Of a stretch of 64,000 nt of DNA, positions 1 to 64,000 are shown in pieces. The first letter of the stretch is position 1, and the number at the start of each line of letters is the position of its first letter. The DNA is from Liolophura sinensis (taxonomy: Eukaryota > Mollusca > Polyplacophora > Chitonida > Chitonidae): NCBI RefSeq assembly GCF_032854445.1, contig NC_088303.1:34727501-34791500 (forward strand), written 5' to 3'. The position numbers were made by a program, and so were the translations under genes. The notes beneath the pieces are model-generated. The model had not been told where the DNA came from. It saw only the letters and a list, made by a program, of their open reading frames with translations, and ran no database searches.

Positions 1-737
1 ACCTTTCTAGCATCAATAGAACTTTCAGAACCAGGAAAAATGGACAAGTTATTCATGGACGAAATTTATGGTCACTTAGGGTAGATCATTTTGTTACATG
101 TACATGTATATCAATGTCATATATGTACATTTTAAAGTTCTATTTTACTTATTTAGTAGTGAAATACATGTATGCAGTTATGTCCAAACTGAACCTCCAG
201 TACAATTTCCCTGCAGTCCTATGTATAAATTACCTTACAGTCTTGTTCTATATGCTGTAAAAACAGTTTATGGTATAGCTCAGGACATGCTTTCTCATGG
301 ACGTTATGCATTCACAGCCAAGGGAAACAAATTCTTTTCTGTGATTTTGCTCAATTCTGCTCTGTTCCCATTCAACCATAATCACATAATGAGTTGAAAA
401 TTGCCCCCAAAAGTACTCGGCTTGCACCGACAGGTTCCCTGGCAATTACCCCAAAACTGTGTTTTAGCATTTCCGTCCTTCGCAATATAAGGCGGATATC
501 TCCATCATACCTAAATTTTACAGCCTAAATTATGGGCCACGACAATATAAACCACCATGGGAAACATAAAATTGCAACACAGTTGAACCAATTTTTTCCC
601 CCTTTTTTTTTTGCCCCTAATCATGACATATTTATGCAGGAGTGTTAGCTTTAGGTGCATGAGTGTTAGTATTGGTATGAATTAGCACTGCAATTCACTA
701 TACTTTTCACTTGTGGCAATAATTCAAATTAAAGTAT

Positions 738-858
738 TAGAGACCCTTAGTCTCAGATGTTACAAGGTGTAACTTGTAACTTCCAATTTTTAAATTAGTT
801 TACCTGTTCTAGTTTGAAGTTACAAGTTGAACTTTTAACTTCGAACTAGAGGTCTCTA
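738..858. mobile_element. MITE-like 121-bp element
   Basis: Terminal TAGAGACC (738-745) and GGTCTCTA (851-858) are perfect 8-bp inverted repeats, with internal palindromic GTTACAAGGTGTAACTTGTAAC and mirrored GTTACAAGTTGAAC. Size and symmetry suit a MITE. No clear target-site duplication beyond TA/TTA, and a single copy was seen. Confidence 0.4.
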
Positions 859-1226
859 TTATATTATACACTGCAATACATTTAGATGTATTTGTACCAC
901 TGATTTAATATTTAAATGGACAATTCAACAGAGAAAATGGTCGCTGCACAGGAATGGGTATCCTTTAAAAGTGTAAACTTTAAGGGCACACGCAATTTGC
1001 CTATGTATGTATACAGCATATGTGGTGAGGGGTGTGCATGCATATATATTTTGGTACATTCAAATATCAGTAAGTTAACCTTTACCCTATCATTTGTAAA
1101 GCTTTATACAGCTAGTTTTACACAGCTGATGATGATGATTTGTGTTGCAGGCGGCTCCATTCTAGCAAATGATGTGCGCACAAGCTAAAAGTACATTTAA
1201 TCTAGAAAATAGACATGGTGATACCC

Positions 1227-1229
<3 letters not shown>

Positions 1230-1285
<56 letters not shown>
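1230..1285. repeat. (TA)n microsatellite
   Basis: Uninterrupted TA dinucleotide run of 56 bp. Confidence 0.98.
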
Positions 1286-1287
<2 letters not shown>

Positions 1288-3094
1288 ACAGAATATATAC
1301 ACCTATCAATATGTTTTACAAAGCTTATTAAGAAACTTCGATTTCGTATAACTGAGCATGGGAAATTAACTCTCTCTACATTAAAACATCATTATAAGCA
1401 GTCAGCGATTTGCCATGAAAAGCATCAAGAATAGTTTGGTGTAACAAGCACTTTATCTAGAGTTGTTTCAATTTCTTAATTAAACAAAAGAAATAATGAG
1501 ATCCATGTATGAACATACCCTCTGATCAATAATACATTGGCATAAACGTTTACAAACACATCCAATGAATGCCCTAACTTGAAATATATATATACACTGA
1601 ATTTCTCATGATTTTCCCATATGTTAATGTAACCATAGAGAACGAGAAAATGAACCGAGGATGGGTCAGCACCATCTATTATTTCACACCCAATATTGTA
1701 TACTGTGTAGCACATTTGACTTTTCCCAAATTTTCATGAATATTTAACAAGCACAATTCAAAAATTGTTTGGAAATTAAAAATTCATGACAAAGACATCA
1801 CGACAAAAATGACAACCTAAAGCCAACTGTGCCATAATATTAGTTACATGGTTAGTCAGTGATAGGATACGCAAATATATAGTGTCAGAAATCCTTATAT
1901 TGGGAGGGGTGTCAGTGTCAGTTTCCTATCCTACACTGAGTAATCATGTGACAAATTTATTCTGCAAAGACCCATTAATTCAGTGCAGAAGACCGATGTA
2001 TAGTTGATGTAGGACCGATGTAACCTACTCAGCGGACACATTTGACGTCATCTGCACGATTAAAGAATATATCTGTATCCCATGAGACCGTTGCTGTCCA
2101 GTGAAAAGCGGAGTATTTTGTCTGATGCAAGATACTGATACAAATGTACCTTCCTAAGATTCAAATATATAATCAAACTTTCAATCAAAATCGGAACTTG
2201 ACAATCTCACACCTTGCTTAAATGCCCGACTTCTCATGTGCCTAAGGATCTGCGAATTCAATTCACTAGCTGTTTCATAACTATATTTCCATGCCGACAT
2301 TGACGTTGGCAAAGCGATGAATTGATAATTAACAGTTCTCCTATATGAAATTGACACCATGGGAGAAAATCGCTTTTATTACAACAACAGAACAGACTGA
2401 AGTTCAACAATGGAATCTATGAGCTATCAGGTTTCCAGAATTTCACCATTACACCCATAAATGAAATTTTATACAATGCACATGTATCATACCACAGAAA
2501 CATAAGGCCCCTGGAACAAATGAAGGTCACTTTACACATTCTCATACAATATATAACAATATCTTCATTTATCGAAGGTAGCTTGGTCAATTTACGATGA
2601 AACTGTTCTTCCCCAAGGCCTTCACAGAGAAAACAAAATATAGGAAGCATGTACTTCAGAGTCCAATCAAACAAAAAACATCAATATATATAAAATAAGG
2701 TAAAGCATTGTGCAGATTAAAAAGAGAATCTATGTACATTCATACATAATGTACAATAAACAACAACAACACAACCAGCAGTGCTGTCCCCACAACTGTC
2801 CCAACCAGCAGGAGAAGTAGAGTAGTGGGAGATGGCCCATTACTGACCCCTTCCTACCCTCCTGCTGGTTGGAACCCCAACATACATGTACAAAGAACAA
2901 TCCAAGTGTATGGGAGAGGGCCCCTTTCCCATTCCCTGTATGGTTTGAACAAAGCACAAGTGTGCAAGGAATACAGCACATACACACCAGTTTTACTTAT
3001 TTTGATTAGTCTGATTGTTGTTCATAACTACATACTCAAGAATTTTTGCTCATGCATTAGTGACCAGTATTAGGGAAACGAAAATGAGTGCTCT

Positions 3095-3272
3095 GAGCAA
3101 ACCATCATCCTTGCTGGTGGACTTTCTCATATGACATGTAACACTGGTAGAAGGCTTTCCCGGGCTCTGCCCAGTTTCCTCCCACCATAATGTTGGCCGG
3201 TTGTCATATAAGTGAAATATTCTTGAGTACCGCGTCAAACAAACAAGTACCTAATAAATAAATAAATAGAAG
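3095..3272 (+). mobile_element. SINE (family A) 3' fragment
   Basis: GAAGGCTTTCCCGGGCTCTG … CCTCCCACCATAATGTTGG … TTCTTGAGTACCGCGTCAAA followed by AATAAATAAATA. Confidence 0.75.
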
Positions 3273-6200
3273 GTAAGTTGTTTCCATTTAATGAACTTCA
3301 TGTACGACAACACGAAAGATCATATGTTCATAAATGCTTGCAAATCCCCCCAAAACAATGCAAGGAGTGGAATCATGAAAATTCCCTGTCCAATAATGGT
3401 ACTGTGCCTAAGCCCTGTGTGACCTCGTAATCTAAGTGCAGGCATGCACTTTGAACATGTGATCATGACCCAATCCCTGTTTACTTATTTTGACCATCCT
3501 TTAAAGCTGATTTTGTCAAATTCCATACATACATTTCTTGTCCCTTCTGTCAGTACAGCTACTGCCATGATATGGCTGCAGTACTGCCAAAGTGGTGTTC
3601 ATCATCTTTCATTCATTCAGTACAAGTACTGTTGTTTCACTTGGTCCCCACTCCCACCCACAATACAATGATAGTCTTTGACAAACATCACCACTGCCTG
3701 CATAACATTTGTTACGGATCCTGTAAATCTTCAACCTCTTCAACCATTAAAGCACTTTTTTTCAGTGGAATTTTTTCATACAATTATTATGAAAATGATG
3801 CTAAAAATGATTTCTTTGTGTCATGAAAGGTGCAATCTTCATAAAGCTGTGCAAATTATTTCTTAGACACAGTAGTTCTCTCAGAATGTTTCAAAATATT
3901 GGTAGCAGAGATGGTGGAAAAGGTTGAAGAATTTGGGCACTCACAACCTACAACCTTTGTCCACCACATTCTCTCTGACTTATACTCTCATTAAACGCAA
4001 AAACATTTGAAAAACAGTTTGGCTGCATCCAAAACTTTTGGACGTCTTAATTACCAACACTCCAAAACTGCCTAAGAAACTTTGGACTGCACACCCAGTG
4101 CTTGGAATACTTCTGGGTCAAAATGTCAATGCATCCATACAGTACCTTTGGATCAAACTCTCACCCACTACAACATGCTTGTCTCAAGGGCCAAACCCTT
4201 TTGCATACATGATGACCACCAACCATCACTTGTTGGACACCGTCAGGTTACAAAACCCTTTAGTCCAAATTCTATCTGCCAAAAAAGAACCTTTTGCTTC
4301 CCATCTCTGTTCCTTCACTCTTTTGTGTAAACAAGAAAACACTCAAAAAGTTTTCACTCAGCTCAATTGCAATGCAATTCCGCAAAGTTCCCTTCTGGTG
4401 AGAAGTCATGCTTGGAATATGTGTATATAATTTAAGACAAATGACCTAAAACTTTTGTCCAGAACTAAGTTGCACATTTTGCCTGAATCTGAGAGATTTA
4501 TTGATTTTATGAAGGCATTTTGTAGTTTGCTTGGAAGCAAGGCTGGTACCCTAAATATGCACTTATTTGGTGAAATTTTACTGGATTTATATGAAAAAAA
4601 CCAAAACCAACGAAAACTCAATATCCCTTTGTATTTCCCACTGTCAATATCTGAGTATCTGTGATGTACAGCTTTTAAATTGACATTTAAATTGCCTAAG
4701 AAAACCAGATTGTCAAAAGTGAATGAGAATAACTTTAAATCAAGAAATTCAATTCAAATTTCAATACCAAAAATGGACAAACCCAACTTGAGGATTTACA
4801 CATTCTAATGCATTATTTAAAATTTGACATGTTTATAGGACTCCTGAAAACTAGCTCAGGCAAAAAAAAAAAAAAAGCTTTCTTTCTGCTCCTCATATTC
4901 CATTAAATTGCATACATTTAAAATTTCATACATTTAAAATTTCAAAATCACAAGTTGCCAATGTAAGGAAACTTATACCTTGAAATACCTTGAAAGTTGT
5001 CCCACTCCCGGAGTTTTACTTATACCACCGCCTGTATGTGTGTGAGCAGTCAGGAAAATAAGCTGTCTTTATGTACACATAGTAGTATATACTGTATGCC
5101 TACACCTTTGTAAGTTAGTGGAGTTTACATGGTTTAGATATAGGCTTTGAGGAGACTAAGGGCCCATCAAATTTTATCGTTGCCATAGCAACCACAACAA
5201 TATCTGGGGGTCAACAGATCTATATAAATTATTCGAGCTTTCTGTGTGGGGCAGCTTGGTGATTTGGCCCACAAATGAGCCATAAACTCCAACACAACAA
5301 TTCCAACATTTAAAGCTTGAATAGTGAGGCAACGGAACCGTTATATCAATTCAGTAACTGTCAGTGTGAATTAATGTGAATGAAATGAGATATTAATAAG
5401 GGCAATAAAAAAAAAATATGAAATACTTTCACCGTTTTCTTCCTGTTATCCACAGAAATGGCTAGAACCAACACAAAAACCCAATACAAATTTGTCATTT
5501 CAATCACTTCTTTGAAGAAAAAAAAAAAAAACTTATAATAAAAAGGAAATGTCTGCTTGAGCTTTGAAATTGTTTTATTCATCTTTCATGGAAACAGATG
5601 TGCCTTTCTATATATATATAATGCAATTCTTCTTCCATTAACACATTAGACTTGTCCAAGGTGAGGCCTAAAGGTTGCAGGATCTCACAAAAAATCCACA
5701 CTTCTCAAAACACATACAGACACACAAAAGTGAAAAATGAGTCCACCTAAAAGTATAATAGCCATAATATTTAACCTTGGATTTTTGATTTGAGAATTTC
5801 ACTCTTAGAGCTATAGAAGTTTGACTGAAGGTCGTAAAGTCAATGTATAATGTTCCATATAAATGTACATGTAATTACTGTAACAGTATGTTCACCCTGA
5901 CTGCAATGGGATTTGCCATAAATACTGCGCATAAGACTGCAAAACTAAGTACGTGCACAATGAAAAACAAGCAGCATTTACTTTCAATCAGCATCAAGCT
6001 CTGAAGGGAATTTATTCTCATCTTGTACGGTGGATGAGTCATATATGACCACCCACACCATTTACATGTACACATTTTTGCTAGAAATTCTCGCGAGGCT
6101 TGTTTTTCAACCTATCATTCACATTTTAATTTCGGAAATGTAAAATGCTGTAATTTTTCAATCTTTTCTCGTGTTTGAAAGGTGCTTATGCAATCATATT

Positions 6201-6556
6201 CTGAAGGCTTTATTCTATGTTGACTAATAGTTTTTGAGAAGCCCTGAAACTGGCCAATCCAACCAATGTAGTTTTGTCTCCAAAATAAAAAATGTGCATA
6301 AATTGCACTTAAAGTTGCCCTTTCATAGGCAAAAATGTTGAAGAATTGGGGTAAATCAATGCCAACTTCCTTACATAGACCTTCCACTTGGGAGTGCAGC
6401 TTTTAACTCGGTGTTATACAAAGTTTATATATGTCCTTGATTAATACAAGTGCTGGCTATTTTTTTTGGTTTTCTGACATACTGACTGAAGGACAAAGGA
6501 CCTAACTTTACACATACATACATTATAAAAGAATGTCTGATACACTTTAAGTTTAT

Positions 6557-7020
6557 GAGAATCTTCAATAAAATTTAAAAAAAAAGCAACATTTGCAACA
6601 CACATAGTATTCAGGAGAACCTTTAATCACACAAAGCCTTCAAAGGATTCTCTGAAAGTTCAAGAGAATCTTCAATAAAATTTAAAAAAAAGCAACATTT
6701 ACAACACACATAGTATTCATGAGAACCTTTAATCACACAAAGCCTTCAAAGGATTCTCTGAAAGTTCAAGAGAATATTCAATCAAATTGAAAAAAAGCAA
6801 CATTTGCAACACACATAGTATTCAGGAGAACCTTTAATCACACAAAGCCTTCAAAGGATTCTCTGAAAGTTCAAGAGAATATTCAATCAAATTGAAAAAA
6901 AGCAACATTTGCAACACACATAGTATTCGGGAGAACCTTTAATCACACAAAGCCTTCAAATGATTCCCCGAAAGGTCAAAGAGAATCTTCAATCAAACTG
7001 AAAAAAGTAACATTTGTAAG
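6557..7020. repeat. Tandem array of about 106-bp units (about 4.4 copies)
   Basis: The phrase GAGAATCTTCAAT or GAGAATATTCAAT recurs at 6557, 6664, 6770, 6875 and 6981, spacing 105-107 bp. Units share GCAACATTTGCAACACACAT, AGTATTC and CACAAAGCCTTCAAA. Copies 3 and 4 are nearly identical; the last is degenerate. Confidence 0.9.
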
Positions 7021-10000
7021 AAGCATAATGCAGTTTAACCTTTTATGATATTTATAAAGCACCATTCTTAGGAGCTACATGTACAATTCAGACCAACTAA
7101 AATCAAAGAATGCATGATGCATGTCCTTGTTATCAGGAAAAACACACCAACGGTGAGTGAAAGTTTCCCAACTTAGAGTAAAATTACATTTTTTTTTTTT
7201 TTTTCAAACAACCAGCCATTTCTGTATAGCACAGAAGTGTTTAGAAAATTTGTAATGTACATCTATATAACACATTTCTTTCATGGCAACTATGCAGTTA
7301 AGGTAGAAACAAAGTATGAAGTACCGGTAGAATATGTGTACCACTTTAGTAAAGATTTTTTTTTTCTTTGAGAAAGTGTCCAGATTATAAGATCGGGCCT
7401 ACATGTATTTTGGTCTTGTGATGTACAGCTTATTTTCCACCCTATACTTTGAGTAAATATATTCATTTGATATTACATGTATTGTAAATGATTTAAATTT
7501 TCGTCCCGTCCTCTCCAAAGAAACAAACAAAAAACAAAAAAAAACACACACAAGAAAGCATTTTCAGAGGCAAAAAATGTCACCCTTTCGGTACTGAAAC
7601 TGACTTTTTCAATTTAGTCCATAGCATATCGACCTATCTTCCAAACAAACCTTAAAACACATTCCTAACAAAAGAATCAGGAAAAAACAAGTCAGTCATG
7701 GACAGAATTTTTTACGTCATTCACACATTTTTATGTAACTGAACCTATAAATGTGCTGCAAATTACAATGGTAAAAGAAAAAATCATGACATAACAGTCT
7801 CATATTACAATATTGGAGAAATAGCATGATATTGATATTGTCACTTATTCTATACAGGCACAACTAAAACATTTAACTTCACCAGAAAAGAATACAGAAT
7901 CCTTTCTGATTGGCTGATGTGAGAGACGGCCAACTCCATGCTATGCTTAGCTTATAAGGCTGAATTTTAGTTACATGTATGTCAGATATATTCAAGCAGC
8001 CTTACCTGGGATTTCTGTACTTAAACACCTTTATATAAGTCAGTCTACACGTACCTGTATACCTGTGGCCGTATTTTTAATGGGGTTCTTTTCTTGCAGT
8101 TGAGAAAATGCTATATCACACTTCTCTAATCAAAATCCCGAACTGAATTCAGAGAAGTTCAGACCTGAATTCGACAGCGGAAATTAGTTGACTCTTGGAG
8201 TATAGAGTTACAGCCCAGTATCAAAATTTATTATTTTTGTCATGAAATTGACACTCCAAACCTACATATCAGGGTCGCTATAACTTAATATGCTGAATTT
8301 CCACTGCGTTTTAACTTTCCCACTAACTTCAGTGGTGAAATTTATGAGCCACATATATTACTGGTAGGCGTGGGGAATAAATTTCTGGCACAAGGCCTGT
8401 TCTGTCAATGATATAGGTCTCTGTATGGCTTTTAACAAAGATTTCATATACAAAGCTTTGCTAAAGAGGTCAACTAAAAATCTAAAAATTAGTCTTTGTC
8501 TGAACTACACTGGCTATGGGAAACCTGATTTTTGTCTCGTTTAAGAAAAGCAAATCTCTCACTGCTATCAGAATATACACACACTATAAAACCATGTCTT
8601 AACTTTTACATTAATCTTTTGAATACTTGAGGTTTCAATCAAAATTTCTGCATTGCAAATAAAAAAAAACAAGGGCTGTATGCTTTAATTCTGTCACACA
8701 CCCTTTGAACAAACGGGGAACACAAGCATGCAGGATTTCTAATATGGTTTGTGGGGCTGCCTAGCAATGAAACAACAACATAAACTAGTTTGTCGGATCT
8801 CTGGTCAGTTACTAGAATATATCCAGGCAATTAGGTTCATGTCAGTACAGGAATTTCCACTTACAATAGAAAACTTTGATTTTCATAGCTCTTAGGAACA
8901 AGACCGTATACATCCTAAAAACAGTTACTACCACTATTTTTCCAAGCAAATGTAGATATGTACACATCACTCAGTCATCCACACATGCATGCATATTTTT
9001 GTTATTATGTAACATATAGGCCTACTCTGATGTACTTTCACATAATTAATTGTCCCACCGAAATGCTGGCTGCCATGGTGTAAGGGAAATATTCTTGAGT
9101 ATGTCGTAAAACACCAATCAAACAAATAAATAAATAACGTAATAAACTGAACATAATAATAAAGTCGCTCTGTCTTCTGTTAGTGAGTCAAGTTAAATTT
9201 TTTTCTCTTTCTTTTAGTGAAAAAAATAAATGAATGAACAAAAAAATAAAGAAAAAGGAAGTGTTAAAAAAAGCAAAGATATTTAGGTAAAGTGTATTAA
9301 CAGCAAAGTGATAAATTCACAAGATATACTGAGCCACTGTCAACATGTTAAGGCAAGACTTGCAAAGTTTGTATACAGATAAGCCAATAAATGGTACTGT
9401 TTCTATTGGAAACAAGAAATTAATCAAATGTCAGGTAGGTTTGCACTCTAGGGGCTACCCCCCTCGCCCTTCTACTCCCCACACCCCGGTATAGTTTTAC
9501 ACACCTGCTGAGAAAAGAAACTCCAGCTAAAGTGATTAAGGGTGGTATGACTCTTAAACCACAGACACAATCCACAAAAGTTTTGGCTGGTGGGAATAAT
9601 GCCAAAGTCATATAGATTAACAGTATTGAAGGTGAAAAGAATTACCCATTACAATGGCAAACAGGCTTGTTGCTATAGAAATATGCTTTTGTGTCTGAAA
9701 GCTAGTGTTTAGGTCCGCTGACCAGCCAAGACAAATTATTGAGTTGCCAGGTTTACAAAGCGGCTTTGTTCAAGTAATTCATGACTGAACATGTTTCGAG
9801 GAATTACGGGAGACATTGCCATAGCAACAAGAATAACTCTATAATCAAGCTAAAGAATCAATAGAATGGCAAATAAAAGTTTTCTGTAGTATGCATAATA
9901 TATGTACACAGACGGTATATATGCTGGAATCTGCAGGCTTGTTGCTCGATATCAAACACTATATATAAAACATTGTAATTTCAACATTTCCAACAGCTTC

Positions 10001-11714
10001 AAAGTCTGTAATTAAAAGAGTTGGGAGTTGCTTGTTTGTTTGTCAGATGTTTAACATTTCTTCATACTATATACATTATTTTGACTTTATGTGGATTATA
10101 CATATGTGCAAAATGCTACATATGTAGCTATCCCTAATAATGCATATTAACATAGATTGTAAGTACACAAAGAGAAAGAATGCAAAGTTACTCACACATT
10201 TTGAATCATGTTTACATGTGTGGAATGGTTAATAAACATTATACATACAATAAAGTAATTTGGATTCCAGGCATAGTGGTAGTACAGAAACATAAACCGG
10301 GCCTACCTTAATTAGTGCATTCTATTACAGAACTATAAATACACGTATAATATGAGCTTACACACTTACATGACACAGAGTTAAAATAATTAATTTCTCT
10401 TAAATATGGCTATACTTTAACTGTATGGAATGTATGAGCCTTCATATACAAAACGTCAAATATGCTGCAATGTCAAACTTAAAAATACATTTTTCATGAG
10501 GTATCAAATGATTATCTATCTGTTTTATTTTTGACTATTCGACGTCTTCATAGATGTGTAAGTTATATCATCATGTGTTTAATATTATAAGCTGTCAAGC
10601 TTACAGGATGATCTTTACATTGTGACAAAAAAATATTACAAGAAAATTTAGGCCTCATTATAATTATTAATCATTTGATATGTATATTATTAGCCACAGC
10701 GTGTGTATGTATTTAAGTCTTTCAATTTCTCTCACCCCCCTCCCCTTAAAACTTTACATTTTTTTACATGCAAAATATCTCTTCAATGACATTCATCTAC
10801 ATACATGTAAGTACTTTCAAAAAATGCAAATCGATGTGGTCAAGTTAAATGTGAAATCACTAATTCAATATTATCATTCAAATTTTAGGTTTGACAAAAA
10901 TCATAAATATACACTAACTGAGTGCATGTACTAGATAGAAATTAAATCCTTTCGTATTCTCCGCAAGCAATGTCAAAGTCATAAAAGTCATCCAAACTGA
11001 CATGTCAGACTGTGACAAATATGAGCTTATAATGGCAACTTATAGCTTTTATACAAAAACTAACAAAACAAACAATTAATTTGACCTACAAAAGTTACAT
11101 GTAAAGATACTATAACTCCACCGGATTTCCTTATCATGGACTTTAGAACTTTGTTGATTTATCAACATATTGACTCTGATGATTTTCACAATAGATGTTA
11201 TTGCTAAAATAACAAAATAAAAACATAATAAATCCTAATATAATATTAATAATAATATAATGCAAAGCAGATCGACTTTGTTTGAAAAAAAAGTAAAACC
11301 AAAAAAAAAAAAGTACAAAAAAAAAAACAACAGGAAGATCACATTCTCAACAACTTTCTAGGAAAAAAACAAATTTTACAACATCAGTAAAGGAGCTCCT
11401 CAGCGTCTAAAGTTAAGAAATGGGTGGGTTAGGGGGTGGGGTGGGTTAGGTAGGGGGAGCTTAAGCAGCCTCATTCAATGAGACTGCCCTGGCAATAAGT
11501 TAACTTTAGGCTTCAGCGTTGCTGCTAAATGCTTTCAACATTACAAGTAACAGGCCACATAGTTGACGACAACTGCAACTAAGCAAACTACTGTACAAGT
11601 TCTCAACTGTCAACAAAGGACATCCACTGAAGCTAAACATTAAAACTGTTATCCATACATACCAACGCCAAAAATTATTAAAAAATAGCGTGATTTAAAA
11701 GCTAAGCGAATTAC
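7021..11714. other. AT-rich non-coding sequence left of LRRC23
   Basis: No coding exon recognised. Holds a SINE 3' fragment (9056-9138), an X-box-like palindrome (9815-9828), homopolymer A/T runs, and a G-rich run at 11421-11460 with repeated GGGTGGG/GGTTAGG blocks. Confidence 0.5.
9056..9138 (+). mobile_element. SINE (family A) 3' fragment
   Basis: CCACCGAAATGCTGGCTGCC, then GAAATATTCTTGAGTATGTC, AAAACACCAATC and AAATAAATAAAT. Confidence 0.75.
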
Positions 11715-11900
11715 CTTTGGACTTGTCCCGTCGAGCGTGTGGTCCCGTTTCAAGTTTTGGTTTGCCTCCCCTTAATCTCGAACCAAACGCTCAGATAGCC
11801 TGATTATTGTACAAAGCAAATAATCCATAAGCCGCGCACCACAGCATTCAAAATATATAAGACGGCGGCCGACAAGAAGTAAAATTCTGACATAAAGGTA
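11715..11900 (-). other. Possible 5' non-coding exon of a minus-strand gene
   Basis: On the minus strand, a GC-richer segment ends in CCAAAG|GTAATTC (donor GT at 11714-11713), about 230 bp from the LRRC23 X-box. This could be the first exon of a divergent transcript sharing the promoter. No coding sequence was recognised for it in the 11.7 kb to the left, so it would have a long first intron leaving the window. Weak evidence. Confidence 0.25.
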
Positions 11901-11943
11901 TTACAGCAAAACACAAGGTGCCTGCTCAGTTGGAGACTATACA

Positions 11944-11960
11944 GTTGCCCTGGTGACGTC
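11944..11960 (+). promoter_or_regulatory. RFX X-box overlapping a CRE in the LRRC23 promoter
   Basis: GTTGCC-CT-GGTGAC (11944-11957) matches the RFX X-box (two inverted half-sites of GTTGCC/GGYAAC) with one deviation, 105-118 bp upstream of the LRRC23 ATG. TGACGTC (11954-11960), a CRE-type site, overlaps its right half. CCGCCATATTTT just downstream resembles a YY1 site. RFX control is established for motile-cilium genes, which fits LRRC23; function here is inferred. Confidence 0.6.
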
Positions 11961-12061
11961 CGCCATATTTTTATACACCTCGTGCGCGAAATTCAGAGCT
12001 GTCATTTCTTTGGAGAAATCCCTCGTAGCGTTCTGTTTCTGTGAACAAGGATTTAGTGAAT

Positions 12062-12160
12062 ATGTCTGAGACAGAGGACACCCATGAAGAGGGGGGAGGA
12101 GAAGAAGAAATGGAAAACGATGACCAGCTTGGAGAAGAAGAGAGCGTAGAAGAAGAAGAG
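12062..12160 (+). CDS. LRRC23: LRRC23 exon 1 (acidic N-terminus)
   Basis: ATG at 12062 opens 33 codons, beginning MSETEDTHEEGG, rich in Glu and Asp. The exon ends at the donor GAAGAG|GTATAG in phase 0. This start is chosen because an acidic N-terminal leader is usual for LRRC23 and the phase fits exon 2 exactly. The opposite strand is open here only because GAA/GAG runs contain no reverse stops. Confidence 0.85.
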
Positions 12161-15100
12161 GTATAGCGTTTGTATGACTGTGTCACGGTCAACTGTTCTG
12201 ATAGACTTGCATTTGTAAATACTATCGCTAGCAACAATAAGTTATGGCAGTCCAACGTCAAAATAACTACGAAAAGCGAGCTCTCTACTTTTAGTTGCAA
12301 ATCGCACCGTTTTACTCAGGAGCTGTCAAGGACATAATGTTGCCACGGACACTGACATTATTTAAACTTTGTTGTTTACATAGTTTTATGCGTCTTGACT
12401 TTTTTTGTTGACATTTTTTAAAACCCTGCAGACTATAACTAACAATAATATCTACCTGCAACATACGATAAGGAATTTTTAAGGCTTTTATTAATCAGCA
12501 AGAATATATAACTGATATAAACATGCATTGTGAGTACGTACTCGATCTGCACAGGCTATACATTTACTGCCGCTAACATACACATATGTGATGCCTGTCA
12601 GCTTGACTAGCTCTAGTCTGAGTGCCTTGCATTAAAAAAGTATTAAGAGTGGAATTGGGTTTTAGATCTTTGACAGAAACTTAGGTCTTAGTGAATTTAC
12701 CAGGCAAATGTAACTACAGATATTAATAATGTAAGCATTCTTATATTGAATTAAAGCACATATGATAGGGTCTGCAAGTTAGCTCAAAATATTCTGAAAA
12801 TGTAACCAACCTCTTTAGTCTTAGCATAACTTCGAAATGCAGTTTACTGGGACTAAAAGCAGTCAAACCCATAGGTGGAACATTAGCCTAACAGTTCAAG
12901 GCATAACACTTGGACAAACATATCTATGTATATTGCCCAACCAGTTAAAACTGTTCTGTTCTTTGAGAACATTTCAGTCTATAGGCAGTTATAGGCAAAA
13001 ATGTTTCAAAAGTTTACAGATGAATTCCATAAAAGACTAACACAGGCAGACCCCCTGGAAAAATAATGCAGACACAGTGAATTTGTCAAGCTGGCTTCCC
13101 CAGTCTCAGGCCTCACATGAGAAGGTCTGTCAGAAGGCAAACCAATCATTTTTGACTGAACATCTTTCTCGTACATGTATAACTTTTATCGTCTTCGCTT
13201 GTTGGTGATGCCTTAAAAAATGGGGCTCAACACCTACATTTAGATCAAAGTCTGATGTAAACCCCTTGATGGGATTGTTATTTTACATAACTTTTGTTAC
13301 ACATGTATTGATTATTTCTTGCAGAAAATTCCAGATAATCCTCTGACAGAAGAAGTTATTGGAGAGTCCATTTCATTGCTATGTAAAACTGGTGATGGTC
13401 TTGCTCATGCCTATGTTAAGCTGGATGTTAGTGGGAGGTAAGGCATTAGATTAGACAACTAACAATACATGTCTTTATATTGTAAGCTATGTTTCGTCTT
13501 TCATACAATTCTAATAGAAATATATATATATATACATTTATTGGAAATGTTTCAAAATGCTGTGTTATTTTGAGCAGGTATGGCAGAACATACCGATCAA
13601 ATGAGGATTAATTAAATGATTTTATTTATTTATTTATTTGATTGGTGTTTTACGCTGTACTCAAGAATATTTCACTTATACGACGGCGGCCAGCATTATG
13701 GTGGGTGGAAACCGAGCAGAGCCCGAGGGAAACCCACGACCATCTGCAGGTTGCTGGAAGACCTTCCCACTTATGGCTGGAGAGGAAGCCAGCATGAGCT
13801 GGACTTGAACTCACAGCGACTGCATTGGTGAGAGACTCCTGGGTCATTACGCTGTGCTAGCGCGCTAACCAGCTGAGCTCAATAAAATGATGCTGTTGTA
13901 TTATTGAAATATTAACCATAAATTACACTGAAATGAGACCAATTTAGGAGATACCTAACCAATCAGAAAAGTTGAAGAGGTTGCAAAGTTCTAAATATGT
14001 ATTTATTCCTTTTTAGTAATTAACTCCACTGTGTATGTAAATAATCTTGTGTTTCCAGGGAGCTAACGGATATCTCTCTGCTTAAAATGTTCATTCATCT
14101 TCGCTACGTGGACGTCTCGCGCAATAACCTGAGGGACCTTTCTCCATTGAACACCCTGTCTCATCTGCTGACACTAAAGGCTGATTACACTAAAGGCTGA
14201 TTCCAATTCCCTCACCTCTGTCAAACTGGAAGGGATGCAGTTCTTACAGCTGGCCAGTTTTAACAGCAATAACATTAAAAGTGTAGAGGGTATTTCAGAG
14301 AGTAACTTACCGCTACTGGAACACTTGAGTTTAAACTGTAAGTATTAACTTATTAATCTGAACAGCACGTGCTCTTGAGAATCATCTCATCAAGAAATCG
14401 CTGCTATGGCTCGATCTCAGTGGATAGATGGATGGATTATCAGTATATTAGGGAACTGGTTATGCTCACGTGAGTTGGCATTATTTTTTGGCCTGAATCT
14501 AAAACTGATTTCTACAAATTCACTTTGAAGCCAGTCGATATCTAATACCACAGTGCAGTTGTTTTGGAGATTTTAATGGATACATGTATAAACATATAGT
14601 ATCAATTCTGTGTGCATAACTTTTGAAACAATGTATATTCAGGCGGGTTGGAAGCAATTTGACTATTCCAGCACAAAAAACGAGGGTCCAGGGCCCGACT
14701 GGCGGCCCCGGAAGCTTTGGAATGCTAGACAGCTGGAGATGCCCTGAAATTGTTTTATGAGGTTTTATTTTTCACATAGATCCATTGTAGTTTTATGTGC
14801 TTAACAGTCTACCAGTGTACAGTGCACTTGTGTGTGTGTATGAGCTTTCATTTTGTTGGTCGTCACTTTGGTTCTACTTTACTTTTGATTTATTTATTTA
14901 TTTTTTTTGTTCTATTTCTTTTTTACTTTTTTTTTTTAGCTTTTTTTTTATGAAATGGTCGTACTGGCCGTAATGCTTCCATTGCCACTGATATTTCATT
15001 GTAAAACAAACATAGGGGAGGGTAGGGGTGGGTGGGGGAAAGGAAGCAGTTATTTGATAAAACTTGCTGTATTAGCTGGCTCTGTTGAAAGGTCTGGCTG

Positions 15101-18100
15101 GCTTGACGAAGCTTGTCTTTTCACAATTATATTATTAATGTCTGCGGGAATTTATGTAGTTCTATATTTGTTTATCAGAGATGATTTCGTGCATACGTAA
15201 GTTTCTAGAACACTGTATTTAACCTAATGTTTAGCATTTTTCAAGGGACATATTTTTATTGGTTGATCCTGATTCATTCTCCCCCACCTATAGGGCAGCT
15301 TAAGAGAGACTTAACGCGAAGTTTGATTAATTTATTTACAGAAAACTTAAAGTTTGGACATCAGAAGTATCAGGTTAAAGCCTTGATGTGCTGCTGAAAG
15401 TACCTTTTTACATACCAAACTTTTGGGAGAAATACGCTGTTAAAGAAAAAAGAAAAAAAAAGATTTAAGCTATATCAATTTTTTTAAATAATTAAATTTT
15501 AAGTTTGAATAATTAACACATTAAGATTTGTTCAGAAGCCATACAGTTTATCATAGATCTCAGACTGTAGCTATAGAACGTGGGTTCTAATTGTATGAGG
15601 CCTGTCTCTCAGGAAAACATGTAAAAACATTATTTTAACGAAAGTTATTAATGATAAAGGTTTAAACCTTTCTCTGTATAACAGTTTGAAATTTAAAACT
15701 AGATTTCTTTGCTGAGAAGAATCTGTGTGTTGGAGAATTTGTGTAGAATATCCAGTTTGAAAAGTATTCAAAAGAAGCATGTTGCTATGCAGTTAGACAT
15801 TTCATAAAGCTTTATGGCTTGGAGAAGGAGTATAATTTTGTGTCCTGCCATTATTCGAAATTGGCACACGTATGCATTGTGGACTTATCCCTATTACTCT
15901 GTCCAAAAACCTGTGTAACTTTAATTTAAATTATGCCAAATTTGCTTTTTGTCTGAGACATATGTAATAGGTGAAATTGAGGAAATTCCTTCACTTCTGT
16001 ATTCCTAGCAAAGCAACAAGAACACAGTTGTTTCAGAGAATTTAGTTTGTCTTTGTGGTCTGTGGCTTTGAAAAATATTTTTGTTTTAGAGAAAAAATTT
16101 GGCCCTCAGTTTATTTCAAAACACAAATATCCCCCAAAAAACTATTCCATGGCTTCTGCAGTGCTCTCTGAATTTGATGAAAGAGACATAGTTTACATAT
16201 TTGCTTTCCTCGAAGTGTTTACGGGTAAACAGTCGGTCAATTTGGCGTCAACTTGACAAGCTTTTAGCACAGACATCAGACGATGAGTTACAGTTTTTGT
16301 TAATGTCTTAGCTTTACCCCAGTAGCTGAAGCTGAGCAAAAGGGCAGTGTTTAAGCCGTAAAAGAATAGGCCTGTTAGCAGCCAACATACAACAAAGGAA
16401 CATACTTCAAGCTAGGGAGGCTGAGTTACAGTTTTGTGTATGTGCATACATGGAGAAAATATTTAAATTAAAAAATTATTCAATAATCTCACATCCAGAA
16501 AGACATCATAAACATTGAATGAAATACCACAGCATAAAGAGTTGTATCCACTCATATACCTAAACATATTGAGAATATCAGATTGGTGAACGACCAGTTA
16601 GTAAGTCATTTTGTATTTATGAATTCAATGATATCACTTGATGTATATGTATAGGTAAGATGACAGAATAAAACAATAATAATTAAAACTTTGAGCTGTT
16701 TTATATCATGGAAATACTTGAGGACAAGAATGAAACCTGTCTTTTTCTTCCTGTTATTTTTTTTATAGGAAATTTCCCCTTGAAGATTCTCAGAATATAT
16801 CATAGCCATTAAAGAATTTATTCTAACATACAACATCTGAATTTTTGCAAAATAATACCCTCTTTAATTGAGAAAGTTTTTAGGACAAATCTCTGCAAAT
16901 GTATTGGGAAAGAAGATTTGAACAGTTTTTAGGATAAGAATTTAGTTTCTGGTCCCTTCAGGGTTTGAGTCATAAGACTGACCCCGAAATTAAATTTTTT
17001 TCAGAATTGTACTTCTTCAAGAACTTTGCCCTTTGTATAGCCCTAACTTTTTCATTTGAACCTATATACTAAAGCTTATTGTTGTGATTAATTAGTATTT
17101 GTTTTTTTCAATTTTGATTTCTAATAGTTAGCTGTTGTAATATAATGCTTGACTACTGAGTGGAAATTTCCAATGAAAAATCCCCATTATCAGGTATACA
17201 AGTAATTTTTTTTTTCTTTTTAAACTGTCATCCGGTAGATAACACATTCTGAATGACACTGTTTGCTGGGTTTAAAACTGTGAACTGTTTATCTTCAAAT
17301 TCTGCATTGATATAGTTTGACCAATAACCTAGCTTTTCTGGTTGCTATAGTGACATGCTGAGGGACCTATATAATGTGGGTTTATCTTGAATGAGTTAAG
17401 CCCAATTGTGCAGAGGTGACAAACATATGTAGGCCAGTCTAAATCTGAATAAGCCATAGCTTAAAATGCGAAAGGTTGGTCAGTCATTTTGAAAAAGGTT
17501 TTAAAAGGTGTATCGTTAAAATGCAGATATATAAATGACAGATTAGCTCTTCTCTGTAGTGACCTACAGTATGCATATACACATACCTGCAGATCTCCCT
17601 AAATGTAGTTCTAAACCTTTAAATGTTTTAACTGCCAACTTTTTACTGTAATTAATCAAATGTTGCTACGCTTTATACCCTTATATACATAATTTCTTGC
17701 TTCATGTTGAAAGGTAACTTTGAATGTTTGTAGATAATGGATGATTTTTGCATTATTGATCAAGTTTGAAAAAAAAACTGAATTTTTGAACTCCAGGAAT
17801 GCACAAAAAGCTAAAACATTGTTCCTGAAGCAGGTCTATACTAGGTATACTAGGTAAACAGCATGCAAACATGTGAGAAGTGTAAAAAAATGTTAATAAT
17901 ATAAAGTAATTTGCATAATGGTTTAAAAGAATGTTTGAACCATAGATGATGTAAACCTGTCTTTTAAAATAAACACTAGAACACTCACACTGCAAAGTAT
18001 TTTTTTTATGATAGCTTTTGTAATCAAAGGATGTAACCAGGGATGAGAATTTTCAGCTGATCAGCTGATTTCAGGCTGAAATCAGGATCATGATAATTAA

Positions 18101-21100
18101 ATTATTTTTGACCATAATGGCCAAAACCAGTTGTTTTACTAATGAAGCTAAGCTGGTAGAAGAAACTTCAACTGATTTTGATGTATATGGTTTTCTCCCC
18201 TGCATAACATGTAGGATTTAGGATTAATCATACTTGAGAGAGGATATGGGAATCAATTCTGGAGTGACTGTAGTGTCCGTACATGTGCTAACTGTGTCCC
18301 ATAGATTTACAAACCGATTTTTTTAAATATGTACTTTGGGGTGCTCACTCTTAGTGCTGGTCATTACTTTGTGTCATTGTTACTGTTATTTATTTATTTA
18401 TTTATTTGATTGGTGTTTTACGCCGTACTCAAGAATATTTCACTTATACGACGGCGGCCAGCATTATGGTGGGTGGAAACCGGGCACAGCCCGGGGGAAA
18501 CCCACGACCATCCGCAGGTTGCTGGCAGACCTTCCCACGTACGGCCGGAGAGGAAGCCAGCATGAACTGGACTTGAACTCACAGCGACCGCATTGGTGAG
18601 AGACTCCTGGGTCATTACGCTGCGCTAGCGCGCTAACCGACTGAGCCACGGAGGCCCCCTTGTTACTGTTAAGTAAATAAAAAAATATGATACATATAAA
18701 TGTGAAATATATGTTTGCATATTTGTACGACTGCAAATTTGTGGTAATGTTGATGTTTTTTTCTCTTTTTTCTTTTTATCAAGTCAATGAAATTTCCCAA
18801 ACAACTGGTATGGATGCCTCAAAGTTACCCAGGCTTCACACGCTGGAGATGCGAGGAAACAAGCTTGAGACCACTAGTGGAATTTGCCTGCCAAACTTGA
18901 GAAATCTCTTTCTGGTATGGAATCTGTTTTCACTAGATATATACATGTACCTATATATATGTATTTCTTTATTCAGATCATATGCGGAAATGAATTGTGA
19001 TGATCAAGACAAAAGCTTTGGGGAAAATACCATGATTCCACAGTGTAAGAATTTTATGATGTAAGAGTGGTGAATGTACTCCCCTGGTTTCTTACCTGTG
19101 TTGTTGAACTAAAGGAACTGCAGGTTTAATGCAGAGGTATGAGCAGTCATCGTGAATTAATCAAGATCTGACATGGCAGTCTGGTAACGTACCTTTAGAG
19201 TGGATTACCTAATCTGCATGTGTTCGCCAGTTTTCAGTGTTTACCTGTCTGGCTCCGATTGTACATTTAGAGCGTCCACTTCGGGAGCAGTAGATACAGG
19301 GTCAGTCCAGGGTCATTCCTGGGTCGAGTCACACCTAAGACTTTAAAAGAGGAAGTTGTTACTTCCTAGCTTGGCATTCAGCATGAAAGGGATAATGCAA
19401 TAACTGGTTGACCCGTATCAGTATAATGGCTCGGGCGGTGCGGCTTGCCTTCGGTAAGTCGTCTCAGTGAAGCAGCACTAGATAAAAGTGCAGTGGAAAT
19501 TCGTCCTGCAACAAGGAGGCACATTGCATACACTCTAAGGACGCCTTTGTCGTCATATGACTGAAAAATTGTTAAGCACAACATTAAACCCCAAGCACTC
19601 ACTCACTCACTCACTTAGTGTGTAGCTTTTTTGTGGGATTATTATACAGTATATTGTTGTATTTTCTACATTTCTTTTTGAACCCAGAAGAGTGTACATT
19701 ACTCATAAAATAATTCTATGGTCTAAGTGAGTTCACAATTAATGCTGATTGTTCAAAAATATTCAGGTGTCATGTTAAGTGTAGACTAAAGAAATTTCAT
19801 GTGGGCATTCCATTAATGGACTCGCTTCATCTGTTGTGTCATGATACAGATAGAGTGATGATTGATGCAATATTTATAGTCTTTGATAATTATTAACGAA
19901 GACAGGTTTTGTGGTCTGGCACCAATGCAGTTCAAGTCCAGCTCATGCAGGACTTGGATGTAGAAGTGGAAGGTGACAGCAACCCCCCGAGCCTCACAGT
20001 ATAATGCTTGCTGCCATCATATTTATTAAAGTGAAATATTCTTTCATAAGTTGTAATACTTCAATCAAAGAAATAAATAAGTGTGTGTTGGTTGTACTGC
20101 CTACAGGGAGCTAACACAATCAAGAATCTGGATGGTTTAGAGAGGTTGAAAAGTCTGACCACTCTACACATGAGGGATAACCAGCTTGAGAGTTTGAAGG
20201 GCTTCTCAGAGAACCTAAAACAACTTCAGTATGTCAACTTCAGGTACGTCTAAATCCTTCAGTCAGTCAATCAGTAAGTTATCTCTTTAGAAACGAAAGA
20301 CATCATTAATACCGTTAAGTGAAACTAGAATTGCTGTGGATCTGTTTGGAATGGGTGGATATCTTTTCTGGATTTGGTTTGGATGCCTTTCTCTATTAGC
20401 TTATATCAGAATTTTTGTTATGGGAATGTACTGGGGTCATGATTTCTTTCTAATATTTCTCGGATACTTTTCCCAGCGTTATGAGAGGAAGTTTTAAAAA
20501 GTGTTTTGTGAAAGTGGGTCTTGAATGGTGATGTGATTGCCTAGGAAGGTTTCGAAAACTTGATTTACAAAGTTTTGTGAAAGTGGATGGGATATGGATG
20601 TTAACACAAAAAATTTTCGTTTTAATAATATGAAGAGAGAATTAAGTGATTTCTGAATCAAGATGAGGGGGACCATTCCTGTCAGGTTATGCGTTTTTGC
20701 TGTAAACATAACTATTGTACTAATCAGTGAATGTGGAAATGACACCAGTACTGTCTTTTGTTAAACTTAAGGTTCAGTAAACTCATTGAAATGCTCCTAA
20801 TTCATTGAAAAATGGTTTATTTTCTGTGTTGAAATTTTGTTTTTATTTCTAAATTTGAAATCTTTGAAATCCTGTTCACAGGGGAAACAATGTGGCCAGC
20901 ATCAAAGAAGTGGGACATTTGAAAGTGTTACCTATGTTGAGAGCTCTTGTGTTAGCTGGTAAGTTCAGATTCAATAGAAAATTTATGCTGTGTTTGTATT
21001 CATGTGATTGAAATTGCATCTGATCAGTTACAATCTAAACTATGCAATGTGGCTTCACAGTCTTTATGTAAATGCCAGTATGGTTTACTTTTAGTTGTCT

Positions 21101-24100
21101 AAATCAAACATTGAATGGAAGGAACCCATTAAAGTCAGGAATGTTTGAAGACTCAGTATTATATGACCCTAAAATTTTTATCTTATTGTTTAAAATCTGT
21201 TACTTAGTGTGCTAGAGTAATGTGGATAGGCTTATACACAATTGCTTTGTTCTACCTTTCTTCTTTGTCCAAATCTGGGAAGGTCTGTCAGCAACCTGCA
21301 AATGGTTGTCTGTTTCCCCAGGATTCTGCCTGGTTTCCTCCCACCATAATGCTGTCATATAAGTGAAATATTCTTGAGTATGGTGTAAAACACCAATCAA
21401 CTAAATAAATATATTTTTTTCCGTGTTGCAAAGAAGTTCAACTTTGTTTTCCAAACCCCGAGACATTCTAAAATTATTGCTAACCAGCCAAGAAAAAACA
21501 AGCAAATGTGTTAAATGCTTTAAGGTGAACTGCCAAATTTTTTAATATGAAACTGATAGTTATCAGAGTAAATACATAGTGATGATTGTGCTACATTTTT
21601 TGTTATTCTCCATATACCAGAAACAAAATGAGCTAAGCTACAAAAGTCTGTAATTTACTCAAAAGTCATGGTTTGTTTCCCTTGGATTTTCATAACGTTC
21701 TGAAAACAAAGAGAGATAAGCAATACACATCCTCCATACAGGTATAGAGATTTACAGTACTTTAAAATATTCTCAAAGAAACTTCCACAATTATTGAGTA
21801 ACAGAAAAGTGTTGAGAAGAATTTTGAGACATTTGACAGGGTTGCGGCTGACCTTTAATGTTTCTCATTCACAGTTAGTGTGATTAACTCAATCAGCCAG
21901 TCGTTAAGTCTGTTGTCTCTTGTCCTGACTCTGTAGAGAATCCCATTGCTGAGGAGGATGATTATAGACTGGAAGTGCTGATTGCTCTCAGAAAGATTGA
22001 GAGGTTAGACAAGGATGAGTATACAGATGAGGAAAGGACAGAGGCAGAGGAGATCCACGAACAGCGGAAACTCGAGGAGACAAACGAGGTGAGCAGCCAA
22101 TAAGTTTCTGACTCTGGTTCAGTCTTTTTTCAGATGTTTGGGTAGGTTGCTGATTTGGAGTGCAGTACTCTGAGGACAGCTAATTTCATATGCCAAAGAA
22201 TGATGCACACGGGCAACATTTTCACTGTGGCATATTTGTCCATGCTAGACCACGTGTATCTTAATTCTTTAAACATTTGTCTTATTAAAAGACATGATTA
22301 TATGTACAATTTGTCAGGACAACAGCAAACTACATATTGTTCTCAGTATCTGTGTCTAAGTAGAGAATACTTTCTAGTTGTAAAACATAGTTGTATCAAA
22401 TTAGATTGAAATTTCTTGATGTGATGATTTGTTAGGCCTGATGGTTAAGTTACCTAGCCAGTTAATATGTACACGTACATGTATGTCCAAAATGACTATT
22501 TAGGTGTTATACTAACATGTAACATGTTAACATGTACTGTCATGGTGTATGTTGATTGTAGTCAGTTGAGAAAATGCTGAACTCAGCTTTCAGTGTTGAT
22601 GGAGTGACTGAGAACAGTCACACTAAAGGGAAATAACTTTATATGAGGATAAATCTGATGAGTTGACTTACATGTTTCATCAACAAGTTAAGATAGACAG
22701 TGAGGTATGATATATCTTTGAATTACTGCTTTGATTTATGATCTCTCTCATCTCCAAAGCATGGTATTGATTTTGTCAGCTGTAAGTGCATAAGAAATAG
22801 CAAAAAAATATAGTACCAGTATTGATTTATTTAAAAAAAAGAAAAGAGAATGAGCAACCAAGAATTAATTTATTCATTGAAGTGTGAATAAAAACTTAAT
22901 GTGAGTGCCAATTTGTTATGTAATTCTGTGTTCTCTATACAGTTGATGCTTTCCACAGATATAACTTCTGGAATTCTCCACCAAACTTTATTTTGTGTTT
23001 CTTTGTTCTTCTATCTAGTCTTACGTTAGAAGGTTTTTAAAGTAGTAGTACATAAAGAAATAATTTGTTTTTGATGATTTTTGGATATTGGGCTACTTAT
23101 AAAGGCAAAGTTCCCCAAAACAAGCATACTTGTAGTGAATAAATATCCGTATTTAAATGCTGTTGAAGATGGGACTATTTATTCCAATAAAAGATGAGCG
23201 TTTTGCTTGATTAAAGGGGGACTACTCTGTCTAGCATAAATGGTATTACATAAGCCCAGACATTTATAAGTTCATCTATATAGGCATATTGGACCACATT
23301 TAAAATAAGTATTGTATAATTTTAATGAAAATCCTCAATGACCGAATGAAAATATATATGAAGTATATAGGAAGTTTTATAGGGATTTGCTTTTTTATTT
23401 CTAATGTGGATATTTAAGTTTTTTTGCATTTGCTTAAAAGTCATTGTACAAGTACATGTAGGTTTCTGTAGGTATGACATGATATGTCGTCAGGATATAC
23501 ACCCTTAAAGCGCTAACTTTTGTTTCCAGCAGGAACAAGAGAAAGAGGATGTAAATGAGGTAGACCATTTTAAATACTTAATTATTATGAGCCGGAGCTG
23601 GTTCATGTTAATGCATGTTTCTTTGATTGTGTGTAAGTGGCGCTCGGCTGTCAGAGACATGCTGGTTGTACGTCTGTATATCCCCTATTTCTCTTTCTTA
23701 TACATGTATGTAAAATGTATGCATGAGACAACACTTCTGTTGTATTCTACTTCTTTTCTCTATACTGCATGTGCACAGTCTGTCACTATATTCATGTCCT
23801 ATGTACATATGGCTAGATTTGTATAAAAGTGGTGAAAGACTTTAGAAACACCTAACACTACTCCAGGCTGATATTTGGAATCCAATTACAACATTAGGAA
23901 ATGTCTAAATTTTAAAGAATCATCAAAACCTTTCATAATTATTCAGTGTCTTTAGCTTTAAGTAAGGAAATTTTTAGTGTACCTTGATGTTCCCCTCTCT
24001 AACCTTGTAACTTAAAACCAAAAAATATTTAATGCTCAAAAATTTACCAAATCTTGTCTACTTGTATGTTTGTCCTAAGGATGGATGCCCCCAGGATATA

Positions 24101-27100
24101 ATATCTTGAAACAGTAAGGATTTTACACAAGGCAACAGTATGCTTGTCACTTTCTAATAAAGAAAGATGTCAAGTTTGAATATGTTTAACCAGATCTTGT
24201 GCCCATTGATGTCTCCAGAAGACTCATATGTATTTAAGACTGAACTCATATATATTCAACACTGAGGCCACCCCTAGACATCTAGCAGAAAAATCCTACT
24301 TTCAGAGACAGTGTTGTTTATAAATTGCTGACCTTGAATAGTTTGGCATTTGAATGTGTTGTAAGATGATTATTCCAGTACAGCTTCAACAAAAGGCAGC
24401 TGTCTTTTGGACTCTTCAACCCTATAATTTTAGGACTGTTTTTATTAGCAGTTAAGAATTCGCGGTGTTGTCGTTTGTAGGCAAATTACCCAAGAAGATT
24501 TTTAGTGACAATCAAGTTTGATACTCTTGTGCTTGTACCCAATCTGAAACAGAAGTTTCATACTCTGATACTCTCCGCTCTCTTGCTTGCTTTACATCAC
24601 TGCCACCACTAGCAGGTTTGGTACAGAAATCTAGTAATTCTTGATATATATATATATATGTATTATTATTATTTTTTTTTGCAAAGAAAAAAAATGTTTT
24701 CACATTTCCTGTGTGATGTTCCTTGGTCTATACACACAGTTTGAGATGTGACATTATAACCATTCATTGATGTCCTTTTGCAACTCAACATCGATTTGTG
24801 ACGTTTTAAAATAAATGGGATGATAACCGGTATATAGATTTATTTGATTTGATTGGTGATTTACACCTTACTCAGGAATATTTCACTTCTACGACGGTGA
24901 CCAGCATTATGGTGGGAGGAAATCCATTGTAAAGAATATAGAAGCTCATTTATCATCTTATGAATTATGTCTTGGGGTGGGTTTGAGTGTTAAATATTGC
25001 AAACATTAGTATTTTGCTGGTAGTTTGTCTAAACACAAAAAATAATGCGATGTTGAAAGATGTGCATGTAGCTGTATTGTACCATAGCATTGTGACGTCG
25101 TTGCACTGGGATGTGGCTTTGTTGTCATGATGAAAACGGCATATTGCCTTTGACTTGCACCAGGATGATGCAGTCAGTCAAAGGGCATAATATCTCTCAC
25201 TTTTCACAGATGTATGCAAAGACATTAATTCTCTTGAAATTAAGCATATAACTGTGTGGGTTTCTGTTCAAAATCAAATTAATACTGACAGCTATATCAC
25301 TGTCGAGAGAAAGAGACAGAATGGTTATTGTGGACCACCAGTATCAGGTAGTTTTGCCACATTGCATAAATCTTTATCGTGTATTATTTGTACAGTCTGA
25401 GACTGCCCAGGATGAGAGCGCTCCAGAACAGTAGTTACCTCCCTTTCTGTGGGAGTGTATACAGCCATTGGTAAGCCAGAAAAGAATTACTGTTTACTCC
25501 TTCTCACCATGCACACCGTATGCTGATCAGTGTCTAACGTTCACCTACTGTGATCAGCTGCCAAGACTAATCATAGCACCTGTGATTAACTGACTAATCA
25601 CAACAGATGTACATCCAGTTTCTGTAGTAGATGCACATGCTTATGTTGTAAGAATTAACATACAGTATTTCATTTAGTTGTTCACCATGATTATTGTAAC
25701 TTTCTGAACTATTTTATTTTATCTATTAAACAAAAAAGTAACTTCATGGAAGAATTGAGAATTTATTTTTCGCTGATTGCTTTAGAATTTTTCATTCACT
25801 TAATACCGCTGTTATGTGATGATGTAAACAATTTTCAGTGGATTGTTTCATAAGATTTTGCTGCCTCCTAAAGTGTTTTAAAAGGCTTAAGTTGATGCTT
25901 TAATTATACTTTTCCCTCTTTATAACAAACTTCATTACAACATGCACTTCTATATAGCATGGCCGCTTTTGTGCCCCCCTCCCCCCAAATTTTTCACAGT
26001 TGTTGATAACCGTGATGATGTGAACACACTTTCACAAGTTTCAGTGAAGATCGAAACCTTCAGATGTTTAAAATTCTTCTTAACGTAGAAGATTGATTAT
26101 CATGTAATTGTTAAATAATATTGTACTAATGTGGCTAACAAGTAACATTTAACATCACACTCTGTTCCCATGCTATATATGTCCCGGGCTATCAATAGCT
26201 GACAAGATTCATACAACATGAGGGGCCTCAGTGGCTCAGTTGGTTAGCGCGCTAGCGCAGCGTAATGACACAGGAGCCTCTCACCAATGCAGTTGCTGTG
26301 AGTTTAAGTCCATCTCATCCTGGTTTCCTCTCCTGCTGTAAGTGGGAAGGTCTGCCAGCAGCCTGTGGATGGTCGTGGGTTTCCCCCCAGCTCTGCCCGG
26401 TTTCCTCCCACGATAATGCTGGCTGTCGTCGTATAAGTGAAATATTCTTGAGTACGGCATAAAACACCAATCAAATAAATAAATAAATAAATAAATAAAT
26501 AAATCATACAACGTGATGCCTCATGGTAGGCAGATTTGTCCCCCAGCAGTTGTGTTTTCCCCCAACAGCCATATTGTCATGAGGGAAAGGCTCGCGAGTT
26601 TCTCATCACATGTGACTTCATTTTACATGATTAAATTCAAACTGGATAGTCTTCATTGCTGCACTGTGTACTCATGTGGTGTTGGTTGTGATGAGGACCA
26701 AGGGGAGATAATCTGTAAGTTTCATGTGCACAAAATTACCTCCCTTGGTCTCTTCAATGCTTTAGTATGCATATGGTTAAACCAGTTTTAAGATGATGGT
26801 TTGGACGCATTTATATCGAGATAAACTGATCATAAAAACATCGCCAAAAACATTCCATCTGACTGTAGCCAGATAAGTTTTATGGATCATATGACTTTGC
26901 GACAGTCATTAAAACCAATTAGCATTCATATCACGTATGTTCTGTTTACACACAGATGGCAATAGCCGAGCTAGTTGATGATTAGTCATATTCGAAGCAG
27001 ATTTACATGTTGAATTTTTTGTTGCTTGTTTTGTACCTTATGGCTACTGTGCTTTCAACCATTTGTTATTTAGAAGATGCTAAAAAGATAACTAAAAACA

Positions 27101-27746
27101 AGCAAATTTTTTGGAATTCTTAATTTAATAGATTTTTAAGAGAAGAATTTTAAAAATATGTTAGAAATTAAAACCTGTATTAAATATCTGAAAATGTGAT
27201 CATGCAAGATGCTGATATATGTAACAAACATGCTTATGGGTTACATTGCTATATGTATCAGATTGCTAGAACAAGCTTAAGGAGATTGCATGTTTAAATC
27301 CAGCAGGTAGCAAAGAGTCAGCAGCACCTTGATATGATCAGATTTAGGAAGCACTTGTTGGGCTGAAGAAGCATCTTACAAGCTGTGCCGGAATTTGTCC
27401 GATTGTAATTTTGAATGACATTGTTTAAGTGAAATATGGTCAAAAACATACAGTGACCTATAATCTCCTGGAATTTGTCAGCAGAATGCTGATCAACGTC
27501 GCATGCAGTTCATAAACATGCATATGATTTACTACAGATCACACAGAATTTCAGGTGAATAGCACAGCAAGGTGATTACCTGGTGAAACGTTCATGAAAC
27601 TACACGTTACACTTTTATACTTGACTGTGTTAATCAGTACAAGTTCATATTTCATAACAGTCTTGTTTCATTTGATGTTTATACTTTATGGGCTGTGTTG
27701 TTTTTAACAGAAGAAGAAGAAAGGAGGCATTGGAGAAGAAGAGTGA
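12062..27746 (+). CDS. LRRC23: LRRC23, leucine-rich repeat radial-spoke protein (frame broken in exon 3)
   Basis: Leucine-rich-repeat protein of the LRRC23 family, known elsewhere as a radial-spoke component of motile cilia and sperm flagella. Exons read from splice sites and phases: 12062-12160, 13325-13437, 14059-14337, 18784-18914, 20107-20243, 20882-20958, 21937-22088, a 10-codon cassette 23530-23559, then alternative last exons ending at 25434 or 27746. The N-terminus is acidic (33 residues, mostly E/D). Exon 2 has the family signature SLLCKTGDGLAHAYVKL. Exons 3-6 carry LRRs such as LRYVDVSRNNLRDLSPL and LTTLHMRDNQLESL. Exon 7 is the charged tail with ERLDKDEYTDEER. Without one copy of a 16-bp duplication at 14171-14202 the first seven exons total 972 nt (324 codons), close to the human protein's usual 343 residues. 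As written, the frame shifts and a TGA at 14198-14200 leaves 117 residues. It may be a null allele, an assembly error or a dying gene; the other exons look intact. Confidence 0.9.
13614..13891 (-). mobile_element. tRNA-derived SINE (family A), full length
   Basis: Read on the minus strand: a tRNA-like head with A-box-like CTCAGCTGGTTAGCGCGC and B-box-like GAGTTCAAGTCC, then GGAAGGTCT…GGTTTCC…, ending GTACAGCGTAAAACACC and AAAT repeats. Flanked by the target-site duplication AAATGAT (13614-13620, 13885-13891). Lies in LRRC23 intron 2. Confidence 0.85.
14059..14337 (+). CDS. LRRC23: LRRC23 exon 3 with frameshifting 16-bp tandem duplication
   Basis: The acceptor TTTCCAG and donor CT|GTAAGT are clear. 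The frame entering in phase 2 reads LTDISLLKMFIHLRYVDVSR and onward to LLTLKAD, then breaks. The 16-mer acactaaaggctgatt occurs twice in immediate succession (14171-14186 and 14187-14202). The frame entering from upstream hits TGA at 14198-14200, while the +1-shifted frame after the repeat continues as normal LRR sequence (LASFNSNNIKSVEG). Exactly one extra unit explains both frames. Confidence 0.9.
14338..18783 (+). other. LRRC23 intron 3 (4.4 kb)
   Basis: Bounded by donor GTAAGT and acceptor TTTTTATCAAG. AT-rich; contains one young full-length SINE (18388-18659) and an X-box-like site near 17340. No further exon seen. Confidence 0.6.
18377..18671 (-). mobile_element. tRNA-derived SINE (family A), full length, perfect 12-bp TSD
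   Basis: Element 18389-18659 on the minus strand with intact head (GGGGGCCTCCGTGGCTCAGT) and tail. TTGTTACTGTTA flanks both ends (18377-18388 and 18660-18671) without a mismatch, indicating recent insertion. In LRRC23 intron 3. Confidence 0.92.
19226..19616 (+). mobile_element. SINE family B copy with CACT-repeat tail
   Basis: 3' end GTCGTCATATGACTGAAAAATTG…TTAAGCACAACATTAAACCCC then (ACTC)n. The body contains GACCCGTATCAGTATAATGG and GCGGTGCGGCTTGCC. The same 3' phrase recurs at 53456-53474. In LRRC23 intron 4. Confidence 0.7.
19908..20080 (+). mobile_element. SINE (family A), strongly diverged
   Basis: ACCAATGCAGTTCAAGTCC (B-box region), then CAGTATAATGCTTGCTGCC and GTGAAATATTCTTTCATAAG with AAATAAATAAG tail. 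In LRRC23 intron 4. Confidence 0.55.
21270..21412 (+). mobile_element. SINE (family A) 3' fragment in LRRC23 intron 6
   Basis: GGGAAGGTCTGTCAGCAACC…GGTTTCCTCCCACCATAATG…GAAATATTCTTGAGTATGG…AAAACACCAATCAAC with short tail. Confidence 0.8.
22562..22636 (+). CDS. LRRC23: Candidate alternative terminal exon of LRRC23
   Basis: After the acceptor GATTGTAG at 22554-22561, a phase-0 reading frame of 24 codons (starting SVEKMLNSAFSVDG, ending HTKGK) closes with TAA. LRRC23 exon 7 ends in phase 0 at 22088, so direct joining would be in frame. The polypyrimidine tract is mediocre and I know of no homologue for the peptide, so this is a plausible but unproven short C-terminus. Confidence 0.35.
   Translation, partial: SVEKMLNSAFSVDGVTENSHTKGK
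23530..23559 (+). CDS. LRRC23: LRRC23 micro-exon (10 codons)
   Basis: TTTCCAG|CAGGAACAAG… GATGTAAATGAG|GTAGAC encodes QEQEKEDVNE, phase 0 at both ends, so it can be included or skipped without changing frame. NAGNAG-type acceptor (CAGCAG), so the first Gln may be optional. The composition matches the charged C-terminal tail of exon 7. Confidence 0.6.
24837..24925 (-). mobile_element. SINE (family A) 3' fragment
   Basis: Minus-strand tail TTTATTTGATTTGATTGG…TACTCAGGAATATTTCACTT…GACCAGCATTATGGTGGGAG, truncated after the GGAGGAAAT motif. Confidence 0.75.
25396..25434 (+). CDS. LRRC23: LRRC23 alternative last exon A (…APEQ stop)
   Basis: Acceptor TTTGTACAG followed in phase 0 by SETAQDESAPEQ and TAG. 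The short acidic Glu/Pro/Gln tail resembles the C-terminal composition of vertebrate LRRC23. It competes with the downstream last exon at 27711; both are in frame with exon 7 and with the micro-exon. Confidence 0.55.
   Translation, partial: SETAQDESAPEQ
26209..26516 (+). mobile_element. tRNA-derived SINE (family A), full length
   Basis: GGGGCCTCAGTGGCTCAGTT head, GTTCAAGTC-like B box (here GTTTAAGTCC), and (AAAT)n tail to 26503. Target-site duplication TCATACAACATGA / TCATACAACGTGA with one difference. Lies before the last LRRC23 exon. Confidence 0.9.
27711..27746 (+). CDS. LRRC23: LRRC23 alternative last exon B (basic tail, GIGEEE stop)
   Basis: A good pyrimidine-rich acceptor (GTTGTTTTTAACAG) is followed in phase 0 by KKKKGGIGEEE and TGA at 27744. 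A lysine tract followed by an acidic end differs sharply from alternative exon A. A long AT-rich 3' UTR follows, with AATAAA at 29031. Confidence 0.55.
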   Translation, partial: KKKKGGIGEEE

Positions 27747-28600
27747 CACATCAACCAACAGAATATAAAGAGTACCAAACTTCATGGACCAATCATCATT
27801 TCACAGCAGCAATTCAATGGCCTAGATTCCTTGACCAGATGTGACCAGTACAATTGTTTACATGCTTGCAAGAATGAACAATGCGGTTTGGGTGGATGTT
27901 TAGGAAGTAATTTTGTGCTACCATTAAAGAAAAGGTTTGATTAGGTTCATTGTGAAACAGGAGCTGACTGTGAAAAAAGTGAAACAGTACACAAATGTTT
28001 TGAATGGATAGACTATTTTACATACTAAAGCCTGTGAAGTTCTCATGAACAAGAACTGTTTCTGTGAGTACCCTTTGGACAAATAACAGTGGTACTGTTG
28101 CTTCCAGTCATTTGGTATTGGAAGAAAAAGTTTGTGTTCACTGACTGCTTCTTGATGAAACCTATTCGCTAGAGTATTGTGTATGAGCATCTTGACTTTG
28201 CATCTTCATCACCTGACAGTGTATTTTTTACTCATCATGAACAGTTACTTCTGACAAGTTCTGTGAGGAAATATGTGTCCTGTAAAATATGATGGTTAAA
28301 TTAGTTACCAGGAAGTTAAATAGAGTGAATTAGTCCTTAATATAACTGAAAATTCTGTGATATATTTTGTTGTGTACATATATTGACAATTTTTATTGAT
28401 TATGTGGACTTAATCATTCTTCAGTAAAGACATTTTATGACAGCTGAATGTGTCTTGGATTGCTTTGTTTTTCATAATACTTACTCACAAGAATAACCAG
28501 GTTCGGTTTGAAACAGTTTTAAACAGTGGCAAAGAAACTTTTGACATTTCCACAAATAATGTCAAACTAACCTAAAGCTACTTCTGAATTTAAGCTGCTT

Positions 28601-28760
28601 TTATGGGGCAGCACTCCTAACCACAAAGCATACAAGTTGTGGGTTCATTCCCAGCTTTGGATAGGACAGTTGGTGGAGGCCTTGGTGACAATAGGAGGTT
28701 AACACTGCTCATGTGTCAGATGTCTTCCACCAATATGGCATGTTAGTCTGTACACAACGC
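28601..28760 (+). mobile_element. Possible old tRNA-derived SINE remnant in the LRRC23 3' UTR
   Basis: GGGCAGCACTCCTAACCACA…GTTGTGGGTTCATTCCC resembles a tRNA-like head with a B box (GGTTCATTCC), followed by AGGCCTTGGTGACAATAGG. No tail seen. Confidence 0.3.
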
Positions 28761-29030
28761 ATGGGGAAAGTTTGCCAGTAGCTTTATAGTTTTACTGTGG
28801 TTCCAGTTGGAAAAAACATAAATATTACATAAAGTTCTAATGAAAGATTCCGAAAAGTTAGTTGTAAATGTGGTTGTCAATATTGTTTTTTGATTTTTCT
28901 TCAAAGACTTTTCCCTAAAGAGAAAAAGACACATAAAAATAATTTTTGTATGGTGGGTATTTGACACCATCTCTTGGTATATATTGTCTTTGCATAATAA
29001 TGTTGTAAATGAGCATGTAACACATGCTTA

Positions 29031-29036
29031 ATAAAT
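29031..29036 (+). terminator. Polyadenylation signal for LRRC23
   Basis: AATAAA lies about 1.28 kb past the TGA of last exon B in AT-rich sequence, the first good hexamer downstream. TGTT-rich sequence follows within 60 bp. Confidence 0.4.
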
Positions 29037-31209
29037 ATATTTGCACTTGGAATTGGTCTTTTCAACTAACGAATGTGTTCTACCTGGATTTTGATCATAT
29101 TTATGTTTGTAATATATTCATAAATATCACATTTCGGATTAAATGCATGTATTTGGATATAAACAACGAATTTACATTCAATTTATTAGACATGCCTCAC
29201 AGGCTTGTTTAGAGCATTAATATGGAGAGATAATATATACTTAGAGGTGATCCCAAATGCCCACTGTACGAAAATAGTTTCAAATACCCTTATCTGCTGA
29301 CAGAAAAATTGAAAAAAATATTAAAGACCATATTTGATTTTGGCATCATTTTTATGTTTTCTTTTCCTTTAAAAGCAGTCGTATTTATGGATGTCAGAGG
29401 GATCTGACGAATGAAAGTGAAAGTTACTCCAACAGTGAAAATAGGTAATGTTAATCTCTATGGTGTAAAAAATAATTTAGTTTTAAGTGACTCTCCTGCA
29501 TAAGTTGATCTCTGCCTGGTTTCCTCCCAGCATGTGATCCAAAGCTTGAGGCCCTGTTGTATGGTTGTATAAATCGCTTGTCTGATCACTGCTGTAGACG
29601 ACGGACCCTTGGCCAATGAGATTGCATCTTGTCATCCAACTCTCACTGCTATGGCTGCAGTTGCAAGTCAGGAGGTTTGCCAGATAGCTGGTGAAAGGAG
29701 GTGGTTTCCTTCGGCCGTTAACCTACCATAGTAAATGTGCAATATTATTTAGCCCAGCGTAAACTTCAAATCAAGTACGTTTTGTGACAGATAGTCTGTT
29801 TGTAACCTGCCCGGAAGATCGGGTTTTATTGTGGTTCTCTGGTGGTTTCCTCCATGTGTACTCTTCTAAACGTGACCCCACTGGGATGTGTGACAAGCAG
29901 GTAGGCCTACTGTGTACCATGAAACCACAATTGTAAACCTTGGCAGTCATTTCTACATGTACACGATAAATGAATCATAAACCGGTATTCACTGCTTACA
30001 AAAAAAACCAAAGGTTTTGGTGTTTAAATAATGCTGTACGGGTAATGAAGAGTTTTTCACTTGTACGATTTTAGAAATGGAGAAGACCTGTCACATTTGA
30101 CAAATTTCTGACACACATTCTCATAAGTGACCTTCACAGATTTGTATGCCACATGTGCTGATGAAAGAAACATAATATCCAACAGTTATAAGATCTCACA
30201 CTTTTATGCCAGCGGCTGGGCGGTAATATAATGTACATGCCGTGAAATTGCATTTGTTAGTATAGTTTTTCTCTTATTTGCGTATATTGGACACTGTTAT
30301 TGTAATTATGGATATATGCCCTTCTGACCCAGCCAAAAGCGACTTTAAAATTAAAGGAAACACATGCCTTTTTTTTTTCAGTGCGATTCTGTCCTATGTC
30401 TTTCTTAGTGAAACTGTGTTTGAATAATTAATTGTAAATGTATAGGCACCAGTTATATTTTGTTTGCCTTCAGAATTCTTACACTGATAAGGAGTTATAA
30501 ATTCACATCGTATTAATATGAAAGCTTTGCTTATGTGACATTATGCATGGCTTGCAAGTCAAAAGAGATGTCTATAGAGACTCTTGGTCTTTTATGCATA
30601 TTAATAGAAGTGGCGATAAATGAAAAAGAAAAAAATACAGCAATGTACACAGAAAGCAGTTCTGGAAACATTTTGATATGGTTTTCACACAATTTTAATT
30701 GCTTTGATTTCTTTTCATTCTATGTCAACAAAGAATGGGTTTAATCAGTGATGCATGGTAATGGCTGGAATCTTGCATATTTTTGTATTGATACAAAGGC
30801 ACGACTGGTTTATGTGCTATTTGGAGCTGTTAAGTTATATTTTAGCACTTTTACACCATTTTACAGGCTGTTAACTGTGTTGACAATAACGCGTCAGTCA
30901 AGGAGACACTTTGCTCCGCCCTCTTTATTGATATCTGAAGTAGTGCCGTGTAGTTTTTAGTGTACATGGAGGGAGTGTTAATGTGCTGATATCCCCAACG
31001 CTGTGGTAACCGTCTATAGAACACTTAAGGTGATACTTATACCCTGGACAGTGTCAGTAAATTACAAGCCATTGTCTTATAGCTGACCCAGAAACGTGTG
31101 AAACAGGCCAGTCTGTCGTCCCGCAGCGATAGTCCCGCAAAATTCAACTAGGCCTTCTGTTAGAAGTTTATTATATCTCGTACTATACCTTGACAAAACA
31201 TCACACGAC
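29037..31209. other. Intergenic region between LRRC23 and CDA
   Basis: AT-rich with no credible exon. 29500-29790 carries diverged SINE-like words (GGTTTCCTCC, GTGGTTTCCT). 31080-31209 would be the CDA promoter and 5' UTR; I see no distinctive core element. Confidence 0.45.
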
Positions 31210-35429
<4,220 letters not shown>

Positions 35430-35433
35430 GCAA

Positions 35434-35439
35434 AATAAA
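35434..35439 (+). terminator. Polyadenylation signal close behind the CDA stop
   Basis: AATAAA in GCAAAATAAATGATT, four bases after the TAA at 35427-35429. If used, the CDA 3' UTR is only about 20-30 nt. Confidence 0.35.
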
Positions 35440-36204
35440 TGATTCTCTGCAAAGGTCTTCGACAGCTAGTCTTTGATAATGTATAAATCAAATACAATTT
35501 TTTGTATGAATGTTTCATTAGATAAAACAGTTACAATTGCAAATGTCAATATCCAGGTATTGTCTTTTATCTGACGAACCTCCTCTCACCGTGGGTTAGC
35601 ACGTCTGTTGGTACGAGATCTGTGCATTGCAGTAGGCAAAAACATTGTAAGCAATTAACATGGACCCCACTCCCCCGACCCAAAAAAAGGCGTCCACCGT
35701 TGACATTTTTCGCTGTAGAGCAAAAAGTTATACCCCGAAGGATCGTCCATTGTCTGTCTATCGTTTTAACAATACCGAAATCAGAGCGCCATCGACATGT
35801 TTTGTGATATACCAATGTTAGTTTGCAAATGGCAACCGTTACCATGATTTCATCAGGTGCGGTTATTGTATTTTCTCGTAAGGATGCCGCCTGTTTCACT
35901 CCGTTTGGATTAGACTAAATATGACAGAATGTTCCCGTAGTGCCGAATAGACTCAGCATGCAATCGGAAAATGGTTGGACTTTTGGCGCGTGACTAATTA
36001 AAACTGCTGGATAAGTGGTTACCCTCTGCCATCCCCCCTCCCTCAACCCTTTCCAAGGGACCCATCGAACCCCAACCAAACAATCAGTAACCTTTATCCA
36101 CTGGCTGCCCTGGCGATTTAGTAGTCAGACAGGGAGAAAGAAACATGTCTGATATTTGTCAATCTGACGGACTGTGCATTTTATGAATTCTGTGGAGAAA
36201 AACA

Positions 36205-36244
36205 ATGGCTTACCACAGTCTTATAGATGGGTTTCTTCTGGCGT
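36205..36244 (+). CDS. Candidate signal-peptide exon for copy 1
   Basis: ATG at 36205 opens 13 codons (MAYHSLIDGFLLA) and ends GCGT|GTAAGT, a consensus donor in phase 1, as required by the exon at 39084. Joined, the hydrophobic stretch GFLLACLWCLVCS would make a signal peptide like that of copy 2. The intron would be 2.8 kb and contain two SINE fragments and a long TA array. No sequence similarity to the copy 2 first exon is obvious, so this is tentative. Confidence 0.35.
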
Positions 36245-36494
36245 GTAAGTTTATTTATTCATTTAATTTTGTTGACAACGATAGCGGGAGTTTTGAATAT
36301 TTGGGCCCGGTGAGGCAACTTGATTTATGCAGAGTATTAGGGCTCAGGCGATAACCTGTACACTGACCCAGTGGCTGCTCCTATGAATTTCCAAGATGGA
36401 ATTTGGTAGCATTGATCTTACTTGTGGTGTTCATTTATTTGCGTTTGCAAACATCGTCCTCATATGTTAGTCCCGAATATTTTTCGATTGATTT

Positions 36495-36898
36495 ATTTAT
36501 TGCTGGCTTCCTCTCCGGTCGTATGTGGGAAGGTTTGCCAGAAACCTGCGGATGGTTGTGTGTTTCTTCCGGGCTCTGCTCGGTTTCCTCCCACCATAAT
36601 GCTGGCCGCCATCGTATAAATGAACTGTTTTTGAGTACGGCGTAAAACACCAATGAAATAAATAAATTTATTTGATCGGTGTTACTATGCTGGCTTCCTC
36701 TCTGGTCGTAAACTCGCCACGATATGGCTGAAATAATGTCGATGTGGCGTTAAGCCATCATCATTCATTCTGGTCGTAAATGACAGTGTCTGCAACAACC
36801 TGCTCTGCTCGGTTTCCTCCCACCATTATGTTGGTCACCGTCGTATAAATGAAATATTCTTGAGTAGGGCGTAGAACACCATTAAATAAATAAACAAA
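36495..36898 (+). mobile_element. Two SINE (family A) 3' fragments in tandem
   Basis: First fragment 36495-36666 (GCTGGCTTCCTCTCCGGTCG to AAATAAATAAAT). Second 36690-36898 (GCTGGCTTCCTCTCTGGTCG to AAATAAATAAAC) interrupted by about 60 bp of other sequence. Both lie in the inferred first intron of lectin-EGF-PAN copy 1. Confidence 0.75.
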
Positions 36899-37727
36899 TA
36901 GTTATTACTATTGTTTTCCTTTTCTTTAACCTTCTCAGCCGGTGAGGGATAGCCCTTACTCGGCCTCAGCTGGCAAAAACCCTATGGTTTCCTGTTTTAC
37001 ACCGCATAAACTTAACAACTAATAATTTGTGCGCACACGGTGGTCAAGTTTATGCATTCAGGAAACTGCATGACTTAGGGTCCTGGTGGAGCTGGTGGTG
37101 GAGAGAAGTCGAAGGCGCATCACGCCTCTGTTAAGTCGTGGGGTATCAGTAGTTAAAGCCAGAAGAAAGTGGATTCAAACTTGTGACGTCATGGGTCGCA
37201 GTCACGTGATCTTCAAGCGAAGCCTATCAAACCTCCATGCACGCAGTACCAATATACAGTTATATAGGAATTACTGCTTGTAGAACACCATGCTGAATTG
37301 CACGGTTAAAGTAAACTACACATCTAGTGGTTTGTGAAGAAAATTTGTAACGACTGTAATGTAAACCAATTTATTTGGAATAAACTCAATAGACCAGCAT
37401 GCAGTTGGCGGGTCAGTCAACCGTGACCAGGCCAAGTAGTGCCTCCTTTTGTTCTACCTCCATGTGTAAACTAACAACCAGTCGCCATTTTCACAATAAT
37501 TCTGGATTGAAACACAGTAAACAACGAGACGAACTTCAGTGAAAACGACAGCACATTATCTCAGTAGGAGTTGTCTCCGAAATTCAGTAGAAAAAAAAAA
37601 ACGCTTTACAAAAATAGTATTTTGAAACAGATTGCTGTACCAAAGTTTCTTATGAGATAGACGAAAGGTAACCAATTTCAAAAGATCATTTTCAGAGTTC
37701 AAGACTGGAAACAAAAGCATGCAGTGG

Positions 37728-37728
<1 letters not shown>

Positions 37729-37787
<59 letters not shown>

Positions 37788-37820
37788 GTATATATATATA
37801 TCTATATATATATCTATCTA

Positions 37821-37904
<84 letters not shown>
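37729..37904. repeat. Long (TA)n microsatellite with CTGTA/TCTA interruptions
   Basis: About 175 bp of TA with a short interrupted middle (37786-37824), directly before a SINE at 37924. Length is likely polymorphic and collapse-prone in assembly. Confidence 0.97.
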
Positions 37905-37907
<3 letters not shown>

Positions 37908-37923
37908 ATAAACAATCAAAAAC

Positions 37924-38163
37924 TGGGGCCTCCGTAGCTCAACTGGTTAGCGCGCTAGCGTAGGAGCGACCCAGGGGTCTCACACCAATGTGGTCGCTGT
38001 GAGTTCAAGTCCAGTACATGCGGACTTAATCTCCGGCCATATATGGGAAGGTCTGGCAGCAGCCTGCGGATGCTCGTGGGTTTTCCGCCGGGCTCTGCCA
38101 GGTTTCCTCCCACCATAATGCTGGCCGCCATCGTATAAGTGAAACACCAAATACATAAATAAA
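37924..38163 (+). mobile_element. tRNA-derived SINE (family A) behind a TA array
   Basis: Head GGGGCCTCCGTAGCTCAACT, B box GTTCAAGTCC, body GGTTTCCTCCCACCATAATG, tail AATAAATAAATA; the TTCTTGAGTACGG segment is deleted. Adjacent to the TA microsatellite ending at 37904. Confidence 0.85.
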
Positions 38164-38704
38164 TAACAAAAATGAAAGTTAATTTTAACAGAAAACTCTG
38201 TTCGTCTGACTGATGCTAGAATCTATTTTGCTGTTGCAACAGATTATTATGTTAAATGTAACTCACATATTCTATTAAGTCAACATAAAGATCTATTAGA
38301 CTAACAGGATATCATTTTGAATATGACACATGCAGTATTATGCTATAAAATAACAGAATACATTCTGGCATCATTCAGACAACAGACTTTCTGTTAAAAT
38401 TAACACATTAATTTTTTTGAGTATTTTTAATAGTGCAGTCTAATTTACCTTATACTGAGTCTCTTGTGACAGCATTCAACACATCTGAATTCCCGTGCCC
38501 ATCATTGGTTGACTTTTAGATGTTTTAGTACAGCTCAAATTCTGATGATCTACTGAACAAAAAACGGATAAGCAGCATAGACTTCTACAAAAACACTTGA
38601 TACCTTTAGTTTAGGATTATAATAACACTGATACAGTCGTTAACATGTGTGTTGTATGTTTATGTTGCCATATTCCCCTTTTTCAGGGTAATAAAGTTGA
38701 GATC

Positions 38705-38915
38705 GTCAAAGTTCATTATTATGACTATTGATTTATACAAACGGTACTTTAAGCCGTTCTCAAGAAAGTTTCGCTCATACAACGGTGCTCGGCATTTTGG
38801 TGTGAATAAAGCGGGCAAAGCACAGTGGAAATCCAGGGCGATTCCACAGGTTGATGGTAGACGTACGACCGCAGAGAAAGCCAGCATGAGCTGGACTTGA
38901 ACTCACACCGAGCAT
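38705..38915 (-). mobile_element. SINE (family A), diverged
   Basis: GTTCTCAAGAAAGTTTCGCT…CATACAACGGTGCTCGGCAT…AAGCCAGCATGAGCTGGACT then TGAACTCACACC; head truncated. About 170 bp upstream of the copy 1 lectin-like exon. Confidence 0.65.
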
Positions 38916-39083
38916 ATTTTCAAACGGCATATCATATAGCATAGCAAAGCAAGAGGATCCTTAATTTTCGATGAGTAACTGGCCTATATTTTACTACATG
39001 CCATTGACACATGTAAATATCAAACCAAACATGTAAGTTACTTGTCATTGCACCAATCAGTCAAAATGTTATTTGTACTACAG

Positions 39084-39800
39084 GTCTATGGTGTCTCGTA
39101 TGCAGTCACACGCCCGTTCCCACTAGGCTCTGGCCGCTCACTGAAATCACCTGTGGTAAGGAAGTGATTTGGATGAAGGACGCCGAGAAGGCGAGCTTCT
39201 TGAAATCAACACCCACATACAAATTGGAGGAACCGGGTCTCGGGTATAATGCACTTAGTCTCGATAATAATTCTGTGAACGTCACGTGGAACATGTCAGA
39301 GAAGGAAGTCAACAATTACGAGATCGAAAAAGATCATCCAAAAACAAAGAGAATGTTGATGGCTTTGTTCTACTGGGATCCCAAGGTTGATGCGGAATTC
39401 TTAAATTACAGATCCACTAACGGTTTTCAGATACACGTGTATACCAAGGCGGGCAGCGTGTATGTTGCTGGAGAAAATGGAATTCTACCTGTACATGATA
39501 TTATTGAATTCGAGGGTCTCGGTTGGTATACCGTGGCTATTCGTTGGAATAAAGGTCAAATTGAGGTGTACTTTGTAGAAGCAATAGACGGGGAAGAAAA
39601 AGGGAAGAAGAGAGGAGAGGTGAAGGCGGAGCATTTGTACGACAGAGACACGGTGGAGGAGCCAGGGACACTGACGGTCGGGCCGATACAAGGTGGGGCA
39701 GTCTGTTGTCTGAGGTGGTACGTTGACGAGTTTGACGCTACGCACATCGCAGATTCTATGAAGGAAAACTGCCGAAAACAGAATTATTGGACCTCTCAAG
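39084..39800 (+). CDS. Lectin-like (ConA/LamG-type) exon of copy 1
   Basis: 717 nt, acceptor GTACTACAG, donor CAAG|GTAAGA, phase 1 at both ends. About 97% identical to 45366-46020 by my manual count (21 differences in the first 655 nt), then abruptly divergent over the last roughly 60 nt. It has an extra cysteine (ITCGK, where copy 2 has ITDGK). NVT at the NVTWN motif is a potential N-glycosylation site shared by both copies. Confidence 0.85.
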
Positions 39801-42800
39801 GTAAGACTCTTTTTTTCAAAAATGTCTGTTGATATCAGATCAAATTCTTTAATTTCATTAAGTCAGAAGTAAAATATCCACAAATAATTAGCACACTGGA
39901 AACGTTTTTGTTCGTTTAAGATCATGACAGCACCTGGCCATATTTCAGTCGAAAGCAGGATACTTTTTCAGAATTATCATATTTTATTATTTTAATGAGA
40001 TATCATCGAATAACATGTAGAACAAGATGACAATAGTGTACAAATGGCCAGTGTGAGTCGAGGCAGCCATCGTCAGAATTTTATCCAATCGAAGCTGTGA
40101 TGTAGTTCCATGAAGTGACATGATAACACAGAACTACTGCATAAGACATCATCTTGAGATCGTTTAAAACGATTTAATTACGTGTAGCCGAAGTGCCACT
40201 TCGGGGCAGGTCTGTATCATATACTGACCAACACGGACGTGAAATCAGTTAATTTACAAGGCGTGAAATATTCAACGACGGTATCACAAATTATGTCAGA
40301 CAGTAGTATACTGTCTCGGGCCAAACCGCATACATCTCCCCAAATGCATTTTTGTCGTTCATTTTAGGGTTTAGTCAGCAGTTTTTAAATAACAAATATC
40401 AGTCAGTGCAAAATTCATTAGGGAAGCCGAAAGTTTATGGGCACGAGAAGACGGCATCTCACCGGACAACGCTTAAAATTAATTAAATCTTAATTTAATT
40501 ATATATCTTTTTTTCGCTGAATTTATTACGACTGAAGAGTTTAAAAGCCCCGCGGACAAAAGCCCCTCGATCAGTACTAAGCATATATGGTAGATGACAT
40601 ATGTTGTTTGCTTGTCTCAGAAAACTCGAAACATTCTCCCTGAAGCGTCGTTTCAGATTTTATTACACGTTTGAAGTAAGTAGAACCCCTTCTTACTTGT
40701 ACAAATTCCATGTATTCTAACCGTTTTGTGACGGTTAAGAATCGGAAAGAGCTATATATATGCTAGACGTGTACAGAATGCCCGATCTCCATTCCAGGCT
40801 TATCCGAAAACTAAACAAGCCTACAAGTATTGTATACAATTGCTCTTTGGCAGCTTGTGTAAGACCTTTTTTCTCTGTTCTATGAACGAATCCAGGACAA
40901 AAGCCCATGCGGAGAAAAAACCCGTTAAGTGTTTACTATAACAGATCTAACAAATTTAGATTATTGAGACATTTGCACACAGTCATTTTTGTTTTAAGAT
41001 GTTAGGCTATATAGAAAACTATATTTTATCACTTGGGCCTTCATCGCCGAAGTCCACAACTTTTATCTGCCATAGGCAACTGCTCAGACTATTATACGGA
41101 AACTACCTTCGACGTTAGATAGCCAGAGTAAACGTGACGTCCGTTTGCTCTCGATAATGGAGACGTGCTGAAGTTGTCAAGACGAAGTTTCACTAAACTT
41201 TTACTGGGTTGAAAAACAAAATCTAAAAAATATGTAAAGCCGGTCTAAGATGCTTTGAATGGTAGTCTTTCAGTGGACGTAAAATTTTTTATTGTTTTTG
41301 GATTGTTTTCGCTTTTTTGGTAAAAACAGATGTGGGTCGTTTCTCGTGGTCCGTATACAGGTGGGTAAAATGATCACGGAATAAATGTTATTATCGGTGA
41401 TCAGGATTAATTATAGTGACACATTTTCAAGGCAATCATGTGATTGTGAAATCGACTAACTAATAAACATTATTAGTGCTGAGGGAGCGGCACAACGACA
41501 AAGCTTATGTATTTGCTAATTTGCTATTTGATATTGCAGAAACGGATCCTTGCCGCTCAAGACCATGCAAAAATGGTGCTGTTTGCGCATCTCTAACAAC
41601 TGCATCGGACAATTATACTTGCACTTGTCGACCTTGGTTCGAGGGAATCAACTGTGAAAAGAGTTAAGCATTTAAATTATCAAAGTGTTATATGATGGAA
41701 ATGGAAAAGATTATCATCGGTGTTTTAAGCTATCGCATTTAAATTTATTTTGAAATATTTATTTATCTACTTATTTATTTATTTACATGAACACCATACT
41801 CAATAATTTTTCACTCATACGACGTGACGATCAGTTTTGTGGGTGGGTTAAACTGGAATGCCCTACGGAAACCACCACTCTTTTGCTTTCTCGTGTGTGA
41901 TGCACAGATATGCAGGTCCTCAAGGAACGTTAGAGCAAGGCAACACAAGCAGTGAGAGCGGACAAATCTATACACATTCCCTGTCCACAGTCGGGTTTGA
42001 AACCGCACCTCGTGAGTCTTTGCCAAGAAATAAATTTAACAAACACATTAAACAAATAAACGGGAAGGTCAATTCACATTTTTTTCACGCTTAGCCACTG
42101 AGAACAAATTGACATGGCTTATAAAAATTATACATTGCTGATTGTGATTTTACAGAAACATGAAGTAAGAATGTGATCTGCAAAAATAAACACATCTGTC
42201 TCACGTGCTGTTTGATTAGACGTACTAAATAAACTTTAGAAATGACTCACCACGTTTTTTGAGGGACCTCGCTGATTCAGAGGGTTGAAGAACTGGGTCG
42301 CTGCGACTTCCAACGCTTGACCATTGAGACTGAACTCTCCGCGCCAGGGACTTTGTCAGATACCTGCCGAAGGTCGGTGGTTTAATTCAGGCACTCCGGT
42401 TTCCTCCACTCATAAACCTGACCGTGCCGTCATACAAGTTAAAAATTCTTAAGCACGGTGTTAAACATCAGTCAAATAAATTGATTCATTGTGATGCTGA
42501 TTTTCTCCCACACTCTCTATACCGTCTTCCATGAATTAGATATACTCCACTCTTTAGGAAAACGAAATCCATTTTTGCCAATATTTACTCCATCAGATGT
42601 AAAGTTACATCCTGACAGCTTTTATTAGACACTATAAAAACCATGCATCGCATTTAACCATACTATCGCTTCTTTCTAAGCGTTTATTATGCATTTGTTG
42701 AAAAGGGCGCAGGATGGCCAAACAAGGCTTCAGGTATGTGGGCCAGACAGATATGGCGACTATGGGGAGGACAATGTTGATCGGCGAAAACCTAACAGTG

Positions 42801-42959
42801 CGAAGTCAACTTGACTGCAGCAACCGATGTCTTTGGCTTGATATGTGCATGTCGTTTGCATACGAGAAGAAATATAAACTATGTTCGCTCTATGAAGACA
42901 TCTTCACGGGTATCGGTACCAATAAAGACTGGGCGAAATATTTTGTGGAGACCTGGTAG
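39084..42959 (+). CDS. Secreted ConA/LamG-like + EGF + PAN protein, copy 1
   Basis: Tandem paralogue of the gene at 45024-50018. Supported exons: a lectin-like exon 39084-39800, an EGF-like exon 41540-41662, and a PAN/apple-like exon ending at 42959. The lectin-like exon encodes 239 residues with LWPLTEI near the start, a beta-sandwich signature FEGLGWYTVAIRWNKGQIEVY and paired cysteines in CCLRWYVDEFD. The EGF exon has six cysteines in EGF spacing (C-C-NGAVC-YTCTC-GINC). Odd points: the EGF exon runs into TAA at 41665 if not spliced, and the best acceptor before the PAN exon (AG at 42711-42712) is out of phase; only the weak acceptor GAAAAG at 42705 keeps frame. The signal-peptide exon is uncertain, with a candidate at 36205-36244. 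With that exon and the weak acceptor the sum is 1134 nt, divisible by three. Probably secreted and carbohydrate- or matrix-binding; family assignment is from fold-like motifs only. Confidence 0.7.
41540..41662 (+). CDS. EGF-like exon of copy 1
   Basis: Acceptor GATATTGCAG; residues ETDPCRSRPCKNGAVC… YTCTCRPWFEGINCEK with six cysteines in EGF order. The donor AAAAGA|GTTAAG is phase 1 and aligns with the donor of the copy 2 EGF exon. If unspliced, TAA at 41665-41667 ends the protein after Ser, giving a form without PAN. Confidence 0.75.
41756..42016 (-). mobile_element. SINE-like fragment, strongly diverged
   Basis: ATTTATTTATCTACTTATTT, ACCATACTCAATAATTTTTC, ACTCATACGACGTGACG and a GGGTTTGAAACCGC B-box-like segment. 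In the intron between the EGF and PAN exons of copy 1. Confidence 0.55.
42265..42485 (+). mobile_element. SINE family C copy
   Basis: GAAGGTCGGTGGTTTAATTC, GGTTTCCTCCACTCATAAAC, AAAATTCTTAAGCACGGTG, TTAAACATCAGTCAAATAAA. Related in its last 60 bp to family A but with a different body; similar pieces occur at 55965-56190 and 60925-61070. Confidence 0.6.
42706..42959 (+). CDS. PAN/apple-like exon of copy 1
   Basis: The open frame to TAG at 42957 encodes MAKQGFRYVGQTDMATMGR…, then CSNRCLWLDMCMSFAYEKKYKLCSLYEDI, with cysteine pattern C…C…C…C as in PAN/apple modules and clear alignment to the copy 2 exon (KQ-x-Y-x-R, NR/CQC, C-SF-Y, LCSLY/LCTLY). The 5' boundary is uncertain: AG at 42712 gives the wrong phase and AG at 42705 gives the right one. 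Confidence 0.65.
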
Positions 42960-45023
42960 AAGAGGAAGTTTGACTTGAAGATACGTAATATTACAAAATG
43001 GACAAAGTGGTGGCAAATTTGCATTGCTTATATTATACGGCTAGGTATTTTTTTCTTTTATGCACGCGCAAAGTTTGTACAATTATTTGTTAATGGTGAC
43101 TTCAGCTATATCTAGATGTCCAGCGAATTGTAAATTATGTAAAAGTATACCAAAGTGTGAAACATTATATAGACCTATCACCTAAAACATCTGGCCGCAT
43201 TTGTCTTTTTAAAGTTTGTGTTAAACTGTAATATGCATTTTTTTAAAAATCACTTGAATGATAATGTCAGTATGTGTACCTGATTGCATGCAGTTTATGA
43301 CATGGCAACGTGTCATTTCAGTAAGGGTTTACCAAGACAGATATGCCTGTGCAAAGTCACCTGGGCTAAGTAGGGCCTCCTGGAGTTTCCTCTAACAAAG
43401 CTCTCACAAAGCTACGCCAAGCGCATTTACCATGTTGACATATCAGTGATTTGTTGCCATGGGCGTATTTTGAGATTGCTTCATAAAGGATCCGTTCTAA
43501 AACAACGTGCGCAACTTTGCGACAGGCGTAAATGTTTTGTAACACTTGTGGTAATATGCGCACACTTTGTAGAACGAGTTCCAGAGTATATTTGTTGAGT
43601 CCAATTCACGACAGGCTGATTTCATTGTGCATTTCCATATAGAGTAAAACTATTGTCTCATAGGGAAATGGGCATAAAGGTTGTTGACACCTGCGTGATT
43701 GCGCTTGAAACTGTCAGCTGTTAGCAAAGTAGTAAAAAGTACTTGTCTACATATTTAAAAAGATCATTGTCAGACATTTCTGGTGATATGTAATGTATAT
43801 TATGAAATAATTTAATGTTTAGATAGCTTTAAGAAACAAAATTTTTACCTATCAAATATATATGATGTGTTTAACCTCCCTTTCTACTTCCTTTCGCCAT
43901 AATTTCTTAGCACAGTTGTTATTTCTTTCACGACGACAATCATAATTTAACAGTTGTTTTACTTTCAAATTTCCCTATTTGACTTTACAGCAATGTCACC
44001 ATTCTCCATTTGTTATGAGAGTGGGTGCAAATACTCTGATAATTAGGTGCATAAACCATAAACATGTCTGACGTCATATGATACATTCAGATAAATCAAA
44101 TGATCAAATAAAGAAATGAACAAATAAAGTTGAAAAAATAAAACAAGTGCTCACATGATTTTTCAATCATATACTGAAAGATCAATATACATATCCCAAG
44201 AAATGTATTTGCCAAAAAAAAAATCATTTCCAATAAGTTCTGTTGTTGAAAAGACACAATAACAGTGAAACATATTGTTTATACGAAGAAGCAAGATCTT
44301 AACTTGTTAGTTTACAGTAGTTTATCACAAATGAAAGCTATTCTCTGAATGGGTGGATATGTTGTGAGGAGAGGTGAATTGCTGTGTGTGTATTTCAATT
44401 ATGTTGTGGATGCTATAACGGATTTAATATTTTTTTAAATGTTTTTTTTTTTAAATTCAAGTCCTACTTGGGATTTCGTCACCTCGTCCTATGTATCAGG
44501 AAACAAGGCTAAACACCCTGGGTTGAGTGAAATGTAAAAACAATAAAAAGTGCTTTTGTTGCCGCTGGCTGACCCAAAGCACGCATGTTAAAGGTATACG
44601 TAAAATAATAAAATATACATGATGAATTAGATGTGTTGTCTGTACATTCGTTGTTTTGTTTGACGAATTAGTTTGCGGTTAGGCAGTTCAAGGGATATAC
44701 CTCTGTGTTGTTCTCTGAAGGTAAGTTAAAAGCAATAAGTCGATTAAAAGCCCACTTGTAGAAACTAGCAAATGCATCTTTGTTTGGCTTAGCTAAAGTG
44801 CCATCGACTGACTTGCATGGTCTTGTGTAAGAGCAGCTTGTTCGTTGCGATCAGGAACAGACTTCTGTATATGCAGCTGGGTATGATTAAGTGCTTGTGG
44901 AATTTCAAACACTATTGTCATTGGTATTCGGAACAAGTCAAACAGAAAAAGGTGTCCTCTTCGGGGACTTTGAATTGTATAAAAGCATATAACCTCAGCG
45001 ATGTCCAGTGTTTGATAAAGCAA
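42960..45023. other. Intergenic spacer between the two lectin-EGF-PAN genes
   Basis: About 2 kb of AT-rich sequence with no recognisable exon or SINE. AATAAA candidates occur near 44105 and 44124. The last few hundred bases must hold the copy 2 promoter; no clear TATA box was seen. Confidence 0.45.
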
Positions 45024-48000
45024 ATGGAAAGAATGCTCGTGCAACGTGCGTTGATCTTGTTTCTGGTGTCAGGTGAGTATTTCAGAACAATGAAAATAAT
45101 ATAGTAAAAAAAAATATAACAAAAAATGTGGAAATAAAAAAAGGGCGATCTTATTCCTTCAAATTTAAATATCCCAAAAGCTTCGATTACAGTTTAACAG
45201 CGAAGTACGTAAAGCTAATAAACTGACATATCTTAATATGATTTAAGAACCAGCTGCAGTCAGCTATCCTCATTTAATGCATACATCTGATAAGGGAAGT
45301 CAGTGAAACTGTGAGTAAATTATTAATCCAGCAGTGTGCAGTTAAAATGCTATTTTGTACTACAGGTCTATGGTGTCTCGTATGCAGTCACATGCCCGTT
45401 CCCACTAAGCTCTGGCCGCTCACTGAAATCACCGATGGTAAGGAAGTGATTTGGATGAAGGACGCTGAGAAGGCGAGCTTCTTGAAATCAACACCCACGT
45501 ACAAATTTGGGGAACCGGGTCTCGGGTATAATGCCCTTAGTCTCGATGATAATTCTGTGAACGTCACGTGGAACATGCCAGAGAAGGAAGTCAACTATTA
45601 CGAGATCGAAAAAGATCATCCAAAAACAAAGAGAATGTTGATGGCTTTGTTCTATTGGGATCCCAGGGTTGATGCGGAATTCTTAAATTACAGATCCACT
45701 AACGGTTTTCAGATACACGTGTATACCAAGGCTGGCAGCGTGTATGTTGCTGGAGAAAATGGAATTCCACCTGTACATGATATCATTGAATTCGAGGGTC
45801 TCGGTTGGTATACCGTGGCTATTCGTTGGAATAAAGGTCAAATTAAGGTGTACTTTGTAGAAGCAATAGACGGGGAAGAAAAAGGGAAGAAGAGAGGAGA
45901 GGTGAAGGCGGAGCATTTGTACGACAGAGACACGGTGGAGGAGCCAGGGACACTGACGGTCGGGCCCATACCAGGTGGGGCAGTCTGCTGTCTGAGGTGG
46001 TACGTTGACGAGTTTGACGGTTCGCACATCGAACATTATATGAAGGAAAACTGCGAAAGACAGCATTTTTGGGAATTAAAAGGTAAAGTCTTTGTTTGTT
46101 ATTACCCACTCATGCATTCAAAAACGGGACGTATAAACTATTTTCATGCCATTCCTAAAAAGATAAACTCGAGTTTTATATATCTTGCACCCCCTGACAA
46201 CTATTTCACATGCAAAGTGAAAGAATTCCAGAATTATGTTTTCTTTGTAAGTGAGAAAAAATGAAGTCGAGATGTATTTCACCAGATATATTTCGCTTTA
46301 TCTCGCAGTCGTACATACCGAAGACCAGTGACAAAGCCCCTTGTTTTTATCAGTCATGTTGCCTTGGCTGAAAAGACGAATCTAACACAATCACTCACTT
46401 ACTGCCTGACTGCGATGGGGTCTGATATACTTCCACTAGTGGACAGCTTGAATGTAAACTATTCAAGCCCCTTGAGTGGAAGGCCTATGTGATTAGCCGA
46501 AAGTATCCCGAGCTGCGAGATATAACTATGAAACAATGCAAGACAAATTCCTGGTATTTTTTTAATTAGCCCCTGCATGAAGCCAGAACTCGGGATTGGT
46601 AGTTATAATTCGGAATTCCTTTTACGACTTCATAGTTTTTATTTTAAAAGTTATCGAAATAAGCGAACACTCTTCTTTCAGTGCCAGATGCTTGCGAGAT
46701 GAAGCCATGTCAGCATGGAGGCACGTGCGGGTCTATCAACGCCAGGGATTATTCATGTCTGTGTCGGCCTTTGTCTAAGGGAGAGAACTGTGAAACAGGT
46801 AAAGCATATTACAGCCTGTCCAGTACGTGGTGGTATCTGGTTACCCGATCTGCAACATGACAACCGAGGCAAACGCCATGACCATGATAGTATGGTCACT
46901 TCGCGCCTCTGTCTCGACTCTGTTCAATGAGCCACAGGGACACTGCTGGCTTTACACAGGTCAGACATAGGCCTACTTTTTCGCTCTAAGTCCATAGCAA
47001 TAAGTTTTGCCCCACCTCAGAATGTGACAAATCACACATCTCGAATCTTGATTTGTGTTCTGTCTTATCTCAACCCGAAGCACACACGTTCCTGGCTGCC
47101 CTCATGAGGTAGAACCTAACCAAACCAGTAACATTTTCATGCAGCTCCATCCGCCATCATTTCGACGGTGGCATCACCGGAGTAGGGCTCAGACCCCCGT
47201 TACAACTTCCGTTTTTTGGAATGTAATTCTGTGTAATTCCTCACTGTCACTCCCTAATACCCCAGAGGGTTTATGTTTAATACTGACATAAAACAGTGCA
47301 CTTCCACATGAACTCACGGTCACTCCCTAATACCCCAGAGGGTTTATGTTTAATACTGACATAAAACAGTGCACTTCCACATGAACTCACGGTCACTCCC
47401 TAATACCCCATTGGGTTCATGTTTAATACTGACATAAAACAGTGCACTTCCACATGAACTCACGGTCACTCCCTAATACCCCATTGGGTTCATGTTTAAT
47501 ACTGACATAAAACAGTGCACCTCTACATGGACTCGCAGTCACTCCCTAATATCTCAGTGGGTACGATAGACCTCTACATGACCTCACTGTCACTCCCTAA
47601 TACCCCAGTGGGTTCATGTTTAATACTGACATAACACAGTGCACCTCTACATGGACTCACGGTCACTCTCTAATACCCCGGTGGGTTCATGTTTAATACT
47701 GACATAGCAAAGTACACCTCTACATGAACTCACGGTCACTCTCTAATACCCCGGTGGGTTCATGTTTAATACTGACATAAAACAGTGCACCTCTACCTGA
47801 ACTCACAGTCACTCCCAAATATCTCAATGGGTTCATGTTTAATACTGACATATGGCATGATAGACCTCTACATAAACTCACTGTCACTCCCTAATACCCC
47901 AGTGGGTTCATGTTTAATACTGACATAACACAGTGCACCTCTACATGGACTCACGGTCACTCTCTAATACCCCGGTGGGTTCATGTTTAATACTGACATA

Positions 48001-50018
48001 CCACAGTACACCTCTACATAAACTCACTGTCACTCCCTAATACCCCAGTGGGTTCATGTTTAATACTGACATAAAACAGTGCACCTCTACCTGAACTCAC
48101 AGTCACTCCCAAATATCTCAATGGGTTCATGTTTAATACTGACATATGGCATGATAGACCTCTACATAAACTCACTGTCACTCCCTAATACCCCAGTGGG
48201 TTCATGTTTAATACTGACATAACACAGTGCACCTCTACATGGACTCACGGTCACTCTCTAATACCCCAGTGGATTCATGTTTAATACTGACATAACACAG
48301 TACACTTCTACATGAACTCACTGTCACTCCCTAATATCTCAGTGGGTACTTGTTTAATACTGACATACCACAGTACACCTCTACATAACTCACTGTCACT
48401 CCCTAATACCCCAGTGGGTTCATGTTTAATACTGACATAACACAGTACACCTCTACATGAACTCACGGTCACTCCCTAATACCCCAGTGGGTTCATGTTT
48501 AATACTGACATAACACAGTGCACCTCTACATGGACTCACGGTCACTCTCTAATACCCCGGTGGGTTCATGTTTAATACTGACATAGCAAAGTACACCTCT
48601 ACATGAACTCACGGTCACTCTCTAATACCCCGGTGGGTTCATGTTTAATACTGACATAAAACAGTGCAACTCTACCTGAACTCACAGTCACTCCCAAATA
48701 TCTCAATGGGTTCATGTTTAATACTGACATATGGCATGATAGACCTCTACATAAACTCACTGTCACTCCCTAATACCCCAGTGGGTTCATGTTTAATACT
48801 GACATAACACAGTACACTTCTACATGAACTCACTGTCACTCCCTAATATCTCAGTGGGTACTTGTTTAATACTGACATACCACAGTACACCTCTACATAA
48901 CTCACTGTCACTCCCTAATACCCCAGTGGGTTCATGTTTAATACTGACATAAAACAGTGCACCTCTACATGGACTCGCAGTCACTCCCTAATATCTCAGT
49001 GGGTACGATAGACCTCTACATGACCTCACTGTCACTCCCTAATACCCCAGTGGGTTCATGTTTAATACTGACATAGCACAGTACACCTCTACGTGAACTC
49101 ACTGTTACCCCATAATGCCCCTGTGGATTCATGTATTCACAACCCGTGAACCTTTAATTTATATTTATTTATCGCGTTTCTGTAACCTCTTTTCGGGAAA
49201 ATGATTAAGTTACAGATAAAATGTGGCAGCTTAAAACAAGCCCGTATAGTTCATGCCGCTATGAACATGCCCTGTTTCAGCTGTCACAAGATTTCCCTGG
49301 CCATGATAATATTGGTATCTTCTTGACTGAAGAGTGCATAACACGAATGAGTAACGTCATAGATGAAGCCACTGCGAAAGTATGGATCCCTAAGATCAGA
49401 GGGTCATTTTCTCAGCTTAGTTTCCACATTAACCTCTCTGAGTCGTTACATTCACAAACCTGGAACTTGGTCCAGTTGCGTTTGCTGCATGTCCTCAAAG
49501 TGTAAAAAAAAAATCGTGTGATTTAGACTCCCAAACAAATTGTCGGTCGCCGTTTAATGGTACAATCTTCTTTATTTCAGTGCAACAGTTTCACGAGTTT
49601 ATCTTTTTCCCGACGATGCCGAGTTTTAGGTTAGTGAATGGAAGAGCGCAAATCTGTATTTCTGTAAGCTATCCTTGGAAGAATGAAATACATCTCAGAT
49701 CTAGTCTCGGTTATACTGGGTCTGTAGGCCCTATGATTTGCGGTTGTTTTTTATTCCACAGAACTATATGTGATCAAGCAAGACTACGTACGAATGGGGC
49801 CAGCCAATTTGACGGGCAAGCTGGATCCCATCGCTGGCTGGGTCAACTTCCAGGCAAAGAATGCAAGGGAATGCAGCTGTCAGTGTATTCATCAAAATGA
49901 ATGCAAGTCATTTACATTCGACACCCAGCTGTGTACATTGTATGATGGAATAGTGCAAAACTACACTGGAAACGCCACTCAGTACTTTATCGAACGAAGT
50001 GTGATTGGGAAAGTATAG
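45024..50018 (+). CDS. Secreted ConA/LamG-like + EGF + PAN protein, copy 2 (379 aa)
   Basis: Complete four-exon gene: 45024-45072 (signal peptide), 45366-46082 (lectin-like domain), 46682-46798 (EGF-like), 49762-50018 (PAN/apple-like); total 1140 nt including TAG. The start MERMLVQRALILFLVSG leads into LWCLVCSHMP, giving a hydrophobic signal sequence across the first intron. The lectin-like domain spans about residues 30-255, with W-Y-T-V-A-I-R-W near its middle. The EGF module has C-C-HGGTC-YSCLC-GENC spacing. The PAN exon has ECSCQCIHQNECKSFTF and LCTLYDG. All introns are phase 1, typical of shuffled extracellular modules. Such proteins are secreted and often bind glycans or matrix in mucus, shell matrix or immunity; the role here is not known. 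The last intron is 3.0 kb and mostly a 73-bp satellite. It is the better preserved of the pair. Confidence 0.82.
45366..46082 (+). CDS. Lectin-like (ConA/LamG-type) exon of copy 2
   Basis: Acceptor TTTGTACTACAG, donor TTAAAAG|GTAAAG, phase 1 at both ends, 717 nt like copy 1. The open frame continues into the intron to 46264 by chance. Differences from copy 1 are mostly amino-acid-changing (about 14 of 21 by my count). Confidence 0.85.
46682..46798 (+). CDS. EGF-like exon of copy 2
   Basis: Acceptor CTTCTTTCAG, then PDACEMKPCQHGGTCGSIN…YSCLCRPLSKGENCET, donor ACAG|GTAAAG. Six cysteines in EGF spacing. About 40% amino-acid identity to the copy 1 EGF exon, far lower than the neighbouring lectin-like exon. 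Confidence 0.8.
47247..49104. repeat. 73-bp minisatellite/satellite array (about 26 units) with higher-order structure
   Basis: Monomer of 73 bp beginning TCACTCCCTAATACCCC and containing GGGTTCATGTTTAATACTGA. Units of 73 bp with 75-bp and 51-bp variants run from 47247; the final part (to about 49139) is degenerate. Located in the last intron of lectin-EGF-PAN copy 2. The block 47590-47883 (four units, 294 bp) recurs at 48469-48762 with a single difference by my reading. Confidence 0.95.
49762..50018 (+). CDS. PAN/apple-like last exon of copy 2
   Basis: Acceptor TTTTATTCCACAG. The frame reads ELYVIKQDYVRMGPANL… WVNFQAKNARECSCQC… and ends FIERSVIGKV then TAG. NYT and NAT give two potential N-glycosylation sites. 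Cysteine spacing suits a short PAN/apple module. No AATAAA within about 400 bp; the nearest candidate is near 50711. Confidence 0.75.
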
Positions 50019-50105
50019 GCCCAAAATCACATGTGAAATGCATGGAAATATATAGAGTAATTATAAACTGGTATTCGAATGTACTTAGACAATTTGTTTA
50101 TATAT

Positions 50106-50361
50106 ATATTTATTTATTTATTGATTTATGTATTTTTGATAGGTGTTTTATGCCGAAGTCAAGAAATTTTCACTTAAACGACGGCGGTCAGCATTATGGT
50201 GGGAGGAAACTAGGCAGAGCCCGGGGGAAACCCACGACCATCTGTTGCAGGCAGTAATTCCCACGCACGGTCGGACAGGAAGCCAGCGATCGCATTGGTA
50301 AAAGGGTTATGGGTCATTGTGCAGCGCTGGCACGCTAAACACCTCGGTCACGGTAGCCCAT
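50106..50361 (-). mobile_element. tRNA-derived SINE (family A)
   Basis: Minus-strand copy from the ATTTATTTATTTATTG tail through GACGGCGGTCAGCATTATGG to a diverged head ending GGGCTACC. Immediately downstream of the last exon of lectin-EGF-PAN copy 2. Confidence 0.8.
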
Positions 50362-50459
50362 AGACAATTTATATCATAACCCTAATCTTACGTGTAACGG
50401 TACAGTCACTGTTACTCATACTTTTATACTATTACAAAAATATAATAAACTACAGCAAA

Positions 50460-51330
50460 GAGATTAAATACAGAGTAGTGACCAGAGTGTGGTAGTTAGC
50501 AAATGATTACACGTGACCGGTGAAATCCGGCATCTTGTCAAATTACCTCACTTAGGCTTTTGGTCCAAGTGTTCATATAAATGCTTAAATATTACTAACC
50601 TACAACCCCCTATCGCCATATCTTCAGCAAATCTTAAGTTTTGTTAAAAAAAAATAATTATGTTAGTCACTGGTCTAGACTTACTCAGAATGTTGTGTTG
50701 TCATCATATATAATAAAAACAATGCAAATGGACCAGCTCTTGGGGACTTTCTGTTTAACAGCAGCGTCATGGTTTATGCAGGCATGTAGTGTAAAAATCT
50801 ACAGCACAGACAGTAAAAGAGTGTGCATGATAGGCCTAGCCTCATCCGTTTATATACTCATCTTTCATGTATATGTTGATCACAATTAAACCTTTTTCAA
50901 TGTATGTATGTATGTCATTACCACAAACAGTAAGAGCTGGAACCCAATATGTCTGCCCCTGGCAAATCAACAACTGTAACTGGTGAAATACGTCGTCTTA
51001 CCAATTTACCTCAGTTACTCTAAATGCTCTGTTGTCATCACATTTAGCATACAATATCATTAAAAGAATGCAAAGGGGTCAGGCCTCGGGGGTGCTTAGT
51101 CCACCAGCAGAATACTGGTTTATGCAGGAATACAATGTAATTAAAGATGTACAGAGAGTAAGACGAGAGCAGTGACGACAGTGCCAAAGCCAGCAAATGG
51201 TCAGACGTAATTGGTGAAATACGGCCTCTGGACAATTTACTGGTCTCGAAGTACTCAAAACACTGTGTCGTCATCACATGTAACAAACAATAACATTAAA
51301 ACAATGCAAATCCGCCCACGTCCCATGTAA
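50460..51330 (+). repeat. Unrecognised dispersed/tandem repeat family (about 230-bp unit)
   Basis: Recurring words GGTGAAATACGGCCTC / GGTGAAATCCGGCATC (50519, 50982, 51213), TTGTCATCACAT followed by AACAATGCAAATG (50698, 51032, 51260s) and GGTTTATGCAGGAATAC (50769, 51117). Related sequence lies inverted at 55384-55490 and direct at 58508-58680. Copies are diverged and not in the SINE families. Confidence 0.55.
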
Positions 51331-51642
51331 TTAAACATTTTAGAATCCTTTGAAGAATAAATTGAAACGTTTTACTTCAGATTAGCAAAATATCGGTTTA
51401 GCTTTCAGGGGAAATAACTCTGGCTGTCTCGCGTTTCGTGGGCAAGTGTTCAAGATTGAGGTTGATTGGGGATGTGTAAGAGTGCACGTCACAGGCTTGA
51501 ATGTTTATTTTACTGTGGTCGCCACTGTCTCCCGATGTCTGAGTCTATCCACATGAATACACTGATATGTTTCAATAAAAGCGCGAAAGCGTATACAGAT
51601 ATGAAAATCAACGCATCAGTTAGAGAAAATATAAATGTAATA

Positions 51643-51905
51643 TTATTTATTTATTCGATTGGTGTTTTATCCCGTACTCAAGAATATTTCACTAACACGA
51701 CGGCGGCAGTATTATGGTGGGAGGAAACCGGGCAGAGTGTGGCGGAAACCCACGACGGTCCGCAAGTTGCTTGCATACCTTCCCTCGTACGGCCAGAGAG
51801 GAAGCCAGCATGAGCTGGACTTGAACTCACAATGACCGCATTGGTGGGTGGCTCCTGGGTCAGTGCGCCGCACTGGCATGCTAACCCCCGGGCAACGGTG
51901 GCCCG
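51643..51905 (-). mobile_element. tRNA-derived SINE (family A)
   Basis: Minus-strand copy with TTTATTTATTCGATTGG tail, GACGGCGGCAGTATTATGG body, GGACTTGAACTCACA (B box reverse) and head ending GGCCACCG-like sequence at 51893-51905. Confidence 0.85.
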
Positions 51906-52132
51906 GATGTAACGTTAGAAACCAGCTGCATAATATGGTATGAGAAGACACTATGTGGGTGAAAATGTTTCTTGTCAAGAGCAGTTTGGTTTTATTACAG
52001 ACACTCCGCCCCCCCTCCCCTCCCCCAATCTCAAAATATAGCCTTTGTATCAGTGATATTCTCGTGTAAGGCCCTATGAACTCATTCACTTCATCCATAA
52101 ATCAATCAGGATGATCTAGTTGTAAATCACTT

Positions 52133-52640
52133 GACAAAAAACACACGTCCTTATGCATTCAGAGCACAAGATCTCTCAAAAAGCACACGCCCTTATGTAT
52201 TCAGAGCACACCATCTAGCAAAAAGCACACGTCAGTATACATTCAGAGCACATCATCTTGCAAAAAAACACACATCCGTATCCATTCAGAGCACATCATT
52301 TGGCAAAAAGCACACATCCGCATGCATTCAGAGCACACCATCTCGCAAAAAGCACACGTCCGAATACATTCAGAGCACATCATTTGGCAAAAGCACACGT
52401 CCGGATGCATCTCGCAAAAAGCACCCGTCCGTATGCATTCAGAGCACAACATCTCGCAAAAAACACACGTTCGGATGCATCTCGCAAAAAAGCACATGAG
52501 AGTATACATTCAGAGCACATCACGTCGCAAAAAGCACACGTCTGTATGCATTCAGTGCACAACATCTCGCAAAAAGCACACATCTGTATACATTCAGAGG
52601 CTATCACCTGACAAAAAGCACACATTCATAGCACATTACT
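52133..52640. repeat. 42-bp minisatellite (about 12 units)
   Basis: Unit of about 42 bp containing GCAAAAAGCACACGTC, then a variable TATGCATTCAGAGCACA and ATCTC. Unit starts include 52175, 52217 and 52259. Because 42 is a multiple of three and the unit lacks stops, several frames on both strands stay open; I do not regard these as genes. Confidence 0.92.
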
Positions 52641-52715
52641 TCGTCTTGACTAAAAGCACACGTCCGCATGCAAAGCCCGTACCTGTTGTAAACACGGTGT
52701 AATAGTATCCTGGCC

Positions 52716-52985
52716 GGTCCGGTGTCAGTATACTGTATAGGTGTACTGATCGGTGTACAAAGCATACTGTACAGGTGTACTGATCGGTGTACAAAGAATA
52801 CTGTACAGGTGTACTGATCGGTGTACAAAGAATACTGTATAGGTGTACTGATCGGTGTACAAAGCATACTGTATAGGTGTACTGATCGGTGTACAAAGCA
52901 TACTGTATAGGTGTACTGATCGGTGTACAAAGCATACTGTATAGGTGTACTGATCGGTGTACAAAGCATACTTTGTAGGTGTACT
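52716..52985. repeat. 34-bp minisatellite (about 7.5 units)
   Basis: GGTGTACTGATCGGTGTAC plus AAAGCATACTGTATA repeats every 34 bp (for example GTGTAC at 52741, 52775, 52809). It is open on the minus strand in all frames, producing a spurious 160-codon frame. The unit resembles part of the SINE-like sequence at 63330-63370 (GGTCTACTGTGACTGGTGTC). Confidence 0.92.
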
Positions 52986-53186
52986 CGTTGGTCCGATACT
53001 GGTATACTGTGAAGGTATGCTGGTCAGCCCAATGTAAGTATACTGTAACTTGGTGTTTCTGTGAGCCAGAACTGCTTAGCACTGAGCTTCTGAAAACAAC
53101 TTTGTTAATTTCAGTCATCGAATTATATTTAAGGTATTTAAATGGTCCTATAATCTAAGTTGTTCTAGGTTTAATCTAAGTCTTTT

Positions 53187-53490
53187 CTTTGGAACCGCGT
53201 CGGTGGCCCATTGGTTAGAACATCCACCTCGAAGTCGGAAGACGTGGGGTGGATCACACCAACTGGTAATTATTGATGCCTCGCTTATGGCTTAGAACAA
53301 AGACACAGGACTGGTTAAGCCAGTGTCAGTATAATATGACAGTGTCACGGTTGGTGTCTTCAGCATGAAACTTCAGTGGCGGTACCACTTTGGCGGCATT
53401 GACTTCCCCTTATAAGACACTGTGTATATAAGGACATCTGATAACTCCTGCTCGTCATATGACTGAAAAATTGTTAGTACAAACATGCAT
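53187..53490 (+). mobile_element. SINE family B copy, tRNA-like head
   Basis: Head GGCCCATTGGTTAGAACATC…GGGTGGATCACACC, body CAGTGTCAGTATAATATGAC and GGTACCACTTTGGCGGC, 3' GTCATATGACTGAAAAATTG. The CACT tail is missing. Confidence 0.7.
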
Positions 53491-54188
53491 ACATATATCC
53501 GCTTTGGTATGGGTATGGTGGGCATATCTTACGTGTATATATTCGCAAAAACCAAGATGAAGGGAAATGAATAAAAACTATATTCGTTCATAGCATCTTG
53601 AAACCTACCATTCCCGGAAACAACCGAGAGACAAAGTGAAACTTTGAATGGCGATTCATTTATGTCCACTGCATGGCATGCTAACAAACATTAAGCCAAA
53701 GGAAACTGAGTTACTATCATGGCATTTCATAACGTGTATAAGATTGGCTATTAGCGAAATTGTTCAGCTTCGGGGTATGTTCCTGTCTAATACGGACACC
53801 CGCCAAAATGATTTGAAAATGAAAAATCAGATCAAAACAGGCCTGTACACTGTCATCGACAGTATCTTCACACCATCAAGGTCAAAAGGTCAATAAGCTC
53901 TATTGTTTATCACAACACAGATCAACTGAGTCATGTTAAAACATTTTGGTATCTCAGAGAAACAATATCCAGACGGAAGTAAGTGATCTTGTTGATAACG
54001 ATGGGATTGCTTTAGAATTACGTCAAAATGTTGCCTTCAAATCAATGTATACAGATGGAATGATAACGCTTGGTATATCTCACCGTCATATCTGGTCTGG
54101 GTATGAATTAAAGTACATCACAACAAATAGTTATACTTCGAATGTTAAACAACTACAGACTTACCCTGTAGCCTTGGCTGCTTTGGAA

Positions 54189-54437
54189 GCCTTAGTGGCC
54201 TAGTGGTTAGCGTGGTGTTGCAGTACAATCACCCAGGAGCCTCTTACCAATGCTATCGTTGTTAGTTGAAGTCCTGTCCATGCTGGCTATCTCTCAGGTC
54301 ATACGTGGGATGGTCGTGGGTTTCCCCAGGGCTCTGCCTGTTTTCTTTGCACTATAATGCTAACAGCCGACGTATAGGTGAAATATCCTTGAGTAGGCGT
54401 ACGGCGTAAAGCACCAGTCAAACAAATAAATAAATAT
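54189..54437 (+). mobile_element. tRNA-derived SINE (family A), diverged
   Basis: GCCTTAGTGGCCTAGTGGTTAG head, TTAGTTGAAGTCC B-box region, GGTCGTGGGTTTCCCC body, and CCTTGAGTAGGCG…AATAAATAAAT tail. Confidence 0.8.
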
Positions 54438-55533
54438 GTTCTCGTTCTATCCTGTCTAATGACATATGACAGCAAACTAAAATGAGAGAACATTCTAAAT
54501 TCAGAGAAATGAACAAATCTTTAAAATCTGTTTATTTTATTTGTGAGTTCTGTGTTAGGTTGGTAGGTGTTACTTAGAAAGTGGTTTTGAGTAACAGTAA
54601 TTGTTGTTACTAAATTCAGTAATAATTTTCATCAACAGAATCTGTGTTAATGCAATCCATAATTCTTGACAAACAAAGCTTGGTAGACATTGGAACATGC
54701 CCGGTCGCGTCTAATTGAAACAGAACTCCATAGTATAGATGTAAATCCAACAACGTCGTGGCTATCACGTCTAGTGGATAAACACCTAATCTAATTGTCA
54801 CGTCCGACATTCGTATACCACTCATAAATCCTCAAAGCTATGTATACCTTTTATGGAATTTAGGAAAGGCGTCGTATATAGGCGTCAGAACCTATTCCAC
54901 CCGGCTAGTATGGAAAAAAATTCACACTTGTTCAGTACTAATAGGTACTTATGGGTTACAGATGCTGGTCAGCTGGGAACAAGGTAACAAGCTTATACAT
55001 TAACCAAATATTGGCAAATAAAAATTTGACCCGGAGACATATGATGATGGAATGGGTTGTTTGGCCTCTGGCCGTGCACTGTTAACACTGGCACTGTAAA
55101 CACGCGTCAGCAGCCATCACGACAGTCAACACGGTAACTCTGTAGAAGAATCTGCCGACTGTACATTTTCAGTCTGCGTTGCCTTGTTTTAATGTTATTG
55201 TATGTTAAAAATGATAACATAGCATTTGGAGTTATTCTAGACCAGCGACGTCTTATGAATTACAATTAGCGTCACTGCATTTTTCCCCACCTTATTCTGC
55301 TTAAGCCATGGTGCTAGTGGCGTGTAAGTTGCTACTATTTATGCATTTACATGAACAGTTAGAATAAAACCCTGACTGAGGCAAATTGACAAGAGGCTGT
55401 ATTTCACCAGTTATCTACGTGTGACCAATTGCAAATTATCACACTGTCGTCACTGCTTTGGGCTTACCCTCTATATTGTAAGTCTTGTATTATATTGTGA
55501 GCGAATTCGATCGAAGTGGACTGAGGCGTGCAA

Positions 55534-55895
55534 CAACATTTCCATTATAGCTGAATAGTTGAAGGTCTAATCATTTAGCGATACCTTTAGTAATAGGTGT
55601 GAATTAACTCCTTTTTGAAAAGGCGTTAATGTACACCTTTTCTAGAAGGTGTGAATTCATACCTTTTGGGAAAGGTCTTTATTTACATCTTGTGCGATAG
55701 ATGTTTCTGCACACCCTTTCTTAAGGTGTTAATTTACACTCTTTTAAAGGCTGTAAACTTACACCTAATACGGTGTACATCCTGTGACAAGAAATTTGCA
55801 CACATTGTGTGTGAATACTGACACCATTTTAGCTAAGAGTGTACAAAAACATTTCCATTACAGCTGAAAGATGGAGGTCTAATCATTTTACGATA
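55534..55895. repeat. 26-bp palindromic array inside 49-bp direct repeats
   Basis: 55592-55768 holds about seven units of roughly AAGGTGTNAATTNACACCTTTT, each nearly self-complementary, every 25-26 bp. It is flanked by direct repeats 55534-55582 and 55848-55895, both reading AACATTTCCATTA-AGCTGAA…AGGTCTAATCATTT-CGATA with a few differences. Confidence 0.75.
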
Positions 55896-55964
55896 AGGGT
55901 TAATACTTTAAGACGTTATAGCCAACCGAAAATAGCTCACATATCCAGCTCTTAGACGCAGTCT

Positions 55965-56190
55965 CTCTGGTTTCCAGCTCTCACTGTTGGTGAGACTTTG
56001 GTGAGAGTTGACGGTACACCTGGGAAAGATCGTCAGTACTACTGGCCAAGCAAAGGTCGATGGTTTACCCCTGAGAGTGCGGTTTCATCAACAGTCTCAT
56101 AAAAATGACAAAACTGACAATCATCTCATATAAAAGCGAAAAATTCTTGAGAACGGTGTAATATATCTATCAGATATATTAATAAATCGT
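55965..56190 (+). mobile_element. SINE family C copy, diverged
   Basis: CTGGCCAAGCAAAGGTCGAT GGTTTACCCC, GTGCGGTTTCATCAACAGTC, AAAAATTCTTGAGAACGGTG and a TAATAAATCG tail. Confidence 0.5.
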
Positions 56191-57990
56191 TAGTCAAGGT
56201 CCAGCGAATAGCTTAAGGCCACACATCACATACTGTTAACTAGTTCGCGGGTGGTTGACCTGTACACCGTTTAGTCTTGTGCAGTGCCAGGTCGGGTAGA
56301 ATTTGTATGGCGCTCAGATATGATTTCTGTCAGTAAAAGGTCACCGGATCCGAGTATGTCTCGAAACGATAATCTAATCTACATCTAATTAGCACGGCAT
56401 ATATGCTAACAACAGGCAATCTTTATGAGGACCATAAGCTTTATCGGATACTCACGGCACAATGCTTTTTCTACTATTTATTGATAAATGCTTGGTGACG
56501 TTATGACCCAAACTCAACTCGCAGACTCAGCGTTTTTAAGAGTAAATGAAGACTGCAGGGATAATGTGTGTGTTTGTAAATAACATAGCTCCTGACTTGG
56601 CTCATTAGAAGCGGAAATGCCTTAATCCACTGCACACTATATATTTATTCGGTAATTTAATATTGCAAATTTTACCGCATTATCTTGTCATCTATAGATA
56701 ATGGCTATTGCAATTTAAAATCTGCGGGATTACAACATATATCGTTAATGGTTGTGGCAAATTGTGTGAATGATACGTGAGATTTCCTTAAGGTTAACGT
56801 CCTAGCAGATACACTGTGAGAGTGGTTTTCCTAGTACCATGTTTGTTGAAACTATGAAATAAAATAGAAACCATGAAAAACCCATTCCAGAATTGCTGCA
56901 CTATAATTTTAAGATTTATCAATCAAACCACCGTGAACAGGTTGAAACAGATGGCTCGTATTCATTTAAAAAATATGGCGTAGATGAGGTCGGCAAACAA
57001 GCGGGTTTCCAAACTTTTAGCCAGTCGCTTAACATATGTTCTTTTGCACTAACTGACGTACAGTATAAAGTTTCCAACTGTGCTACATGGGATCAAAAAG
57101 TAAAAATCTGAGTGATCTATGAAGGAAAAGAAAAGCGGCATTTCTTCACACTGTATAGTGACATACTGGTTATTGGCAGCATCCTTAAGGGTATAAGTTT
57201 GGTTTTGACTTGGGACCATAACAGGATTATTTCTACTAGCAGGGCCATATCTAGAGTCACTTTGATTCTGGAAAACGCTCCCAAAGTGCCCAAACCAAAC
57301 AAGGTGTATTGAAACTAACAGGTAACTTAAACAAAAATATGATGGTTTACCAAGAAAAAGTTTTCACATAAATTTCTTTCATGCACGCTTTAAAGCTTTT
57401 AGAAAGCATCATTTTGAGTTGAAATTTCTTTTGCACAATCACAACGTCACCATTATAAGGTTTGGAAAGATAACCTTTAATGTTTTTCTATGTTATGGTC
57501 GTGACTAGTTTTCCTCCTTTAATTTGTTTGACAACTTTGAACCAAAAAAATTGTTACATCCAGCAATGTCTCTTAACACCAATTTATTCAGTTCTTATTA
57601 TTCGTGCAATTAGGTTCAAGATTAGTCTCCGAATTGAACAGTGCAAGAGCACTGACTGGATAATCCTACCATACTCGAATATTAATATAATGCTGACAGA
57701 CTAAATTTTTTCCACCAAATTAAAATACATTAAAATTTTGATGGAATTGAAAACCTTTTGCCCAGGAGTACCACCCACCTCGCTGAAGGCTTTACTGACG
57801 AAGGTGACAAAATCGTCCAGCACCAACATCTAAAATGGCAGTCAAACTAGGTTGCCTTTCTGATATTTTGCAGGGAAAAGTGAAAGTTGTAAGCGCTCAG
57901 TAAGTAATCTACATTCAGGGGATATCGGGTAGGCTCGAACTTTGGTACGTGAGCAGTCAGTATAGGGAGCAGATAACAGATTTGACTACA

Positions 57991-58184
57991 AAAAATTATT
58001 TATTTGATTGGAGTTTCAAGTCTACGCCGTACTCAAGAATATTTCATTTTCATTATGGCGGGAGGAAACCGGTCACAGCCCGAGGGAACCCACGACCATC
58101 AACTCACGGCGATCACACTGGTGAAATGCCTCTGGGAAATTGTGCTCTTATAGCATACTAACTATTAGACCACTGAGGCCCCCG
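57991..58184 (-). mobile_element. SINE (family A), internally deleted
   Basis: TTATTTATTTGATTGGAG…TACGCCGTACTCAAGAATAT…GGCGGGAGGAAACCGG…CACTGAGGCCCCCG; the middle is shortened. Confidence 0.75.
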
Positions 58185-59563
58185 ACTAGATAGGCTGGGA
58201 ACATTTCTCACACCCCAATGGGTCATTGTGTTTCCCTGGTCTAATCACCATGCCTACATCCGGGCTATGTTGGACAATATATAAGAGGAACATAAGGTAA
58301 ATAACAGTAATGCAAATTACCAGCACAATCCAATAGTTTTCTTCTCCATCAGTCATGTAGGAACACCATATGATATACATTATACTAGCCAAACACAAGC
58401 TCACCATCTGCAGAAGTGTTGATGCTATCCTATGAATATTATCGCCATTCTATATAGAATACATCATAATGAGTGAACTCATTGATCAGAACTGATCACA
58501 AGTAAAACCGGTGAAACCCGGCCTCAGTTTACCTCAGTTAAGGCTTCATTCTAACTGCTCATGTCAATGCTTAAGTAGTGGTATCTTAATAGGGGGCTTT
58601 TGTATGCATATTGTCACAAAATCAGTTTTATAATAGAGTAACACCATGCATATGGACCCCTGCAACAAATCGGCGTTAAACTGTAATCAAATATGGCGGA
58701 AATGCAGGCCGGGTTTTCAGTAAGCATGACTAGAGATATTTGAAAGAAATTTAAGAATAAAGGAGAGCCACCTTGATATTTTTTAACAATGCGGACTTCA
58801 GTGATTTGCTGAAGTAAAAAGAAAAACCGAGAAGTCAGTCAGTCACGTGTCTGTCTCGCGAGCGAACTTGTTGGGTGTGGCACACAGATAGACATCCAGA
58901 GGCAAAAAATTAACGCACCCCATATGGCTGCAAAGTTGAGAGTACAAAATAGTACGGAAAGTTTTTTTCAGTCATTGATTTACCCCGATTGTGTAATTTT
59001 AGAAAAATAATAAACTGTGACTATAATCCTATGGTCACGTACATCATGCATCGATAAATAAATGGAACTTTTAATGAGAGGTTTAACAGGGGTACTTTTC
59101 CAGGCTGACAGGTAAACATAAAGGCTCTCAGTGGCAGCGTTCACAGAGATCTGAACATGTAGGTTTTTCAGTTATTTTGTATCTTGTCATTTGAGTAACA
59201 GGTCGGCAGTGAGACCGGCGGGACTTGACCCAGTAAATCGTGCAAACATGTTAGGGTTTCCACAAACAACACGACTCGACAGTCTTGCTATGAAGTATAC
59301 GTGTAGTCATTCGTGTCAAACTACGCGGGAATGGCACTTTACAGCCTACTTTGTAAAGTCATTTTCTTCCGCAATTGCTACAGTCTGTGTTGTGTCCTAT
59401 AAGGCTACGTGATTTGAGAGAAAGGTTCTAAAGAAAAAAAAGGAAAAAAAAAAACCTAACAGATTAATGGAATTTTGAGAAAGTTGATCAAACGTGTTTT
59501 TGTGTATATGAATTGCCTGTAATAAATGATTATGATTGACTGTTAATCTGTTTTAAATCATGC

Positions 59564-59636
59564 TTCCATTTACAAACCGTGTTAAAATGTTAAATCTGTT
59601 TCCATTTACAAACCGTGATAAAATGTTACGGCTAAA
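59564..59636. repeat. 35-bp tandem dimer
   Basis: TTCCATTTACAAACCGTG followed by T/ATAAAATGTTA occurs at 59564 and again at 59599. Confidence 0.8.
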
Positions 59637-60062
59637 TAGAAAATAAATATTAAACCGCATAGACTGGCAACATATCATTTATGAATGACACTTCATTGGA
59701 GACAATTTATGTACAAACTTCAACTGGTTGTGTTTAACATAGAATCTATGCCTCGAAACAAACATTCGTATACCAGCGGTCAACCAAAATGGACGTTCAG
59801 GGCGAGAAAGGAATCTGGCACTGGTCAACATACAAAACAATCGCAATCGATTTTCACCATTCCTGTAACAAAAGATTGCAAGTATGAAATGGAATAGGAA
59901 CCAAAATTCCTCCTAAACTAGTTAAAGGCAAGTGTCAACATATGTTTGTGTCTAGTTGCTTGAACCTTTAAGCGGGATAGTTGTTTGGGAGATAGTTGTT
60001 TGCGGGATATCAATGCAGGAATTACGTAACTCAATGTACGGGTTAGTCTTTTCAATTTTAAT

Positions 60063-60440
60063 TCAGGAATTGCTTGAACCACTATAAGGGCTAGTTGTTT
60101 CCACAGTCAGTTCTGGAATTGCTTGAACCACTATAAGGACTAGTTGTTTCCACAGTCAGTTCTGGAATTGCTTGAACCACAATAAGGGCTAGTTGTTTCC
60201 ACAGTCAGTTCAGGAATTGCTTGAACCCCATTAAGGACTAATTGTTTCCGCAGTCAGTTCAGGGATTGCTTGCACCCCTGTAACGGCCAGTTGTTTCCAC
60301 AGTCAGTTCAGGGATTGCTTGCACCCCTGTAACCGCCAGTTGTTTCCACAGTCAGTTCAGGAATTGCTTGAGCCCCACTAAGGCCTAATTGTTTTCGCAC
60401 TCAATTCAGGAATTCATTTCAGGAGTTGCTTTAGCCCCTG
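60063..60440. repeat. 49-bp tandem array (about 7-8 units)
   Basis: Unit TTCAGGAATTGCTTGAACC + ACTATAAGGRCTAGTTG + TTTCCACAGTCAG with starts spaced 49 bp (60071, 60120, 60169 for TGCTTGAACC). Later units diverge. Confidence 0.9.
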
Positions 60441-60924
60441 TTCGGGCCAGTTTCCGTTATAACATCATGAACAGATTTAAACAGGCATAAACAGTGTAAA
60501 ACAACTTCCTCATGTTAATAGGTAAAAAAAAATCACCTGGTACATTGTGGATCAGTATTTATACAAGTTTCTTTTTTAAATAGTAAACAAATAAACAAGT
60601 AATAACAATAACAACAATAACAGACCGGTGTAGCTTAATAACAGATAGCTACATGGATAAGCCAAATAGGGTTACTTTTGATAATTCCGTTTCAGATGAA
60701 AATCGGATTATGTAACAGGATTAGGATTAAACAACCCGGTAATCTAACGTTACAAGGTGTGTATCGTGTTATTCTCTCCACGAGTTTCTGGTAAGTTTGG
60801 TGTCCGTAGGACCTTGGTGACAATCACTGGTCGACAAGGACTCTGTGGCCGTTTGTGGAGTCTAACGTTCCTTGTACATCGCTTTTCTTTCACCAACGCG
60901 GTGGGTATGTCAACACGTCATACG

Positions 60925-61070
60925 CAGGAAAGTTTATCAGTAGGTTGTCAAAGGGCGTTGGTTTAATTAGAGTACTCCAGTTTTCTTCAGCGATAAAATT
61001 GATCGCAATTACATTAAGTGTAAAGCTCTTGGGGATGGCGTTAAACAACTGATATATAAGTAAATAAATA
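60925..61070 (+). mobile_element. SINE family C 3' fragment
   Basis: GTTGTCAAAGGGCGTTGGTT, TAATTAGAGTACTCCAGTTT, CTCTTGGGGATGGCGTTAAA and a TAAGTAAATAAATA tail. Confidence 0.5.
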
Positions 61071-61626
61071 CATGGTTCCGAATCCGTGAAGACTTGAAGT
61101 AATGGCAGGTTTTATTACATTCAAAATTTACAAATCGTGATCATTTTCTATACACAACACGCGGCGTTCAGTACAGGACATGCTGTATTAAATATTTAGT
61201 TACGGCTATATGGAATATAGCATTGCATCAGAATCGTCACCGTTGTCTTCATATTGTGCGTTTTGACTGCGCAGAGGGTAATCTTGCACAACGGAGCGAT
61301 ACTGATTTAATCCACTAGTTAATCCGGACGGTAGAATTTATCCTCTCGTTATTTTCAGTTTAAACACATTCCTTATAAACAACATAGCAGTGACATACTG
61401 TGACCTATAATTACCCTATAGTATGTCCTAAGCTCAGATTAGCATATTCATTCAAGTACAAACTCTTAGATATTCAACCACCAACCCAGTATGTAACTCG
61501 AGTAAAATTCCAGTAGTACAAGTAAGCAATAAAATAATAATGTACCATACCGTCCTTAAATATAAAATAATCTTGTTAAATCTAAAATAACATGCCTTGA
61601 GTACCCTATATATGTCATTAAGCAAG

Positions 61627-61629
<3 letters not shown>

Positions 61630-61711
<82 letters not shown>
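61630..61711. repeat. (TA)n microsatellite upstream of the aquaporin gene
   Basis: 82 bp of uninterrupted TA about 570 bp upstream of the aquaporin ATG. Confidence 0.97.
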
Positions 61712-61712
<1 letters not shown>

Positions 61713-61715
<3 letters not shown>

Positions 61716-62277
61716 GCGGATGGGGAGATCAGAGAATTCTTTTTTCTCCCCTAAGTTTGACATTTCAGGCTGTAATGTTGTAGACACCACTGGTGCCACT
61801 GCACTCGCCTACTAGTGCTCTTTGGCTCCCATCACCATACATGCAGGCAATGCTCTTCCAGCGATCCCTCATTAACTCGCCGCGTTCAAGTCAGTCGACG
61901 CACAGTGTCAGCGCTGGTTAGTGGGGATTTTATCCAGCGACTCCCGAATTTGTGCTCAGAGCGACACGAAGCGCTGAGATCATTAACTACGATATACCTC
62001 ATAGCGCGTCAGTGCGGGGTTTAAAGCCTGCTCAAAACACAGACCCAATTTCGGAATCCCACGGAAACGGACAAGTGGGAATTAGAGCAGAAAGGGTTTG
62101 TCTCAAAATATTACTCGTTGCAAATACGATCCGAGTCTCGTCGAATTACTTCATCTGCAAGAAACCGGATATTTTTTTTACGTCGCCTTCGTGTTTTATA
62201 CGTGGAGAGGAGGGCACTATTTGCCAAGCCACACACACACACCCGGACTGTGACATCTAACTGCGTCTCTCTTCACT
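61713..62277 (+). promoter_or_regulatory. Likely promoter and 5' UTR region of the aquaporin gene
   Basis: GC- and CpG-richer than its surroundings (for example around 61860-62040), starting right after a TA array and ending at the aquaporin ATG. A short ACACAC run lies at 62229-62241. No confident TATA box or start site is visible. Confidence 0.35.
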
Positions 62278-62832
62278 ATGGCGATTATAAACGATAACAT
62301 TAACGATATTTCCACTTTGAATTTTTGGCGAGCCTTGTCGGCGGAAATGCTTGGAACCTTGTTATTGGTGTTCCTGGCATGTGGTTCAGCGGTCAACTGG
62401 TCCGAGTCCAGCGAAATGCCGCCGCAAAGAATCGTCCAAATCTCTCTTACATTTGGGCTATCCGTGGCCACGATCGTTTGGGCCATTGCCCACGTCAGTG
62501 GCGGACACATCAATCCAGCGGTCACCATCGGTTTTTTGGTCACCCGCAAGATCACCATCGTACGAGGGGTTCTCTATATGATTGCCCAATCTATCGGGGC
62601 AATCGTGGGTGCAGCTATCCTGTACGGAGTAAGCCCGGAAGACCGGAGGTCAGCTCTGGGTGCAAACGGTCTGAATGAGATCACCCCTGCCCAGGGATTC
62701 GGTGTGGAGCTCATCATTACGTTCGTCTTGGTCTTCACCGTCTTCGCCACTGTGGATGGACAGCGCCATGATCTCAGAGGTTCTGGACCGCTAGCTATTG
62801 GATTATCCGTTGCAATCTGCCATCTTTTTGCC
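62278..62832 (+). CDS. Aquaporin, first coding exon (partial gene, 185 aa in window)
   Basis: Membrane water channel of the classical AQP1/AQP4-like group. One exon encodes five of the six helices: SAEMLGTLLLVFLACGSAV (TM1, about residues 21-39), SLTFGLSVATIVWAIA (TM2), the first half-helix GGHINPAVTIGF with NPA at residues 79-81, VLYMIAQSIGAIVGAAIL (TM3), GVELIITFVLVFTVFA (TM4) and GPLAIGLSVAICHLFA (TM5). Phe59 and His182 match the aromatic/arginine filter positions typical of water-selective channels, and N40-W-S is a loop-A glycosylation sequon. The exon ends at GCC|GTGAGT in phase 0, just before the expected second NPA half. That exon is not seen in the remaining 1.1 kb. ATG at 62278 is preceded by an in-frame region without another good start. 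Paralogue assignment is not possible from this half. Confidence 0.92.
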
Positions 62833-64000
62833 GTGAGTTACCACTTCTTTCATTCTATCGATCGATTCTGTCCAAATCTGGACCTGTTTCACAAAGCATT
62901 AGCTATTGTTATGCACGCATGTCTTGGTTATACTCTACCAGGCGCAAATCGCGAAATCGTTGTATAACGGACCTTGATTTGTTATGATCGTTGTCTAAAT
63001 TTTCCACGTACAATCACCTTATGTTTCTCCTATTGCCATTGTGCTTCGTCTGTGACAATCTAACTGCATGTATAGATGGATAAGTGGACATTTTCGTTGG
63101 AAATAGGGCCTAATATACGCAGGTGCGCGTGTGGACTCGGTAGTTTATATTATGCGTGGGTATACAAAATCGCTCTAGATGAAGATGTGTTGTGCATGGC
63201 CGAGTGGTCGATAGTGTCCGAATGGTACACAGAAGGCTAGGCTTTAGTCATGCGGATCAAGCATAAGACTTCCAAACTAAAGCCTGGATACTTCCACCTT
63301 TTGAATGTCAGTATTAGGGTGTAGGCAAAATACTGGTCGGTCGGGTATCGGTCTACTGTGACTGGTGTCTTTGGCATGGTAGCCAAGTGAGACAGCACTA
63401 TGAATATATGCTGGGACCAGTCTTGTACACGGAGACATAAGCATAGTATTATGATATAGTTGATGTCAAAAGTAGTACAGTACTGTGGGACCACGTGCTA
63501 ACAGCTGTATGTGATAATTAAGAAATGATGCTAAGATGTAAATTAATACTCTCTGCATGTATTTCTAAAAAAAATATACATGTGCATCTATATGTTAATA
63601 CATTATACCTCTGATACAACCCTGGGATGATATAACAGTCAAATGAGTTGAAATGAATTGCGTTGATAAATGTTTATTCACGCATATGGTTTTGTTTACG
63701 TTTAGCTGTCATGTGTCGTTAGGAAATTTATCACCATACAGAAATACGGGACATCTAGTATATATGTGACAACTGCGATACCATATCAAGAAAAGTACCT
63801 CCGTCTACTTGACATTTTTTCTTTGAAAAGCAATTATATTCCAAACATGGTTCTCACTCTTAGGCCTACTGTTTTAATACAACAGTGTTTTATTGAATCG
63901 CACAGAAGTACAAAACGGTGGTTTCTTTACTGGGCTATAAGCACTGCGGTAAAATTGTCATTGTATACGGGTAGAACCTTTTCATTTTATCATTTGTTGT
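62833..64000 (+). other. Aquaporin intron 1 (continues beyond window)
   Basis: Starts at the consensus donor GTGAGT. Contains a SINE-like tract near 63190-63480 and AT-rich sequence. No second aquaporin exon (NPARSFG-type motif) was found. Confidence 0.6.
63192..63480 (+). mobile_element. SINE-like element with tRNA(Leu/Ser)-like head
   Basis: TGTGCATGGCCGAGTGGTCGA is an A-box-like start, followed by TGCGGATCAAGCATAAGAC, then GGTCGGTCGGGTATCGGTCT…GGTGTCTTTGGCATGG, a body related to family B and to the 34-bp array at 52716. Confidence 0.5.

Follow-up and report, generated by a model that had tools for sequence, protein, structure and literature searches.

Two adjacent genes in a 64,000-nt stretch of the Liolophura sinensis genome, the whole of which is referred to here as the window, were found to share one nearly identical exon, while their other exons are highly diverged. 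This similarity, which is confined to a laminin-G-like exon, is probably the result of nonallelic gene conversion, and repeated conversion is likelier than a single event. The confidence placed in conversion comes from two lines of evidence: the contrast at synonymous sites and the edges of the tract.

Gene models and domains

The exons of the two genes, designated A and B, are listed in Table 1. Four exons make up the reading of gene B, which would encode a predicted secreted protein of 376 or 379 residues. Its spliced frame is open to the TAG stop, the splice sites are of the usual kind, and the introns are in phase 1. An alternative start for its first exon lies at 45033, and a comparable candidate exon is present in gene C, a paralog described below. 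Gene A has the same exon order, and its frame is open from the laminin-G-like exon (also called the lectin exon) to the TAG stop. The splice sites of gene A are weaker than those of gene B, namely the donor GTTAAG after the EGF exon and the acceptor GAAAAG before the PAN exon, the latter placed by phase and by alignment to gene C. Searching upstream of gene A for an ATG, a hydrophobic stretch, and a donor gave several candidates for exon 1, no single one of which was picked out. Much of the intron between the EGF and PAN exons of gene B is occupied by a minisatellite (47240–49004) with a 73-nt unit, in rows of 4.4 and 19.6 copies, and also with a 294-nt period.

Table 1. Features of genes A and B, with positions in the window.
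Feature	Position	Strand	Evidence or remark
Gene A, end of intron 1, acceptor CTACAG	39058..39083	+	Within the recent tract common with 45339–45365
Gene A, laminin-G-like exon (likely), homogenized core	39084..39737	+	21/654 differences from gene B; dS 0.06
Gene A, laminin-G-like exon (likely), diverged 3' tail	39738..39800	+	16/63 differences; donor GTAAGA at 39801
Gene A, EGF exon, phase 1 in and out, donor GTTAAG	41540..41662	+	Pfam EGF E 3e-4; 42% amino acid identity to gene B
Gene A, terminal PAN exon, stop TAG	42706..42959	+	Pfam PAN_1 E 8e-6
Gene B, putative exon 1, signal peptide start, donor GTGAGT, phase 1	45024..45072	+	ATG, hydrophobic stretch, and donor located by search
Gene B, end of intron 1 inside the recent tract	45339..45365	+	blastn edge and alignment
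Gene B, lectin-like exon (core 45366–46019, tail 46020–46082)	45366..46082	+	Alignment to the gene A exon
Gene B, EGF exon	46682..46798	+	Pfam EGF E 1e-5
Gene B, terminal PAN exon, stop TAG	49762..50018	+	Pfam PAN_1 E 8e-8

An ATG at 45347 in gene B is in frame with the lectin exon, and a start at this position would make the 26 intron nucleotides shared with gene A coding. It was rejected as the main model for the following reasons: the copy in gene A is one T shorter, which puts the ATG out of frame; gene C has no in-frame ATG between the nearest upstream stop and the acceptor; and the upstream candidate signal-peptide exons of B and C resemble each other.

The PAN exons of genes A and B match Pfam PAN_1 at 26.1 and 32.4 bits, respectively, both above the cut-off of 21.4. 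The EGF exon of gene B scores 25.7 bits with Pfam EGF (cut-off 21.5), and that of gene A scores 21.3 bits, 0.2 under the same cut-off (E 3e-4); the gene A exon can be aligned, cysteines included, with its counterparts in B and C. No Pfam Laminin_G match was obtained with the lectin-like exons of A, B, and C, and their sole Pfam match was a weak one to fn3 in B (E 0.04). Paralog D, also described below, matched Laminin_G_3 (E 4e-4, 21 bits, under the cut-off of 27.6) and Laminin_G_2 (E 5e-4, 21.1 bits, under the cut-off of 22.9). The A and B exon is therefore likely to be laminin-G-like, a homology traced by way of C and D. A structure prediction run on both window sequences gave a pLDDT of 32, which is too low for use, and sequence searches of solved structures at E values up to 10 found nothing.

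Extent of the homogenized tract

The lectin exons of A and B are equal in length at 717 nt, and 37 of the 717 positions differ. The best change-point falls at 39738, with 21 differences in the 654 nt to its left (the core) and 16 in the 63 nt to its right (the tail); none of 20,000 permutations was as strong. The original prediction, made from the letters of the sequence, had put the differences at about 21 of 655 nt, and the recount gave 22 in the first 655 nt and 21 in the first 654. A sliding-window comparison had been proposed as a check, and it returned a sharp island. In steps of 50 nt along the A-B diagonal, identity was 92–100% across 39101–39750, 68% in the step holding the acceptor, 74% in 39751–39800, and 10–38% in the remaining steps of 38601–40250.

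At the 5' end, the similarity stops at 39058 in gene A and 45339 in gene B, which is 26–27 nt before the acceptor and in agreement with the distance of about 25 bp first estimated. The neutral sites inside the tract share a recent age: dS is 0.06 at the synonymous sites, and the 26–27 intron nucleotides carry two substitutions and one indel between A and B. Beyond the tract, a blastn comparison of A with B (plus strand, E 1e-6, matches >60 nt) matched dispersed repeats only. The introns 3' of the donor scored 19 when compared with each other, against a null 95% point of 20, which is not significant. When the whole 609-Mb assembly was searched at the DNA level with the A exon and with the B exon, in a search that scores its best candidates, the matches listed were at these two places. 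The exon-confined homogenized tract is real and its edges are sharp.

Divergence of A and B compared to a third paralog

A protein search of the genome located gene C at 32.37 Mb on contig C9, the contig that carries the window at 34.73–34.79 Mb; gene C has the same lectin-EGF-PAN order as A and B. In the lectin core, A and B are identical at 205 of 217 amino acids (94%), compared to 78/198 for A-C and 80/198 for B-C (39–40%). The corresponding counts in the EGF domain are 16/38 for A-B, 18/37 for A-C, and 20/37 for B-C, and those in the PAN domain, aligned with MAFFT, are 18/79, 28/79, and 37/84. In EGF and PAN protein, A and B are about as distant from each other as from C, or more so. Two comparisons run counter to this and put A-B ahead of A-C. 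EGF nucleotide identity is 57% for A-B, 54% for B-C, and 44% for A-C, and pairwise alignment of PAN gives 25/68 for A-B and 28/79 for A-C, with the lower alignment score for A-B. The claim that the EGF and PAN exons of A and B are highly diverged was confirmed, with 42% and 23–37% amino acid identity, respectively, the range for PAN covering both alignment methods. Between A and B, dS rises from 0.06 in the core to about 2 in EGF and reaches saturation in PAN. Since A-C and B-C are about equally similar in the core, and since A-B identity in EGF and PAN lies below that of A-C and B-C, the similarity of the core is not explained by domains evolving at different rates.

A GENECONV-like scan of A, B, and C, with 565 variable sites, was consistent with these comparisons and with the conversion that such a scan had been proposed to reveal. 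It found an A-B fragment, extending over the core and into the tail for about half its length, with a score of 254, compared to a maximum of 53 in 5,000 shuffles. Nothing was found for the A-C pair, whose score was reached by 2,220 of the 5,000 shuffles. The B-C pair gave a small PAN fragment of 12 sites (score 8, shuffle maximum 7), which was taken to reflect a closer relation of B to C in PAN.

In trees of the core, A+B was the sole accepted grouping, and the p-AU of the other two was 0.0004. In trees of EGF+PAN, A+B was the least favored grouping, yet it was not rejected (p-AU 0.096, rising to 0.197 when the tail was added); the case therefore rests on distances and not on topology. Paralog D entered these tests by its first EGF alone, and paralog E, which is broken, was left out. 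Raised GC3 in a tract is described as a criterion for gene conversion (PMC2720389). GC3 was 53.5% in the cores of both A and B, which is only slightly above the lectin cores of C and D (48.5 and 50.5%); elsewhere it was 52–62% in PAN and 35–58% in EGF.

Substitutions in the core and the 3' tail

In the core, 8 of 136 synonymous sites and 14 of 518 nonsynonymous sites are changed, for a dN/dS of about 0.45 that does not differ significantly from neutrality (Fisher p 0.10). About two thirds of the differences change amino acids, as had been estimated at the outset (14/22 by codon and 13/21 by a later count). Because about 79% of the core sites are nonsynonymous, this replacement share is below the neutral expectation, and the suggestion that the binding domain is diversifying found no support in the core.

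The original prediction had also placed the last 60 nt or so of the exon among the highly diverged parts. The tail is indeed diverged, at 16 of 63 positions, but its position outside the tract is doubtful, since its third positions look like those of the core. By codon position, the tail differences number 6, 8, and 2, each of 21, and 14 of the 16 fall at positions 1 and 2. Third positions differ at 2/21 in the tail, compared to 9/217 in the core (p 0.25) and 68/117 in EGF+PAN (p 3e-5). At positions 1 and 2, the tail has 14/42 differences, compared to 109/234 in EGF+PAN (p 0.13) and 12/434 in the core (p 9e-10). The third base was kept in 10 of 12 changed codons in the tail, 5 of 26 in EGF, and 22 of 69 in PAN. 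A neutral tail of the same age as the core would be expected to hold about 3 nonsynonymous changes, whereas 15 were observed (p 2e-6). Had the tail shared the age of EGF and PAN, neither its third positions (p 5e-6) nor its synonymous sites (p 1e-4) would have been kept.

A clean old flank would not show this pattern, nor would a clean recent one, and three readings of it remain. In the first, the tail was shared recently and has since been under positive selection. The second is weak constraint at an intermediate age, the tail having left the tract later than the rest (fit p 0.18), and the third would be a patchy tract end. Within the tail alone, neither the excess at positions 1 and 2 (p 0.06) nor the contrast of synonymous and nonsynonymous sites (p 0.43) is significant. 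For this reason, and because the limits of the tail were set by the change-point, the tail figures are suggestive. Seemingly caught between homogenized and free sequence, the tail might show how a conversion island shrinks.

Origin of the shared exon

Under repeated nonallelic conversion, A and B would be old neighboring paralogs of one secreted-protein family, whose plan would comprise a signal peptide, a laminin-G-like domain, EGF, and PAN, with phase-1 introns. Everything in the two genes except the laminin-G-like exon would have diverged to saturation or nearly so. The exon and about 26 nt of the preceding intron would have been copied between the genes, in a tract limited to where they still share homology. 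Conversion would have recurred from a time when the exons were still similar, as in concerted evolution. The island of conversion would have shrunk meanwhile as the introns, and later the 3' tail, dropped out, and the last event would date to a dS of about 0.06. Selection for a common binding domain in A and B may have favored this outcome.

The exon is bounded by an exchange point at either end, and this pair of points fits conversion and does not fit one crossover. When the lectins of C and D were used to query 36–45 kb, neither an additional lectin exon nor a remnant of one was matched. The two exchange points, the presence of a resident homologous exon, which the common architecture leads one to expect, and this lack of a relic match together point to nonallelic gene conversion. 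The original prediction had preferred conversion or replacement of one module to simple tandem duplication, and this preference is supported by the sharp tract, the synonymous contrast, the yardstick provided by gene C, the permutation test, and the lack of a matched relic. Gene conversion is reported to act mainly above 80% identity, with an efficient minimum of about 200 bp in yeast (PMC3924818). The EGF and PAN exons have by now fallen far short of the level of about 80% identity under which conversion becomes rarer, so repeated conversion is likelier than one event bridging exons that had already diverged to this degree. At the 21 core differences, gene C agrees with A at 5 and with B at 7, carries a different base at 6, and is gapped at 3; with the bases of C split 5 to 7, conversion could have run in either direction. 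Several observations run counter to conversion: the failure of the EGF+PAN trees to reject A+B, the two measures that put A-B ahead of A-C, the mixed pattern of the tail, the small difference in GC3, and the 5' edge, which lies 26 nt inside the intron, where old paralogs are not expected to be alike.

This edge in nonhomologous intron would fit a single replacement without long homology, in which break repair or replication template switching copied about 740 nt, made up of the exon and 26 nt of intron, from one gene into the other and the resident exon was removed. Ordinary conversion would also have been hard if the resident exon had been as diverged as the EGF and PAN exons, with a dS of about 2 or saturation. 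Such a replacement must nevertheless have hit both exon borders and preserved the phase, it is at odds with the lack of any matched relic or second exon, and the tail looks only partly old; we consider it quite unlikely. Another possible explanation is an artifact of assembly or consensus, with one lectin exon built from the reads of the other. Although heterozygosity of a few percent could mimic a divergence of 3%, the flanks of A and B differ on both sides, the reading frame and splice sites are preserved, and the same exon contains a diverged homologous tail. A misjoin would also require two chance junctions at exon borders, and an artifact is thus very improbable.

A chimeric gene, made by unequal crossover that joined the 5' part of B to the EGF-PAN end of an old paralog within the lectin exon, would explain the change at the 3' side by a single breakpoint near 39738. 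However, the sequences 5' of the A and B exons are unlike beyond 26 nt and the upstream regions have no clear translated match, so a chimera needs a second exchange point and is highly unlikely. Plain tandem duplication followed by uneven selection, with a strongly conserved lectin exon and fast change elsewhere, agrees with the open lectin frames and the adjacency of A and B but has next to no probability, as it is already refuted by synonymous sites (0.06 compared to about 2 and saturation) and by introns that should align at about 6% neutral divergence and do not, and as the 39–40% identity of the gene C lectin core indicates that the domain is not highly conserved.

Other members of the family

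Protein searches of the genome found at least three lectin-exon places with A as the query, at least four with C, and at least three PAN places with C. Paralog D, beside gene C, came from the search with C. The resulting family count is a lower bound, as these searches failed to list the PAN exon of D and the whole of E, both of which were found by reading the neighborhood. No match to further members below E 0.03 was obtained in the 110 kb to either side of the window (220 kb in total).

Genes D and E are neighbors at C9:32.39–32.40 Mb, near gene C, and have a lectin-EGF-EGF-PAN order with two EGF exons each. Gene E is broken: its EGF2 contains stops, and the frame changes within both the lectin and the PAN exon. 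Third positions differ between D and E in 59 of 89 codons of the lectin block, where the 89 aligned codons are part of the exon, and in 28/39 codons of EGF1, compared to 14/38 in EGF2 and 29/89 in PAN, the last in the frame of D across the indels of E. The contrast between lectin+EGF1 and EGF2+PAN is significant (p 6e-8). This suggests a mirror case to A and B, in which modules may have been exchanged separately; in a pair of this age, alignable introns are not to be expected, and the limits of a tract would be invisible.

It is conceivable, if rather doubtful, that the exon of A and B is a shared cassette under selection, which would supply one putative binding domain to two secreted proteins with different EGF-PAN bodies, in an invertebrate arrangement similar to paired receptors or decoys. 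The hinge to EGF would then be under positive selection, and the modules of the family would be exchanged singly, with D and E alike at the EGF2+PAN end and old at the lectin end. Should selection be what maintains the likeness of the exon, it would represent a binding domain that both proteins must share, comparable to vertebrate paired receptors. As the history of one exon differs from that of its neighbors, gene trees of the family built from whole proteins would mislead.

Comparison with known systems

The probable conversion in A and B is of a kind known from another gene family. In mammalian CEACAM pairs, the N-domain exon region is described as the most alike in all pairs but one, and similarity barely enters the introns, with one dog pair having a longer tract (PMC2832619). 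The likeness to A and B is that the exon of the ligand-binding domain is the most similar, which is credited to gene conversion and recombination (PMC2832619, PMC7042247). The present case differs in that it concerns a laminin-G-like exon and predicted secreted EGF-PAN proteins; the likeness covers the anatomy of the genes and does not extend to opposed receptor partners, a ligand, or a pathogen.

A second parallel is provided by exons 26a and 26b of newt Nav1.4, where nonallelic conversion is limited to the functional part of tandem copies (PMC8476164). In that system, conversion is mainly between duplicated exons within a single gene, with one codon-scale case involving paralogs, and it is tied to toxin resistance (PMC8476164). 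In contrast, a whole exon is involved between two genes in A and B, with no known selective agent. Nonallelic conversion in general resembles the present case in having a tract of several hundred nucleotides between tandem paralogs on one chromosome (PMC3924818). The difference is that the rest of A and B is far below the 80% identity given in that source, and earlier repeated events are therefore assumed. Among the matches listed in a literature search on exon-limited conversion, no title named this gene family, and no paper was found that joined laminin G, the PAN domain, EGF, and molluscs.

Other sequences in the window

Two plus-strand exons of a cytidine deaminase-like gene (31991–32263 and 33445–33615) lie upstream of gene A; the exon at 33445–33615 is over the cut-off for Pfam dCMP_cyt_deam_1, and the exon at 31991–32263 is below it. 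A dispersed repeat of about 80–165 nt occurs in at least eight places in the window, inverted copies included (36501–36667, 36802–36896, 38019–38144, 33002–33154, 26320–26484, and others). One further copy, at 38726–38911, ends about 170 nt upstream of the gene A lectin exon. A tandem array with a 34-nt unit is found at 52730–52985, where 7.5 copies are present with 97% matches.
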